Assembly: GCF_001625215.2 (NCBI RefSeq)
Contig: NC_030389.2
Coordinates: 31,857,454-31,921,453 of the forward strand
Direction: 5' to 3'
Source: Daucus carota subsp. sativus
Lineage: Eukaryota; Streptophyta; Magnoliopsida; Apiales; Apiaceae
DNA: 64,000 nt
A program made the translations under genes and the position numbers. Positions 1 through 64,000 of the stretch are shown one piece after another. The first letter of the stretch is position 1. Each line of letters opens with the position of its first letter. Under the pieces are notes generated by a model, which had not been told where the DNA came from, did no database searches, and worked only from the letters and a program-made list of their open reading frames with translations.

Positions 1-18
1 AATAATCAAACATAGAAA

Positions 19-1274
19 CTATATTGTTTGATTGTTTACCACTTCTCCAGTGAGCAAATTCATCCAGTGCAAAACTTTGAACCATTTCAGATAACCCTTC
101 CCTTCCTCCGCACCTATTCATTTACAGAGTAAATGTCACATCTATTTTGACACGTTACAGTATGAAGATAAAGTTTTTATATACAGTGAAAAGAAAAACA
201 TTAAGAAGTAGACATATTGAGGGAAAACATACCGTGTTTGTAAGTATTCATCGCCTGATCTTTGTGGAACACAGCTAGCTTGAACCTTTGACAGGAGAAT
301 GTACATATGAAGACACATCTGTCGCCCACAGCCAACTTACATGCTTTTGTTAACTCATTCCACTCACTGTCAAATAAAATTTCATCTTCAGTCCACTTCA
401 AATGAATTCTCCATGTGATTTTCTGAAATCCCAGATGAAACCATTTCATTTCGGGATCCAAACCAACGTCCAATGCTTCGTCCTTTGGCAGAACCTATAC
501 AACCAATCCAGAGTAATCATACACTGCAGATATAGAAATTATATGAAAGTTCTCATGGAGTTTAAATATACCTTGATCCATCTTTTGCGCTCCAAATGTT
601 TGTCAGTGATGACAAAGTCAAATTCCCTTTCAAACTCACATGCAGAGCTATAGGAGTAAGCTGATCTAATTTTATCTTTGTCTAATTCACTCTGATGAAA
701 CACCGGATCCCTATCAACGCCTCTCATGATTCGACGTGAGTACTCGATTTCAACAGCATACTCACTAAAGATCTCAACTTTGAATTCAGTACCACCAATA
801 TACTCAAGTGAAAACGAATAGCAAGGATTCACATCAAAGTACTCCATTAAACTCTCGATTCCTTCAATTGTTTCAGATTCACTAACGTAACGACCAAGCC
901 ATGTCTTATTAAAAGATAAATGCAGGCCAACAATATTCGAGTTCAGTGAAGCAAAAAAGGCAGCAAATGCAGAGGGAATTTTCTGTTAAACATTGATACA
1001 GAACACATGATAAATCTATCTATATTATGTATTCTCTTGAAAGGCAGTACAACATATAATATAGAGAGATATAGAGAGATATATCATACCAGAACACCAT
1101 TCTGATTTCTTCCTTCCACAAGACGGCAAAGGAACACCTTTTCATCCTTTGATTTGGTCAATGGAATAGAGGCTGTAAACAATAATACATCAATTGCATT
1201 CCGAGTAGATAGCATCAATGTACAAAGAATATGGACTGAAAAGAGCTCTCACCTTTCTTACTCGGAATAGACAT
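19..1274 (-). CDS. B3-domain DNA-binding protein (REM/VRN1-like), five exons
   Basis: Read on the minus strand, exons 1274-1253, 1172-1090, 982-572, 494-233 and 113-19 join with GT-AG borders into an unbroken 290-residue frame. The start ATG is at 1274-1272 and the stop TAG at 21-19. A leader exon probably lies near 1440-1355, since a donor GTATGA follows it and an acceptor TTTCACAG precedes the ATG exon. Residues about 20-125 begin KVFLCRLVEG and fit one B3 fold. Residues about 160-260 begin EREFDFVITDKHLERKRW and include LAVGDRCVF and FKLAVF, typical of a second B3 fold. Two B3 domains in about 290 residues is a usual plan for the plant REM family, whose members are nuclear DNA-binding proteins; the target is not inferable. 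A frame that runs through the last intron without splicing would end differently, so the final exon is the least certain part. Confidence 0.8.
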
Positions 1275-1499
1275 CCTGTGAAATCAAAGGCAAGTGCAAT
1301 CAGTTGTGGTAAACATGCATAATAGTTAAGGCTACAAAGTCGAGATTTCATACCTTGATCAGTTGTTGTTGAAGGTCGAGTTTAGGGTTTTGACAGCTTT
1401 GGGAAATCACTTTTTTCTCTCTTGCAAGAACAGTGGAAGCACCAAGAAGACGTTTCAGCTGCTTAGTAATATATATGTTTCATTACAGAGTCAAAAAAG

Positions 1500-1844
1500 T
1501 CAAGTTTGTGGTGTAACTGTAAACTAAATGATAATTAAGCCCGCATCAGTTCAAATGTGTTCATATAGAACACTTATTTAAATTGATTGACTTGGTTTTA
1601 GAGACAAATTAATATGTGATTCCGACATCAAGTAATATTATTTGCAATTAGAATATTAATTGAAGCTACATTTCATTTTACAACTTAAACACACTCTTAT
1701 CTTAATTTTTCTCTATTTATAAAACAACAACTTTTCTATAATACTCCCTCTGGTCCTTTATATAAGGCACCTTGACTTTTTTTATACAATTTGAATTTTG
1801 TAAATGGAAACGAAGGAGAATACGAAAATTGCTTACTTCTCTTC
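1500..1844. other. AT-rich upstream spacer with a MITE-like end
   Basis: This is the shared spacer behind the minus-strand B3 gene. No gene is visible. ACTCCCTCTGGTCC at about 1743 resembles a Stowaway-type terminal repeat (CTCCCTCCGTYCC). Its partner end is probably lost or buried in the tandem duplication that follows, where GAAACGGAGTA occurs in each unit. Confidence 0.4.
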
Positions 1845-3120
1845 TATACGTTGTTTGCTATATTATAAGTACAAACGTATAGAGAACCAAAAATGTTGTG
1901 TACACTTAAAAAAAAAAACACCTATTAATGTTTTAACTTCATGTCTGTATTTTAGAAAAAAAATTAGCTTATTTTAAGTTCTAATTTAAAGTAATAATAT
2001 ACTTTAAATATTATATATTATTTCTAAAATGATAAAAAAATTATTAGGTAATTATTATTGTTGTCATATCAATATATGTTTTTTTCTAACTCTTTCATAA
2101 AAGTGATTACAGTTGATTCAAAAATCATATGAATCCTAACTTGACAATTTGAGAAGAATAGCATATTCTTATGAAAGATACCATATGGAGTAACCGCATA
2201 AAATTAAGGAACACTATCCGCGCGAATATGTTGTGTCCGAATTCTTTAAATCTGAAACGGAGTACAATATTGTCCATTTTTTTTCTTACAAATTTTATTT
2301 TACCACTTACTCTCAAGTATTTTGACTTGGTTGTAAAAAAATTTATTGTTTTGAATTTTTTTTTCCTAAATACAAAATTTGATTATATATTATTAATGAG
2401 AAAAAGAAAATTCTGTTTTTTTTTTTGGACTTTCCACTCAATACACTTAAAATTGGGTGTAAAAAATCTTCTTCTTAAGTACAAACGTTGTTTGCTGTAT
2501 TCTAAGTACAAACGTATAGATCACTAAAAATGTTGTGTAGACTTAAATTTTAAAAAAAATACCTATTGATGTCTTCATATCTGTATTTTAGAAAAAAATT
2601 ATCTTCTTAGTGATCTAATTTAGAGTAATAATATACTTTAAATATTATATATTATTTCTAAAATGATAAAAAAATGATTAGGTAATTAATATTGTTGTCA
2701 TATCAATATATGCTTTTTTCTAACTCTTTCATAAAAGTAATGATAGGTGATTCAAAAATCATATGAATCCTAACTTGAGAATTTGAGAAGAATAGCATAT
2801 TCTTATGAAAGATACCATATGGACTAACTGCATAAAATTAAGGAACACTATCCGCCGTGCGAATATGTTGTGTCCGAATTCTTTAAATTTGAAACGGAGT
2901 AGAAAATTGTACTTTTTTTTCCTAAAAATTTTATTTTAATACTTACTCTTAAGTATCTTGACTTGGTTGTAAAAATAATTATTGTTTCGAATTTTTTTTC
3001 CTAGAATACAAAATTTGATTATATATTATTAATCAGAAAAAAAAAATTCTTATTTGTAATTCTTTTAAGTTTCCGGTCAATATACTTAAAAGTGTGTGCC
3101 AAAAATCTTCTTCTTAAGTT
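1845..3120. repeat. Two-unit tandem duplication, about 638 bp per unit
   Basis: The stretch from about 1845 to 2482 is repeated at about 2483-3120 with scattered substitutions and small indels. Both units run from a TTGTTTGCT...AAGTACAAACGTATAGA start through AATCATATGAATCCTAACTT and TTGTGTCCGAATTCTTTAAA to AATCTTCTTCTTAAGT. Short open frames inside are AT-rich and show no family resemblance. Confidence 0.85.
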
Positions 3121-3206
3121 GCTAAAACTTTATTTAATGATAGGTTAATTAAATTTATAAAAATCTGTTGCTCTCTTGACTTTTTTTTATTTTTAAATAC
3201 TAAAAT

Positions 3207-3494
3207 TTCCCTTCCGTCCCACCAGGTTGTTTACGTTCACTGTTTGCACGCATTGTCAGATTCTTGCAAAAGATAGTTCAATAATATTTCTCTAAATTAT
3301 TGTTGTTCTAAATAAAAGTTTAGACATCAAACTTATTTTTTTATAAAAAAATCCTTTCTGAATAAGAATTTAGATATCAATCTTTTTTTCTACATTTTTT
3401 TTAAATTTATATATAAAATGTAAGTATACTTCATCGTACTATTAAAAAGCTTGCCAAAAAATAACGTAAAGAATCTGTTCGAACGGAGGGAGTA
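3207..3494. mobile_element. Stowaway-like MITE
   Basis: The left end CCCTTCCGTCCC (about 3209-3220) and right end GAACGGAGGGAGTA (3481-3494) are inverted copies of the Stowaway terminal repeat CTCCCTCCGTYCC. The interior is AT-rich with short inverted stretches and no coding capacity. The TA target duplication is not clean. Confidence 0.6.
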
Positions 3495-4038
3495 CTTATC
3501 AATTAATAATCTTCTTTATAATTTTTCTGTTCTATACAGTGGCAATTTACGATTATACCAAACTCATTGTAATAATATTTTTGCCTCATTTCATAATATA
3601 ATGATATATACCGGACTGATGATATATTTATTTTGTACATAATTTACTAAACAATATATTTCTTTTGTAGATAATTTACTAAACAGTATTGCAACATCGT
3701 TTACTACGTATTCCTCGGCAAATAAAAAATTCTCATATATCAAAGATTTAACGGATGTATCGAGAAACTGGGCACTGCATTTTTATTCTGCAAGACAATA
3801 ACTTCTCGAAATGGCGCGTGTACTGTTCGCGTCTTCTTTTACTGTAGCAAATGACTACAGCTAGGCAACTCAATCTAAACCCTTAAGACAAAATCCGTGT
3901 CTGAATCTCAAACCACACACTCATCTCGAAGCAAGCAAAGCTCTCCACTACTCGATTAAGAAGAAGCCGCCTTAGAGAAACGAAGTACTCTGAACTTTAA
4001 CTTCTCCTTACAGCCCAACTACTCTCGAATTGAAGACC

Positions 4039-6525
4039 ATGTCGGAGAAAACAACTTCCTCTGTAAGTTATAATTCACTCCCTTTGTTCAACTAAGTGTA
4101 TTGAATGAATCTGTAACTGTAAACCTATCTGTTATGTAATAAATATATTCCTACCTGCAGTTTATTATGAATGATTTGAGCCCCTACAGTCCTATAGACA
4201 GTGTCGACACAACAACTTATGACTGGAAACTGAGAGTAAGAGTGCAATCATTCTGGAAGAGCCTGAGCAGAGAGAAACAGGAATTTTGGGGAGTTAACAT
4301 GCTACTAATTGATGACTCGGTACAGTCCTCTAAATATGTGCCTATTTCATAATACTTTATATAGAAAATATTTGTGTATCTGATTTTAAAAATTTGCCTT
4401 GCTTTGTGAATATAGAATGGTAGAGTTCATGCTTTTGCCAATTCCAAATACTGTGGTGACTTGCTGAAGGAGATAAAAGAAGGAGAAATTTATGTTATCT
4501 CCAATTTTAAAGTAAAAGATTATTTGGGAGATGAGAAATACAGAGCTGTACGCAGCAAAAAACATATTTTTTTCACTCCTCACACACTCTTCAAGAAAGC
4601 CACAGATGTTGGACTACCAATTGAGTTGTATGCTTTTGACTTATTCCATTATGATGCAATTGAAAAGCTTGCAGACGACAATCGGTTTTTAATTGGTAAT
4701 ACATTTTCCGAGTCACATATTCGCACAAAAATATGTCGACCTTATTTAGTAACAAAGCCTTTTCTTAGCAGATATGGCTGGCAAGGTGATAAATGTGCAA
4801 GACCTAATCAAAATCAAAAAAAATGATGAAGAAAAAACTCTCTTCAAGTTTCAAATCTCCAATGGAAGGTAAAAATAATTTAAACAGTAATGACAACTAG
4901 GCAGCTCATTGCTAATTCGAAGATCAACTAAATGTTCTTCTACTGTTACAGCTCTACTGTGCACGTCACCTTTTTTGATCAGTTTGGAGAATTAGCGGAG
5001 AAGGATTTTGGCAACGCGGACCGCAGGAATCTTTATGTTATAATATCCTGTGCGAAAGTTGGTCGCTATGAAGGTTCTGTCTAAATTGGAATAAGTACTA
5101 TTTCAGCTCCTTAATGCAGTTCACCATACTTGATATTATTCAAATTCACAGGTCTGCCACATTTGTCAAACTACCCTGCCACAAGAGTTTATATCAATCC
5201 TAAACACTATTGCATAAATGAGTTGAAAAGAAGGTGGTAACTTGATTTATAGTTATGTATTTTATTTAAATAAATATAGAATGTATTCTTTTTCCAAAAG
5301 TATAACGCATTTCAATGCATTATAGTATTTCTGAGAAAAAAAATGAACCTGTTGTGGTTGAGATGGTTGAGATACCAGAGGAGGAGGAGGTCGTTGTTGA
5401 AATGCCAAGGAAAATATTCAAAGTTAAGGATATAAAATCCTTACCTAAAGATTTCGGAGAGGTTGTCTTTCTTTAATTTTTTTTTATATAAATGGAAAAA
5501 AACTATTTAAGCCGTATTTACAAATGCAGTGTTGTTTTTACAGGATAGCATCTTTTGTGAAGTCACGGTCAAAAGGATTACTGATAACAAAAATTGGTAC
5601 TTCAGGAAGTGTACAGGCTGTGATTTAGAACTGGAACTTGAGCATGGAAAATTCATATGTTCACGTCCTAATGGTTGTGGTCGAATAATCCCATACCCAG
5701 ATAAGAGGTCTACCTTTTGCACATAAATCTTACCAACTGCTACAAAATTAATTTATGATGTTCCTTTTACTAATACATGTCTAAAACCAACATTTGTTAG
5801 GTTCCGGTTGTGCACTCTATGCTCAGACGAAAGTGGTTCGGTTGCAATTATCTTCCTAGATCACGAGATTACAAAACTGATTGATAAAACAGTGATTGAC
5901 CTACATGCTGATTGTAGTGATGTTCGTAATTCTTCCATTGCTCTAATTATTTGGTAAATAATGTCCCCCTGTTTTATTATTATTAACTTGAAAGTGTTGT
6001 ACATAGGAAGCCGAGGAGGAAAAATTTCCAGAAATTCTGAACATGTTCCTCAAGCAGAAATATACCATCAACCTTTCTGTCAACCTGGAAAATGTTGAAA
6101 AAGGTTCGACTGTTTTCCATGCAAAGGAAATTCTGCAGGCACAGGAAAAAGGGGACAGCTTTGATCCGAATAGTGCAACTGTGGTTGAAATCGGAGATAT
6201 TTCCTTGGTCAATGTATGTGACTAATTATAGTATTGTCAAATTTAAAACTAAATATTGTAATATGAGACGTGTTTTTTTAGGAATCTGGGACGGAGCAAA
6301 ATGCAAATGAAACTCCAAACACTGAGAAGTCAACCAACATGAAAACGAGACCACGAAATATTTCCGAATCTTTGTCTTTCAATCCTACTGATGCATCCGT
6401 TTCTCCTCTGGTGAAGAAAATTAAAGTGGAGAAGGTATGCCTAGCTGGCCATTTAGTAATGATTTTTTTTGAATGACAAAAAAAACAACAACAAATCTTC
6501 TGTTTTGTTTCAGATTTCTAAATGA
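4039..6525 (+). CDS. RPA1-like OB-fold protein (replication protein A 70 kDa subunit-like), copy A
   Basis: Twelve exons join into 518 residues: 4039-4062, 4161-4319, 4416-4695, 4772-4868, 4952-5073, 5152-5233, 5326-5461, 5544-5707, 5801-5921, 6007-6213, 6282-6434 and 6514-6525 (stop TGA). Residues about 20-130 form the first OB-fold (DWKLRVRVQSFW ... NGRVHAFA). Residues 155-270 form a second (STVHVTFFDQFGELAEKDF). Residues 300-395 form a third with a zinc-ribbon-like CTGC ... CSRPNGC, as in the C-terminal OB-fold of RPA1. Family members bind single-stranded DNA in nuclear replication and repair. Plants carry many divergent RPA1-like genes, some linked to Helitrons, so the actual role is open. 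The tail is basic and serine-rich. Two paralogues follow on the same strand. Confidence 0.85.
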
Positions 6526-6860
6526 GAATCTCGGTCATCAATGTTGCCATCCAACAAGTTCAATGGTGGTCATCATCTTTTGTGTTTATTTCAGTTCAGC
6601 TCATGTACTAGAACAAACTAATTTGGTCACTATCTGTACTTTTTATTTTCAACTATTAAGGTCTGTAATATTGTGAACATATTTTTGTTGCTGTCACAAC
6701 TACATGGTTATGTTTGAACTATATGGTTCTATTGGCACTACTGTTCAGTTTGTCACATAAATGCATATTCTGTTAGGTGTAAAAATTTAATTCAAACAAG
6801 GAATTAACTGATGTATATAAGCACACATGCAGTCTTTATTTACCACAGCAAGTTAAAACA

Positions 6861-8929
6861 ATGGCAAGCAATCACTATACTGCAGTTGAGAACTTGAAAC
6901 CTGGAGTTGATCAGTACAAAATTAAGGTCCGAGTCATCCGTTTATGGAGAGGAGCTACAAAATCAGGAGAGGAATTCAAGAGTTTCAATGTCATTGTTAT
7001 AGACCAGAAGGTATTTTTTATATGATGTTTATGGTATCTGAATCTGAAAACTTTTTGCAACACTAATATTGTAACCTAATGCAGGGACATAGGATTCATG
7101 GATTTGTACCAACTAAATGCGCTGAGGAATTTCAATTTATACTGTTTGTTGGAAGAGTGTACAGTATTAAGAACTTTGATGTCCAAATTTACAAGCAAAC
7201 TGAAAAGTTCAGAGTGTTAAGGAATGCTACTCAGCTGGTGTTTAATCAAGACACAATTTGCCAGCAGCTTGCAGATGATGGTGTCACAATACCAGCAAAT
7301 TCTTTCGACTTCTACGATCACAGCCAGCTGGAGGAACTGTCTAAACAAACTACTTACCTAGCAGGTGATTTAACATTTCTTGAGACTGTTGTGTTTAAAA
7401 TAAGATATCTGGTGCAAGCTCATTTTGTGGTATGCAGATGTGGTGGGAATCATTAAGGACTATGACAATATAAGAGATCTAACAAACAGACATGGACAGA
7501 GTCAAAGGCAGGCAAAATTTTATATAACCGACGGAAAGTAAATTTTTTTCTGTGTATTCTAATTTTATACTCCTCCTACCCAGTTACCCTGTTTTGATCT
7601 CTTTGTTTATTTGTAGTTCAAACATAAGTGTTACTTTCTGGGATAATTTCGGCCAAAACTTTGATCAGCTGATGAAAAGTGGTTTGGAGAAGCCAGTTAT
7701 TATCATCATTTCAGGATGCAGGGTTGGGAAATGGAATGGTAAACACTTTACTATCTGTAGTTGATCATTAACACTCCTTATATGGTTTATGTAATTTTAC
7801 ATCGACTTACAGGTGAGGTAGACATATCAAACAACACAGCGACAACTGTATATCTCAACTACAAGCACCATAGTGTAGTGACACTAAGGAAATTGTAAGT
7901 GAAACTCTAAACTTTTGTATCTCCATATAACTGGCTGCTCTTTATGTCCACCTAACACATACAACTCATTTGTTTAGGTTGACAAACCCTGAATTTGCCA
8001 AGAAGGCTTTAGGAAAACCAAAAGTCAAGTCAATGGCTATGGCAACAGTGAAAGAACTTGAAAACTTGGGAAAAGATGACATTGAGGTTATTAAATTGAA
8101 CCAGTTAGAAGCTTTTGTCTATTCCCTTTAAACCATGACTGTAGTATCTTTCCTATTTAAACTTTATAATATAAATGATCTATTCAGGGATTTTTCATGG
8201 CACATGTGAAGATTACTAAGATTGATGAAACTTTTAGCTGGTTTTACAATGCTTGCACAAGTTGTGACATGGAGGTCACAGTTGGAAATCCATGTCCAAT
8301 ATGTGAAGCTTGCAACAGATACGTTCCGTATCCCCAGAAAAAGTTAGTGCTTCCATTAACAAATTTTCTCAATTATATGTTGAGTACCTTATGATAGACA
8401 CCCACCATTTGCATGTAGGTTTAAAATTCATGTTGTTGCTGAGGACCAAACCGGCCAGATGCCAGTAGTGTTAGGAGACAGAGAAGTGCGTGCAATAACT
8501 GGGAGAAGAGCTTCTGATTTTGCTGATCAGGTATTTGTCATCTTTTACGTATTCAATTCACTGTAGAAATCAAACTAAGAGTTCTTCACACCAGATTTTC
8601 AGTGTGCAAGCCTTTCCGGGATGTGTGCTTGGTATTACAGATAAGGAATACAGTATAGTGATCCAGATTAGGGAGGCAAACGTTTTGAACAAGTTCAAGT
8701 ATTACTGGGCTACTAACATCTGCAGAGGTTTTGTCAAGCTTCCAGCAGAGGCAGACGAAGGTGCTTCCAGTAGTCGTGCACCAACATCACAGGTATATTA
8801 GTTTACAACTCAACATCCTGTCAATTAGTATGGACGATAAACATACTTTTATAATAACAGGCAGCCGAATCAACTGACAATGATCAAGGAATCTCAACTG
8901 TGGACTTAAACTCCAGCTTAACAGTTTAA
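6861..8929 (+). CDS. RPA1-like OB-fold protein, copy B
   Basis: Ten exons give 458 residues: 6861-7010, 7085-7364, 7438-7537, 7617-7738, 7813-7894, 7978-8086, 8188-8342, 8419-8530, 8595-8792 and 8861-8929 (stop TAA). The first OB-fold starts KIKVRVIRLWRG. The second contains SVTFWDNFGQNFDQLM. The third carries the zinc-ribbon cysteines CTSCDMEV ... CPICEAC. Exons of 122 and 82 nt correspond in length and phase to those of copy A. It lacks the small first coding exon of copy A, so ATG 6861 is the natural start. Length and domain order fit a single-strand DNA-binding RPA1-like protein rather than canonical RPA1, which is longer and has an N-terminal protein-interaction domain. Confidence 0.85.
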
Positions 8930-9414
8930 CAAATGCACACTGCTGTATGCTGCTGCTCTGCAAAGTTGCAATTTTCACAAACTGTAAATTTACCCTAATG
9001 CAAAAGACTGATTACTTTTGGGCTACTGTTAGCATCAAAGAACAATTAACCTTGCTGTATAAGGAGTTGTACCCTTCTGAAATTTTATTATTCAGAAATT
9101 ATCAAGTGAAAAATCTTTTGGGATTCTTAGTTTGCACATTCGACTTTTGAAAAGCACCAAATATATATGCCAAAAAACTCTAATAGAATTCTGCAGGTGC
9201 CATAGAAAAAGCTAAATTTGTAGCATAGGCTTTGCAGGGCACTCATACTGGACTGCATATATGAACAGGAATCCTGAGGTAAAGTAACAAGATTCCTTTC
9301 AATAATAGCTACCAGCCAACAAAAATACTGTGAGGACAAGTAAAACTTGGAAAGAAGTGCAATCACCTGGGCCTTTAAATCCAGCTCCGCTTCAAAGAAA
9401 ATATTCACACAAAC

Positions 9415-10551
9415 ATGGCTGAGATCCCATACCAGATGATATCAAATCTACGGCCTCAAATAACAACTGCTTGGAGGCTAAAAGTCCGAGTAACGAGGAT
9501 TTGGCAGGCCATTACTCAGCAGGGAGATACAGTTGGTATAAACTGTATTTTCGTCGATGAATTGGTAAGTGAAACCAATTCTTGAGCTACCAACTATTCA
9601 TTCTCAGGGTTTATTAGATTACTAATGGTATTTCTGCACTAATAGGGAGGCCGTATCCGTGCCTGGATTGCTGCTGCAAACATGAATCAACTTCAGAGTT
9701 TGATTACGGAGGGAGAAACCTATAATGTCCATAACTTTGTTGTTAGGCAATATGGTGCCATGCAAACTGAAAGATGCTTTGAAAATGATTTCTTCATCCA
9801 ATTGTATCATATGACTAACATCTTTGTAGCTGAAGATGTGGATTATATCCAGCGTCATGTGTTTCAGTTCACTAACTTATCAGCTATAATCGATGCTGCA
9901 AGGGAAAACAACTTTCTAATCGGTCAGTTTTTTTGGTTTACTACAAGAGTTCCTTGAAGCCAGTGTAGTTTTTTGTAACTGCCTATTCTGTTATGTAGAT
10001 GTTGTTGGAGTTCTACAACAAGTGCAGCCTATGACTACCTACAGGAACAAATATAACCAGCTCAAAAACAGCATTCAGTTTACCATCAACGATATGAAGT
10101 TTTTGTTAAACTTTTAAATCTATGCTTTAATAGAACTATTGCATGTTGACCCACTGAATATTTGTATCTATCTCTTAACAGCAGTCCTGCGCAAGTAATA
10201 TTCTATGATGAAATGGCGCGATCTTTTGATCAGGAACTCCACAATGCTGGCCAGCATCCAGTAATCCTTATCATCTCCAGTGTTAAAGCTCGCATGATCC
10301 AAGGTAGTCCTCAAAAAATTACATTCCTGTTTATTACTATCTTTATAAACACATTGTCAACTAAATGTTTTAGGTGAGGTGAAGTTGACAAACTATCCTG
10401 CGACGAGGTTTTTCATAAATCTTCATCATGAAGCTGTGGAGGATCTGAGAGATGCATTGAGGTTAGTAAATTCTCCTATGTAATGCATGTTTTTGTAAAT
10501 AAGTGTGAACCGATTGAATGGTACAGATTGGCAAATTGGCGTCTCCATTGA
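9415..10551 (+). CDS. RPA1-like OB-fold protein, short copy C lacking the zinc-finger domain
   Basis: Six exons give 253 residues: 9415-9564, 9646-9922, 9999-10098, 10182-10303, 10374-10461 and 10527-10551 (stop TGA). The protein begins MAEIPYQM. Residues about 18-120 are the first OB-fold (WRLKVRVTRIWQ ... GGRIRAWI), and 145-245 the second (QVIFYDEMARSFDQEL). Exon phases match copies A and B, including the 122-nt exon. The reading frame stops just after the point where copies A and B continue into the linker and the zinc-binding OB-fold, so the protein keeps two OB-folds only. It may be a functional short form or a 3'-truncated duplicate; no remnant of the lost exons is visible downstream. 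Confidence 0.75.
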
Positions 10552-10969
10552 TGCTCGGAAATGAAAGACACCTACAAGAGGATTCTACTACCTGCATCAT
10601 TCCATCATGCTATTCCAATTATTCAATCGTCCTACTTATCTTATTTCATGTATGGTTTGCAAGCCAGATTAAAAACTTTGTATTATTCTTAAGATAATGG
10701 TGCCGTAGGTTTTTATAACTCTGTTTTAAGAACTCTGTATGAAGAGCTCTGTAACTCTTATGTCATTTGCAATCTATATTCAAGTATTAACACTTGGGAC
10801 TTTACCATGCTACGTTTCGTTTAAATGTACTCATCATTTTCAAGTTTAAGTGTTTATCGGATATGACCCAATATCTCTCTTGGCAGTATTATTGCAGAAA
10901 CTAAGAATTTTATCAATTACAAACATATTTATTATGTCGATGCCCAGCAGCGCGGGCTTAAATACTAGT

Positions 10970-11345
10970 TTATTATAGTACCGTAGACCACGTATGTTCT
11001 GCAACTATAAAACGACATAAAAACATTGCAAAATGTACGAAACTTGTTGTTTTGTGAAATACATTTTATAAATATCACTATTTTATGAAAAATATTGAAA
11101 ATCATTTATGTTCGACAAGTAGAACACATATGTTCTGTAATATGTAAATATGTTCTGCAAACTTAACATGTTTTGCAGAATAATGTGTTTTTCACTATTT
11201 AACTTGTAGAATGTTTAGGATTGTCAAAATTTTTAACAAAATAATGATGTTTATAGAACATGATTTGCAAAATAACATATTTTGCAATGTTTTTATGCCA
11301 TTCTATAGTTGCAGAACATACGTGATCTACGGTACTACAGTAAAC
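10970..11345. repeat. Foldback (inverted-repeat) element downstream of the RPA-like cluster
   Basis: The left arm 10973-11036 (TAGTACCGTAGACCACGTAT ...) reappears as its reverse complement at 11277-11342 (... ATACGTGATCTACGGTACTA). Weaker pairing continues inward to a central loop near 11160, so most of the 375 bp can fold into one hairpin. It looks like a non-autonomous DNA element, but no clear target-site duplication is seen. There is no coding capacity. Confidence 0.7.
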
Positions 11346-12689
11346 ATGTGGATTACATGGAACTTTGTTCTAATTATAAATAGTATTTATTCAAATTTTC
11401 GTAGATTCGCTGTATTTTGTTCCTCACCCCTGTGCTATTATTGGAGTATCATGACTCTACTCAGAAATCTTCACTGACGAATAATGCATGAGGGTGAACT
11501 GTGTTTTCTAACATTTCATTTTGCATGAAGTGCAATATTATATATCTTACGAAAATAGGTGAAATGGAGCCGAGTTTATATTATATAATTTCGGAGTTCA
11601 AATTATATGATTTTAAGAACATGTTTAGGAGTTGATATATAAATCTTTTATCTTTATTTTAAGATAATGGAGAAAATTACGTATAATAGATAAAAATTTG
11701 TGCTTAAAACCACACATGGGTGCGTGTGGGCTAATTATAATTGGATTAGCCACTTAAAAAAATGTAAGACTAAAAACAGAGAAAACATTAGCTAAATTAA
11801 TTACAGATTTTTCCAAACATTTCCGGTTTTGATTATTCAAATTTACTTATCTTGTTTCTTTCCATGCTAGAAAAGCAATTTCCAACGTGTTTGTTATATG
11901 ACTAAATATTATAAGTTCAAAATAACTAATCACCAAATGTTATGTATTTTAAAAATTATTTTTCAAATTACTTCTCTATTTTTTTTTTTCAAAACTAGTT
12001 AATAGAATATGATTGATTCTATTGAGACTAACAATAATGAGACATCTGTAATTAAAATTATTCATATGTTTTATTATTTAAAAAAAACTGAAAATAGAAT
12101 TTGAATACGTAGCAATACTACATCAAAAATTCAAAATAATAAATTTGAAGTCATGCCCATGCTAATATGATAAAATTACTCGGCCCTTTTCACTTTTATG
12201 TACTCTCGAGCTTGGAGAAACTTATGCCTTACCCAACCCTAGTTTAGACTAAATATTTTTTTAACTCTCGATGTTTGGGAAGGTATCGATATTCTCAATA
12301 TTTTAATTCGGCCAATTCAATACTTCATGTATATATCCGATATATTTCGATGAGTTCTCGTACCAAAAAAGGACATATAACGGATGAACAATCATGACAG
12401 GGGTTAAAAAGGCATTAAACATCGATGGTTTAAAAGAACCTCTAATATATTAGTTAGGCTTAAAAAAAACATGAAATATATTATTTAGGAGTTAAAAAGA
12501 ATGAGCAAACTTTATTTTCAATAGTATTCTTCCGTTATATACCTTTTGATTCATCTTGATGGCTAATCAGAATATATCGGATATTTGAAGAATTAAATCG
12601 GCAGAATTATATATTGAGACCCAATTGGTACACACCCTGTTTAAAAGCTAAAAGGGGATTAAGCCCTTTGACAAAATTAACTAAGACTC
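11346..12689. other. Non-genic AT-rich stretch with RLP-flank module
   Basis: No gene is visible. Around 11447-11660 the words AATCTTCACTGACGAATAATG and TTTGCATGAAGTG belong to a flank module that recurs near 13700, 16840, 27560 and 31790, each time beside an RLP remnant. The rest is unassigned AT-rich sequence. Confidence 0.5.
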
Positions 12690-13010
12690 AACATTGGCCA
12701 AGCCACTAAGTTTGATCAAACAAGTCGTGCCTTTCATCTTCGTGTTAAGTTCATTCCATGTTTGTCTTGTCTCATACACAGTCCCTTGTTCAATTTAAAT
12801 CCTCTATACTGAATTTGTTCGACGGCTTAATCTCATCGCTTTTGGCTTGGATTAGAGTTGTTTGCAGTTGACATTTGCATGAGATAATAGCTCTCTGCAC
12901 CTTAACAGCATCATCAGGCCTTATTTAAACTTCAATAGTGTTGCAAATCCAAGAATCTCTGACCACCTTAACAGTAGATCCTTGATGATTCCTAATATCT
13001 CCTATAGGTA
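12690..13010 (+). pseudogene. RLP pseudogene 1 (N-terminal fragment)
   Basis: Broken frames match the N-terminus of the better RLP at 50233: AKPLSLIK signal peptide, QSLVQFKSSILN of the N-terminal LRR cap, then RVVCS and a degenerate HEIIALCTL. Stops and indels interrupt it, and no leucine-rich repeats follow. The ATG itself is lost (AGCCAAGCCACTAAGTTTG near 12697). Confidence 0.7.
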
Positions 13011-13320
13011 TGAGTCCGCAGATGGTTCCAAGGCTGTAGAAGACACCAGAACTGTGAAGTTTACTGTTGTAAATCTTGTAATACTGTCAAGTGTCAAGCA
13101 CAATATTATACTAAATAAAAACACAATATCAATGCATTTCATTGCTAGTACATACTGCTAGGTGTTATTTGTTACTGATACTGATTTTAGTTAGTTGACT
13201 TGGAAATATCGTCATTGATAATGTATTTCAATTTTAGGTTGGTGAGTGAACTCATTCTTGGAAAAGTTCCTTACAAAGCGGACATTTCCACCGATCAGTA
13301 CTGCAAGCCATGGTAGGATT
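13010..13320 (+). other. Exon-like open segments of unknown origin
   Basis: After the RLP fragment, an open segment encodes ESADGSKAVEDTRTVKFTV (about 13015-13075). After a stretch ending TTTCAATTTTAG, a second encodes LVSELILGKVPYKADISTDQ and ends at TAG (13315-13317). The two look like neighbouring exons of a non-RLP gene, but the splice phases do not join cleanly and I do not recognise the protein. Confidence 0.3.
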
Positions 13321-13499
13321 TTGCTCAGCAAACTAGGTTTTACAGTGCAGCGATAATAAAAATGATAATATAAAAAATGTTTTCCTTATGAGATTGATTC
13401 TATTGTTTGAAGGGAATAATAAGAAGTTGTATTTTAACCTTTACTTATACAACTTCTCCTTGCTCGATCGGCAGATCATATAACTAACTAAAACTAAAA

Positions 13500-14110
13500 T
13501 GTAGAGATCCAACTCCAGCTCATCCTAGTATGTTTCACAGATGGATCGAACCCTCGATATGTCAGTGAGAGTGATGCTATCAGACAAGAGGCCACGTTCT
13601 AGAGCTACATGGACGTACAGTAGCAAATAGCAATCGCACAGATTATATAATTTCTCAAATTCTACTCTTGTAGGGTACCTAGGACTAATATTTCGTACTT
13701 CAGACTCTACTCTGGAAATCTTCACTAACGAATTACGCATGAGCATGAACTATAACTGTATTTTCCAACATTTCGCTAACTGTGTTTTCTAACATTTCGC
13801 ATTGCATGATAATACTGTATACATGACTTTAGATATTATATATCGTAGAAAAATAGATGAAATGGAGTGTAATTCATATCATATGATCTCTTAAAAACAT
13901 ATTTGGGAGTTGAGTTTAGTTTTTTTATTTTTATTTTGAGATAATGGAGGAAATTACTTATCATATTTTCAAATTCTTTTGAAGCGTTTTTCCAAATCTG
14001 AATGCATTGTTTAGGCATATTACGATGATATCGTACATAATTCAACTAGTTGAGTCCCTCCTTAAATGTATATAAAATATTGTAAACTCGTTTATTCAGT
14101 GTTGTTCAAA
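13500..14110. repeat. RLP-flank repeat module, copy near 13.5 kb
   Basis: The block starting GTAGAGATCCAACTCCAGCT, with GGATCGAACCCT, GAGTGATGC and GAGGCCACGTTCT, recurs at 16345-16510. It is followed by the ACTTCAGA ... ATCTTCACTAACGAATTACG module, which recurs beside other RLP remnants. It contains no convincing gene and marks duplicated intergenic DNA. Confidence 0.6.
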
Positions 14111-14270
14111 ACCATCATCAGTGGGCACAGTATTCGTGTGCGCTAATTATTAACCAATTCGATCGCATGTATGGCAATTAGGATTATAAGTACTCAACAC
14201 TTAAGAAATCAGAGACTCTATCTTAATTTTTTGACAAGATCCTATCTTGATTCTTGAAATTTACTTATCT

Positions 14271-14616
14271 TGTCTTTTTAGATGCCTCAAAATATGTTAA
14301 TAGAAAACTGCGCTTTAATGAATAATATAAGTTCAAGATAACCAATAATTCAACATTCAAACGAAAAAAATAAGTTTGAAATTATACACATGGCTAATAT
14401 GATAAAATTACTCGGCCTTTCCATTTTTATGCACTCTAGAGTCTGTCTTTTTAGATGCCTCAAAATATGTCAATAGAAAACTGCGCTTTAATGAATAATA
14501 TAAGTTCAAGATAACCAATAATTCAACATTCAAACGAAAAAAATAAGTTTGAAATTATACACATGGCTAATATGATAAAATTACTCGGCCTTTCCATTTT
14601 TATGCACTCTAGAGTC
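14271..14616. repeat. 173-bp tandem duplication in an RLP upstream region
   Basis: Bases 14271-14443 are repeated at 14444-14616 almost without change (TGTCTTTTTAGATGCCTCAA ... TATGCACTCTAGAGTC). The unit lies in the upstream region shared by the RLP copies; the inverted copy at 30-31 kb has only one unit. Confidence 0.9.
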
Positions 14617-14689
14617 TGGAGTTTGGAGAAACATGTGCTTATCTTTAGTAATACCCAACTCTACTTCACAAAATTAAGTAAAACAGAAT

Positions 14690-16060
14690 GATGGCCAAGC
14701 CACTAAGTTTTATCAAAATTGTGCCTTTCATTTTCATGTTAATGTTCATTCCATGTTTATCTTGTCCTATTCATCACAAACAGTCCCTTCTCCAATTCAA
14801 ATAAGTTTTTTACAGTTCACATTCACGTGAGATAATAGCTCTGCACCTTGACAGCATTATTGAGCCTTATTTACACTTCAATAGTGTGGCAAATCCAAGA
14901 ATCTTTAACCACATTAGCATCAGATCCTTGATGATCCTTATTATATATCCTTTAATGGTATAGAAGGGGACATTTCAGGAGAAAAGTTGGCTAATCTTAT
15001 TAGATTAGTTCACCTTGACATGAGTAGAAACAAATTTAATGGCTCCATTCCTGCAGAACTATTCCACATAAGGTTTCTGTAGGTTCTTGATTTAAGTGGA
15101 AGTCGGAAAGCTTGCAGATTTGAGGACATTGAAGTTGGATAAGAATTTTCTTGATGGAAATATTCCGGTACAGATGGGGAATCTCACAATTAAAGTTGCA
15201 GCAACTTTCTATTAACCAGAATAAATTTTCGGGTCCAATTCCAGATTCAATTCTGAATTTGAAGGAGTAAGAAAGCTTGGATTTGAGGGATAATAATTTA
15301 CGGATGCAGATGCCAAGTTGGATTGGAAACTTGTTAAACATTTCCACTTTGGCATTGAGAAAAAACAGTTTCTCAGAATCTCAGGTGTGATCCCTCGATC
15401 TTTACGAAACATGAGCAAGTTAGAAACACTTATGCTTGAAGATAATACGCTTTCTGGAGAAATACCCTCCTGGCTATTTGAGATAGAGAGTTTGAAGAAT
15501 ATATACATTGGAAGAAATAAGATGATTTGGAAAAACAGTGTTAAAATAAATCCAAAGTGTATGCTTTCTCAAATTTCTCTAAGATCTTGCAAAATTGAAG
15601 GAGACATATCAGGATGGATTTCCACAAGAAAGGATCTTGATATTCTCGACCTGAGTAATCATCAGCTCACAGGAAGATTCCCACAATGGCTTGCTGGGAT
15701 GGATGTTGGAAGTTTACTGCTGTCAGATAAAAACCTTACTGGTTGAATTCCTTCTCGCCTATTTAAATCTTAAATTTATCATTATTGGCTCCCTGAAGAA
15801 ACGATTTTGATGGGGAGTTGCCGGAAATATAGGTCAAGCTAAGAAACCCAATTATCTGAACTTCAAGTTCTGAACCTACGTAACAACTCTCTAATTGGCT
15901 CACTAGCATCAACCTCATTCTCCAACCAAAGTGACCTCCGAATACTTGATCTCTCAAGTAACAATCTTGATGGAAGTATCCCTTCAGAGAGGGCAAATCT
16001 AAATGGAATGATTCGAAGTGACATTGTGATTTCAATGGGCATGGGTACTGACAATATAAT
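14690..16060 (+). pseudogene. RLP pseudogene 2
   Basis: It starts at ATGGCCAAGCCACTAAG and covers the signal peptide, a short N-terminal cap, then leucine-rich repeats in several frames. An open piece at 15318-15746 reads SKLETLMLEDNTLSGEIPSW, ISGWISTRKDLDILDLSN and LTGRFPQWLAGM. A TGA at 15744 and multiple indels follow, and the C-terminal island, acidic and membrane segments are missing. The copy at 30-31 kb is its inverted near-duplicate. RLPs of this type sit in the plasma membrane and sense pathogen or developmental ligands through the LRRs; this copy cannot make one. Confidence 0.85.
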
Positions 16061-16344
16061 GGTAAATAATGAGAAATGTAGCAGATCTCCTCGAGGGCAT
16101 TAATTTGTCACCTACAAAAATCAACAGATGATGAGCAACCATGAACACCATTCTCACTATCTCATATCTGTGTATTAATATACTGAGTAGTGGTAGGTGC
16201 ACAAAATTGTGTACATAAAATTCGTACATAATGATGTGGTGAGTTTAATTGGGGTTGTTGATGCAAATACAGAAGTTCCATTTCAACTTCTCCATTTTCG
16301 GCAGACCGGTGTTACATTTGCTTAATGATATAACTAAACTAAAA

Positions 16345-17230
16345 CGTAGAGATCCAACTCCAGCTCATAAGTCTTTCATAATGTTTCAAAATCTGGAGAC
16401 TGGATCGAACCCTAGATATGTTAGTGAGAGTGATGCCATTAGAACAACTGGACAAGAGGCCACGTTCTGTAGCTACAGCCTACACGGACAGTAGCAAATA
16501 GCAATCACACAGACTACAAATATACACCCTCCGTCCCTCTGGAACCTAGGTAGATTATGTATACGTTTGCACGTAATTTTTTTTTTTTTTGCCGCGCGTT
16601 TGCACGTATTTTAAATCTCTTATAAAGTATACATTTTTTATATATTTTTTTGAATAAAAGTTTAAATATCAAACTTTTATTTAGCAAAAAAAATTAAAAA
16701 ATATATTATGAAACTATATTTTTAAATGAGTCTAAAAAACGTATCAAAAATAATGTAAAGAATTGAGAGTACAAATGAAGTAATTTCTCGACTTCTAAGG
16801 CACCTAAGAGGCTAAGACTAGTTAATACATCGTACTTCAGACTACAGAAATCTTCACCAACGGACTATGCGTGAGCATGAACGGTGTTTTTTAACATTTC
16901 GCTTTGCATGAAGTATACTTTATACATGACTTTAGATATTATTTATCGTAGAAAAATAGATAAAATGGAGTGCAATTCATCCTATACAATCTCTTAACAT
17001 TTAGAAGTTGATTTTAGTTTTTTTTTAATCTTTATTTCAAGATAATGGAGGAAATTAATTATCATATTTTCAAAATTTTATTTAGAGTTTTTGTCTGAAG
17101 AAATATTGGCGGTGGTGTTACCAAAAAACACCGAGGGTTATTCAAGAAGTGAACAAAATTTAATACGAATAATGATTGCTTTTTAAAGGCGTATTATGAT
17201 GATAATGTACATAATTCAACTAGTTAAGCG
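16345..17230. repeat. RLP-flank repeat module, second copy
   Basis: The block 16345-16510 repeats 13500-13640. The part 16830-17230 repeats the ACTTCAGA / ATCTTCACCAACGGACTATG module. Between them lies a MITE-like insertion (16530-16790). No gene is visible. Confidence 0.55.
16530..16790. mobile_element. Degenerate Stowaway-like MITE
   Basis: The left end CACCCTCCGTCCCTC matches the Stowaway terminal repeat. The interior AATAAAAGTTTAAATATCAA is shared with the elements at 3.3 and 28.4 kb. The right end (AAATGAAGTA) is decayed. Confidence 0.5.
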
Positions 17231-17560
17231 CTTGTTAACGTAGTAGATTATAGTTTAAGTGTAAACCCATTCACTTCTCAGTATCATTTATACAATTCGC
17301 CAGTGACCTCTCAATTCACTGGTAAATCTACTTCTATATATTAAATGGCAACCAAGGGCAAAATGAGCCAATAAAATGGTGATGAAATCTCCATTATACC
17401 CTTGTGTCACATGTAATTACAAGATTACCAAGTGGTGGGTCATTTATTGTATTAAAACATTAAGTGTTAGTAATTAACACATTTACATAGTAAATATCCA
17501 TTTTAATTACAGTTGTCCTTTATTTATGATCACTCATTATAAACGAATTGAAATAGTAAA

Positions 17561-17914
17561 TGTTAACGTAGCTATTTACTTTACACAAAATAAATTTATG
17601 TGAGTTGGAGTTTAGATATATGATTAAACTCTCATGTAAACTCTCTACAATCATAATTGATAGATTAAGATATCTTGATCCTCATTTTATTAAAAAAAAT
17701 TATAAATTTTTTACATGTGCGATTATCTTAAATTAGATGTTAATGTAGCTATTTACTTTACACAAAATAAATTTATGTGAGTTGGAGTTTAGATATATGA
17801 TTAAACTCTCATGTAAACTCTCTACAATCATAATTGATAAATTAAGATATCTTGATTCCCATTTTATTTAAAAAAATTATAAATTTTTTACATGTGCGAT
17901 TATCTTAAATTATT
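17561..17914. repeat. 177-bp tandem duplication inside the Helitron
   Basis: GTAGCTATTTACTTTACACA at 17568 recurs at 17745, and the following about 170 bases are nearly identical, ending TTACATGTGCGATTATCTTA in both units. Confidence 0.9.
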
Positions 17915-18006
17915 TATGATTTAACTTAATGTTTCTAATATAGTAATTAATTAGCTCTTATACTTTTTGCAGAGTGATTTTGTTTACGAATCTTATTTTT
18001 AATTAC

Positions 18007-18045
18007 ATGTATGTATGTATGTATGTATTTATTTATTTATTTATG
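18007..18045. repeat. Tetranucleotide microsatellite
   Basis: An ATGT run passes into an ATTT run (ATGTATGTATG ... TTTATTTATTTATG). It is a simple repeat with no gene. Confidence 0.9.
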
Positions 18046-18859
18046 TACATATAATATGTATGTACGTACTTATATGTTTTCATATATGTAATGGTACAAC
18101 CATATTTATTAAGTTGAAATTTTATCTTAATTTGTAATAACGAAATTTTACAACAAATCATAGATTTGTTACATGGTGTATTGAAAAAGTGGGAGTAAAA
18201 AAAAATACCAAGTATATCATGTGATTCAAATATTATCATCAGAGTGATGGTGTTCAAACTAAACTCTGGCGCTCGAGTGGCAAGTCATTAAATGCTAACT
18301 AATGTTCTAAAAAGTGAATTTTAATTTGACTCGATAATCTTATCAGTAATAAATACTCAAAATAATCGACAAGTACTTACTTAAACAGTTTGCATGTATT
18401 TATAAACTAATTTTAGAGATTAAACTGTTAAAAAAAGATGTGTATTATATGATAAATTTTCATTAAAAACTTTACAGGTTATCTGGGATCTTTTCTCTTT
18501 TTTTTTTAATCTGTTTTTTTTTAATATATAATCCACGTTGCCCCAATTTTTACGCGAGTTATGTCGAACTTTATTCGACTTAGGCTAAATATCGAGTTAG
18601 CATCCAAAGCACGAGTACTCGACCAAGTTATCGATCAAGCCAATGGATTTTAGACAACATACTCTAACAGTCGACTATTAAACAAATAATCACATATAAA
18701 TTGTTAAAAATAGTCTGTTAAAATATCAATAAACACCCATTGATAAGATAATAAATGAACAGTTGATAAATAATCGACCGACCTTATAATAATGTATCAT
18801 TAACCGATAATTGATAGATAGTTATTGTAACATACTAATGAATAAGATACATATATATA

Positions 18860-19434
18860 GAGTCCTACTCCAATAGAAACCAAATTAGCCTAAAAACTAG
18901 AAACCAGTTTCTGGACAGTTTTTTATCACTATTTTTAACTACAGAAATCACTAATTTGTACATAACATATCACTAATTTATATATAGCATATCTCGCAAA
19001 TATAAATATATATATACACATATATGCAACGTATCTGACTATCATCTTCACTCAAATCGTAATAATGGACCTCTTACCACCATTACCAGACGTTTCTATG
19101 ACTAACCACCATTGTCTATCATCACCAATAGTCACATACACTTTCCATCATTTCTTACAAAACTAACGACTACTTACCATCATCATACAACTTCTCTTGC
19201 GGCTTCCTACCTCCAAGAACCTTCCTACGGATGAAATTGATCATCTATAATCGATTATCAATAGTTTAGATAAGTAGATTTTCTCAATTTTGATAGTAAA
19301 AATCGTTGTTTGCATACTTTATAAAAACAGTGATTAGTGCAGTATAAATTAGTGATATCCGTAGTTATAAATAGTGGTAGGGAAACTGGTTTCTAGTTTT
19401 TATTTTAAGAGTGGTTTCTATTTGATCATTAGCC
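18860..19434. mobile_element. Terminal-inverted-repeat element nested in the Helitron
   Basis: The left end reads CAATAGAAACC, then AAAACTAGAAACCAGTTTCT and ATCACTAATTT. The right end is its reverse complement (AGAAACTGGTTT..., AAATAGAAACC when inverted), giving arms of about 100 bp. AT-repeat on both sides (ATATATATA) is compatible with a target duplication of about 9 bp as in Mutator-type elements, but simple sequence makes this weak. It does not encode protein. Confidence 0.6.
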
Positions 19435-20254
19435 TATATATATATATGAAGAGATTTACTGGAGGAAGTGAGAGGGAGGAAGGCCTACCAAGTATTATGT
19501 TTATTTTTGCTACAAAACTGTATCATATAAATATCTTTTCATATGTGCATGTCTCACGGTGTTCGATCTTATATCTTTTTTTATCATAGTAGCATATGAA
19601 AATATTAATCAATTTTAGCCATCCTACCATTCAATGGGTTGCTTATATGATTCATGCGAATAGAGCTTATAATTTTTATCATTTACGGACACGTTCAAAT
19701 GTGTTTTAGTTGAATAACATAATGAAAAAATGATTGTGTAAACTTCTTTCATGTGCCAATTCTATTATGCCAATTCAAGTTATATGAATATTTGTGTGTC
19801 ATGCTGAATCAGATATCATGGATATTATTAATTTATTTTAAAAGAGATATTTAAAAATCAAATAAAATTGATATATAATAAAAAAAATTAAATTATTAAT
19901 CCAAAAAATAATAATAAATCAATTTATAAATGACCGGTCCGTGCCTCGCACGGGCTTCTACGCTAGTTCGTCTTTATTACTTGACATCAAAAGTTTAAAT
20001 CTTGTATTTGACATATGTGATAATTATTAACCAACCTGATTTAGGAATATTAGTAGTCATGACTTCAGAAATGACACTCTGTTTTAATTTTCTGTCAACA
20101 TCCTATCTTCACTTTTGAAATTTACTTATCTTGTTTCTTTGGAGGCCTCAGAACGTGTTTATGGTATGGGTTTGCTTTAGTGAATAATATAAATTCAAGA
20201 TAACCGATAATTTAACATTCAAATGAAAAGAAAAAGTTTAAAATTATACATATG

Positions 20255-20544
20255 TGTAGAAAATAGCATAGTTACTTAGTTGCTTTTGTCTTGTCTTTGT
20301 ATATTTGTAGCAAGTGTCTGTTAGCCTTCTTTGTTTGTTTGCAGAGCTGTTCTTTGACTCTGCAGTTTTTTTGTCTTTAGGCAGTTGCTTTGTTTTGTTT
20401 CTATTAGTTGACAAGTTTAGATGGTAGGATAGTATAACTTGGTATATATGTAGTAGCTTGCATAGTTTTTCAGTTTGAGAGAGAAAAGAGATTAATACAA
20501 AGCTTAGTATTTTTCTCAGATTTTATCTTGTCTAAATTTCTTCA
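20255..20544 (+). repeat. 5' LTR of copia 1
   Basis: It begins TGTAGAAAATAGCATAG and ends TTAATACAAAGC...TTTCTTCA. It pairs with 25602-25891 at about 97% identity by eye. Confidence 0.95.
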
Positions 20545-20560
20545 TGGTATCAAAGCGAGG
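20545..20560 (+). promoter_or_regulatory. Primer-binding site of copia 1
   Basis: TGGTATCAAAGCGAGG directly follows the 5' LTR. It matches the initiator-methionine tRNA primer site TGGTATCAGAGC with one change. Confidence 0.85.
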
Positions 20561-20613
20561 TTCAATGACTTGAGTATATCTCAAATTTCTTGATAATTGA
20601 TTGAAGAAACAAG

Positions 20614-21536
20614 ATGGCTACATAAGATAACGAAGTAAGAAATGAGAATGGATATTCAGATCCACTCTTTCTGGCAAACTCAGATAATGCAAATATACCG
20701 TTGGGGAATGTCATCTTTAATGGTGATAACTTTCTCAACTGGAGCAGGAGCATAAAGCTTGCTTTAGGATCCAAGAACAAGTTGGGTTTCTTGGATGGTA
20801 AAGTGAAGAAACCACAGGCAGATGATGCAAAATATCCACTCTGGATAAGGAATGACTACATGATAAGAGGTTGGCTCTGCAGATCTATGAATGAGAAGAT
20901 TGCTAATAGTTTCACCTATATAGACTCTGTTGAGAGGCTATGGAATGAGCTAAAGGAAAGGTACGCAGAGACAAATGCTCCACTCCTGTATTCTTTGAAG
21001 AAACAAGTTAAAAATTTAGAGCAAGAAAACATGAATGTTTCCGAGTATTATTTCAAGCTAAAGTAGATCTGGGATGAAATACAAGATGTAGATGGACTGC
21101 CAGAATGCACATGTGAGGCAATGAAGAAATGCACATGTGAGCTTTTGAAAAAGTTCATAGAAATACAAGAAAGGAACAAAGTTATAGACTTTGTAATGGG
21201 ACTAAATAAGAAAAATGAAAATATAGATGGGAACATTATGGCAATGGAGCCATTGCCAACTCTAAATAGAGCTTTTCACCTTGTGCAACAAGCTGAGAAG
21301 CAAAAACAAGTAGCTGAAAATCAATGTGTTGGAGAATCTAGCGCTTTTGCTGTTGGAAGAATGAGTCAAGGGAGACATATCTTGAACTCACAGAAAAGAG
21401 AGACAAAAGAAATGAAAATGAAGAAATAGTGTGACCACTGTAAGAAAACGGGGCACGCTGTTGATGAATGTTTCAAGCTCATAGGGTACCCGGAATGGTT
21501 TGGAAACCCTGAAAAAGGAAAAACAAACGGAGGAAA
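20614..21536 (+). pseudogene. Copia 1 gag remnant
   Basis: The expected start is followed three codons later by TAA. Open pieces at 20701-21066 and 21067-21429 are separated by TAG. They carry the gag signature NWSRSIKLALGSKNK and LWNELKERYAE. After another TAG comes the zinc knuckle CDHCKKTGHAVDEC (about 21430-21471) that binds element RNA in the particle. Confidence 0.9.
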
Positions 21537-21537
21537 C

Positions 21538-24500
21538 ATGAAATATGCAGCTAATGTAGGAAGAGAAGAGCCTGAGTATGAACAAGATGATCCGTTGGAG
21601 ATGGGATATGGAAGTGATAGCGGAAAAGAGATGAAACCAGATGGCAAATTAGTCTCAGCAGTAGTGCAGGAAATGATGAAGCTGTTCAATACACAACAAG
21701 CATCAGGAGGAAACAACAACAACAAAATGGCTAGTTTTGCAGGTATAATCTTGGCCTCTAATGTAGTCAGTATAGTCAAATCTTATGATAAAAATACATG
21801 GATCATAGATTCAGGGGCATCTGATCACATGTGTGGAAATACGATTATCTTTCATAATTTAAGAAGTTTGGATTTACCTGTAAAGGTAGGATTATCGGAT
21901 GGAAGTGTTAAGATTGTTGATAAGATGGGTGATATTAAATTATCTAGAAGATTGACACTTTACGATGTGCTCTATATTGATGAATTCAATCATAATTTAC
22001 TTTCAGTTAGTAAATTAATCAAGACAAGTAAAATTAATGTGATGTTTGATACAAAAATTTGTATCTTACAGGACCCTTCAACTAAGGAGATAGTTGGGAG
22101 AGGAAAGGAGGAAAATGGGCTTTATAGAATAGAAGCTGCAAAAGATGAAGAGAATCAAGTTGGAGTAATGAGATTTTGGAGACAAAGTAATAATGTAGTT
22201 ATGTGCAATGCAGCTGTAAAACTTTATATTGTACATGCTAGATTAGGACATAGCTCGGTCTCCAAAATGAGGCACATCAAGTTTTGTAATTCAGATGGTT
22301 TAAGGAATTTCTTTTGTGATGCATGTTGTGTAGAAAAGCATCATAAACTGCCATTTAAGCCTAGTAATGCTATTGCTAAAAATATATTTGATCTTGTTCA
22401 TGTGGATTTATGGGGGCCATATAAGATTCCAAGTATTACAGGAGAAAATTAATTTCTTACTATATTATATGACTATACTAGAGCCACTTGGACTCACATG
22501 TTATCTAGTAAGGAACAAGTTAAGGATATCTTGTTTACATTTCTCAATTATGTGGAGAATCATTTTAAAGTAAAGTTTAAAACTTTAAAAAGTGATAATA
22601 GAACATAAGTGCTACAATCACAATGTAGAAAGATGTTCAATGAAAGGGGTATAATGCATCAAAGAAGTATTGTAGGCGTGCCGCAACAAAATGGAAGGGT
22701 CGAAAGAAAACATAGGCACTTGATAGAAACTGCGAGAACTTTAAGGATATATGCTGGACTTCCAAAATATTTATGGGGAGAATGTGTGAAGGCAGCAACA
22801 CATCTGATTAATTTAATGCCTAGCGCAGTGATAGGTTGGGAAACACCTTATAAAAGATTACTGAAAAAGAAGCCTGAATATGAACACCAGAGGATAATAG
22901 GTTGTTTATGTTATGCTTTTAATACAGATAGAAAATTGGACAAATTTGGAGATAAGGCAGTAGGATGTGTGCTGGTTGGGTATGCAAATGATCAGAAGGG
23001 TTACAGAGTATTTGATTTAGAGAAAAGAAAAATATTTGTGACCTGGGATGTAGTTTTTAAGGAAGAAATATTTCCTTTTCTCATCTCAGATGAAAATAAG
23101 GAAGGAAAAAAAGGGATTTGGGAAGTTTTAATTGTGAAATAATTAATTATCAAATTGGGCACTCACTTCACACCAATATATCATCGGGGGCATTCTCGAA
23201 TTTTCGGTCTCATTTGAAACACCATTTTCAGAAATTGTATCAGTCTTAAAAATAAAACGTTAAATTTGAAAACAAATCAACAGTTTAAGAAGTGTTACTC
23301 ATGGGGCTTTAACACAGTAGGCTATAGAGATTATGTAGGTATAATTAATTGAATTTCCGTGTCAAAAAAATGGGTAAAATTGATGATGAAAAAGATGGGT
23401 TATGAGGAACCCTAATAATACATATATAGCCATTTTTGAACGCAGAAATTCAATTAATCGTGCCTACATAATCTCTATAGCCTATTGTGTTAAATCCCCA
23501 TGAGAAACGCATCTCAAACTATCGATTTGTTTTCGAATTTAACTTTTTACTTTTAAGACTGATACAATTTCTGAAAATAGTATTTCAAATGAGACCGAAA
23601 ATTCGAGAGTGTCCCGAATGATATATTGATGTGAAGCGAGTGCCCTAATTGATAATTAACCCATAGAAGAAATCAATAGCAATCAAGAAGATGATGAACC
23701 ACTGAATAACGAGCAACTTGAGAAACAGAAGCAACAAGAAGAAGCTCTGGAACAAGAGATGTTTTGGGAAAATTCAGATTTGTTGGATGAAGGAACTTCA
23801 GATGAAAGGGAAATATTGATCGAAGAAGAAGAAATACAAGAGCCAGTTTTAATTGATATACCAGTTGAACAACAACATGAAAGAAGAAGGAGCACAAGAA
23901 TATCATCTGTTCCGAATAAATTCAAGGATTTTGTCTACAAGATTCCAGGAAAAGAAGAATCCGCTAACATGTCAAAGAGAACGGATTTGATTGAATATGA
24001 CAGAAGTGCCTATTCAGAAGAATACATCAGCTCTCTTAATAATGTCTTCAAATAAAAGACCCATGTAACTACACAGCAGTTAGTAAAAAATCAGGTTGGG
24101 TAGAGGCAATGGATAAAGAGTTGAAAGCTCTTGAAGAAAATGCTACTTGGGAGTTGACAGATTTGCCAAAGGGAAAGAAAGCAATTAGTAACAAGTGGGT
24201 GTTCAAAACCAAGTACAAAAGAAATGGTGAAGTTGAAAGATTGAAGGCAAGGGTCGTGGCAAGGGGAGACAAACAAATCAAAGAAAAAGATTATACGGAC
24301 ACCTTCTCACCTGTGGAAAAATTCACCACCGTAAGAAGTCTCATAGCTCTTGCTACTACACAAGTTTGGAATTTGCATCAACTCGATATTAATAATGCGT
24401 TTTTACATGGGTATTTGGAGGAAGAAGTGTATATGAGACCACCAGAAGGATACAAAAAAGCCAAACCAGGACAAGTGTGCAAGTTAAAGAGGAGTATATA

Positions 24501-25525
24501 TGGGCTTAGGCAGGCCTCCAGAGAATGGAATATGGAGCTGTCGAAGTTTCTAAGAAATTTTGGAATGAAAATCCAAGAGAGATTATTGTTTCTTTAGAAA
24601 GGTTCAGAATGGAAAAACAATCATGGTGTTGGTTTATGTAGATGATTTAATCATCACCGGTGATGATGAGGAGTGCATAACAATATTGAAACAAGAACTT
24701 GATAGAGCTTTTACAATCAAAGACTTGGGGCTGATGAGATATTTTTTGGGAATTGAAGTCTCCAGGAGCCCTCAAGGAACAATGTTAAATCAAAGAAAAT
24801 ATATACTTGATTTGTTGGAAGATACATGATTAGATAAATGCAAAGCAAGTCGATTCCCTTTGCAAAAGGGTCTTAGACTTTCTACTGCTACAGGAGAATT
24901 GTTAACAGATCCGGAGCGGTACAAAAGAATTATAGGACGATTGTTATATTTAAATTTGACAAGGCCAGACATTTCCTATTCGGTACAACAACTCAGCCAA
25001 TTCATGCAAGCTGTGAGGAAGCCTCATTTACAAGCTGCTTTACATGTGATTAGCTATTTAAAGGGAACAAGTGATTGGGGTTTATTTTATTCAGCAACAT
25101 CAGAATTGCAAATCACAGGATTTTGTGATGCAGATTGGGGAACATGTGCCTGTAGTGGAAGATCTCTTACAGGTTATTGTATTTTCTTGGGAGAGAGCCT
25201 AATTTCATGGAAGACTAAGAAACAAAAGACTGTGTCCAAGTCATTAACCGAATCAGAGTACAGAAGTATGTCTCACACTACTAGTGAATTAGTCTGGTTG
25301 GATGGGATTCTTGAAGATATGCATGTTTCTGTACCTAAAACCATCCCTCTTTTTTGTGACAATAAAGCAGCACATTATATAGCACAGAATCCAGTATTTC
25401 ATGAAAGAACTAAACACCTTAAACTGGACTGTCATTATGTGAGGGAACAACTTGATAAGGATTCATTTCTACTATCTACATCAAAACCTCTCTCCATCTT
25501 GCTGATATAATGACTAAACCCCTTG
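21538..25525 (+). pseudogene. Copia 1 pol remnant
   Basis: Pieces in order: aspartic protease WIIDSGASDHM (about 21800), integrase zinc region with HARLGH and CDACCVEKH, integrase core ending near 22450 at TAA, and the QQNGRVERKHR segment at 22609-23142. After the inserted foldback element come a linker with PVEQQHERRRSTR and the reverse transcriptase from WVEAMDKELKALEENATWEL. The YVDD catalytic box is at about 24636 and RNase H at 24860-25510 (TGFCDADWG). Stops and frameshifts occur at several points. Confidence 0.9.
23143..23659. mobile_element. Foldback element inserted in copia 1 pol
   Basis: The left end TTAATTATCAAATTGGGCAC and the right end GTGCCCTAATTGATAATTAA are inverted copies. 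Pairing runs over most of the 517 bp (TCTCGAATTTTCGGTCTCAT and CTATAGAGATTATGTAGG on both arms). It splits the pol linker after the integrase. It has no coding capacity; the palindromic TTAATTA ends hide the target duplication. Confidence 0.85.
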
Positions 25526-25589
25526 GAGAAGGTCCTCACAAATTCTTATCCTTCAAGTCAGGACTTGTTCCTGCCAGCCCAAGTCTAAC

Positions 25590-25601
25590 TTGAGGGGGGG
25601 C
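25590..25601 (+). promoter_or_regulatory. Polypurine tract of copia 1
   Basis: TTGAGGGGGGG lies directly before the 3' LTR, the usual primer position for plus-strand DNA synthesis. Confidence 0.8.
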
Positions 25602-25891
25602 TGTAGAAAATAGCATAGTTACTTAGTTGCTTTTGTCTTGTGTTTGTATATTTGTAGCAAGTGTATGTTAGCCTTCTTTGTTTGTTTGCAGAGCTGTTCT
25701 TTGACTCTGCAGTTTTTTTGTCTTTAGGCAGTTGCTTTGTTTTGTTTCTACTAGTTGACAAGTTCAGAGGGTAGGATAGTATAACTTGGTATATATGTGA
25801 TAGCTTGCATAGTTTTTCAGTTTGAGAGAGAAAAGAGATTAATACAAAGCTTAGTATTTTTCTCAGATTTTATCTTGTTTAAATTTCTTCA
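25602..25891 (+). repeat. 3' LTR of copia 1
   Basis: It is the same length as the 5' LTR, begins TGTAGAAAATAGCATAG and ends TTTCTTCA, then host ACATGG follows. Confidence 0.95.
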
Positions 25892-25979
25892 ACATGGTTA
25901 ATATGATAACATTTCTCAGCCTTTCCATTTTTATATACTCTGGAGTTTGAAGAAACACATTCTTCCCTCTGCAAATAAC

Positions 25980-27430
25980 CAACTCCGGTTCACAATTAAG
26001 TAAAACACAACAATGCCACTAAGTTTGATCAAACAAGTCGTGCCTTTCATCTTCATGTTAATGTTCGTTCGATGTTTATCTTGCACTACTCATCACAAAC
26101 AGTACATTCTCCGGTTTAAGTTCTCTATGCTGAATATGTTCGACGGCTTTTGGCTTGGAGTCATGGAACTCCAGTTTTGATTGCTGTGATTGGAAACGAG
26201 TTGTTTGCAGTTCACATTCGTGTGAGATAATAGCTCCGCACCTTGACAGCATCATCAGGCCTTATTTAGACTTCAATAGTGTGGCAAATCCAAGAATCTT
26301 TGACCACATTTACAGCTCAGATCCTTGATGATCCTTAATATCTGCTTTAATAGTATAGGAGGGGATATTACAGGAGAAAAGTTGGCGAATCTTACTAGAT
26401 TAGTTCGCCTTGACATGAGTAGAAACAAATTTAATGGCTCCATTCCTGCAGAATAATTCCACTTAAGGTTTCTGCAGGTTCTTGATTTAAGTGGAAGTTG
26501 GAAAGCTTGCAGATATGAGGACATTGAAGTTGGATAAGAATTTTCTTGATGGAAATATTCCGGTACAGATGGGGAATCTCACAAAGTTGCAGCAACTTTC
26601 TATTAACCAGAATAAATCCAAAGTGTATTGTTTCTCAAATGTCTTTAAGATCTTGCAAAATTGAAGGAGACATTCCAGGATGGATTTCCACAAGAAATGA
26701 TCTTGATATTCTCGACCTCAGTAACAATCACCTCACAGGAAGACTCCCGCAATGGCTTGCTGAGATGAATGTTGGAAGTTTACTACTGTCAGATAACAAC
26801 CTTACTGGTTGAATTCCTTATCACCTATTTAAATCTTTAAATTTATGATTCTTGGCTCCCCGAAGAAACGATTTTGATGGGGAGTTGCCAGGAAATATAG
26901 GCCAAGCTAAGAAACTCAAGGTACTAATGCTTTCTGGAAACAAATTTGGGCTCATTCCAAAGTCTGTTTCCAGTTTTTAATCCTTTTGGCTTACTTTATT
27001 ATGTAGATCTCTCATCCTGTGTCATTTTCCACACTAACAGGTATCCTTGCACAAGGCGACATAAGTTTTCTGTCAAGCTGCCTAAGGGCCTACCAATCTG
27101 ACAAATCTTGAATATCTTGATTTCCATGACAACAACATTACAGGTAAATTTCCCAGAATATATTTCCCAATTATCTGAACTTCAAGTTCTGAGTCTATGT
27201 AACAACTCTCTAATCGGCTCACTAGCATCAACCTCATTCTGCAACCAAAGTGACCTTCGAATACCTTTTTTTTTGTAAGGGTGACCTTCGAATACTTGAT
27301 CTCTCAAGTAACAATCTTGATTGAAGTATCCCTTCAGAGATGGGAAATCTAAAGGGAATGATTTAAGGTGACATTGTGTTTTGGATGGGCATGGGTACTG
27401 ACAATATAATGGTAAATAATGAGAAATGTA
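25980..27430 (+). pseudogene. RLP pseudogene 3
   Basis: A copy related to pseudogene 2, with its upstream region (20000-20254 plus 25892 onward) split by copia 1. It reads VPFIFMLMF signal peptide remnants, then VRLDMSRNKFNGSIPAE, an open piece 26546-26812 with DIPGWISTRNDLDILDLSNN and LTGRLPQWLAEM, and later degenerate LRR and FPEY / SSNNLD fragments. Part of the mid-LRR is deleted (near 26615 it jumps from INQNK to PKC), and stops are frequent. The membrane segment is absent. Confidence 0.85.
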
Positions 27431-28325
27431 GCAAATCTCCTCAAGGCATCAATTTGTCACCTACAAAATCAATAGATGATGAGCAACCATGAACACCATT
27501 CTCACAATCTCATATCTGTGTATTAATATATTAAACTTCAGAGTTCATACTAAACTAGGAAATCTGCAATAACGATTTATGCATGAGCTTGATTACCAAC
27601 ATTTCGCTTTGCATGCACTTGCTACTGTGGCAAAGCATACATGACTTCCGGTATTATATATGTCAACAAAAAGTAATGCTATGGTTTCTTAGAAAACACT
27701 TATCAGAATTGATTTAAGTTTTACTTATCGGAGTTGATTTAAATTTTTTTCTTTTTTTTTAAGATAATGGAGGAACTTATATATCATACTTCTTATATTA
27801 TTTATTATTGAACATAATTATCTAAAAGTACATAATGCATTGACTTATTCAAATAACAATTAAGGTGAAGCGGGATCGATAGCAAGTCTATTATTACGGG
27901 TAGTTTCTATAAATGATCGGACTAATGACGTATACAATACTTTAATTCTCAGTGTGAATGTTACATAAAAACAAGTCATTTAGGTTGGAAATCGATTGGA
28001 GCGGATCCTTATATTAGAAAATTATATTTTTAATGTAAAATTTTAAAAAAATTCGCAAAAGTTAAAATAATTGAATCATCTTTTAATTTCATCAAAAACT
28101 TAAGCTCATAGATATTTTTTTTTGTCATTTTTGAAAATTACCTTACCTACCTCTGCATCAAACTTGGAAGAGCAACTGCATATTCACTTATGCAAACACA
28201 TTAATCTTGTCTCAAGTTTGTTGGCGATCGCCATGACTGCTGGCAATCTAGGAAATTGAGTCAAGTAAAAAAAATAATGGTCACTGATCGCAACGAAAGA
28301 TCATAAGTGTTGAGCCGCAAAGAGC
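27431..28325. other. Non-genic RLP flank
   Basis: It contains another copy of the flank module (GGAAATCTGCAATAACGATT near 27560, also at 31790), then AT-rich unassigned sequence. No gene is visible. Confidence 0.5.
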
Positions 28326-28333
28326 TATATTGC

Positions 28334-28919
28334 CAGTGGCAAAACTAGAAAGGGGCGCTATGTAAATACTCCCTCTATACCGCATGTTCTTTACGTTAAT
28401 TTTTGACACACATTTTGAGGCTCTTATAAAATTAGTTCTATAATATTTTTTTTAAATTTTTTTCCTGAATAAAAGTTTGATATTTAAACTTTTATTTAAA
28501 AAAATAAATAAATTAGAAAAACGTTATGAAACTATACTTTACGGGAGTCTCAAAATCGGTGCAAATAGTGAACGTAAACTATCCGGTAGTACGGAGAACA
28601 CATAATATTGTAATGATCTAACTTTCATTAGATGAAAATTTATACTACTAATTAATCGACCTCTTTATGTTTCAGTATATTGTTCATTTTTCACCGAGTG
28701 TATTACTTTTTCTAGTGTGTATTACTTTTGTTTTATGTGAATAAAGCAGCAGGTCTAGGTCAGTTTTATGCGACGATTTATAAATGTATACGCAATTTGT
28801 TTTATTTTTTAAAGAAGGGGTAACAAACAACATTAATCCACAAGAGACCTATAAAAAAAATTATATTTGAGTTAAGCTGGGGCAGCGGACCCCCAACCAC
28901 ATGGCTCCTTCCGCCACTG
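28334..28919. mobile_element. Non-autonomous hAT-type element
   Basis: The left end CAGTGGCAAAACTAGAAAGG and the right end CCTTCCGCCACTG are imperfect inverted repeats. They are flanked by TATATTGC (28326-28333) and TATACTGC (28920-28927), an 8-bp target duplication with one change, the size typical of the hAT superfamily. A Stowaway-like element is nested inside. Confidence 0.7.
28367..28600. mobile_element. Stowaway-like MITE nested in the hAT-type element
   Basis: It begins ACTCCCTCTATACCG and ends CCGGTAGTACGGAG. It shares TTGAATAAAAGTTTGATATT with the MITEs at 3.3 and 16.6 kb. Confidence 0.55.
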
Positions 28920-28934
28920 TATACTGCTCTACTG

Positions 28935-29050
28935 CTCTAGGCCTCACTCTGCACAAGGCTGAATCCTGAGGATTGATATGGGCACTTAAATGGATTGAAG
29001 AGAACATCAGTCGAACTAATCCCACTCTATCTATCAAGATTCTTTCTAAC
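28935..29050 (+). pseudogene. Possible LINE RNase H scrap
   Basis: The frame reads ALKWIEENISRTNPTLSIKI, which resembles the helix-and-strand core of RNase H-like domains in plant retroelements. It is short and without motif proof. Confidence 0.25.
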
Positions 29051-29079
29051 AGGAGTGTATTGATTCCAGAAAGTTAATT

Positions 29080-29938
29080 ATCTTGCTTGAGGACGTAATG
29101 AATCTGACGAGTCTTGAATATCTTGATCTCCATGACAACAACATTACAGGTAATTTCCCAGAGTTTTTTTTTGAATTATCATACCTTCAAGTTCTGCGTA
29201 ACAATTCTCTACATGGCTCACCAGCACCCAACTCATTCTCCAACCAAAGTAAACTCCAAATTCTTGATCTCTCAAATAACAATCTTGTTGGAAGTGTCCC
29301 TTCAGAGTCGGGAAATATAAAAGGAATGATTCTCCTTTTCGATCAAGATCAATGACTTGATGGTGAATTGGAAAAAGGCCACACAAGGTCTATCAAGTCA
29401 TAACCAACACATCTACTCATTGATTGACTTGTCGAAGAATAAGCTGTCAGGTGCTATTCCAGCTTCACTAGGAAATCTCAAGAGACTAAAACTACTCAAC
29501 GTGTCCAGTAATAAACTCTCGGGACATATACCACAAAATCTTGGGGATCTAGAGAGTTTAGAGACCTTGGACCTATCTAACAACAATATCTCAGGTACAA
29601 TTCTGCAATCATTTATGGAGTTAAAGCAACTATCCCTATTAGATGTAAGTAACAACAAGCTAAGTGGTAAAATCCAGCGAGGTGGACAAATGGACAGGAT
29701 AAATGATCCGCGATATTTTGCTAACAACAGGGGATTATGTGGGATGCAAATCAGGGTGCAATGTTCACAAGATGAGCTAACACTATATGCACACGAAGAG
29801 GGTGACGACAGTGAACAGGAATCATGGGTTTTGTGGGCAGGCCGGGGGGATTGGGTTCCCACTTGGTTTCATCTTATTAGTGATATCTTGTTCCGACATC
29901 AAAGCACCACTCTATTCACCATAGGCAAAGAGTAAGCC
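29080..29938 (+). pseudogene. RLP pseudogene 4 (C-terminal half)
   Basis: It begins mid-LRR with LTSLEYLDLHDNNITGNFPE, continues with SKLQILDLSNNNLVGSVP, then a frameshift near 29345 leads into VNWKKATQGLSSHNQHIYSL (the island-to-LRR junction). Next are LDLSNNNISGTI, the C-terminal cap GLCGMQIRVQC, and an acidic EEGDDSEQESW segment. A frameshift near 29840 destroys the membrane helix. The N-terminal half is absent, replaced by the LINE-like scrap and hAT-type element. Confidence 0.85.
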
Positions 29939-30057
29939 GTAGTTTTAACAGCTATATTACACCTTATAAGAGTCCTTAGACATTAGACCTTTCTATGATT
30001 GTAATGCTGTCAAGCACATAGAAATGTAGCAAATTTCCTTATAAGGTTTTTATCTGA

Positions 30058-31084
30058 CAGTAGTAAACTTCCAACATCCATCTCAGCAAGCCATTGTGGG
30101 AATCTTCCTGTGAGCTGATGATTACTCAGGTCGAGAATATCAAGATCCTTTCTTGTGGAAATCTATCCTGGAATGTCTCCTTCAATTTTGCAAGATCTTA
30201 GAGACATTTGAGAAAGCATACACTTTGGATTTATTTTAACACTGTTTTTCCAAATCATATTATTTCCTCCAATGTACATATTCTTCAAACTCTCCATCTC
30301 AAATAGCCAGGAGGGTGTTTCTCCAGAAAGCATATTACTTTCGAGCATAAGTGTTTCTAACTTGCTCATGTTTTGTAAAGATCGAGGGATCACACCTGAG
30401 AAACTGTTTTTTCTCAATGCCAAAGTGGAAATGTTTAACAAGTTTCCAATCCCACTTGGCATCTGCATCCGTAAATTATTATCCCTCAAATCCAAGCTTT
30501 CTTACCCCTTCAAATTCAGAATTGAATCTGGAATTGGTCCCGAAAATTTATTCTGGTTAATAGAAAGTTGCTGCAACTTTAATTGTGAGATTCCCCATCT
30601 GTTCCGGAATATTTCCATCAAGAAAATTCTTATCCAACTTCAATGTCCTCAAATCTGCAAGCTTTCCGACTTCCACTTAAATCAAGAACCTGCAGAAACC
30701 TTATTTGGAATAGTTCTGCAGGAATGGAGCCATTAAATTTGTTTCTACTCATGTCAAGGTGAACTAATCTAATAAGATTAGCCAACTTTTCTCCTGAAAT
30801 GTCCCCTTCTATACCATTAAAGGATATATTAAGGATCATCAAGGATCTGATGCTAATGTGGTTAAAGATTCTTGGATTTGCCACACTATTGAAGTGTAAA
30901 TAAGGCTCAATAATGCTGTCAAGGTGCAGAGAGCTATTATCTCACGTGAATGTGAACTGTAAAAAACTTATTTGAATTGGAGAAGGGACTGTTTGTGATG
31001 AATAGGACAAGATAAACATGGAATGAACATTAACATGAAAATGAAAGGCACAAGTTTGATAAAACTTAGTGGCTTGGCCATCAT
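30058..31084 (-). pseudogene. RLP pseudogene 5 (inverted copy of pseudogene 2)
   Basis: Read on the minus strand it follows pseudogene 2 almost base for base, from ATGGCCAAGCCACTAAG (31084) through IRLVHLDMSRNKFNGSIPAE, LETLMLESNMLSGETPSW and the IDFHKKGS region, to the break near 30050. The duplicated block including upstream DNA runs to 31291. Differences are a few per hundred bases. It is broken by the same kinds of stops and is not functional. Confidence 0.85.
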
Positions 31085-31294
31085 TCTGTTTTACTTAATT
31101 TTGTGAAGTAGAGTTGGGTATTACTAAAGATAAGCACATGTTTCTCCAAACTCCAGACTCTAGAGTGCATAAAAATGGAAAGGCCGAGTAATTTTATCAT
31201 ATCAACCCTGTGTATAATTTCAAACTTATTTTTTTCGTTTGAATGTTTAATTATTGGTTATCTTGAACTTATAATATTCATTAAAGCGCACTGC

Positions 31295-31640
31295 TCTCGA
31301 AGTTTGTCGGGGACGAGGCTACTTCTTGGGTTAAACCACAGTTGGATAATATCAAGGTAACAGTTGATGCGGCAACTTTCACAGATCAGTTAGCTTTTGG
31401 TATGGGAATGATTGCGAGAGATTATCGGGGAGAGTTGATTCAGGACAGGTCGTTGCTGCAACACGAAGTTGTTTCTCCAGAGTTGGCAGAGGCAATGGCC
31501 ATGAAGGAGGCCCTAAGCTGGATCAAGTCAAACAGATGGAACCGGGTGATAGTTGAAGCTGATTGCTTGTCAGTGGTGCAGGCCATCCGGAGCAAAGTTT
31601 CCATGTCTTCACCTTTTGGGTCGTGATCGATGAGCGTAAG
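31295..31640 (+). pseudogene. LINE-type RNase H domain fragment (5' part)
   Basis: The open frame has VTVDAATFTDQLAFGMGMIA, RDYRGELIQDRS, SPELAEAMAMKEALSWI and VIVEADCLSVVQAI. These match the RNase H-like domain (RVT_3 type) of plant non-LTR retrotransposons and its host-protein relatives, including the D, E and D acidic positions. A one-base shift near 31625 ends the frame where VIDERKN would continue. It abuts the end of the inverted RLP block at 31291. Confidence 0.75.
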
Positions 31641-31649
31641 AATATCATG

Positions 31650-32355
31650 CATGCATATAGCCTCTAAAATAATTCTTTTTACTCACAAAATCTACACCCA
31701 CAAAATCTACAGATGATGAGCACATGCAGGAACACCATTATGACAATCTCATATATATCTGTGTATTAATATAATATACTTCGGACAAGACTAGGAAATT
31801 TGGAGTAACGATTTATGCATGAGCTTGATCAGTGACATTTGGCTTTGCATGTATTTGCTGCTTTGGCAAAACATACATGACTTTCAATATCATATCTCAG
31901 TAAAAAGTAATGCTATGATTTCTCAAAAAAAAAACTTTTAATTTTTTATAAATTTTTTTGTAAGATAATGGAGGAACTTATATATCACACTTATTATATT
32001 ATTTATATTTAAACATAATTATCCAAAAGTACATGATGCACTTGAGGATGGAAAATCAATACGATTGGATAGCTGGAGATCAATACGTGTGGATCTTATC
32101 AGATTAATTGAGTGTATATTATGAGATTTAGGAGATGTGGTTTTATGAAAATTCCAAAAGGTGTATATTGGTGTTTGATTATATTTTTAATGTACAATTT
32201 TAAAATTTTTTGGGAAAGTTTACAAAATTGAATGATCATTTAATTTCATCAAACATTTAAGCTCACAGATAAAAATATTATTGTTATTTTGGAAATTATT
32301 TTACCTACGTATGCATTGCATATTAAGTTGAATTTTGTTCAATTAAGAACTTAAG
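31650..32355. other. Non-genic RLP flank
   Basis: It contains the recurrent module (CTAGGAAATTTGGAGTAACG near 31790) matching 27540-28000, including the TTATATATC...AATGGAGGAACTTA motif. No gene is visible. Confidence 0.5.
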
Positions 32356-32359
32356 CTAC

Positions 32360-32765
32360 ATATTTAATGGCTCAATTCGTGCACAACTATTTCAGTTAAT
32401 GTTCTTGCAGTTTCTTGATTTAAGTCGTAATTTGTTAAAGGGTGGTTTGAGTAGTGAAGTTGGCAAGCTCGAAGATTTGAGGATACTCAAGTTGTGAAGT
32501 GATTGGAAATATTGGATTTGAGAAATAATCGTTTCCAGATGCAGATTCCAAGTGAGATTGGAAGCTTGTCCAACATTTCCACTCTGGTGTTGAGCTAGAA
32601 GATAATATGTAGATCTCTCATCTAATGAACTATGGGGTGACATTCCTGTATATCATACCTTCAAGTTCTGAGTCTGCATAACAATTCTCTACATGGCTCA
32701 CTAGCACCCAACTCATTCTCCAACCAAAGTAAACTTCAAATTCTTGATCTCTCAAATAACAATAT
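32360..32765 (+). pseudogene. RLP pseudogene 6 (collapsed fragments)
   Basis: Short LRR pieces appear in order but with big deletions: FLQFLDLSRNLLKGGLSSEV, LEILDLRNNRFQMQIPSEIG, then a jump to SNQSKLQILDLSNN. Stops interrupt all of them. It keeps the RLP order, so it is an internally deleted gene rather than a capture. Confidence 0.75.
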
Positions 32766-32769
32766 ATAA

Positions 32770-33040
32770 CAGAATCTTCCCCATTGTATATATACACAGT
32801 TATTTAGTTAGAGTTTATGATAGTAATACCGTCGAGCACAGAGAAATGTAGCAATGTGTGTATATATATTTTATTCATGTAGCTATTTGAATAGTTTGGT
32901 TGAGTACTCTTTCTTTGTGTTGTAACACCCGCGTACATATAGTTATCTCTTATTTATGAATAGCGCAGAAATACAAGTAGTTATAGACTTATAGCATTAT
33001 TGTTTGTCCTCCAACTGCTTTTCCATGCAAGAAAGTGACC
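32770..33040. other. Intergenic spacer between RLP fragment and lipid-transfer gene
   Basis: No coding signal. It includes the 3' region of the minus-strand lipid-transfer gene. Confidence 0.5.
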
Positions 33041-33574
33041 TCAATTTACTCTGCATAAGAAAGCAAAATAAAAATCCATGAGAGCATATCGACTACTGTA
33101 TTATTGTGGATAGCTTTTACAGATAAAAAGCTTAGCCTATATTATGGGAAGCTAATGAAACGATCAGATCAGAGACACTTACGTTTTGCAATCGAATTCA
33201 GGATCAGCAGAGAATAGAAAAGGAAGTCCGCATTTTTCTGACAGAGAATCAAATCTTGGAATACGAGCAGCAGGATTAGCAGGAGCACCACGATTATATC
33301 TGCTCTGTGAAGTTGCTTCCTGGACGCAAGAACACAATTGTCTCCTTTCTGCTCGTGTCTTGGCTGTTGCACGTAGTGCTCTATACGCATTGCAGCACTC
33401 ACCAGATGGCTCTGGTTGATCACCTCTGGTATAAACATTGCAGACTGCTCCTGTTCTCTGTTCCTCGGGTGCACCACATGTTAGAGCTTCACCCGGCTTC
33501 ACCAGCATAAGAGCCGCCACCACCACCATTAATACCACTGCTAAGTATGCAACCTTTGCCATTAGTCTTACCAA
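33041..33574 (-). CDS. Non-specific lipid-transfer protein (type 1-like), two exons
   Basis: On the minus strand, exon 33574-33183 ends at donor AAAC|GTAAGT, and exon 33050-33041 follows acceptor TTATGCAG. Together they encode 133 residues, ending with a short last exon as is common in this family. Residues 1-31 are a signal peptide (MAKVAYLAVVLMVVVAALML core, cut near GEA|LTC). The mature part has the eight-cysteine pattern C-x11-C-x14-CC-x19-C-x-C-x31-C-x13-C. Known type 1 proteins have about 22 residues before the seventh cysteine, so this one has a 9-residue longer loop (YNRGAPANPAARIP). Such proteins are secreted, bind lipids in a hydrophobic tunnel and act in cuticle deposition or defence. 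A second Met at residue 5 is an alternative start. Confidence 0.85.
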
Positions 33575-33619
33575 ATATGTAAAGATGTTGAGGATGATGT
33601 TAGAGATAGACCATGGAAG

Positions 33620-33627
33620 TATTTATA
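33620..33627 (-). promoter_or_regulatory. TATA box of the lipid-transfer gene
   Basis: TATAAATA on the minus strand lies 46 bases upstream of the ATG at 33574. This leaves a short 5' leader, usual for this gene type. Confidence 0.6.
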
Positions 33628-34270
33628 GCATGGTTTGCGAAAATCGGACTTGATAAATTAGGTTTAACTAACGGTTAGGTTGTCAAATTTGGCTTTATCA
33701 CATTACAAGTAGATTACTATTTCATGCATGTTTAACTGATTTAACATGCCTCGGGGAGCTATACGTTAAATGAATTAGGCAAAGTAGACGAAATTACGCA
33801 AGTAGATGAATCCAGAAAACTGAAGGAACCCGTACATAAAATCAGACATAAGAATGGTGAGGCATGCATCACCATTCACCACATCAGGTGTACTAACAAA
33901 TCGTGTTCTTGTCCGGAAAAACGTTAGAAAGTTTTTTTTGCCCCCCAAAATTTAGAGCAGATTTCATTAATACGAAAGAGACTCAATCGGGACAAACTCC
34001 AAATTGATCATGCAACCAGGCGCTTTGTTTCAGATTGCTTAACTAACTGAATACAAATATTCTGAAAATTAAAATTAAGATGATGGTTTCTTGTGCAATC
34101 CAACCTGCATCTCCTCTGAAATCAGTAGTTTCACTATTGACCCTCACAATAATTTCATAGATAGTACAATGTTCAGAGGACTCGGTTGGCCTCATGTTAT
34201 GAACAGATATATTTTGTGAGAGGTGAGTACATGCGATTTTCACTACCTTTCCAAACGCACCCCAGCTATC

Positions 34271-34465
34271 TGTTGAGTGGGTTCAACCCAAGTCCCACAT
34301 CGGAAAGATAAAGAAGATTTATCTTGAATATAAGCAGCCAAAGAACTCCATTAGTATGAGGCCTTTTGGGAGGAGCCCGAAAGCAAATCCGTGCGGGTTT
34401 GGCCACGGCCCAGAGCGGACAATATCATACTAATGCGGAGTTCACGGGTGTTGCGCGGCCCAACA
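34271..34465 (+). mobile_element. TRIM-like LTR with adjoining primer site
   Basis: The 195-bp block starts TGTTGAGTGGGTTCAACCCA and ends GCGGCCCAACA. It is followed two bases later by TGGTATCAGAGCCAGG (34468-34483), the methionine-tRNA primer site. No matching 3' LTR is visible within the next 2 kb, so this is a 5' LTR with part of the interior. Confidence 0.65.
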
Positions 34466-34499
34466 AGTGGTATCAGAGCCAGGTTAAGAAGTTGATCTC

Positions 34500-34623
34500 G
34501 GGGTTGCGGGCTGCAGTTGTGTGATGTGGGGAGGCTCTCCAGAACTACGATTGGAGGTCTTGGGGTTGCGGGCTGCAGTTGTGTGATGTGGGGAGGCTCT
34601 CCAGAACTACGATTGGAGGTCTT
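34500..34623. repeat. 62-bp perfect tandem duplication after the LTR
   Basis: GGGGTTGCGGGCTGCAGTTG ... GATTGGAGGTCT at 34500-34561 is repeated at 34562-34623 with no change I can see. It lies in the interior of the TRIM-like element. Confidence 0.9.
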
Positions 34624-34699
34624 GGACGGCTTGTGTCGAAAGTCTTTCTGACAAAGTGACAAAGGTGGTCGGACGGCGTGTCCCGCAAGATGAGGAACT

Positions 34700-36500
34700 G
34701 ATGAGTCGCGGCGGTATAAGAGTCACAAGATTGGTGGTTCTTGGATTGAGTCTACCTGCCGGATACCAGCTATCGACCTATCGAAAGTGTTGTTGATGCG
34801 AGTCCTCCGGATCTCCCAATACACCGTAAAATTCATTTTCAACATAAACACGTCGCATAAAGCGAGACTCTCAAACACACAAATAATGACTCAGACAGAA
34901 AACAACGAAGAACCCAAATGAGTTTTCCGAATTTTGTGGAACAAAACTCGATTTTATTGAAGAAAAAACATACCGATTGAAAATTGAAAAGAAGAGAAGA
35001 GGTGTTGTGTGGATGGAGAATGAGCGGCTAGAGAATTGAGATGAGATGAAAGGTGACAGATAGGAATGGATAGAAGAGGCGGAGAAGGAGATGGAGGCGT
35101 CTAGGGTTAGAAGAAGATGGAGCGGCCGACTCTCATAAAATGTTGAAAGTTTAAGTTTCTAAGATTATAACAATCATGTCGGTGCTTTTTAGTTGTTACG
35201 TTTGGTTTTGTACCGGTGAAACTGACCAAAGTTTGACTGAAATTTATAAAAATTTATCAAATTGAAAAAATTTAAAAAAAATGTCACCAGAAATATTTTT
35301 TGAAAATAATAAAAGAGTGACTTATAATCATTGGTAAGAAATTAGTCAATTTGACCAACAAAAATAGAAATATGACAAATAAAAAGGAACGGACAGAGTA
35401 TCATTTAATGTTTATGAAAAAATACTTTATATATTTTTTTTGCTCAAATATAAATGCTCATAGAAAAATAGTATGAAAAAATGGTACGAATATTTATATG
35501 TACAAATAAATGTTAATAATTAAAAATATCTATAAACTTCTATATAATATAATAAAATAATTAATAACATAACAATGTTTAAAATTAAATAAAGTCATTA
35601 CAACACCATCAAACACATAAATAATATTTTAAGGGGTGTATTCAACCTGAATTTTAATAAATTTTATATAGTAATTTTTTTAATGGATCGTATCTGATTA
35701 TGATTTTATGCGGAATCTTGATAAAATATCGCAAAGTTGATGAGAGTTTTTATAATTTAAGCACAATTCTTAAAATACATTGAACAATCTCACAAAATCT
35801 ATTATTTTGTAAATTCCAAAAAGATACATTAACATTTGATATCATCAAATTTTAGTGAATTTTAAATAATATCAATTGAATGTCAGCAAATTTTAAAATA
35901 TAATTTGAAATTCTAATGAAATACCACCAAATTTTATGTGTAATTTAAATCTAAATTGAATATCCCACAATCTTGATACATTTTATAAAATCCAAGCTGA
36001 ATACACTCTGATTTCATAAATGAATTAAAATCTTTTAAAATCTCAATCTAATATACTCCTTAATCTCATAAGACGCTAAACCGATTCTTCATTTCAAAAC
36101 CGGTATTAGTTCACGAACCAAACCGGCCATTTTCCACTTTTATCTTTTGACTATAAACGATGTATTTATTTTTTCAAGACATTATTTTTTATTCTTAGAT
36201 TTTTTTTCTCATTAAATTTTACTCTTACAAAATTTTAACGAGATCTTTTTAGTTGATTATCTTTTTAGGCGTTAAATATGATATTGTCTAAATATCCAAA
36301 AAATACTTATATTCAGAATTATATAATTTTTTCAAGAAAAGGGTATATTCAATTTTTTTACATTATGCAAGAAATACTTATTTTAAATTTACTTAAAAGA
36401 CCCCGATAATTTTTTTTATGAATTATGTTCCTCGTAACAAAAAAAAAATATTAAAAAAGTTTTATACCATAAACCTTGCGCCAATCCTAACACTATTTTT
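34700..36500. other. Non-genic stretch upstream of the pentatricopeptide-repeat gene
   Basis: GA-rich sequence at 34980-35130 (GAAGAGAAGAGG, GGCGGAGAAGGAG) is followed by AT-rich DNA. GGAACGGACAGAGTAT near 35385 looks like one end of a MITE. No gene is supported. The last 100 bases before 36540 should hold the promoter of the next gene. Confidence 0.4.
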
Positions 36501-36539
36501 GGTATCCATTTTGGTTGCTAGCTTCCTCCCCCTACTACC

Positions 36540-38082
36540 ATGGCGGCCATGATAATCAAGTCAAAGCAATGCCTACGTCTCCCCTCCCACCTCATCTCTC
36601 CTCTCTCCACACTCACCTCTCCAGCCCTACAAACTCTCGAAGAACCCGAATTAATCAAACCCATCCTCCATCTCTCCCCATCCGAAACCCTAATTTCAGA
36701 CCAACTCCACTCCCTAATCAAAACCCACCACCGCAACAACCCCAACCCCACCTCCAATCTCTCTCTCCCCACTCTCTCCTTCGATCTCTCCCAAATCTCT
36801 CCCATCTCTCTCTCTCCCAACGTCATTCGCCATGTCATCCACAAATGCGGGTCCCCCCGCCACGGTATCCCCTTTAGCCAGACTCTCGCGTTCTTTAATT
36901 GGGCTGATAAATTAGTGTAGTGATGCTTATAATGATATGATTGACCTTTGTGGAAAGGTGCGCGCATTTGATGTGGCGTGGGGTTTGATTGATGATATGA
37001 AGGAGAATGGAATTGAGGTGTCGAATTCGACGTTTTCGGTTTTGATTAGGCGGTATGTGAGGGCGGGGTTGGCTAGTGAGGCGATTCTTGCGTTTAATAG
37101 AATGGGGGAGTATGGGTGTGTGGCTGATAAGATTGCGTTTACTAATGTTGTTTCGATTCTTTGTAAGAAGAGGAGGGCGGTTGAGGCTCAAGAGTTTTTT
37201 GATGGGTTGAAGGGGAAGTTTGAGGCGGATGTTGTGGTGTATACTAGTTTGGTTAATGGGTGGTGCAGGGCGGGGAATATTTCAGAGGCTGAAAGGGTGT
37301 TTAGTGAGATGAAGGAGGTTGGGATTCAGCCGAATGTTTACACTTATAGTATTGTTATTGATGCGTTGTGTCGGTGTGGGCAGATTACGCGAGCTCATGA
37401 TGTGTTTGCGGAGATGATTGATGCGGGATGTCAGCCGAATGCTATTACATTTAATAATTTGATGCGGGTGCATGTCAAGGCTGGACGGACAGAGAAGGTT
37501 TTGCAGGTGTATAATCAGATGAGGAAGCTATCTTGTGCTGCCGATACTGTTACTTATAATTTTCTTATAGAGAGTCATTGTAGGGATGAGAATCGGGATG
37601 AGGCTGTTAAGGTTATCAATACAATGGTCAGAAAAGGGTGTGAGGCAAATGCTTCTACATTTAACCCGATATTTAGGTGTATTTTGAAAGCAGGGGATGT
37701 TAATTCTGCTCACAGGTTGTTTGCGAGGATGAAAGAGATAAAGTGTAAGCCTAATACAGTGACATACAATATACTGATGAGGATGTTTGCTGATTCTAAG
37801 TCTGCTGACATGGTTATCAAGCTTAAAGAAGAGATGGACGAGGGTGAGATTGAGCCTAATGTGAATACTTACAGGATTCTGATATCCCTATATTGTGGGA
37901 TGGGACACTGGAATAATGCTTACAAGTTTTTCAGAGAAATGATGGAAGAAAAATGCTTGAAGCCTAGTGAGGCAGTGTATGAAATGGTTTTGCAGCAGCT
38001 GAGAAAAGCAGGACAGATAAAGAAACATGAAGAATTGGTAGAGAAAATGGTCATTAGAGGTTTTGTGGCTCGGCCTTTATAA
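36540..38082 (+). CDS. Pentatricopeptide-repeat protein, organelle-targeted type, with one frameshift
   Basis: The first frame (36540-36917) encodes an N-terminus rich in Ser, Leu and basic residues ([20 protein letters not shown]), typical of an organelle presequence, then [15 protein letters not shown] and AFFNWAD. The second frame (open from 36916, first Met 36937) gives 381 residues with about ten P-type repeats, for example [20 protein letters not shown] and [19 protein letters not shown]. The stop TAA is at 38080. No intron is visible. From memory it resembles Arabidopsis At1g20300, a mitochondrial P-type protein; members bind organelle RNA. Between FNWAD and [14 protein letters not shown] the frame changes and about eight residues seem missing. 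This is either a true lesion, leaving at best an untargeted protein from Met 36937, or a sequence error. Confidence 0.8.
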
Positions 38083-38925
38083 TTTTTTCACATTGTTGTT
38101 TCATTTTTACTGCAATATTTACATTGTAACTTTGCAGTCTCAGTTTCATTCTCTTTGTTGTCTTAATGAGCTTAAGTTTATACACCAGCAAATTTTTGGG
38201 GTCATTACTGAAGTTGCCACAATTGTTTTTGGATATTTGAGTTACTTGAGCTTGTAGATTCGTAAATAAAGCAAGCAAACCTGTCAACTATGTCATGAGC
38301 CGTTTATATCAATTTAACAATTAATACCCCAAATTTGTTTGACTTGTTTACAATCTGGATCTATAATCTTAATTCTATTATACGAGAACAAGACTGTTAG
38401 GTTGAGCAAATTCATTCAGTATATAATGACACTTCTGTCCTTGTTTTTACCCTTTTTGTCTACCCTCCAGATATGCATGGGCGCCTATTTCAAATTTTAT
38501 CACAAAAACCGCCGGTTACCTTGTATATCTACACATAAACCCCCGCCTTTCTGATATTGCAGGTAATTGGCTTGGGTTGCTCCAATCGCAAAATCTTTAT
38601 GTATCTGCTTCTTATGCTTTACACATTTAATATGATCGAATCAACATACAGAACCCATGTAAATGCTCTTGATTTTCATTTTTTTTGGTAGTATTGTAAG
38701 TGGTTATATTCTTTAGATATATATTAATGTGATTGTTTGATTAGGTTGGTAGGTAATGTATTGTTTCTGGAAATTATTTGGTAAAATTGAGTGTTACCCA
38801 ATGATTGGTGTTGAATAGAGAATTGTTTGTAATGCTGTGATGGAATGACTGAACCTGGGTGGTTTTTAGTTTGAAGCTAATGATTCTTAGTTTCTTTGTT
38901 GATCCTTAAATTTTTTATCCTAATG

Positions 38926-39209
38926 ATTTCTAGGCACAGACATTTCGTGTCACTAATTGGTTTACTGCGCGAAGGGGATAATGAAATGGTCCTGGCTTAT
39001 TTGATCAATGTATATTGTGTTGGAACTGCAAGGGGGCATTTTGTACAAAATTTAATATTACTTCATATTTTTATTGGTGCAGCAAGATGGATGCCTTATC
39101 TGCACATTACTAAAGCTAATAACACTTTTTATTCACAGGGATGTTAAGCCTATGTACTAATCTGTTGGATGATAACTGTGCTGCCATCACTCGGCCTTCA
39201 GGCTTAAGG
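38926..39209 (+). pseudogene. Receptor-like kinase fragment (CrRLK1L-like), copy 1
   Basis: The frame ISRHRHFVSLIGLLREGDNE, MVLAYL, then IGAARWMPYLH aligns with the kinase N-lobe hinge and helix E of FERONIA-type kinases. Typical members read RHRHLVSLIGYC and IGAARGLHYLH. In another frame IHRDVKP follows, and then NLLDDN and TRPSGL correspond to NILLD and the DFG region. The catalytic motifs are frameshifted or altered (DFG is lost) and the rest of the kinase is absent. It is a decayed fragment without the malectin or membrane parts. Confidence 0.75.
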
Positions 39210-39694
39210 TAACAGATTTCATATACTCTCTATACATACAATTATTATATTTAGCAACTGTTGTCCCACAAGTGAGTAATATGTTCAGAATTTATTAATA
39301 AAACTGATAACTTGTATACACTTTGTCCTAAATAAAGTGCATGTTCAAAAATCATCAAGAACACAAGTAATGTGTATAGATAAATCCCAAATGTGTTGTC
39401 TTTGTTCTGGAATAAATTAGAGTAATTGTATTTCATATACTCCTTGTCATCATATTGTTGTTTATAAAATATTGGCGGCCAGTATATGTTTTTCCCCAAA
39501 TTAGCTCATGCTCAAACCCCATAAAAAACTTTCTAAAGAATTTAGTGTCTGCACATTTGGATCACACAAATATTTATAAAAATAAAATTATTTTAATCTC
39601 CTCTTTATAACTGAGTGGTTTATTTGATTTAATATTTGCTTTAGAACATGTTTTATTGTACAGTGTAGAGGGAACTATACTTAATTGTCTTTTG

Positions 39695-39717
39695 CCCCCC
39701 CCCCCCCCCCCCCCCCC
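39695..39717. repeat. Run of 23 cytosines
   Basis: A pure C23 tract is followed by GACCCCGAAAACCCCC. Copy 2 of the duplication lacks it. The length may be uncertain in sequencing. Confidence 0.9.
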
Positions 39718-39849
39718 GACCCCGAAAACCCCCTACTTTAGGCTAAATTATCTCCAAGTGCTTATACAGACTATCTTAAATTTAATTCTCATGTCGTATG
39801 ACTCTACTTATTATTATGTATACAAGGGGATGACTCTAGAATGTTCAAA

Positions 39850-40090
39850 GCTCTACCCTTTGATCTTTCAACTACATGTAACTTAAGTCCATGTCCTTAC
39901 AAGTTACAAGTCCACGACTTTTGGCTCGTCAAGTTTATGTAACCTACATCTTGTATTCACATAAATAGGGATGAACATTGAGCTTGTATAACACACAAGA
40001 GAAAAATATTACAACTTCACTACTCTTATATGCTATCTGAACTAGTATAGTATATTTGTTCTAACATGCTATCAGCACCATAGTGTTAAT
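39850..40090 (+). mobile_element. Possible solo-LTR remnant in duplication copy 1
   Basis: ACATAAATAGGG (TATA-like) and TTGTTCTAACA followed by TGCTATCAGCACC look like the 3' end of a copia-type LTR and a mutated methionine primer site. It is absent from copy 2 at the matching place. The 5' border is unclear. Confidence 0.35.
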
Positions 40091-42107
40091 ATAAAAGTAC
40101 ACATTGTATTTGTTATTGCATGGAAAGAAAGCTATCGTAAGGTTGTGACTTGGAAGCTCGTGACACTGTTCCTCTTCTATTACGTAAGTACAATACCATC
40201 ATAACATGCCACTATTGTAACATGTTTTTGCTCCTTCATTTATCTTGTTTGTTAATTCAGAGTTAAATCATTGTGTGTTTATACTAATTGCATCATGATT
40301 TGTTTCTGTCCTAATGAAAATCAACTTCACTCCTATTAGTACATGCATAAGCAGAGTTATTATTTGGTACCCAATTGGTTTGGAATAAACAAAAATGGGA
40401 ATATGTGGTTTGTTTGTTTGTTTTTCTGTGATCTCATAAATAAAATTCAATATATATGTTATACCATCTGCATGCATGCTTCAGGTTATTAAAATTCAAG
40501 TAGAATGAATCTGGATACTAGAAGTCTATGGCTACAGACTTTTAGTTGGGCCGCTTATAGGATTTTTTTCTTTTAAACTAAAATATCTAGGTTTGATAAA
40601 AGGTCAAGTCATATAATTATTATCAAATATATACAATATGTTATGTAAACAAAAGATATATCTAGTTTGTCAAAGGTCAAGTTATATAATTATTAACAAA
40701 TATAAACAATGTTTTATGTAAGAAAAGATATATCTTGTTTGTCACTACATGTGGCATTAGGCTAGCAACCATTCTCTGTAACCACAAAATCACAAAGTAT
40801 TGAATCCCAAACTAAAATAAGTAAAAAAGACTTAATTTAATTCCATTGCAATCTTGCATTTAGAGAATAAAACTTTATTTCAGAATAATCAAAGGGTCTA
40901 TTCAAATATAATTGTAATTTCTTGATTCTATTTTTAATGTAGTTATAATATTTCCAAGAATTAAAAATAAGGAATATCATTTTTGTATCATCTCATTTGT
41001 GATTTTTGTTGTTTCAAATTAGCACAATGTATTCAAAGAAAACATTAATAATTGTGCAAAATATAGAAATTAAATATTATTTCTCTTATTAAAATAGATT
41101 GATATTATTTAGTAAGAAAATAATGAACTTGGTTATTATAAACAATCAAGAATGTTGGAGCTTGGCTAAGGTTCGGCACTTTAAAAGAATTGTAGAATTT
41201 GATTCTCGTCTTAAAGTTTATTTAGCATTCATTTGATTTCGCAAAATATGAATTCAACAATTATCATAAAAGATGATGAATATATGATAATATTAATTCT
41301 AGCACATTATTATAAGATGTGTGTCATTGGTCTATTAATCTTAAAAAGGGTCGAAATTCTTTACTAAATCTCTATATACATTATCAAAGCCAGAGAACTT
41401 GTGTTCTTAATATTAGAAATTGGGGTTTTGTAATTCATGGAGAGTGTCTGTAAAGTGTAGTTGATCATTTCTTTTGTAGAAGAGAAAGAGTGTCCAGATT
41501 ATTCATCTTGACAAGCCTGCTTGATATATATAAGTAGTAGAAGATAATTGATCGAGTTGGCTAATATATCCTTTTTTCGCTAGGTCTAAATGGTCATGAC
41601 GCTCTCTTTGTTAGCAATCCAAGGTTAGCATGTTTGGTGCAATGAAATATATTATATTGGTGTCTCTATGAAAGCACATACAATGAGCATATATACAGTA
41701 AAGTTTTAAACTGATCGTATTGTAGTTGACACCCAGTATTTTAGTTGATGAGGAAAACAATATTATTGTAATTTTCAATGGAGTAGCCAGAAGAATATGC
41801 TTGGTATCATTGTTTGCAACAAAAATAATTATACAATATTGAACCCAAACTAAAATAAGAAAAAAAGAAGAACTTAATTGAATTACATTGTAATCTTGCA
41901 TCTAGAATATTAAAATTTTATTTCGTAGATATAATTTGCAAACAAGCTGAAATTCTTATTTTTATTGAAATGAAAATATAACAATAATAAAGATATTCAT
42001 TTCAGTCTATACTTAAGAGATATAAATCTCTCAACAGACAACAAAATCACAAGAAAGGCTTGAATAAATGGAAACATTGTTAATTTAGCATCTTGAATTT
42101 ATAATAC

Positions 42108-42640
42108 TCAAAGAAAAAATGTCTCAATGAATAAAGAATTTCTATAAATTACTACATCTAGAACCACATAACTTATAATTGTCATTGTCCGCACAGTTTC
42201 ATAATATATGACGCCGTTCCATTTGCACACCATGGCGTTGAAAATGCTAGGTAATGAGATAGGGAAAAACAAGCCCTTGAAATAAAAATCAATCAAGAAA
42301 TCTTTCAGATCTTAAAAGTCTATTCGGACCTTCCGAATACAAATAGATAAGATCCACTTGTGCAAACCTCCCAAATCCTTGAAGAACATTGACACAAACA
42401 TTGTTCAACATGGAGAAGCCAATTACTTAACTCCACTTCGGGTGGAATATTGAATGACATCAATGTCGGGACAAATTGCCTCTATTGGGTCTATTTCTTA
42501 ACCCACGAGAATGTCCACGACGCTTGGATTGAGAAAGTCCTCCGCCGTTACCCACTGCAATATTAGTATTTGACATATTTGATGGATGCGAATGAAGTTG
42601 GAAAGTAATTTGGCAGCAACAGATTAAAAGAAAAATGGAC
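42108..42640 (-). pseudogene. AHL-like gene, broken copy on the left palindrome arm
   Basis: On the minus strand MSNTNIAVGNGG is followed by KRRGHSRGLRNRPNRG, then a shift and stop after NLSRH. Later frames recover VCVNVLQGFGRF, SEGPNRLLRSE, FNAMVCKWNG and SYVVLDVVIYRNSLFIE, matching the right-arm protein. Indels and stops prevent a full product. Confidence 0.8.
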
Positions 42641-43236
42641 ATATATAAACATAGATATAGGGGAGGGTGTTTCATGATGTCTTGAGCCTCAGATTTTAAA
42701 ATTTTAATTATTTATTATATATTCAATTTTAATTTAATATTTTAATTGCTCTATTTAATGGGAATATGAAAGAAAAATAAAATTTGTTTAACTCATAAAG
42801 TCATGCTTAAAAATAAAATTTTTTACATATTTAAAAAATTATTTAAATAAAATGTGTGTGAATTGTTAGATAATACATTTATGAGCACAATAATACATAT
42901 CATATTTACATATCATCTAGCAATTTACACACATTTTATATTAAATAGTTTTAAAAGTATGTAAATATTATATTTTAGACATGACTCTATGAGCTCAACA
43001 AATTTTATTTTATTTTCACTTTTCCACAAAATAGGGCCATTAAAAAATTAAACTAGAAATTATGACAAAAAAAATTAAACTAAAAATGAATACATAAAAA
43101 ATAATTAAAATTTTAAAATCTTAGGCTCAAGGCGCCGTAAAAACACCCTGCCCTAAATCTCTGTCTATATATGTGCATTTTTCTTTTGATCCGCCGCTGC
43201 CAAATTACTTTCCAACTTCATTCGCGTTCATCAAAT

Positions 43237-43716
43237 ATGTCAAATGTTAATGTTGCGATGGGTAACGGCGGTGGAGTTTCTCCAGCCCGGCGTCGTGGAC
43301 ATCGCCGTGGGTCGAGAAATAGACCCAATAGAGGGCAATCTGTCCCGACTGTGGTGTCACTAAATGTTCCACCCGGAGTGGAATTAATAAGCTGGATAAT
43401 TTGCTTTTCTGTGTTGAATCGTGTTTGTGTTAATGTTCTTCGTGGATTTGGCAGGGTCGCGCGGGTAGATCTTATCAATCTGTATTCGGAAGTTCCGAAT
43501 AGACTTTTAAGATCCGAAGAATTTCTTGACTTGATTTTTATTTCAGGGGCTTGTTTTTCCCCTATCTCATTACCTACCCTTTTCAACGCCATGGTGCGCA
43601 GATGGAACGGCGACATAAATTATGGGACAATGCGGACAATGACCACCGTAAGTTATGTGGTTCTAGATGTAGTAATTTATAGAAATCCTTTGTTCATTGA
43701 GACACCTTTTGTTTGA
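43237..43716 (+). CDS. AHL-like protein (AT-hook plus PPC/DUF296 type), right palindrome arm
   Basis: Start ATG 43237 gives 159 residues. It follows a TATATAT motif at 43164-43170 and matches the start context on the other arm; an upstream in-frame ATG at 43171 would give 181. RRRGHRRGSRNRPNRG (residues about 16-31) parallels the AT-hook RGRPRGSKNKP of the AHL family, but the GRP core is replaced. The rest follows the PPC domain: VPPGVELISWI, RVCVNVLRGFGRVARVDL, SEEFLDLIFISGACFSPIS, then MVRRWNGDINYG where AHLs have GGQGQVVGG, and VVLDVVIYRNPLF. AHL proteins are nuclear, bind AT-rich DNA and trimerise through PPC. With a weakened AT-hook it might act through PPC contacts only. It could be a transcribed gene or a long-lived captured copy. 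No intron is apparent. Confidence 0.6.
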   Translation: MSNVNVAMGNGGGVSPARRRGHRRGSRNRPNRGQSVPTVVSLNVPPGVELISWIICFSVLNRVCVNVLRGFGRVARVDLINLYSEVPNRLLRSEEFLDLIFISGACFSPISLPTLFNAMVRRWNGDINYGTMRTMTTVSYVVLDVVIYRNPLFIETPFV

Positions 43717-44989
43717 GTGCTATAGATTCAAGATTCTAAATTGACTATGTTTCCATCTATTCAGTCTTTCTCATATTTTATTGTCTTTGGAGAGAGATCT
43801 ATATCTCTTCAAAGTATGGATTGAAATTAATATCTTTATCATTGTTATGTTTCCATTTTCAATAAAAATAAGAATTTCACCTTGTTGCAAATTATATCTA
43901 TGTTATAACATTTTAATATTCTAGATGCAAGATTACAATGCAATTGAATTCAGTTTTTTTTTTTTGCTTATTTTATTTGAGGTATGATGTTGTATAATTA
44001 TTATTGTGGTCATTAAATTTGATTTATTTAAACAATGATACCATACATATATATTCTTCTAGCAATGTACTCCATTGGAAATTATAAGAATATTGTTTTC
44101 CTCATCAATTATAATACTGATCTGTTTAAAACTGATCGATAAAAGGACATGTTTCCACACACCTATATTACATCTTACATTTTTACTATATTTGCTCACT
44201 TATCTACTTTCACACAAACACCAATATAACATCTTTCATTGCATCAAACATGCCAGCCTTGAATTGCTAATAAAAAGAGCATGATAACCATTTGGACCTA
44301 GTGAAAGAAAGATATATTAGCCAATTCACTATCTTCGCTACTTATATTTATCAACCAGGCTTGTGAAGATGAATAATCCAAGCACTCTTTGTCCTCTAAA
44401 AAAAGATGATAAACTACACTACACAGACACTCTTCATGAATTATCAAACCCAAAATCCCAATTTGATAATTTCTAATATTAAGAACATCAATAGTGTTGA
44501 TGCTAATTTTACAGTTGTATATTGGAATCTGTGAGTTTGATAATGTCGATAGAGATTTAGTAAATTTTTTTACCCCTTTAAGGACTAATGACACTTTATA
44601 ATAATGTGCTAGAATTAATATTATCATATAGGCATATATTCATTGTCTTTTATGATATTGGTTTAATTTAGATAATTTTTTGTTGTGTAATCTATTGAAT
44701 GCTAAATAAATTTTAAGATAGAGAATCATACTATACAATTCTTTTAAAGTGCGGAACTTTAGCCATGACTCTTAGATTGTTGAAATTATTTATAACCAAT
44801 TTCATTATTTTCTTAATAAATAATATCAATCTATTTTAATGAAAGAAATAATATTTAATTTCTATATTTTACATAATTATTAATATTTTCTTTGAATGCA
44901 TTGTTCTAATTTGAAACAACAAAAATCACAAATGAGATGAGACAAGAATGATGTTTCTTGTTTTTATTTTTTTTAAAAATATTTTAATA

Positions 44990-46767
44990 TCAAGGTCATC
45001 CTCATCCTCTTCTTGTCCATCATTTGGTGGTGGCTCGTCTTTTGAACATTTCACCCTGATCTGCATGCCACATAACCCACTGTTGTTAGCAAAATAACTC
45101 GGATCATTCATTGTGTCCATTTGTCCACCCCGCGGGATTTCACCACTTAGCTTGTTGTTGCTCACATCTGACACAGAGAGTTCATCTAACTTCATAAATG
45201 ACTGTGGAATTGTACCAGAAATATTGTTGTTGGATAGGTCCAATGTTTCTATACTCTCAAGATCCCCAAAACTTTGTGGTATACATCCAGAGAGCCTGTT
45301 GTTGGCGATGTTCAGTAGCTTTAGATACTTGAGCTTTCCTAATGAAGATGGAATATTACCGGAGAGCATATTCTTCGACAAGTCTAGCAAAGAATAGAAC
45401 TGCTGGTTATGACTTGAGAGACCTTGTATAGCATTCTTTCAGTTCACTGTAAGGTCATTGATTTCTATTGTAAAAGTAAACATGCCCCTGTAGGATTTAA
45501 TCGTGCCCTCAGTCCAGCTCAGCTCCATTTCATTATCAATATCAGGTCCACTTACATATAAAGCCCAACCTCCAAATAGATTTTCCAACTCCGATGGGAC
45601 ATTTCCAACAAGATTTTTAATTGAGAGATCTAGGATTTTGAGGCTACTTTGGTTGGAGAACAACTTGGTTGGTAGTGAGCCATGTAGATAATTGTTACGT
45701 ACACTAAGAACTTGAAGGTAGGATAGTTGGGAAAGAAATTCTGGCAAATTACCTGTAATGTTGTTGTCATGGAGATCAAGATATTCAAGCATTATCATAT
45801 TTGTTGGGTTCCTAGGCAACATACCAGAAAACTTATTCCCCCCCAGTGCAAGAATACTGGTTCCTCCGCAAAATGACACTGGAATGTCACCTGAAAGTTC
45901 ATTAGAGGACAAATCAACATAAAAGAGTGAGCAATCTGCAGGATCAAAAACTGGGAATGTGTTGCCAGACAATTTGTTTCTTGACAAGTCTAATAGCATT
46001 AGTTGAGGGATATCAGCAATGGATCTTGGAATGGCCCCGGAAAAACTGTTTGCAGACAGCATAAGTACCTTGATGTTATTAGCATCACCTATATTTTCTG
46101 GCAACTCTCCTGAAAAATTGTTATTGAAAAAGGCGAGATGGTATTGAACCAGTAAGCTTGTTACACGACAGAAGTATACTTTTAACTTCCATTTCTGCAA
46201 GCCATATAGGAAATATTCCTGTTAAATTACAGTCACTCAGATCGATATATCAAGATTCTTTTGAGTGGAAATCCATTCAGGAATGTCTGCAGAAAATTTG
46301 CATGATTTGAGAGAGAGTTGAGAAAGCATACACTTAGGAACTATTTTGACATTGTTATTCCAAGTTAATGTGTTCCCTCCAAGATTTAAGATCTTGAGAC
46401 TCTCTATGTTAAATAAACTTGAAGGGATTTCTCCCGAAAGCCTATTATTTTCCAACAGAAGTGTTTCCAACCTGATCAAGTTACTTATTGATGGAGGTAT
46501 AAAACCACTGATACTGTTTTCGCTCATGTATAATATTTCCAATCCCTTCAAATACCCTATTGAATCTGGAATACGCCCCGAAAATTTGTTGTAATTGATA
46601 GAAAAGTGTTGCAACTTTGTCAGATTTCCAATTTGCTCAGGAACATATCCATCAAGCCGATTCTCTTCCAACTTTAGAGTCTTCAAATTTCCAAGCTTGC
46701 CAACTTCACTACTTAAACCACCCTTCAGTGAATTATAAGATAAATCAAGAAATTGCAGATTCTTCAA
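44990..46767 (-). pseudogene. RLP pseudogene 7 (long, truncated at both ends)
   Basis: On the minus strand LRRs run from NLQFLDLSYNSLKGGLSSEV through IPEWISTQKNLDI, where one base is lost (near 46240). A compensating shift near 46160 leads into NNFSGELPENIGDANNIKVL, then the island region SWTEGTIKSYRGMFTFTIEI and NDLTVN. A TGA replaces the Trp codon at 45439. Then come LDLSNNNISGTIPQSFM, GLCGMQIRVKC and acidic GQEEDEDD. The palindrome cuts it at about 44990, before the membrane helix. The N-terminal cap and signal peptide are absent because sequence reverses orientation at about 46770. Confidence 0.85.
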
Positions 46768-46800
46768 CTGGAAAACTTGTTATTGAAAGAATGACTTAAC

Positions 46801-47385
46801 CGTGAACTGGAAGAATGCTGCGCAAGGTCTCTCAAGTCATAACCGACATATTTATACTTTACTAGACTTGTCGAACAATAAGTTTTCAGGTGATGTTCCA
46901 GATTCATTAGGAAACCTCAAAGGACTGAAGCTACTCAACCTCTCCTACAATAAACTGTCTGGATATATACCACGAAGTTTTGGAGATCTAGAAAGTATAG
47001 AGACATTGGACCTTTCTAACAACAATATCTCTGGTACAATTCCAAAATCATTTCAGAAGCTAAATCAATTATCAGTATTAGATGTGAGTAACAACAAGCT
47101 AAGTGGTAAAATCCCGAGGGGTGGACAAATGGACACGATGAATGATCCGACTTATTCTGCTAACAACAGTTGGTTATGTGGGATGCAAATCAGGGTGAAA
47201 TGTTCAGGAGATGAGATCACACCAGAGGCACAAGAAGAGGATGAGGATGATGATGAAGATGAGCCATGGTTGTTGTGGACATGAGTGTGGATCGGATTCC
47301 CTCTAGGCTTCATTTCATCAGTATTAACAGCCTTTCTTAGTGGCTACTTTGTTCTCCCAACACCAAAATTACTCAATTCATTATA
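46801..47385 (+). pseudogene. RLP pseudogene 8 (C-terminal piece)
   Basis: It begins at NWKNAAQGLSSHNRHIYTLL (after the island), with three LRRs, the cap GLCGMQ equivalent WLCGMQIRVKC and the acidic tract EDEDDDEDEPW. TGA at 47282 interrupts the membrane helix, which continues in frame as VWIGFPLGFISSVLTAFLSG. It is joined head-to-head with pseudogene 7 at about 46770-46795, so the pair marks an inversion or nested rearrangement. Confidence 0.85.
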
Positions 47386-47655
47386 GGCACAATGAAACCA
47401 AACTGTTGTTCACAATCTTTTTATACCCTTTAATGTAATATAATGTTGATTTTAATAATTATTTATCTATTTATACTTTTAATTAAATCTGTTACTAGCT
47501 CGCACCTTAACTGTCATTACACTAATAGATTACTGGCCCCCCCCCTTGGTTTCATTTCATTCTAGTCAGTACTTTGTTATATTAACACGTAAGTACCACT
47601 TTATCCGATAGAGGCACAAATAAAGCAGAGTGTTGTCGAGCACATAAAGCGCTTA

Positions 47656-48019
47656 GAGCATCTCCAGTAGTCTCTTAAACCACTCTTCAAATATAATATA
47701 AAAAATTGACTCTTAACAATTTAATGTACATTCATCTCCAACAACACTCTTTATATTCATTCTCTAAACAATATTTTACTATTAAATTACTTTTATTAAA
47801 TAGGAGTACAATACAAAAGTGGAGAGAGAAAGTGGGTCCTTGTATTACTTTATAATAAAATATAACTTAAGAGTGGGTTGTAGACTCCTAAAAGAGAGGA
47901 GAGAGAAGAGGCTCTTAAGATTTTGAAGAGCCTCTAAGAGTCAATTGGAGCTACAATTTTGTTAATGCTCTCTACTTTTTGATTTAAAAGCTTGTTTAAA
48001 GAGCTTGTTGGAGATGCTC
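47656..48019. mobile_element. Tourist-like MITE (PIF/Harbinger type)
   Basis: The left end GAGCATCTCCAGTAGTCTC and the right end GAGCTTGTTGGAGATGCTC are inverted repeats. TTA lies on both sides (47653-47655 and 48020-48022), the 3-bp target duplication of PIF/Harbinger elements. It is AT-rich and non-coding. Confidence 0.8.
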
Positions 48020-48022
48020 TTA

Positions 48023-49500
48023 GATCACTATAAATTTTTAGAACCCTTAATAAATTATATTGCTTGGGATGTAATTTTTCTACAAAAATAACATTGTAAT
48101 TAAGTTGTAACTAAAGAAATAAAGTACAATGTTATTCGCCGAATTCAAAATCTTAATATTCTATATGTTAAGAACCAATTTCTACGCATAGCACTTTTTA
48201 TGAATAACCGCCAAACATTGATGGTTTTTTTAAAAAAAAATCAAAATCTGGCATCTTCTTTTACCTTGTCAATTTTGGCTTTAACAATTTATGAAAACCT
48301 TCATAGTGAGTAGCACTGTGCAGAAGTTTCTTCAAATCATTCTCCAGGAGTCATCCCACTAAAAATAAGAAGCCGAAATTGATAATAATTACAGCTCTAG
48401 AACCTGAAGTTTCTAAATCATCAAGAAAAGAGCTTTAAGATTAAAAGGAACACTGCTTAGCTCACCAGTTTAAGAAAATTTTCAGTATGAAGAAGAAAAT
48501 TCTTCTAATCATTCTGCGTCTTCAAGTCATTCCACTGTATATAAGAGGTGATATTGGTTAGACTTAGATGTAAATTCTTCATTTAATTAATTAACCTTTA
48601 TAGTTAATAAAATAGATATATAAGATAGTTTAATAATTATTAAACAAAAATTGTTTTATCAAAGTAGCAAATGCAGAACGTTGAAAATTTATACAACCCA
48701 TTTCCTAAATACTAATACACACTATTTACAATCTTTAAATCTTAATTTATTCAAGTCTTCTCAATCTCATCAGTTAATATGAGCATGAGAATGAAGAATG
48801 GTAACATAGGTTAGATGTTCCTATACATCTAGATTTGAAGAATTTGTCTACTCTTGGTAATTTATGTCACGGAACATGTATTCATTAGTTGATGGACTAT
48901 TGCGGCTTGTCTTGACTCTTCCTGCATCTACTACTGTAACATCTGGACAAGTTTTTTCGGCTATGAAAATTGTGAAAACAAGTCTCTAAAGAGGAATGGA
49001 AGATTAATTTCTCAGGAATTACTTGTTAGTGTATATCAAAAAAGAGATTGTGGAGACCATTGATGTTGCAGAGATTATTGACTCATTTTATTTAATCAAA
49101 GAAAATTGAGCATATCTCGAATAAATCGGTATGCTTCTACTTTTATTCATTTTAATCCTTCATGTTAGATTCCTAATTCTGCCCCTGCACATTACATAAG
49201 TTGTTATAGTTCAGATAAAAACATAGCAATGAAATTGTAAGTATATATACTCAGGTTTTGATGTTATATGCTACCTTCGATAGTGATACATTTATTTATT
49301 TCCATTGCGAAAAAGAAATACAAACCGCAAAGCCGGTATATATACTTCTTTTAATTGCTGTAACATCAGAAATAGAGGCACTGCATTATATATGTTGCAG
49401 AACGTATACAAGGGCACAACGTCGGGATGTATCGGAATCAGCGAGAAAAGGAGAGCTTCTAAAGGCACCGTTCTAAGATTCACCGATTTAACTGATTATC
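48023..49500. other. Non-genic spacer
   Basis: AT-rich with no supported gene. Short open frames near 49260-49530 lack family resemblance. Confidence 0.45.
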
Positions 49501-49509
49501 ACCTAATTA

Positions 49510-49735
49510 AATGTTATAGATTGTGCCGAGTTAAGTAAGCAAATAAGTCCGGTGCTATTTAGTTTCGCTTATCGTTCTGCGAATAATGTAGCTCATGTGC
49601 TCGCACAAGCTACTTGTTCTATGTCAGACGTAGGGGAGTGGTGCGTTACTCCTCCTAATTTCCTTGTTCATGCTTTAGAGTTGGATTCGATTCGTTAATG
49701 CAAGTTCGATTATATTCAAAAAAAAATACAAAAAA
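49510..49735 (+). pseudogene. LINE-type RNase H fragment (3' part) with A-rich tail
   Basis: Frame 49528-49698 reads ELSKQISPVLFSFAYRSANN, VAHVLAQATCSMSDVGEW, then a proline-rich stretch and a stop. RSANNVAHVLA is the conserved last helix of RVT_3-type RNase H domains in plant LINEs. The run AAAAAAAAATACAAAAAAA at 49718 fits a LINE 3' tail. The first half of such a domain lies far away at 31295. Confidence 0.7.
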
Positions 49736-49739
49736 ATGT

Positions 49740-50232
49740 TATAGTAGCGTACAGGGACGCACAATAAAGCTACATTAAAAAATAGTGAATGAAATTATTG
49801 TATTTGTTCTATTAATTTTAGTTCCTCAGTAGACTTCTGAATCTCATTCAAGCAGATACAGATGAAGGTGTTACTTGTTAATTGCCTCCAGTACCTTGTT
49901 TGTCACGGCAGTGACATGCCACTTCAATTAATGAATTATTGAAGAAGAAAGGCAGGATATAAAATTACGAAGAGTATACACTGAAATTCTGATGAAACAA
50001 TGAAAATGACAGGAGTACTTTAATTCACTTCTGTACAGATTTTCAAGTTATACTTCTCAGTCATTATGTTTCCAAAGATTGCTGAATCAAAATCTACTTG
50101 GTTATAGATTGTAATAATGATTTAATTAAGAGAAGAATAATACCTGAGGCATCTGAGAAACTTCATACATTCTATCTTATAATTTAGAACAACCAGCTCC
50201 ATTTCACCAGAACAAGTAAAACTAGCACAATA
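49740..50232. other. Upstream region of RLP 9
   Basis: AT-rich sequence directly before the ATG of the RLP at 50233. It probably holds that gene's promoter. No motif is decisive. Confidence 0.4.
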
Positions 50233-50292
50233 ATGGCCAAGCCGCTAAGCATGATCAAACTAATGGCCAAGCCGCTAAGCATGATCAAACTA
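50233..50292 (+). repeat. 30-bp perfect tandem duplication in the RLP 9 signal peptide
   Basis: ATGGCCAAGCCGCTAAGCAT plus ten more bases occurs twice, so the frame reads MAKPLSMIKL twice. Either ATG (50233 or 50263) could start the protein; the second gives the normal length seen in the other copies. Confidence 0.95.
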
Positions 50293-52725
50293 CTCTTGTC
50301 TTTGATTTTCATGTTTGTTCCATGCTTGTCTTGTCCTGCTCATCAAAAAAAATCCCTTCTGCAGTTCAAATCCAACTTGCTCGATATGTACCACACCTCA
50401 AACTCGTCATCCTTAGGCTTGGAGTCATGGGATTCCAACTCTGATTGTTGTAATTGGACTAGAGTTGTTTGTAGTTTGCATTCACATGAAATTACAGCTC
50501 TACACCTTAGGTCTTCACTTGCTTTTTCGATACTTCTTACCAAGTACAAAAATCTGGGACCCCATTTATGGCATTAGATCCTTAACGTTTCTTGATATCT
50601 CTTACAGTTATATCCAAGGTGAAATCCCTGGAAACGGTTTGGCTAACCTCACAAAACTAGTTCATTTTGATATGAGTCGCAATTACTTTAATGGTTCGAT
50701 TCCACCAGAACTTTTCAACTTGAGGTTTCTGCAGTTTCTTGATTTAAGTGAAAATTTATTACAGGGTGGTTTAAGTGGTGAAATTGGCAAGCTTGGAAAT
50801 CTGAAGACACTGATGTTGGATCACAATTTTCTTGATGGAAATCTTCCTGTACAGATTGGAAATGTAACAAAATTGAGGCAGTTTTCTGTCAGTCAAAACA
50901 AATTTTCGGGTCCTATTCCAGATTCAGTTTTGAATTTGAAGGGACTGGAATTATTGGATTTGAGGAATAATTATTTGGAACTCCAGATTCCTAGTAAGAT
51001 TGGAAGCTTGTCCAACATTTTCACTTTGGCGTTGAGCAAGAATAGTTTCACAGGATTAATCCCGCCATCGATACGAAACTTGAGCAGATTGGAAACACTT
51101 CAGCTGGAAGATAATATGCTTTCTGGAGATATTCCTTCCTGGTTATTTGATATGGAGAGTATGAAGAATTTATATCTAGGAGGAAACTTACTGAATTGGA
51201 ATAACCTCAAGCTAGTTCCCAATTATATGTTTTCTCATCTCTCTCTCAGATCATGTTTAATTTCTGGAAACATTCCTGAATGGATTTCCACTCAAAAGAA
51301 TCTTGATATCTGGACTTGAGCGACAATCAACTCACTGGAAAATTCCCCCTTTGGCTTGCTGAGATGGAAATTGGAAGTATATTATTGTCACGTAACAAGC
51401 TTAGTGGTAAAATTCCATCTCGCCTTTTCCAATCTACAAGTTTATCAATTTTGATTCTTTCGAGAAATAATTTTTCAGGGGAGTTGCCAGAAAATGTAGG
51501 TGATGCTAATAAGATCCGGGTACTGATGCTCTCGGGAAACAATTTTTCGGGGGCCATCCCAAAATCAGTTGGAGATATGCCTCTGTTAATGATATTGGAC
51601 TTGTCAAGAAACAGATTCTCTGGAAACACCGACACATTCCCAGTTTTTGATCCTGAATGTTCACTATATTATGCTGATCTTTCCTCTAATGAACTATCAG
51701 GTAATTTTCCCCAGTCATTTTGTGCACAAACGACTATTCTTGCACTAGGGGAAAATAAGTTCTCTGGCAATTTGCCTAAAAATCTCACAAATATGAATCA
51801 ACTTCAGTATCTTGATCTCCATAACAACAACATTATCGGTGATTTATCAGAATTTATTTCCCAACTATCCTATCTTCAAGTTTTGAGTCTACGTAACAAC
51901 TCTGTGCATGGCTCGCTGTCATCTAACTCTTTTTAAAACCGAAGTAGCCTCCGAATTCTTGATCTCTCAAGTAACAATCTCGTTGGAAGTATCCCTTCGG
52001 AGTTGGGAAATCTAGTAGAAATGACTGACATCGGTTCTTTCTTTCTAATAAGTATGCGTATCGATGAAATAGAGGTAAACTGGATTGAGTCTATAGTTAC
52101 ATTATTAACTGGCATGTTTACCTCTGTAATTGAGATGAATGACTTGACAGTGAACTGGAAAAATGCTGAACAAGGTATCTCAAGTCGTAGCCGTCATATC
52201 TATTCTTTCCTGGACTTGTCAAGCAATAAGCTGTCAGGTGACATTCCAGTTTCATTAGGGAATCTCAAGGGCCTTAAGTTACTCAATATTTCCAATAATA
52301 AACTTTCTGGATACATACCACAAAGTTTTGGGGATCTTGAGAGTATAGAGACCTTGGACCTATCAAGAAATAATATCGTTGGTACAATTCCACAATCGTT
52401 TACAAAGCTAAAGCAGATATCTGTGTTAGATGTGAGTAACAACAAGCTAAGTGGCCAGATACCACGGGGTGGACAAATGGACACGATGAATGATCTGAGT
52501 CATTTCGCTAACAATAGTGGATTATGTGGGATGCAAATCAGGGTGAAATGTTGGAAAGATGAGCCAACACCAGGTGATGCACAAGAAGATAATGATGGTG
52601 ATGGTAAACAAGCGCCCTGGTTCTTGTGGACAGGACTGTGGATTGGATTTCCGCTTAGCTTTATTGCATCAGTGTCGACAATATTTCTTAGTGGATATTT
52701 TGTTATACCAACATTAAAGTACCAC

Positions 52726-52988
52726 TGTTGTAATTATGTAAATCAGAGTTTGTGTATATCAGAGTTTGTGTATATGTTTCAGTGTGTGAGGTGTGGAACA
52801 GAATAAGGAACAAGAGGTTTTTTTTTAATTTCTGTTATCATTGTTCAATCTTTTGTCTCCTTTATATAATAGGAGAATACAAACCAAATACATGAATGAT
52901 AAAAGATACATGTTCAGATACATCTCCTTAATTCTATGAACCATACTTAATGCACTCCTCAACTTCCATAATATTAGTTTATCCAACA
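52726..52988 (-). repeat. 3' LTR of copia 2 (left on plus strand)
   Basis: It begins TGTTGTAATTATG and ends TTATCCAACA on the plus strand. Both ends are TGTTG/CAACA, so orientation comes from the coding strand. Confidence 0.95.
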
Positions 52989-52998
52989 TATTCCTCCC

Positions 52999-54603
52999 TT
53001 AAACTAATTCCTTGCGATCCTTCATTCCCATCATCCTTTTGTAAGCATCCAGCAAGGCTTTGGACATTGGTTTAGTGAGCACATCTGCAACCTGATCTCG
53101 ACTAGCAACATGACGTAAATGCACATTCTTCTCCTTTACATGCTCCCGAATAAAATGGAATCGAACATCAATGTGTTTACTCCTTTCATGATGCACTGGA
53201 TTCCTGGCAAGCTCAATTGCAGACTTGTTGTCGATGCAAACTTCAGTTGATCTCTGTTGTGGAATTCTCAAATTACTAAGTAACCTTCTTAACCAAATAG
53301 CATGACAAACACAGTGAGAGGCTGCTACATATTCTGCCTCACAGGTTGATAATGCCACTATCGGCTGCTTCTTAGAATACCATGTAAAGGCAGTGTTTCC
53401 CATAAAAAACAAGTAACCAGATGTGCTTTTTCTTTCATCCACATCTCCACACCAATCACTATCAGAATATCCCTGCAATTTGTAGTCCTCAGTTCTGGAA
53501 TAAAACAATCCCAGAGTTTTTGTTCCTTGGATATAACGTAGAATTCTTTTAATTGCCTTCCAGTGTGACTGTTTCGGATCTTCCATAAATCTGCTCATAA
53601 TTCCAACACTATATGCAATGTCGGGTCTTGTGCATGTAAGATATCTCAAGCTTCCAACCAAACTTTGATATAAATTTGCCTCCACTGAATTTCCTCCCTC
53701 AAATTTAGAAAGTTTTGTACCCAATTCCATGGGTGTTGCTGCTGGATGACAGTGCTCCATTCTGAACTTCTTCAATATAGAATTAGCATACGCTTCTTGA
53801 GATATAAAAATTCCTGATTTTTCTTGCTTTACTTCGATTCTAAGAAAAAATTTCATCAAACCCAAATCTGTCATCTCGAATTCTTGGGTCATCTCCTTCT
53901 TAAACTCCTTAATCATCTCTTCATTGTTGCCCATAAAAATAAGATCATCAACATAAAGTGCAACGAATAGTAAATTACCTCGTCTTTCTTTGACATAAAG
54001 AGCAGCTTCATATGGACATTGAACAAATCCATTTTTCTTAAAGTAGGCATCAATGCGAGTGTTCCAAGCTCGTGGCGCCTGTTTTAAACCATATAGTGCT
54101 TTAAACAATCTCAACACCATTCCTTCTTTACCTGGTTTTGCATATCCAGGTGGCTGGTTCACGTACACCTCCTCTTCTAGCTTGCCGTTTAAAAAGGCTG
54201 ATTTTACGTCCATCTGGTAAATAGGCCATTTGTGTTGAGCAGCTTGAGAGATCAGCAGCCTTATTGTCTCCATCCTTGCTACAGGTGCAAAAACTTCATC
54301 ATAATCTATTCCAGCCTTCTGTCGATAGCCCTTTGCTACCAACCTCGCTTTATATCTTTCTACTTCTCCTTGTGCATTTAGTTTCTTCTTATAAACCCAT
54401 TTAACATCGATAGGTTTACATCCTTCTGGAGGTTCCACCAGTTCCCAGGTTTTGTTCTTCTCAATAGCTTTAATTTCATCATCCATTGCTGCTTTCCACA
54501 TCTTATCTTTTACTGCTTCTCCAAAATCTATGTTTTCTGCATCAGCCACCAAACATACTAAGTGCACCTCACCATGTTCATATATATATCTTGTAAACTT
54601 CAA
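52999..54603 (-). pseudogene. Copia 2 reverse transcriptase and RNase H
   Basis: It reads [20 protein letters not shown], then [11 protein letters not shown] and [15 protein letters not shown]. The YVDD box is at about 53953. After it come [13 protein letters not shown] and RNase H with [20 protein letters not shown] and [12 protein letters not shown]. This part is open to its natural stop. It is separated from the rest of pol by the lesions near 54560-54600. Confidence 0.9.
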
Positions 54604-56852
54604 GTTCTAGGATTTCTCGGCTCATCCTCATCTGATTCTTCATTTTTAGCATCAAAACTTGTTGCTGAAATCGTAGAAATCTGAATATCATCTTCTGTTG
54701 TTTCCTTATCATGTGCTTTACTCCAACTCCATACATCATCTTCTTGTATCTTCACATCTCGACTCACAACAACCTTCATAGCAACTGGATCAAGTAGTCT
54801 GTAGGCTTTTGTTTTCTCATCATAGCCAATAAAAATATATTTCTTGCTTTTATCATCCAACTTTGTTCTCCTCTGATCAGGAACATGTGAATATGCCACA
54901 CTCCCAAAAACTTTCAAGTGTGAGACAGTAGGCTTCCTTCCACTCCATAATTCTTGAGGTGTTTTATTCCCCAAGTTTGAATGTGGGCAGCGATTCTGAA
55001 TGTAAACAGAACACTGCACTACTTCTGCCCAGAGTTCTTTTGGCAGTTCCTTGCTCTTTAACATTGATCGAACCATGTCTAGAATTGTTCGATTTTTCCG
55101 TTCAGCCACGCCATTCTGCTGTGGTGAATAAGGGGCTGTTAAGAACCTTCTAATGCCATGTTCTTCACAGTATTCTGTAAAAGCATTTGAAGTATATTCT
55201 CCTCCTCTATCAGAACGCAATCCCATGATTTGCATTCCTGTCTTCTTTTCAACCAGCACTTTGAATTTCTTGAAAACTATTAATGCCTCAGATTTTTCAA
55301 TTAAGAAATAAACCCAAGTTCTTCGAGAATAATCATCAATAAAAGTGATGAAGTACCTCTTGGAGCCATATGATCCAGGTGTGATAGGACCACATATATC
55401 CGTATGCACCAACTCGAGAGGCTTTGAAGCACGATAAGTCGCCTTTTTCTGGAATGAACTCCTTGTTTGTTTTGCCAGCACACAATCTTCACAAAAACCG
55501 CCTGTATGATCCATGCTTGGTAGTCCATGAACCATTCCTTTGTTGGCCAACTCCTTCAAACCACCATAGTGTAAGTGGCCAAGTCTCTTGTGCCATAAAG
55601 TTGCTGTATCTTCTGATTTTGCTTGTAAACATTTCTCCTGTATGTTCTTCAGATTCAGCTTGAACATTCGATTTGGAGACATTTCAGTTTTAGCAACTGT
55701 CCTGCCATTTTTGTCCTTCAAGCACATGACTTTATCTCCCATAAGAATTGAGTATCCTTTTTCAATTAGCTGTCCAAGACTCAGAATATTATTCTTCATG
55801 TCAGGGACATAATACACATCTTCAATTTTTCCTCGTTTGCCATCCTTTCTAGTAAAACATACTTCACCCTTTCCTTTTACTTCTATCTTCGAAGAATCTC
55901 CAAATGACACAACTCCAGAATTTACTTCCTTCAGATTAGTAAAGAGATGTTTGAGGCCAGTCATATGATTGCTGGCCCCACTATCAAGATACCACATAAT
56001 ATCATCTTCAGGAATCATACCTTTGCAGGCCATTAGTAGAACACCTTTGTCTTGTTGCTCCTCCGTTTCGACTAGATTTGCATTTTCCTCAACCTTCTTG
56101 TTAAACCAGCAGTCTTTGGCATAATGTCCAAACTTTCCACAATTGTAACATTCTACAGATCTGCTTCCTCTTCCAGAATATGATCTTCCACCTCTGCCAC
56201 GGCCACGTCCTTGACCACACCAGTTTTGTTGATTTGTCTGCACTTTCTCTTCAAATCTGTTGTTTACAGGACCTCGTCCTCTGCCTCGAGTAAAAAACTG
56301 TTTTGCACGTCCACGTCCTCTTCCTCTACTGTATTGCGTATATAGGACTTTATCTTTGTCTTCAACTGAGACATCAGTTTTCAATACTTGAGATTCTGTC
56401 TCCTCCTTCTTTAGTAATCTTTCTGAATATGCTTGCAGAGATCCCATCAGTTGATCAACAGTCATGGTCTCTATATCATTTGACTCTTCAATAGAGATTC
56501 CAACAAGTTGCAATTTTGTATTCAAAGATCTTAATATTTTTTCATTCACACGTGCATCTTCAATCTTTTCTCCATAATTCTTCATTTGATTTACAACAGA
56601 GGAAACCCTCGTGAAGTAATCCAGGACTGATTCCGTATCTTTCATATGTAAAGACTCAAATTCACCACGTAGAGTTTGTAATCGTACCTTCTTTACTTTG
56701 TCAACACCTTTAAAATTGTTCTGCAAAATCTCCCAGGCCTCCTTTGCTTTTGTTGCAGATGCAATCTTCTCAAACATGCCTTCATCCAGGCCCATATGTA
56801 TAATAGACAGAGCTTGCTGATCTTGTTTTCGAGATTTTGCCAGATTGTTTTT
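54600..56852 (-). pseudogene. Copia 2 gag (3' part), protease and integrase
   Basis: The open frame carries gag AKEAWEILQNNFKGVDKVKK, arginine-glycine tracts (RGRGRGR), and the zinc knuckle CYNCGKFGHYAKDC. Then come the protease WYLDSGASNHMTG, integrase LWHKRLGHLHYGG and core with FIDDYSRRTW and SPQQNGVAERKNR. It ends at TGA near 54602, and an AT dinucleotide run beside it shifts the frame to the reverse transcriptase. Upstream it runs into the MITE, which supplies a false N-terminus. Confidence 0.9.
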
Positions 56853-57397
56853 GGGTTTTATATCAAACTGACCACCTATTTTGTCAAAAAATCTCACTTG
56901 ACCCACCCAAAAAATTTCGGACTCATTTAAGCCACTATAAACCAAATATATATCATTTTACCCACTTCATTATTCATATCTTTTTACTTAATTATTTATA
57001 AAAAATTAACCGTTTATTTTTTTACTACAAAACCACTTCGAGTACTTTCATAATAATTCCTGATATTTATTAAAATAATTTGGGAATTTCTAAAGCAACA
57101 TAGCCATGTAGTTAAATAAAATATATAGTTATAGATATAGTTATATGATCATCCTAGCTATGTTGCTTTAGAAATTTCCAAATTATTTTGATAAATACTA
57201 GGGACTATTATCAAAGTACTCAAAGTGGTTTTGTAGTAAAAAAACAAACGGTTGATTTTTTATAAATGTTTAAGTAAAGAGCTATGAATAGTGATGATAT
57301 ATATTTTGTTTATAGTGGCTTACATGAGTCCAAAATTTTTTGGGTGGGTCAGGTGAGATTTTTTGACGAAATGGGTGGGCATTTTTATATAAAACCC
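56853..57397. mobile_element. Mutator-type MITE in copia 2 gag
   Basis: The ends GGGTTTTATATC and TATATAAAACCC begin inverted arms of over 100 bp (ATCTCACTTGACCCACCCAA on the left, its near-complement on the right). Further inner pairing surrounds GCAACATAGC. The flanks carry GATTGTTTTT at 56843-56852 and 57398-57407, a 10-bp target duplication as in Mutator-like elements. Confidence 0.9.
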
Positions 57398-57407
57398 GAT
57401 TGTTTTT

Positions 57408-57563
57408 CTGCGCTTGATTCAACGCTCCTTCATTCTCTGGTTCCTCGTATCCTTTGTCAACAATTTCCCATGCCTCCTGTGATCCAAGCAAAGCTTTCAT
57501 CCGAATACACCAGTGGCTATAATTTTCTTTGGTAAGTTTTGGAACAGCAAAAGAGTTATTCAT
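57408..57563 (-). pseudogene. Copia 2 gag (N-terminal part)
   Basis: MNNSFAVPKLTKENYSHWCI, then RMKALLGSQEAWEIVDKGY is the start of a copia gag. It is cut off from the remaining gag by the MITE. Confidence 0.9.
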
Positions 57564-57569
57564 GTTTGT

Positions 57570-57587
57570 AGTGCTCTGATACCAAGC
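57570..57587 (-). promoter_or_regulatory. Primer-binding site of copia 2
   Basis: On the minus strand, TTGGTATCAGAGCACT follows the 5' LTR by about two bases. It matches the methionine-tRNA primer site. Confidence 0.9.
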
Positions 57588-57850
57588 TGTTGTAATTATG
57601 TAAATCAGAGTTTGTGTATATCAGAGTTTGTGTATATGTTTCAGTGTGTGAGGTGTGGAACAGCATAAGGAACAAGAGGTTTTTTTTAAATTTCTGTTAT
57701 CATTGTTCAATCTTTTGTCTCCTTTATATAATAGGAGAATACAAACCAAATACATGAATGATAAAAGATACATGTTCAGATACATCTCCTTAATTCTATG
57801 AACCATACTTTATGCACTCCTCAACTTCCATAATATTAGTTTATCCAACA
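57588..57850 (-). repeat. 5' LTR of copia 2 (right on plus strand)
   Basis: It matches 52726-52988 with about three differences (for example GAACAGCATAAGG against GAACAGAATAAGG). Confidence 0.95.
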
Positions 57851-58012
57851 ACCACTCACTTCACTATAGGCATAGATAAATGCAGTGTGTTATCTGGCAC
57901 TTAAAGCCCCTGGACTATTACAAATATTTAGCACGGTTCATAAAATACTTTGTGTAGTTTGTTATCTTCGTTCTTATAGAATTATAGCAAGTTGTAGCTA
58001 TAATAATTAGAT

Positions 58013-58154
58013 GGCTTAATGACCTTTTAACCCTCGAAGTATGGGGTGATGTACCGATGCGGCCTCAAAGTTTGAAAGCGTACCTTTCGACCCTCAATGT
58101 TTGTACGTCGTACCTTTTAACCCTTTTCGATTATACCGGTATAAATTGGAGGGG
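58013..58154 (+). repeat. MULE terminal inverted repeat, left
   Basis: 142 bp running to GGTATAAATTGGAGGGG. Its one difference from the right repeat is TT against TC near 58147. Confidence 0.95.
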
Positions 58155-58455
58155 ACAGAGATGACATTATACCCCTTGTTTCCCTCCAAAATTCTGGACG
58201 ACTCCCGCCACACCCCTTTGCCCTTGATGTTTTATATGTATATATATGTATCATAACTGTGTGTGTTTGTCTTTCTTGTGCAAAAAAAAACAAAAGAAGT
58301 AGAATGAAAATCATTGTCTGACATTAAATTACTTGCAAAAGATGAAGTTAAAAAACATCCCCAAAAGCATTACATAAAATAGTCCAGAAAACAGTCAAAG
58401 TAGCAAATGTCATAGCATTACATACTTAATATCATAGAGGAAAACTTAAAAGAAA

Positions 58456-61400
58456 TCAAGGCTGCTGTGTATCCTTCTCCTTTGTTGTTGAACCTGGGAG
58501 ATAAGTCTTCTTCAAATTACTGAGAGCCTTGGCCAATGAACTCTTTGTGATCACATTTCTTCCATGTGATAAGAAGGGTGCAGACTTCAGCTCTGTTTGA
58601 CCAACAATTGTCTTAAATTGCTTCACTGGTGGAGGCTTTTTCTTCCCCAATTTCATAGGGCCTGTGTAAGAATTTATCTGCACTGGTGGAGAGTGTTCCT
58701 TGGTTTGTAGAGTATCCTCCTCAGCCTCAGCCTCAGGCTCATCAAGGACAACTGGATTATCCTCTGTGTTTGTGAATTTGCTGAAAGCAGTTTTCTGAAA
58801 CAATCTGGTGCTTCTCCTTGGCTCAACCTGAGAGGTTTGCATTGGCATTTTCCCTTTGTCAATCCTCTGTTGCATCTCCTTTTTTACAGTCTTCCTCCTG
58901 GCATCCTCCATCTCAAGAGCTTGTTGTTCAGCAACAGTTTTTTCTTGTTGCTTTTCTGAATCCATAATCTGTTTGAGGGTCTTCAACTTTGCAGCTGCAA
59001 CCATGACAGGGGAATCTTTGGTTGTAGTCAACCCCAATGTCCTCAACTTCATTTGTCTAATCTTCTTTGCTGCAACTGCCAGAGGGGTCTCATCATCCTC
59101 ACTTTCCTCACTTGCAGCCTCACCCTCTTCTTCAGCTTCATTTGCCTCAAGATCTTGACTTTGTTGAGTCAATGGTGGTCCTTGGTCAGGATACTCCATT
59201 GCCTCCTGTGCAGTTCCCACATCTTCTTCCCCATCTGTAGCCTCCTCATTTGCAGCACCAGGTTGAACATTTGCCTCCTCAGTTGCAGCATCAGCTTCAA
59301 AATTTGCCTCAACTGGATGAAGCTCTGGGCAAGTCCTTCTGTTATGGCCAATTGCCTTGCAATTCCCACACCTAAAAATCACAGAAGATCACAGAAAATG
59401 GCAAAAAATACAGAAATGGCAAAAATACAGAAAATGGCAAAAAATACAGAAATTGGCATAAAATACAGAAATGGCAAGAAATACAGAAAATTAATACCTC
59501 ACAGTCAACTGAGTCTTTTTGCTTAAACTCTTCACACCTTGACTCTCCTTTTCAACCATGTCTGGCATCTTTGGCCTTCTCCTTTTTTTGGGCCTCCCTG
59601 GTTGCTTCTCAACTGTTGGTGGTTTCATCACTAAACCACTCTTCTCCCAGATCATGTGACCATTCATGGGATAGATAATTCCAGAGTAAGCCTTTTTGTA
59701 GTTGTTTGTGGTATACACCTTGTCAACATAGTCCTCCACAGAGTATCCCAGCCTATTCAAGCAACTTATGGCATGTTGGCAAGGTATGCCACACAAGTCC
59801 CATCTCTTACATCCACATGTCCTGTTTCCTAGATGGACAACATACTTGGAACCAGTAAATGTGGTGACTTCAAATTCATCATAACCAGCATATGTGGAGT
59901 AGCAAGATCCACTCAGTTTCTTGTTTTTCTCAATAATTTTGTAGATTTTTGGAGTAAATCTGTTATCCCCCCAAGAAACCATGTCATCCCTCTTGGACTG
60001 CAACCTCCTCATTAGATATTCTCTAATCATTTCTAACATGATTAGGACACCTTGCTCCCTAGCCCCCAAAATACACCTGTTGAAACTCTCACACATATTG
60101 TTTAACAGAAGGTCACATCTTGACTCTGTTTTAAAATGGGACCTAGTCCAATGATGAAATGGGACCTCTGTCAACCATTTCCAAGCACCCTCATTCTCTT
60201 CTTTAATATTGGTCATAACAACCTCAAAAGCCTCAATGTTAGCTGCCCTAGCACAAGCCCAGAGTTTGTCCTTCAAACTTCTACCCCCATACTTACCCTT
60301 AAAATTATTGTGTAGGTGCCTAACACAGTACCTATGCTCAACCATGGGTAACATCTCCTCAACTACAGTCAATAGCCCCTTTTGTCTATCACTAATGAAG
60401 GACCAACCATCACCTAGACCTATTTCAAAATCTTCAGCAAGTAAAGCAACAAACCATCTCCAAGAATCAAGTCTCTCTGCCTCTACTACTGCATATGCTA
60501 TAGGAAACATGCAATTATTCCCATCTAAACCCACAGCACAGAGTAACTGACCTTTGTAAGCACTTTTTAGGTGACAGCCATCCAAGCCAATGAACTTCCT
60601 GCACCCAAGCTTAAAGCCATGCTTCAGTCCTCCTAGACATATGTACATCCTTCTAAACACTCCAGCAGCCCCTACAAGCACAGATCTGGAATTACAAAAA
60701 GTTGTACAGAAAGCATTCTAAAGTCAACTAATTAAACACAATACCTGGCTCAATGTCAATCACAACTGTTGAGTTGGGGTTCCTTTTGAGAAGCTCTGTC
60801 TTGTAATCCCACAGCTTTGCAAACTGCTCTTCCAGGGTGCCATTGATGATTTTCATACACTTTCTCCTTGCTTTTCTCAAGATGTGATGCTTGACATCCA
60901 GCTGCAGATCTTTCAAAACTCTGTTGTGGAAGGCTTTTATTGGCCAAGAGGGGTTGATTCTGAATTCTCCAAGATATTCCCTTGCTAAGAATCCTGAATT
61001 TATTAGAGGTAACCCCCTCTGCTCTCTAGTACATGTGTGTTCTGTCAAAAGAGAAGAGCAACATCAATATAATATGCAGTGAAACAGTTGGCATTGTAAA
61101 AAGACAGAAATAACCTCAAAATTTACCTGGTCCCACTTTCTTAATCTGCATGGTCTTGTTAAAGTTCAGAGAGGCAAAAGGAGTCCACTGACATGGAGCT
61201 TTACACACAGCCTTCACTCTTGTTCTGTCACTCTTAACAAACTTTATCACTCTCCCTTCACTAACTGAATGCTTCACTATAGCTTGTCTGAATTGCTTGT
61301 GATCAGTGAAGACCATCCCAACTGTCCACTTTGGATCTTCTGTATCCCTATAGCTTGGAAATGTTTTCCTTCTACTGCCTTCACCACCAACTTCATCCTC

Positions 61401-62140
61401 GAAATCATTGCCATCCAAGCTTTCAAGCTCATCACTGTCCTTGTCACTCTCTTCTTCATTTTCAGGATGCATCACCACTTTTTCTCCTAATCCCAAACCA
61501 GCCCTCAATGCACCAACCCATTCTACTCCACCATCGACATTATCATTGTATAGCATGTCATCATCAGTCATCGAGTAATCTGATTCAGCAAAATCAGAGT
61601 CATCTAATTCATCCCCACTCACCCTATCTTCAGCTACATCATTCACCCCTCCAAAATTTTCCTCAAACTCCTGATTAGAATGTTGCACATAAACATCTAT
61701 TTTGTTGTCATTTTCCATAGCAAATGACAACATATCTTCTACGTCTTTGTCTTCTTTCAATAAAACCAACCCCCCATCCATCTCTCTCTGAGGAATCCTA
61801 TAATAAAGACACCTCAATCCCCCGTAACCCAGAGCTTTACTCCATTCTCTCAGACTCTCCATGTTAATATCATCTTGGTCTCTAAAATGGTACACAGTCA
61901 CTTTTCCCCCAACATATTCGGTGACGGGAACCCAATTTAAACACCCCCCATGGAACAGACTCAACGATATACAATCATCACCTTGTAATCACAAAACCAC
62001 GAGATAAACATTGCAAGATAATCATAAAGAAAAAACAAAAGCTATGTGATATTGATGCATCTACAGGGGGGTAATCAGATTATTCAAGTTCAAAATAGGG
62101 TTAAGAAATTACCAGAGGAGCTGTTGCTAATGCTAGCCAT
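58456..62140 (-). CDS. MULE transposase (MuDR type with PB1-like N-terminus), five exons
   Basis: Exons 62140-62113, 61981-61127, 61041-60745, 60671-59498 and 59371-58456 join in frame to 1089 residues. The protein starts MASISNSSSG, and the small first exon is supported by donor CTG|GTAATT and acceptor TTACAAG. Residues about 25-110 resemble a PB1-like domain (YVGGKVTVYHFRDQDDIN), followed by an acidic stretch. Residues 215-290 fit the MuDR DNA-binding region (WTVGMVFTDHKQFRQAIVKH). The transposase core at 400-600 has candidate acidic residues in GLDGCHL, SDRQKG and NNMCESFN. A SWIM zinc finger CGCKRWDLCGIPCQH lies near 680, and a zinc knuckle CGNCKAIGHNRRTC near 787, then a Glu-rich tail. 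It cuts and inserts the element in the nucleus. No stop or shift is seen, so it may be active. Confidence 0.88.
59385..59495. repeat. Short tandem repeats in the last MULE intron
   Basis: About six copies of a 15-17 base unit (AATACAGAAAATGGCAAAA with variations) fill the 126-bp intron. Confidence 0.85.
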
Positions 62141-62291
62141 CACGATCTACAACTTCGATCCACACCAAATCGCACCTTGTCTCTTCTAATCGCCAGCAGC
62201 TCGAGCTCACTTTAGTGTTTAGTGGTTTTGTATTCTTTAGGGTTTAAATGGTACGCTGAAACTTAACCCAAATTAGGAATTCTCTACTTTA

Positions 62292-62433
62292 CCCCTCCGA
62301 TTTATACCGGTATAATCGAAAAGGGTTAAAAGGTACGACGTACAAACATTGAGGGTCGAAAGGTACGCTTTCAAACTTTGAGGCCGCATCGGTACATCAC
62401 CCCATACTTCGAGGGTTAAAAGGTCATTAAGCC
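62292..62433 (-). repeat. MULE terminal inverted repeat, right
   Basis: The reverse complement of 58013-58154, with one difference. Confidence 0.95.
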
Positions 62434-62436
62434 TAT

Positions 62437-64000
62437 TTAATGTGATCGAATCAACATACAGAACCCATGTAATACTGTATTGTCGTGCTCTTCATTTTCA
62501 TTTTTTTTGGTAGTATTGTAAGTGGTTATATTCTTTAGATATATATTAATGTGATTGTTTGATTAGGTTGGTAGGTAATGTATTGTTTCTGGAAATTATT
62601 TGGTAAAATTGAGTGTTACCCAATGATTGGTGTTGAATAGAGAATTGTTTGTAATGCTGTGATGGAATGACTGAACCTGGGTGGTTTTTAGTTTGAAGCT
62701 AATGATTCTTAGTTTCTTTGTTGATCCTTAAATTTTTTATCCTAATGATTTCTAGGCACAGACATTTCGTGTCACTAATTGGTTTACTGCGCGAAGGGGA
62801 TAATGAAATGGTCCTGGCTTATTTGATCAATGTATATTGTGTTGGAACTGCAAGGGGGCATTTTGTACAAAATTTAATATTACTTCATATTTTTATTGGT
62901 GCAGCAAGATGGATGCCTTATCTGCACATTACTAAAGCTAATAACACTTTTTATTCACAGGGATGTTAAGCCTATGTACTAATCTGTTGGATGATAACTG
63001 TGCTGCCATCACTCGGCCTTCAGGCTTAAGGTAACAGATTTCATATACTCTCTATACATACAATTATTATATTTAGCAACTGTTGTCCCATAAGTGAGTA
63101 ATATGTTCAGAATTTATTAATAAAACTGATAACTTGTATACTCTTTGTCCTAAATAAAGTGCATGTTCAAGAATCATCAAGAACACAAGTAATGTGTATA
63201 GATAAATCCCAAATGTGTTCGTCTTTGTTCTGGAATAAATTAGAGTAATTGTATTTCATATACTCCTTGTCATCATATTGTTGTTTATAAAATATTGGCA
63301 GCCAGTATATGTTTTTTCCCAAATTAGTTCATGCTCAAACCCCATAAAAAACTTTCTAAAGAATTTAGTGTCTGCACATTTGGATCACACAAATATTTAT
63401 AAAAATAAAATTATTTTAATCTCCTCTTTATAACTGAGTGGTTTATTTGCTTTAGAACATGTTTTATTGTACAGCATAGAGGGAACTATATTTAATTGTC
63501 ATGTCCTATGAACTAAGGTGCTTATAAATATAGTAGTGAAAACATGGACTTGACTTGACAAGTAAGGAGTTCAGTTAGTTGAAAATCAGTATTGGTACTA
63601 AGGTACTATGTAGACATAAGCCATATGTGAAATCATACGACATGTAACTTAAGTCCAACAGATTAGTATGGTTATAAAAGTACACATTGTATTTGTTATT
63701 GCATGGAAAGAAAGCTATCGTAAGGTTGTGACTTGGAAGCTTGTGACACTGTTCCTCTTCTATTACGTAAGTACAATACTATCGTAACATGCTACTATTG
63801 TAACATGTTTTTGCTCCTTCATTTATCTTGTTTGTTTTCCTTAGTTTGTTAATTCAGAGTTAAATCATTGTGTTATTATACTAATTGCATCATGATTTGT
63901 TTCTGTCCTAGTGAAAATCAACTTCACTCCTATTAGTACATGCATAAGCAGAGTTATTATTTGGTACCCAATTGGTTTGGAATAAACAAAAATGGGAATA
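62437..64000. repeat. Segmental duplication, copy 2
   Basis: Matches 38622-40490 from the MULE border to the end of the window. A different stretch at 63505-63675 replaces 39690-40090 of copy 1. In copy 2 the MULE border takes the place of the sequence that lies upstream in copy 1. Confidence 0.95.
62748..63031 (+). pseudogene. Receptor-like kinase fragment (CrRLK1L-like), copy 2
   Basis: Its encoded sequence is identical to the fragment at 38926 over 83 residues (ISRHRHFVSLIG ... IGAARWMPYLH), with the same frameshift before the HRDVK motif. Both copies were therefore broken before the segment was duplicated. Confidence 0.75.

Follow-up and report, generated by a model that had tools for sequence, protein, structure and literature searches.

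A four-kilobase palindrome in the carrot genome, best read as an ordinary gene duplication

In carrot, the noncanonical AHL subclade A3 comprises DcAHL7-10, 35, 36, 43-45 and 47, which are described as rapidly evolving, locally duplicated genes with PPC domains that are shorter and less conserved (PMC8157401). A3 includes intronless genes, some of them found on chromosome 2, and genes with two PPC domains, which are found on chromosome 9 (PMC8157401). Two further systems bear on genes that have been copied in inverted orientation. In soybean, an inverted repeat of CHS genes was reported to mediate siRNA silencing (PMC3804491), and the inverted-duplication model of microRNA origin, in the account given in PMC3237417, allows the two copies to lie in divergent orientation.

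We analysed a stretch of 64,000 nucleotides from Daucus carota subsp. sativus (NC_030389.2, positions 31,857,454 to 31,921,453; hereafter the window), for which an earlier inspection, referred to here as the original prediction, had proposed a palindrome bearing an AHL-like gene on each arm. This four-kilobase palindrome is best read as an ordinary gene duplication. A history of gene duplication is enough to explain it, striking as it is.

The palindrome and its two genes

A BLAST search of positions 40000-46000 against the window returned one long reverse-complement match, which covers 40943-44987 at 77.4% identity over 4245 columns (E = 0.0). This self-alignment, which the original prediction had called for, confirmed the palindrome that it had claimed: the interval 40943-44987 is a near-complete palindrome and is not due to chance. 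The left arm (40906..42876, minus strand, edges approximate) reaches to about 40906, as judged from the other copies described below. It is followed by an unpaired centre of roughly 35 nt (42877..42910, no strand) and by the right arm (42911..44987, plus strand), the outer end of which was removed in the window by a deletion. The innermost paired stretches of the two arms are 42810-42875 and 42911-42976. Each arm measures approximately 2.0 kb, more than the 1.8 kb or so that had been predicted, and in the window the arms are 84.2% identical at ungapped sites, which is slightly below the predicted 85-90%.

The arms are arranged head-to-head, such that both AHL/PPC-like genes begin close to the centre and are read outward. 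The gene of the right arm is short and consists, in the window, of one open exon. It is a 159-aa ORF with a degenerate AT-hook core (43237..43716, plus strand), with its ATG at 43237 and a stop codon that ends at 43716. Its counterpart on the left arm (approximately 42108..42576, minus strand) is a pseudogene with four frame-breaking deletions. The positions and strands of the ORFs, together with their homology to PF03479 genes, bear out the expectation of an outward-facing AHL/PPC-related gene on each arm, with an open copy on the right and a broken copy on the left.

Approximately 270 bp are deleted at the end of the right arm in the window. This segment is present in three of the three copies compared (L009, L012 and L014), where it holds the outermost stretch of the arm together with the C-terminal end of a receptor-like protein, and the tight join at 44987/44989 in the window is therefore a deletion scar. 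The receptor-like-protein (LRR) gene that adjoins the right arm is present as three ORF pieces (44989..46767, minus strand; the first of them was run against Pfam). The deletion took its C-terminal end, which is kept in L009, L012 and L014, and fused the gene to the arm.

Just beyond the left arm, part of an arm segment occurs a third time (40770..40881, plus strand); this copy is 79.7% identical to 41808-41924 and has a visible counterpart in four further units of the array described below. Two tandem 73-bp units, 78% alike, occupy 40580-40725, immediately left of the palindrome. Elsewhere in the window, Pfam searches identified an open 381-aa pentatricopeptide-repeat (PPR) ORF at 36937-38082 and MULE transposase domains (PF10551 and SWIM at 59491-60681, and DBD_Tnp_Mut at 61116-61964). 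The ORFs at 21538-25510 and 52999-56945 look by eye like polyproteins of what we take to be Copia-type LTR retrotransposons.

Copies of the palindrome and the order of events

The original prediction had also proposed a genome search for further copies. We searched the genome (441,086,747 bases, 11 contigs) with each arm, skipping very common words and scoring 12 of 12 first-look candidates in each search. The matches (15 and 19 in the two arm searches) were confined to a single 250-kb stretch, C9:31.898-32.151 Mb. Copies do exist, then, as local co-duplications. The array comprises seven loci, five of which have both arms (the window, L009, L012, L013 and L014) and two the left arm only (L010 and L011). 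Since the left arm of L009 is broken up, the right arm of L013 is shortened, and L010 and L011 are incomplete overall, two near-full arms are found in only three loci. The palindrome copies are approximately 6 to 28 kb apart from one another, with one gap of 144 kb, and lie beside receptor-like-protein genes. The next unit of the array starts at the end of the window, where 63673-64000 matches 40090-40403 at 93.6%.

The duplicated unit carries its flanks and the receptor-like-protein genes. The flanks of the window from 38.0 to 46.8 kb recur, in pieces, beside L009, L010, L012 and L013. The segment at 37.3-40.7 kb matches C9:32.127-32.133 Mb, which is approximately 13.5 kb before the left arm of L014, and 40738-40863 matches about 0.6 kb before the arm of L011. 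As judged from these alignments, L014 and L011 are the same array unit carrying inserted DNA. We had considered the odd left flanks of these two loci as a sign of mobility, and rejected this since the flank of the unit was found beyond the inserted DNA. The insert in L011 (L011:2381-2986, approximately 0.6 kb) lies between positions equivalent to 40863 and 40860 of the window, carries GGGCTCATTTG/CAAATGACCCC as inverted ends together with a short TTAG repeat, and, read by eye, resembles a small DNA transposon. In the case of L014, approximately 13.5 kb that are unlike 36000-40960 of the window (L059 and the start of L014) lie between its left arm and the unit flank.

Comparison of the arms indicated the order in which these copies arose. 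Within a locus, arm-to-arm identity was 83.7-84.9% in all five two-arm loci. Between loci, the identity of the same arm was 93.9-98.4% for the left arm (7 copies) and 95.9-98.1% for the right arm (5 copies). The difference thus amounts to approximately 16% between the two arms of a locus and to 2-6% between loci for one and the same arm. Gene conversion between arms over their whole length, which we considered as a candidate, is contradicted by the fact that the arms have diverged equally in each of the five loci with two arms. The codon trees of the left and right arms place the five shared loci alike, and a joint tree separates all right arms from all left arms (both computed without support values). 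Furthermore, 6 of 6 assessable left copies carry the same three one-base deletions in their ORF, the left copy of L011 being outside this count because that part of its ORF is lost, which implies that the left gene died before the amplification. Taken together, the arm identities, the agreeing trees and the shared left deletions place the inverted duplication first, the death of the left gene next and the amplification last. The copies lie in one array, their flanks are co-duplicated and their arm histories are congruent, as expected of an amplified inverted duplication. If 7e-9 substitutions per site and year are assumed, the inverted duplication would have occurred, very roughly, 13 million years ago and the amplification 2-3 million years ago.

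For these and the following comparisons, the left arm of L011, from which too much is deleted, was excluded from the consensus and the codon fits and kept in the identity and Ka/Ks comparisons. The shortened right arm of L013 was excluded from the right consensus in the indel and deletion analysis, and was included in the identities, Ka/Ks, paralog-residue count, trees and codon models.

Kinship of the right-arm gene and constraint on its frame

With E up to 1 as the limit, a genome search with the right ORF returned 76 matches, counting the array's own copies. The best matches beyond the array, which are 37-40% identical, belong to clusters on C2 near 40.4-40.6 Mb and on C9 near 9.3 Mb. All four of the relatives that we tested (33-39% identical) reached the PF03479 cut-off of 25 bits, with scores of 25.7, 57.9, 30.9 and 30.1 bits, the weakest of them being barely over it. 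The window ORF itself gave no Pfam match at E up to 10, under HMMER filters that drop most weak matches. On sequence grounds, the AHL/PPC kinship of the right ORF holds through its homology to these PF03479-positive relatives.

The AT-hook core of the relatives, RGRP, is RGHR in the right arm, and the core of the left arm is lost as well. We looked for the Arg-Gly-Arg-Pro core and did not find it in the window ORF, which reads RRGHRRGSRNRPN as compared to PRGRPRGSKNRPK in the C2 paralogs, and for this reason we do not assign the window gene as a member of the AHL family. A further AHL sequence string is also absent from the window ORF; the core of that string is reported in only approximately 40% of carrot AHLs (PMC8157401). 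In a protein tree, which has open forks and long branches, the window gene falls on a long separate branch. A single-sequence structure prediction of the right ORF was uninformative (pLDDT 39.5). The C2 and C9 matches are probably named DcAHL genes, as judged from chromosome and structure rather than from accession, with Pfam run on one gene of each cluster. Four loci near C9 9.3 and 29.7 Mb (L037, L039, L040 and L042) contain AHL-like ORFs, each with two stretches that match the window protein. In L037, the one to which Pfam was applied, both stretches are PF03479, as described for carrot DcAHL43-45 (PMC8157401).

The right ORF is fully open in three of the five right copies and frameshifted in the other two, so that it ends at 154 aa in L009 and at 99 aa in L014. 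Ka/Ks ranged from 0.51 to 2.43 in right-right pairs (10 pairs), from 0.33 to 0.68 in left-right pairs (14 comparisons) and from 0.79 to 3.25 in left-left pairs, which are pseudogenes (21 pairs). In the window, divergence between the arms was similar in the ORF (69/466 sites) and in its flanks (50/300 and 180/1123). Codon models, which were fitted in IQ-TREE with kappa tried at five values and compared by the likelihoods obtained when omega was left free and when it was set to 1, did not reject neutrality of the right copies (lnL -881.96 with omega free vs -882.24 with omega = 1). Freeing omega changed the log-likelihood by 0.28 for the right copies, 1.31 for the left copies and 0.41 for all copies. 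On the stem of the right ORF, we counted no indel, where the noncoding arms would predict 4.2 (P = 0.015; approximately 0.017, calculated by hand, when two alignment-end gaps were dropped). Residues shared with paralogs were retained by the right copy at 13 sites, by the left copy at 6, by both at 5 and by neither at 10 (P = 0.17). The missing indels weakly suggest past constraint on the frame of the right ORF. The codon models, the two frameshifted copies out of five and the 13-to-6 residue count do not demonstrate an active right gene. The original prediction had held that neutral decay of the right ORF, along with an absence of small RNAs from the arms and of other copies, would reduce the locus to an inverted duplication. 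Neutral decay was not rejected; other copies do exist, locally co-duplicated.

Origin of the palindrome and comparison with known systems

Very probably, the locus is an old head-to-head inverted duplication of an AHL-like gene, the left copy of which decayed, and the unit was later amplified by segmental duplication. As the sequence shows, a noncanonical PPC-related AHL-like gene and its flanks were duplicated in inverted, head-to-head orientation, possibly by a process such as template switching during repair. The left gene lost its reading frame, as its shared deletions show, before the later copying. The right gene may have remained intact at first, perhaps because selection acted on its reading frame. 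The unit, with its neighbouring receptor-like-protein genes, was then multiplied within 250 kb of one chromosome, as the co-duplicated flanks and the congruent arm trees show. As a palindrome, the present locus most likely has no function; its right ORF may at most give a PPC-like protein, with expression driven outward from the centre.

The original prediction had raised a transcript crossing the centre, which would give a long hairpin and could feed small-RNA silencing. On this reading, the hairpin would silence the locus's own gene or its relatives, as at an early stage of a microRNA gene arising by inverted duplication. Perfect pairing between the two arms of the window occurs in ten runs of at least 21 nt, 281 bases in total, and both the divergent orientation allowed by the model (PMC3237417) and the soybean CHS repeat (PMC3804491) speak for this reading. 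However, genes placed head-to-head are transcribed apart. Transcripts from promoters at the centre diverge and both are sense, so that a hairpin would need a promoter outside the palindrome. Moreover, the arms are only 84% alike, and their 21-mer similarity to 18 other AHL-like loci fell within the spread of values from five control stretches taken from the window: 21-mers with at most two mismatches occurred in 8 of the 18 loci for the arms and in 3, 0, 9, 4 and 5 for the controls, which makes the arms the second highest of six. A 21-mer match to the AT-hook codons, with 2 mismatches, looked suggestive and was dismissed, as the controls reach 0 to 9 of the 18 loci. Rfam, at gathering scores, gave no match in 40500-45500. 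Silencing of other AHL genes by a hairpin is not supported by these results, and we regard a small-RNA locus of this kind as unlikely. It is quite improbable, too, that the amplified palindrome is a young small-RNA locus, half-way to a microRNA gene, in which readthrough hairpins silence its own right-arm genes across the array. The seven copies of this one inverted duplication would form a convenient natural series in which to ask whether inverted gene repeats with imperfectly matching arms give rise to small RNAs.

A foldback or other transposon with long terminal inverted repeats could also have captured an AHL-like gene, as had been suggested as an alternative. Long inverted repeats are present, since the arms are symmetrical to within approximately 35 nt of the centre; the receptor-gene homology in the window ends beside the arm, the left flank of L014 breaks off at the arm end, and L009 and L012 each have a 9-bp direct repeat close to the arm ends. 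The receptor-gene boundary of the window is the deletion scar, which is absent from all three compared copies, and the left flank of L014 is the same array unit, displaced by approximately 13.5 kb of other DNA. In a search for target-site duplications in L009, L012 and L014, the best candidates were the 9-bp repeat of L009 and L012, which is not above chance, and 7 bp in L014; the 9-bp repeat contains A and T only, and its length was reached 144 times in 1000 shuffles of L012 and 141 times in 1000 of L009. In addition, the AHL-like ORF is the only one of at least 150 aa that lies wholly inside the palindrome, and copies at unrelated sites were not found, as the arms gave no match beyond one 250-kb interval when very common words were skipped. 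We regard a transposon origin as highly improbable.

Read as an amplified inverted duplication, the locus can be compared with the systems that it most resembles. Like the soybean I locus, as it is described in PMC3804491 and PMC13051633, it lies within a gene cluster and repeats a member of a gene family in inverted orientation. In contrast to the I locus, for which siRNAs and a phenotype are reported (PMC3804491, PMC13051633), the carrot arms have diverged from each other and are far from possible targets. It also consists of two neighbouring copies, inverted to each other, of a protein-coding gene, as in the inverted-duplication model of microRNA origin (PMC3237417). It departs from that model in that the carrot palindrome has neither an Rfam match nor a target match above the control range. 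The locus also resembles the A3 genes, and it adds a diverged, partly decayed lineage to these fast-evolving noncanonical AHL genes. The window ORF differs from the A3-like clusters in its 37-40% identity, in having RGHR for RGRP, in lacking a Pfam match of its own and in its long separate branch. Its best matches are a C2 cluster with a single PPC and a C9 cluster, at about 9.3 Mb, whose ORFs have two PPC-like stretches, in line with the description of A3 on chromosomes 2 and 9 (PMC8157401).
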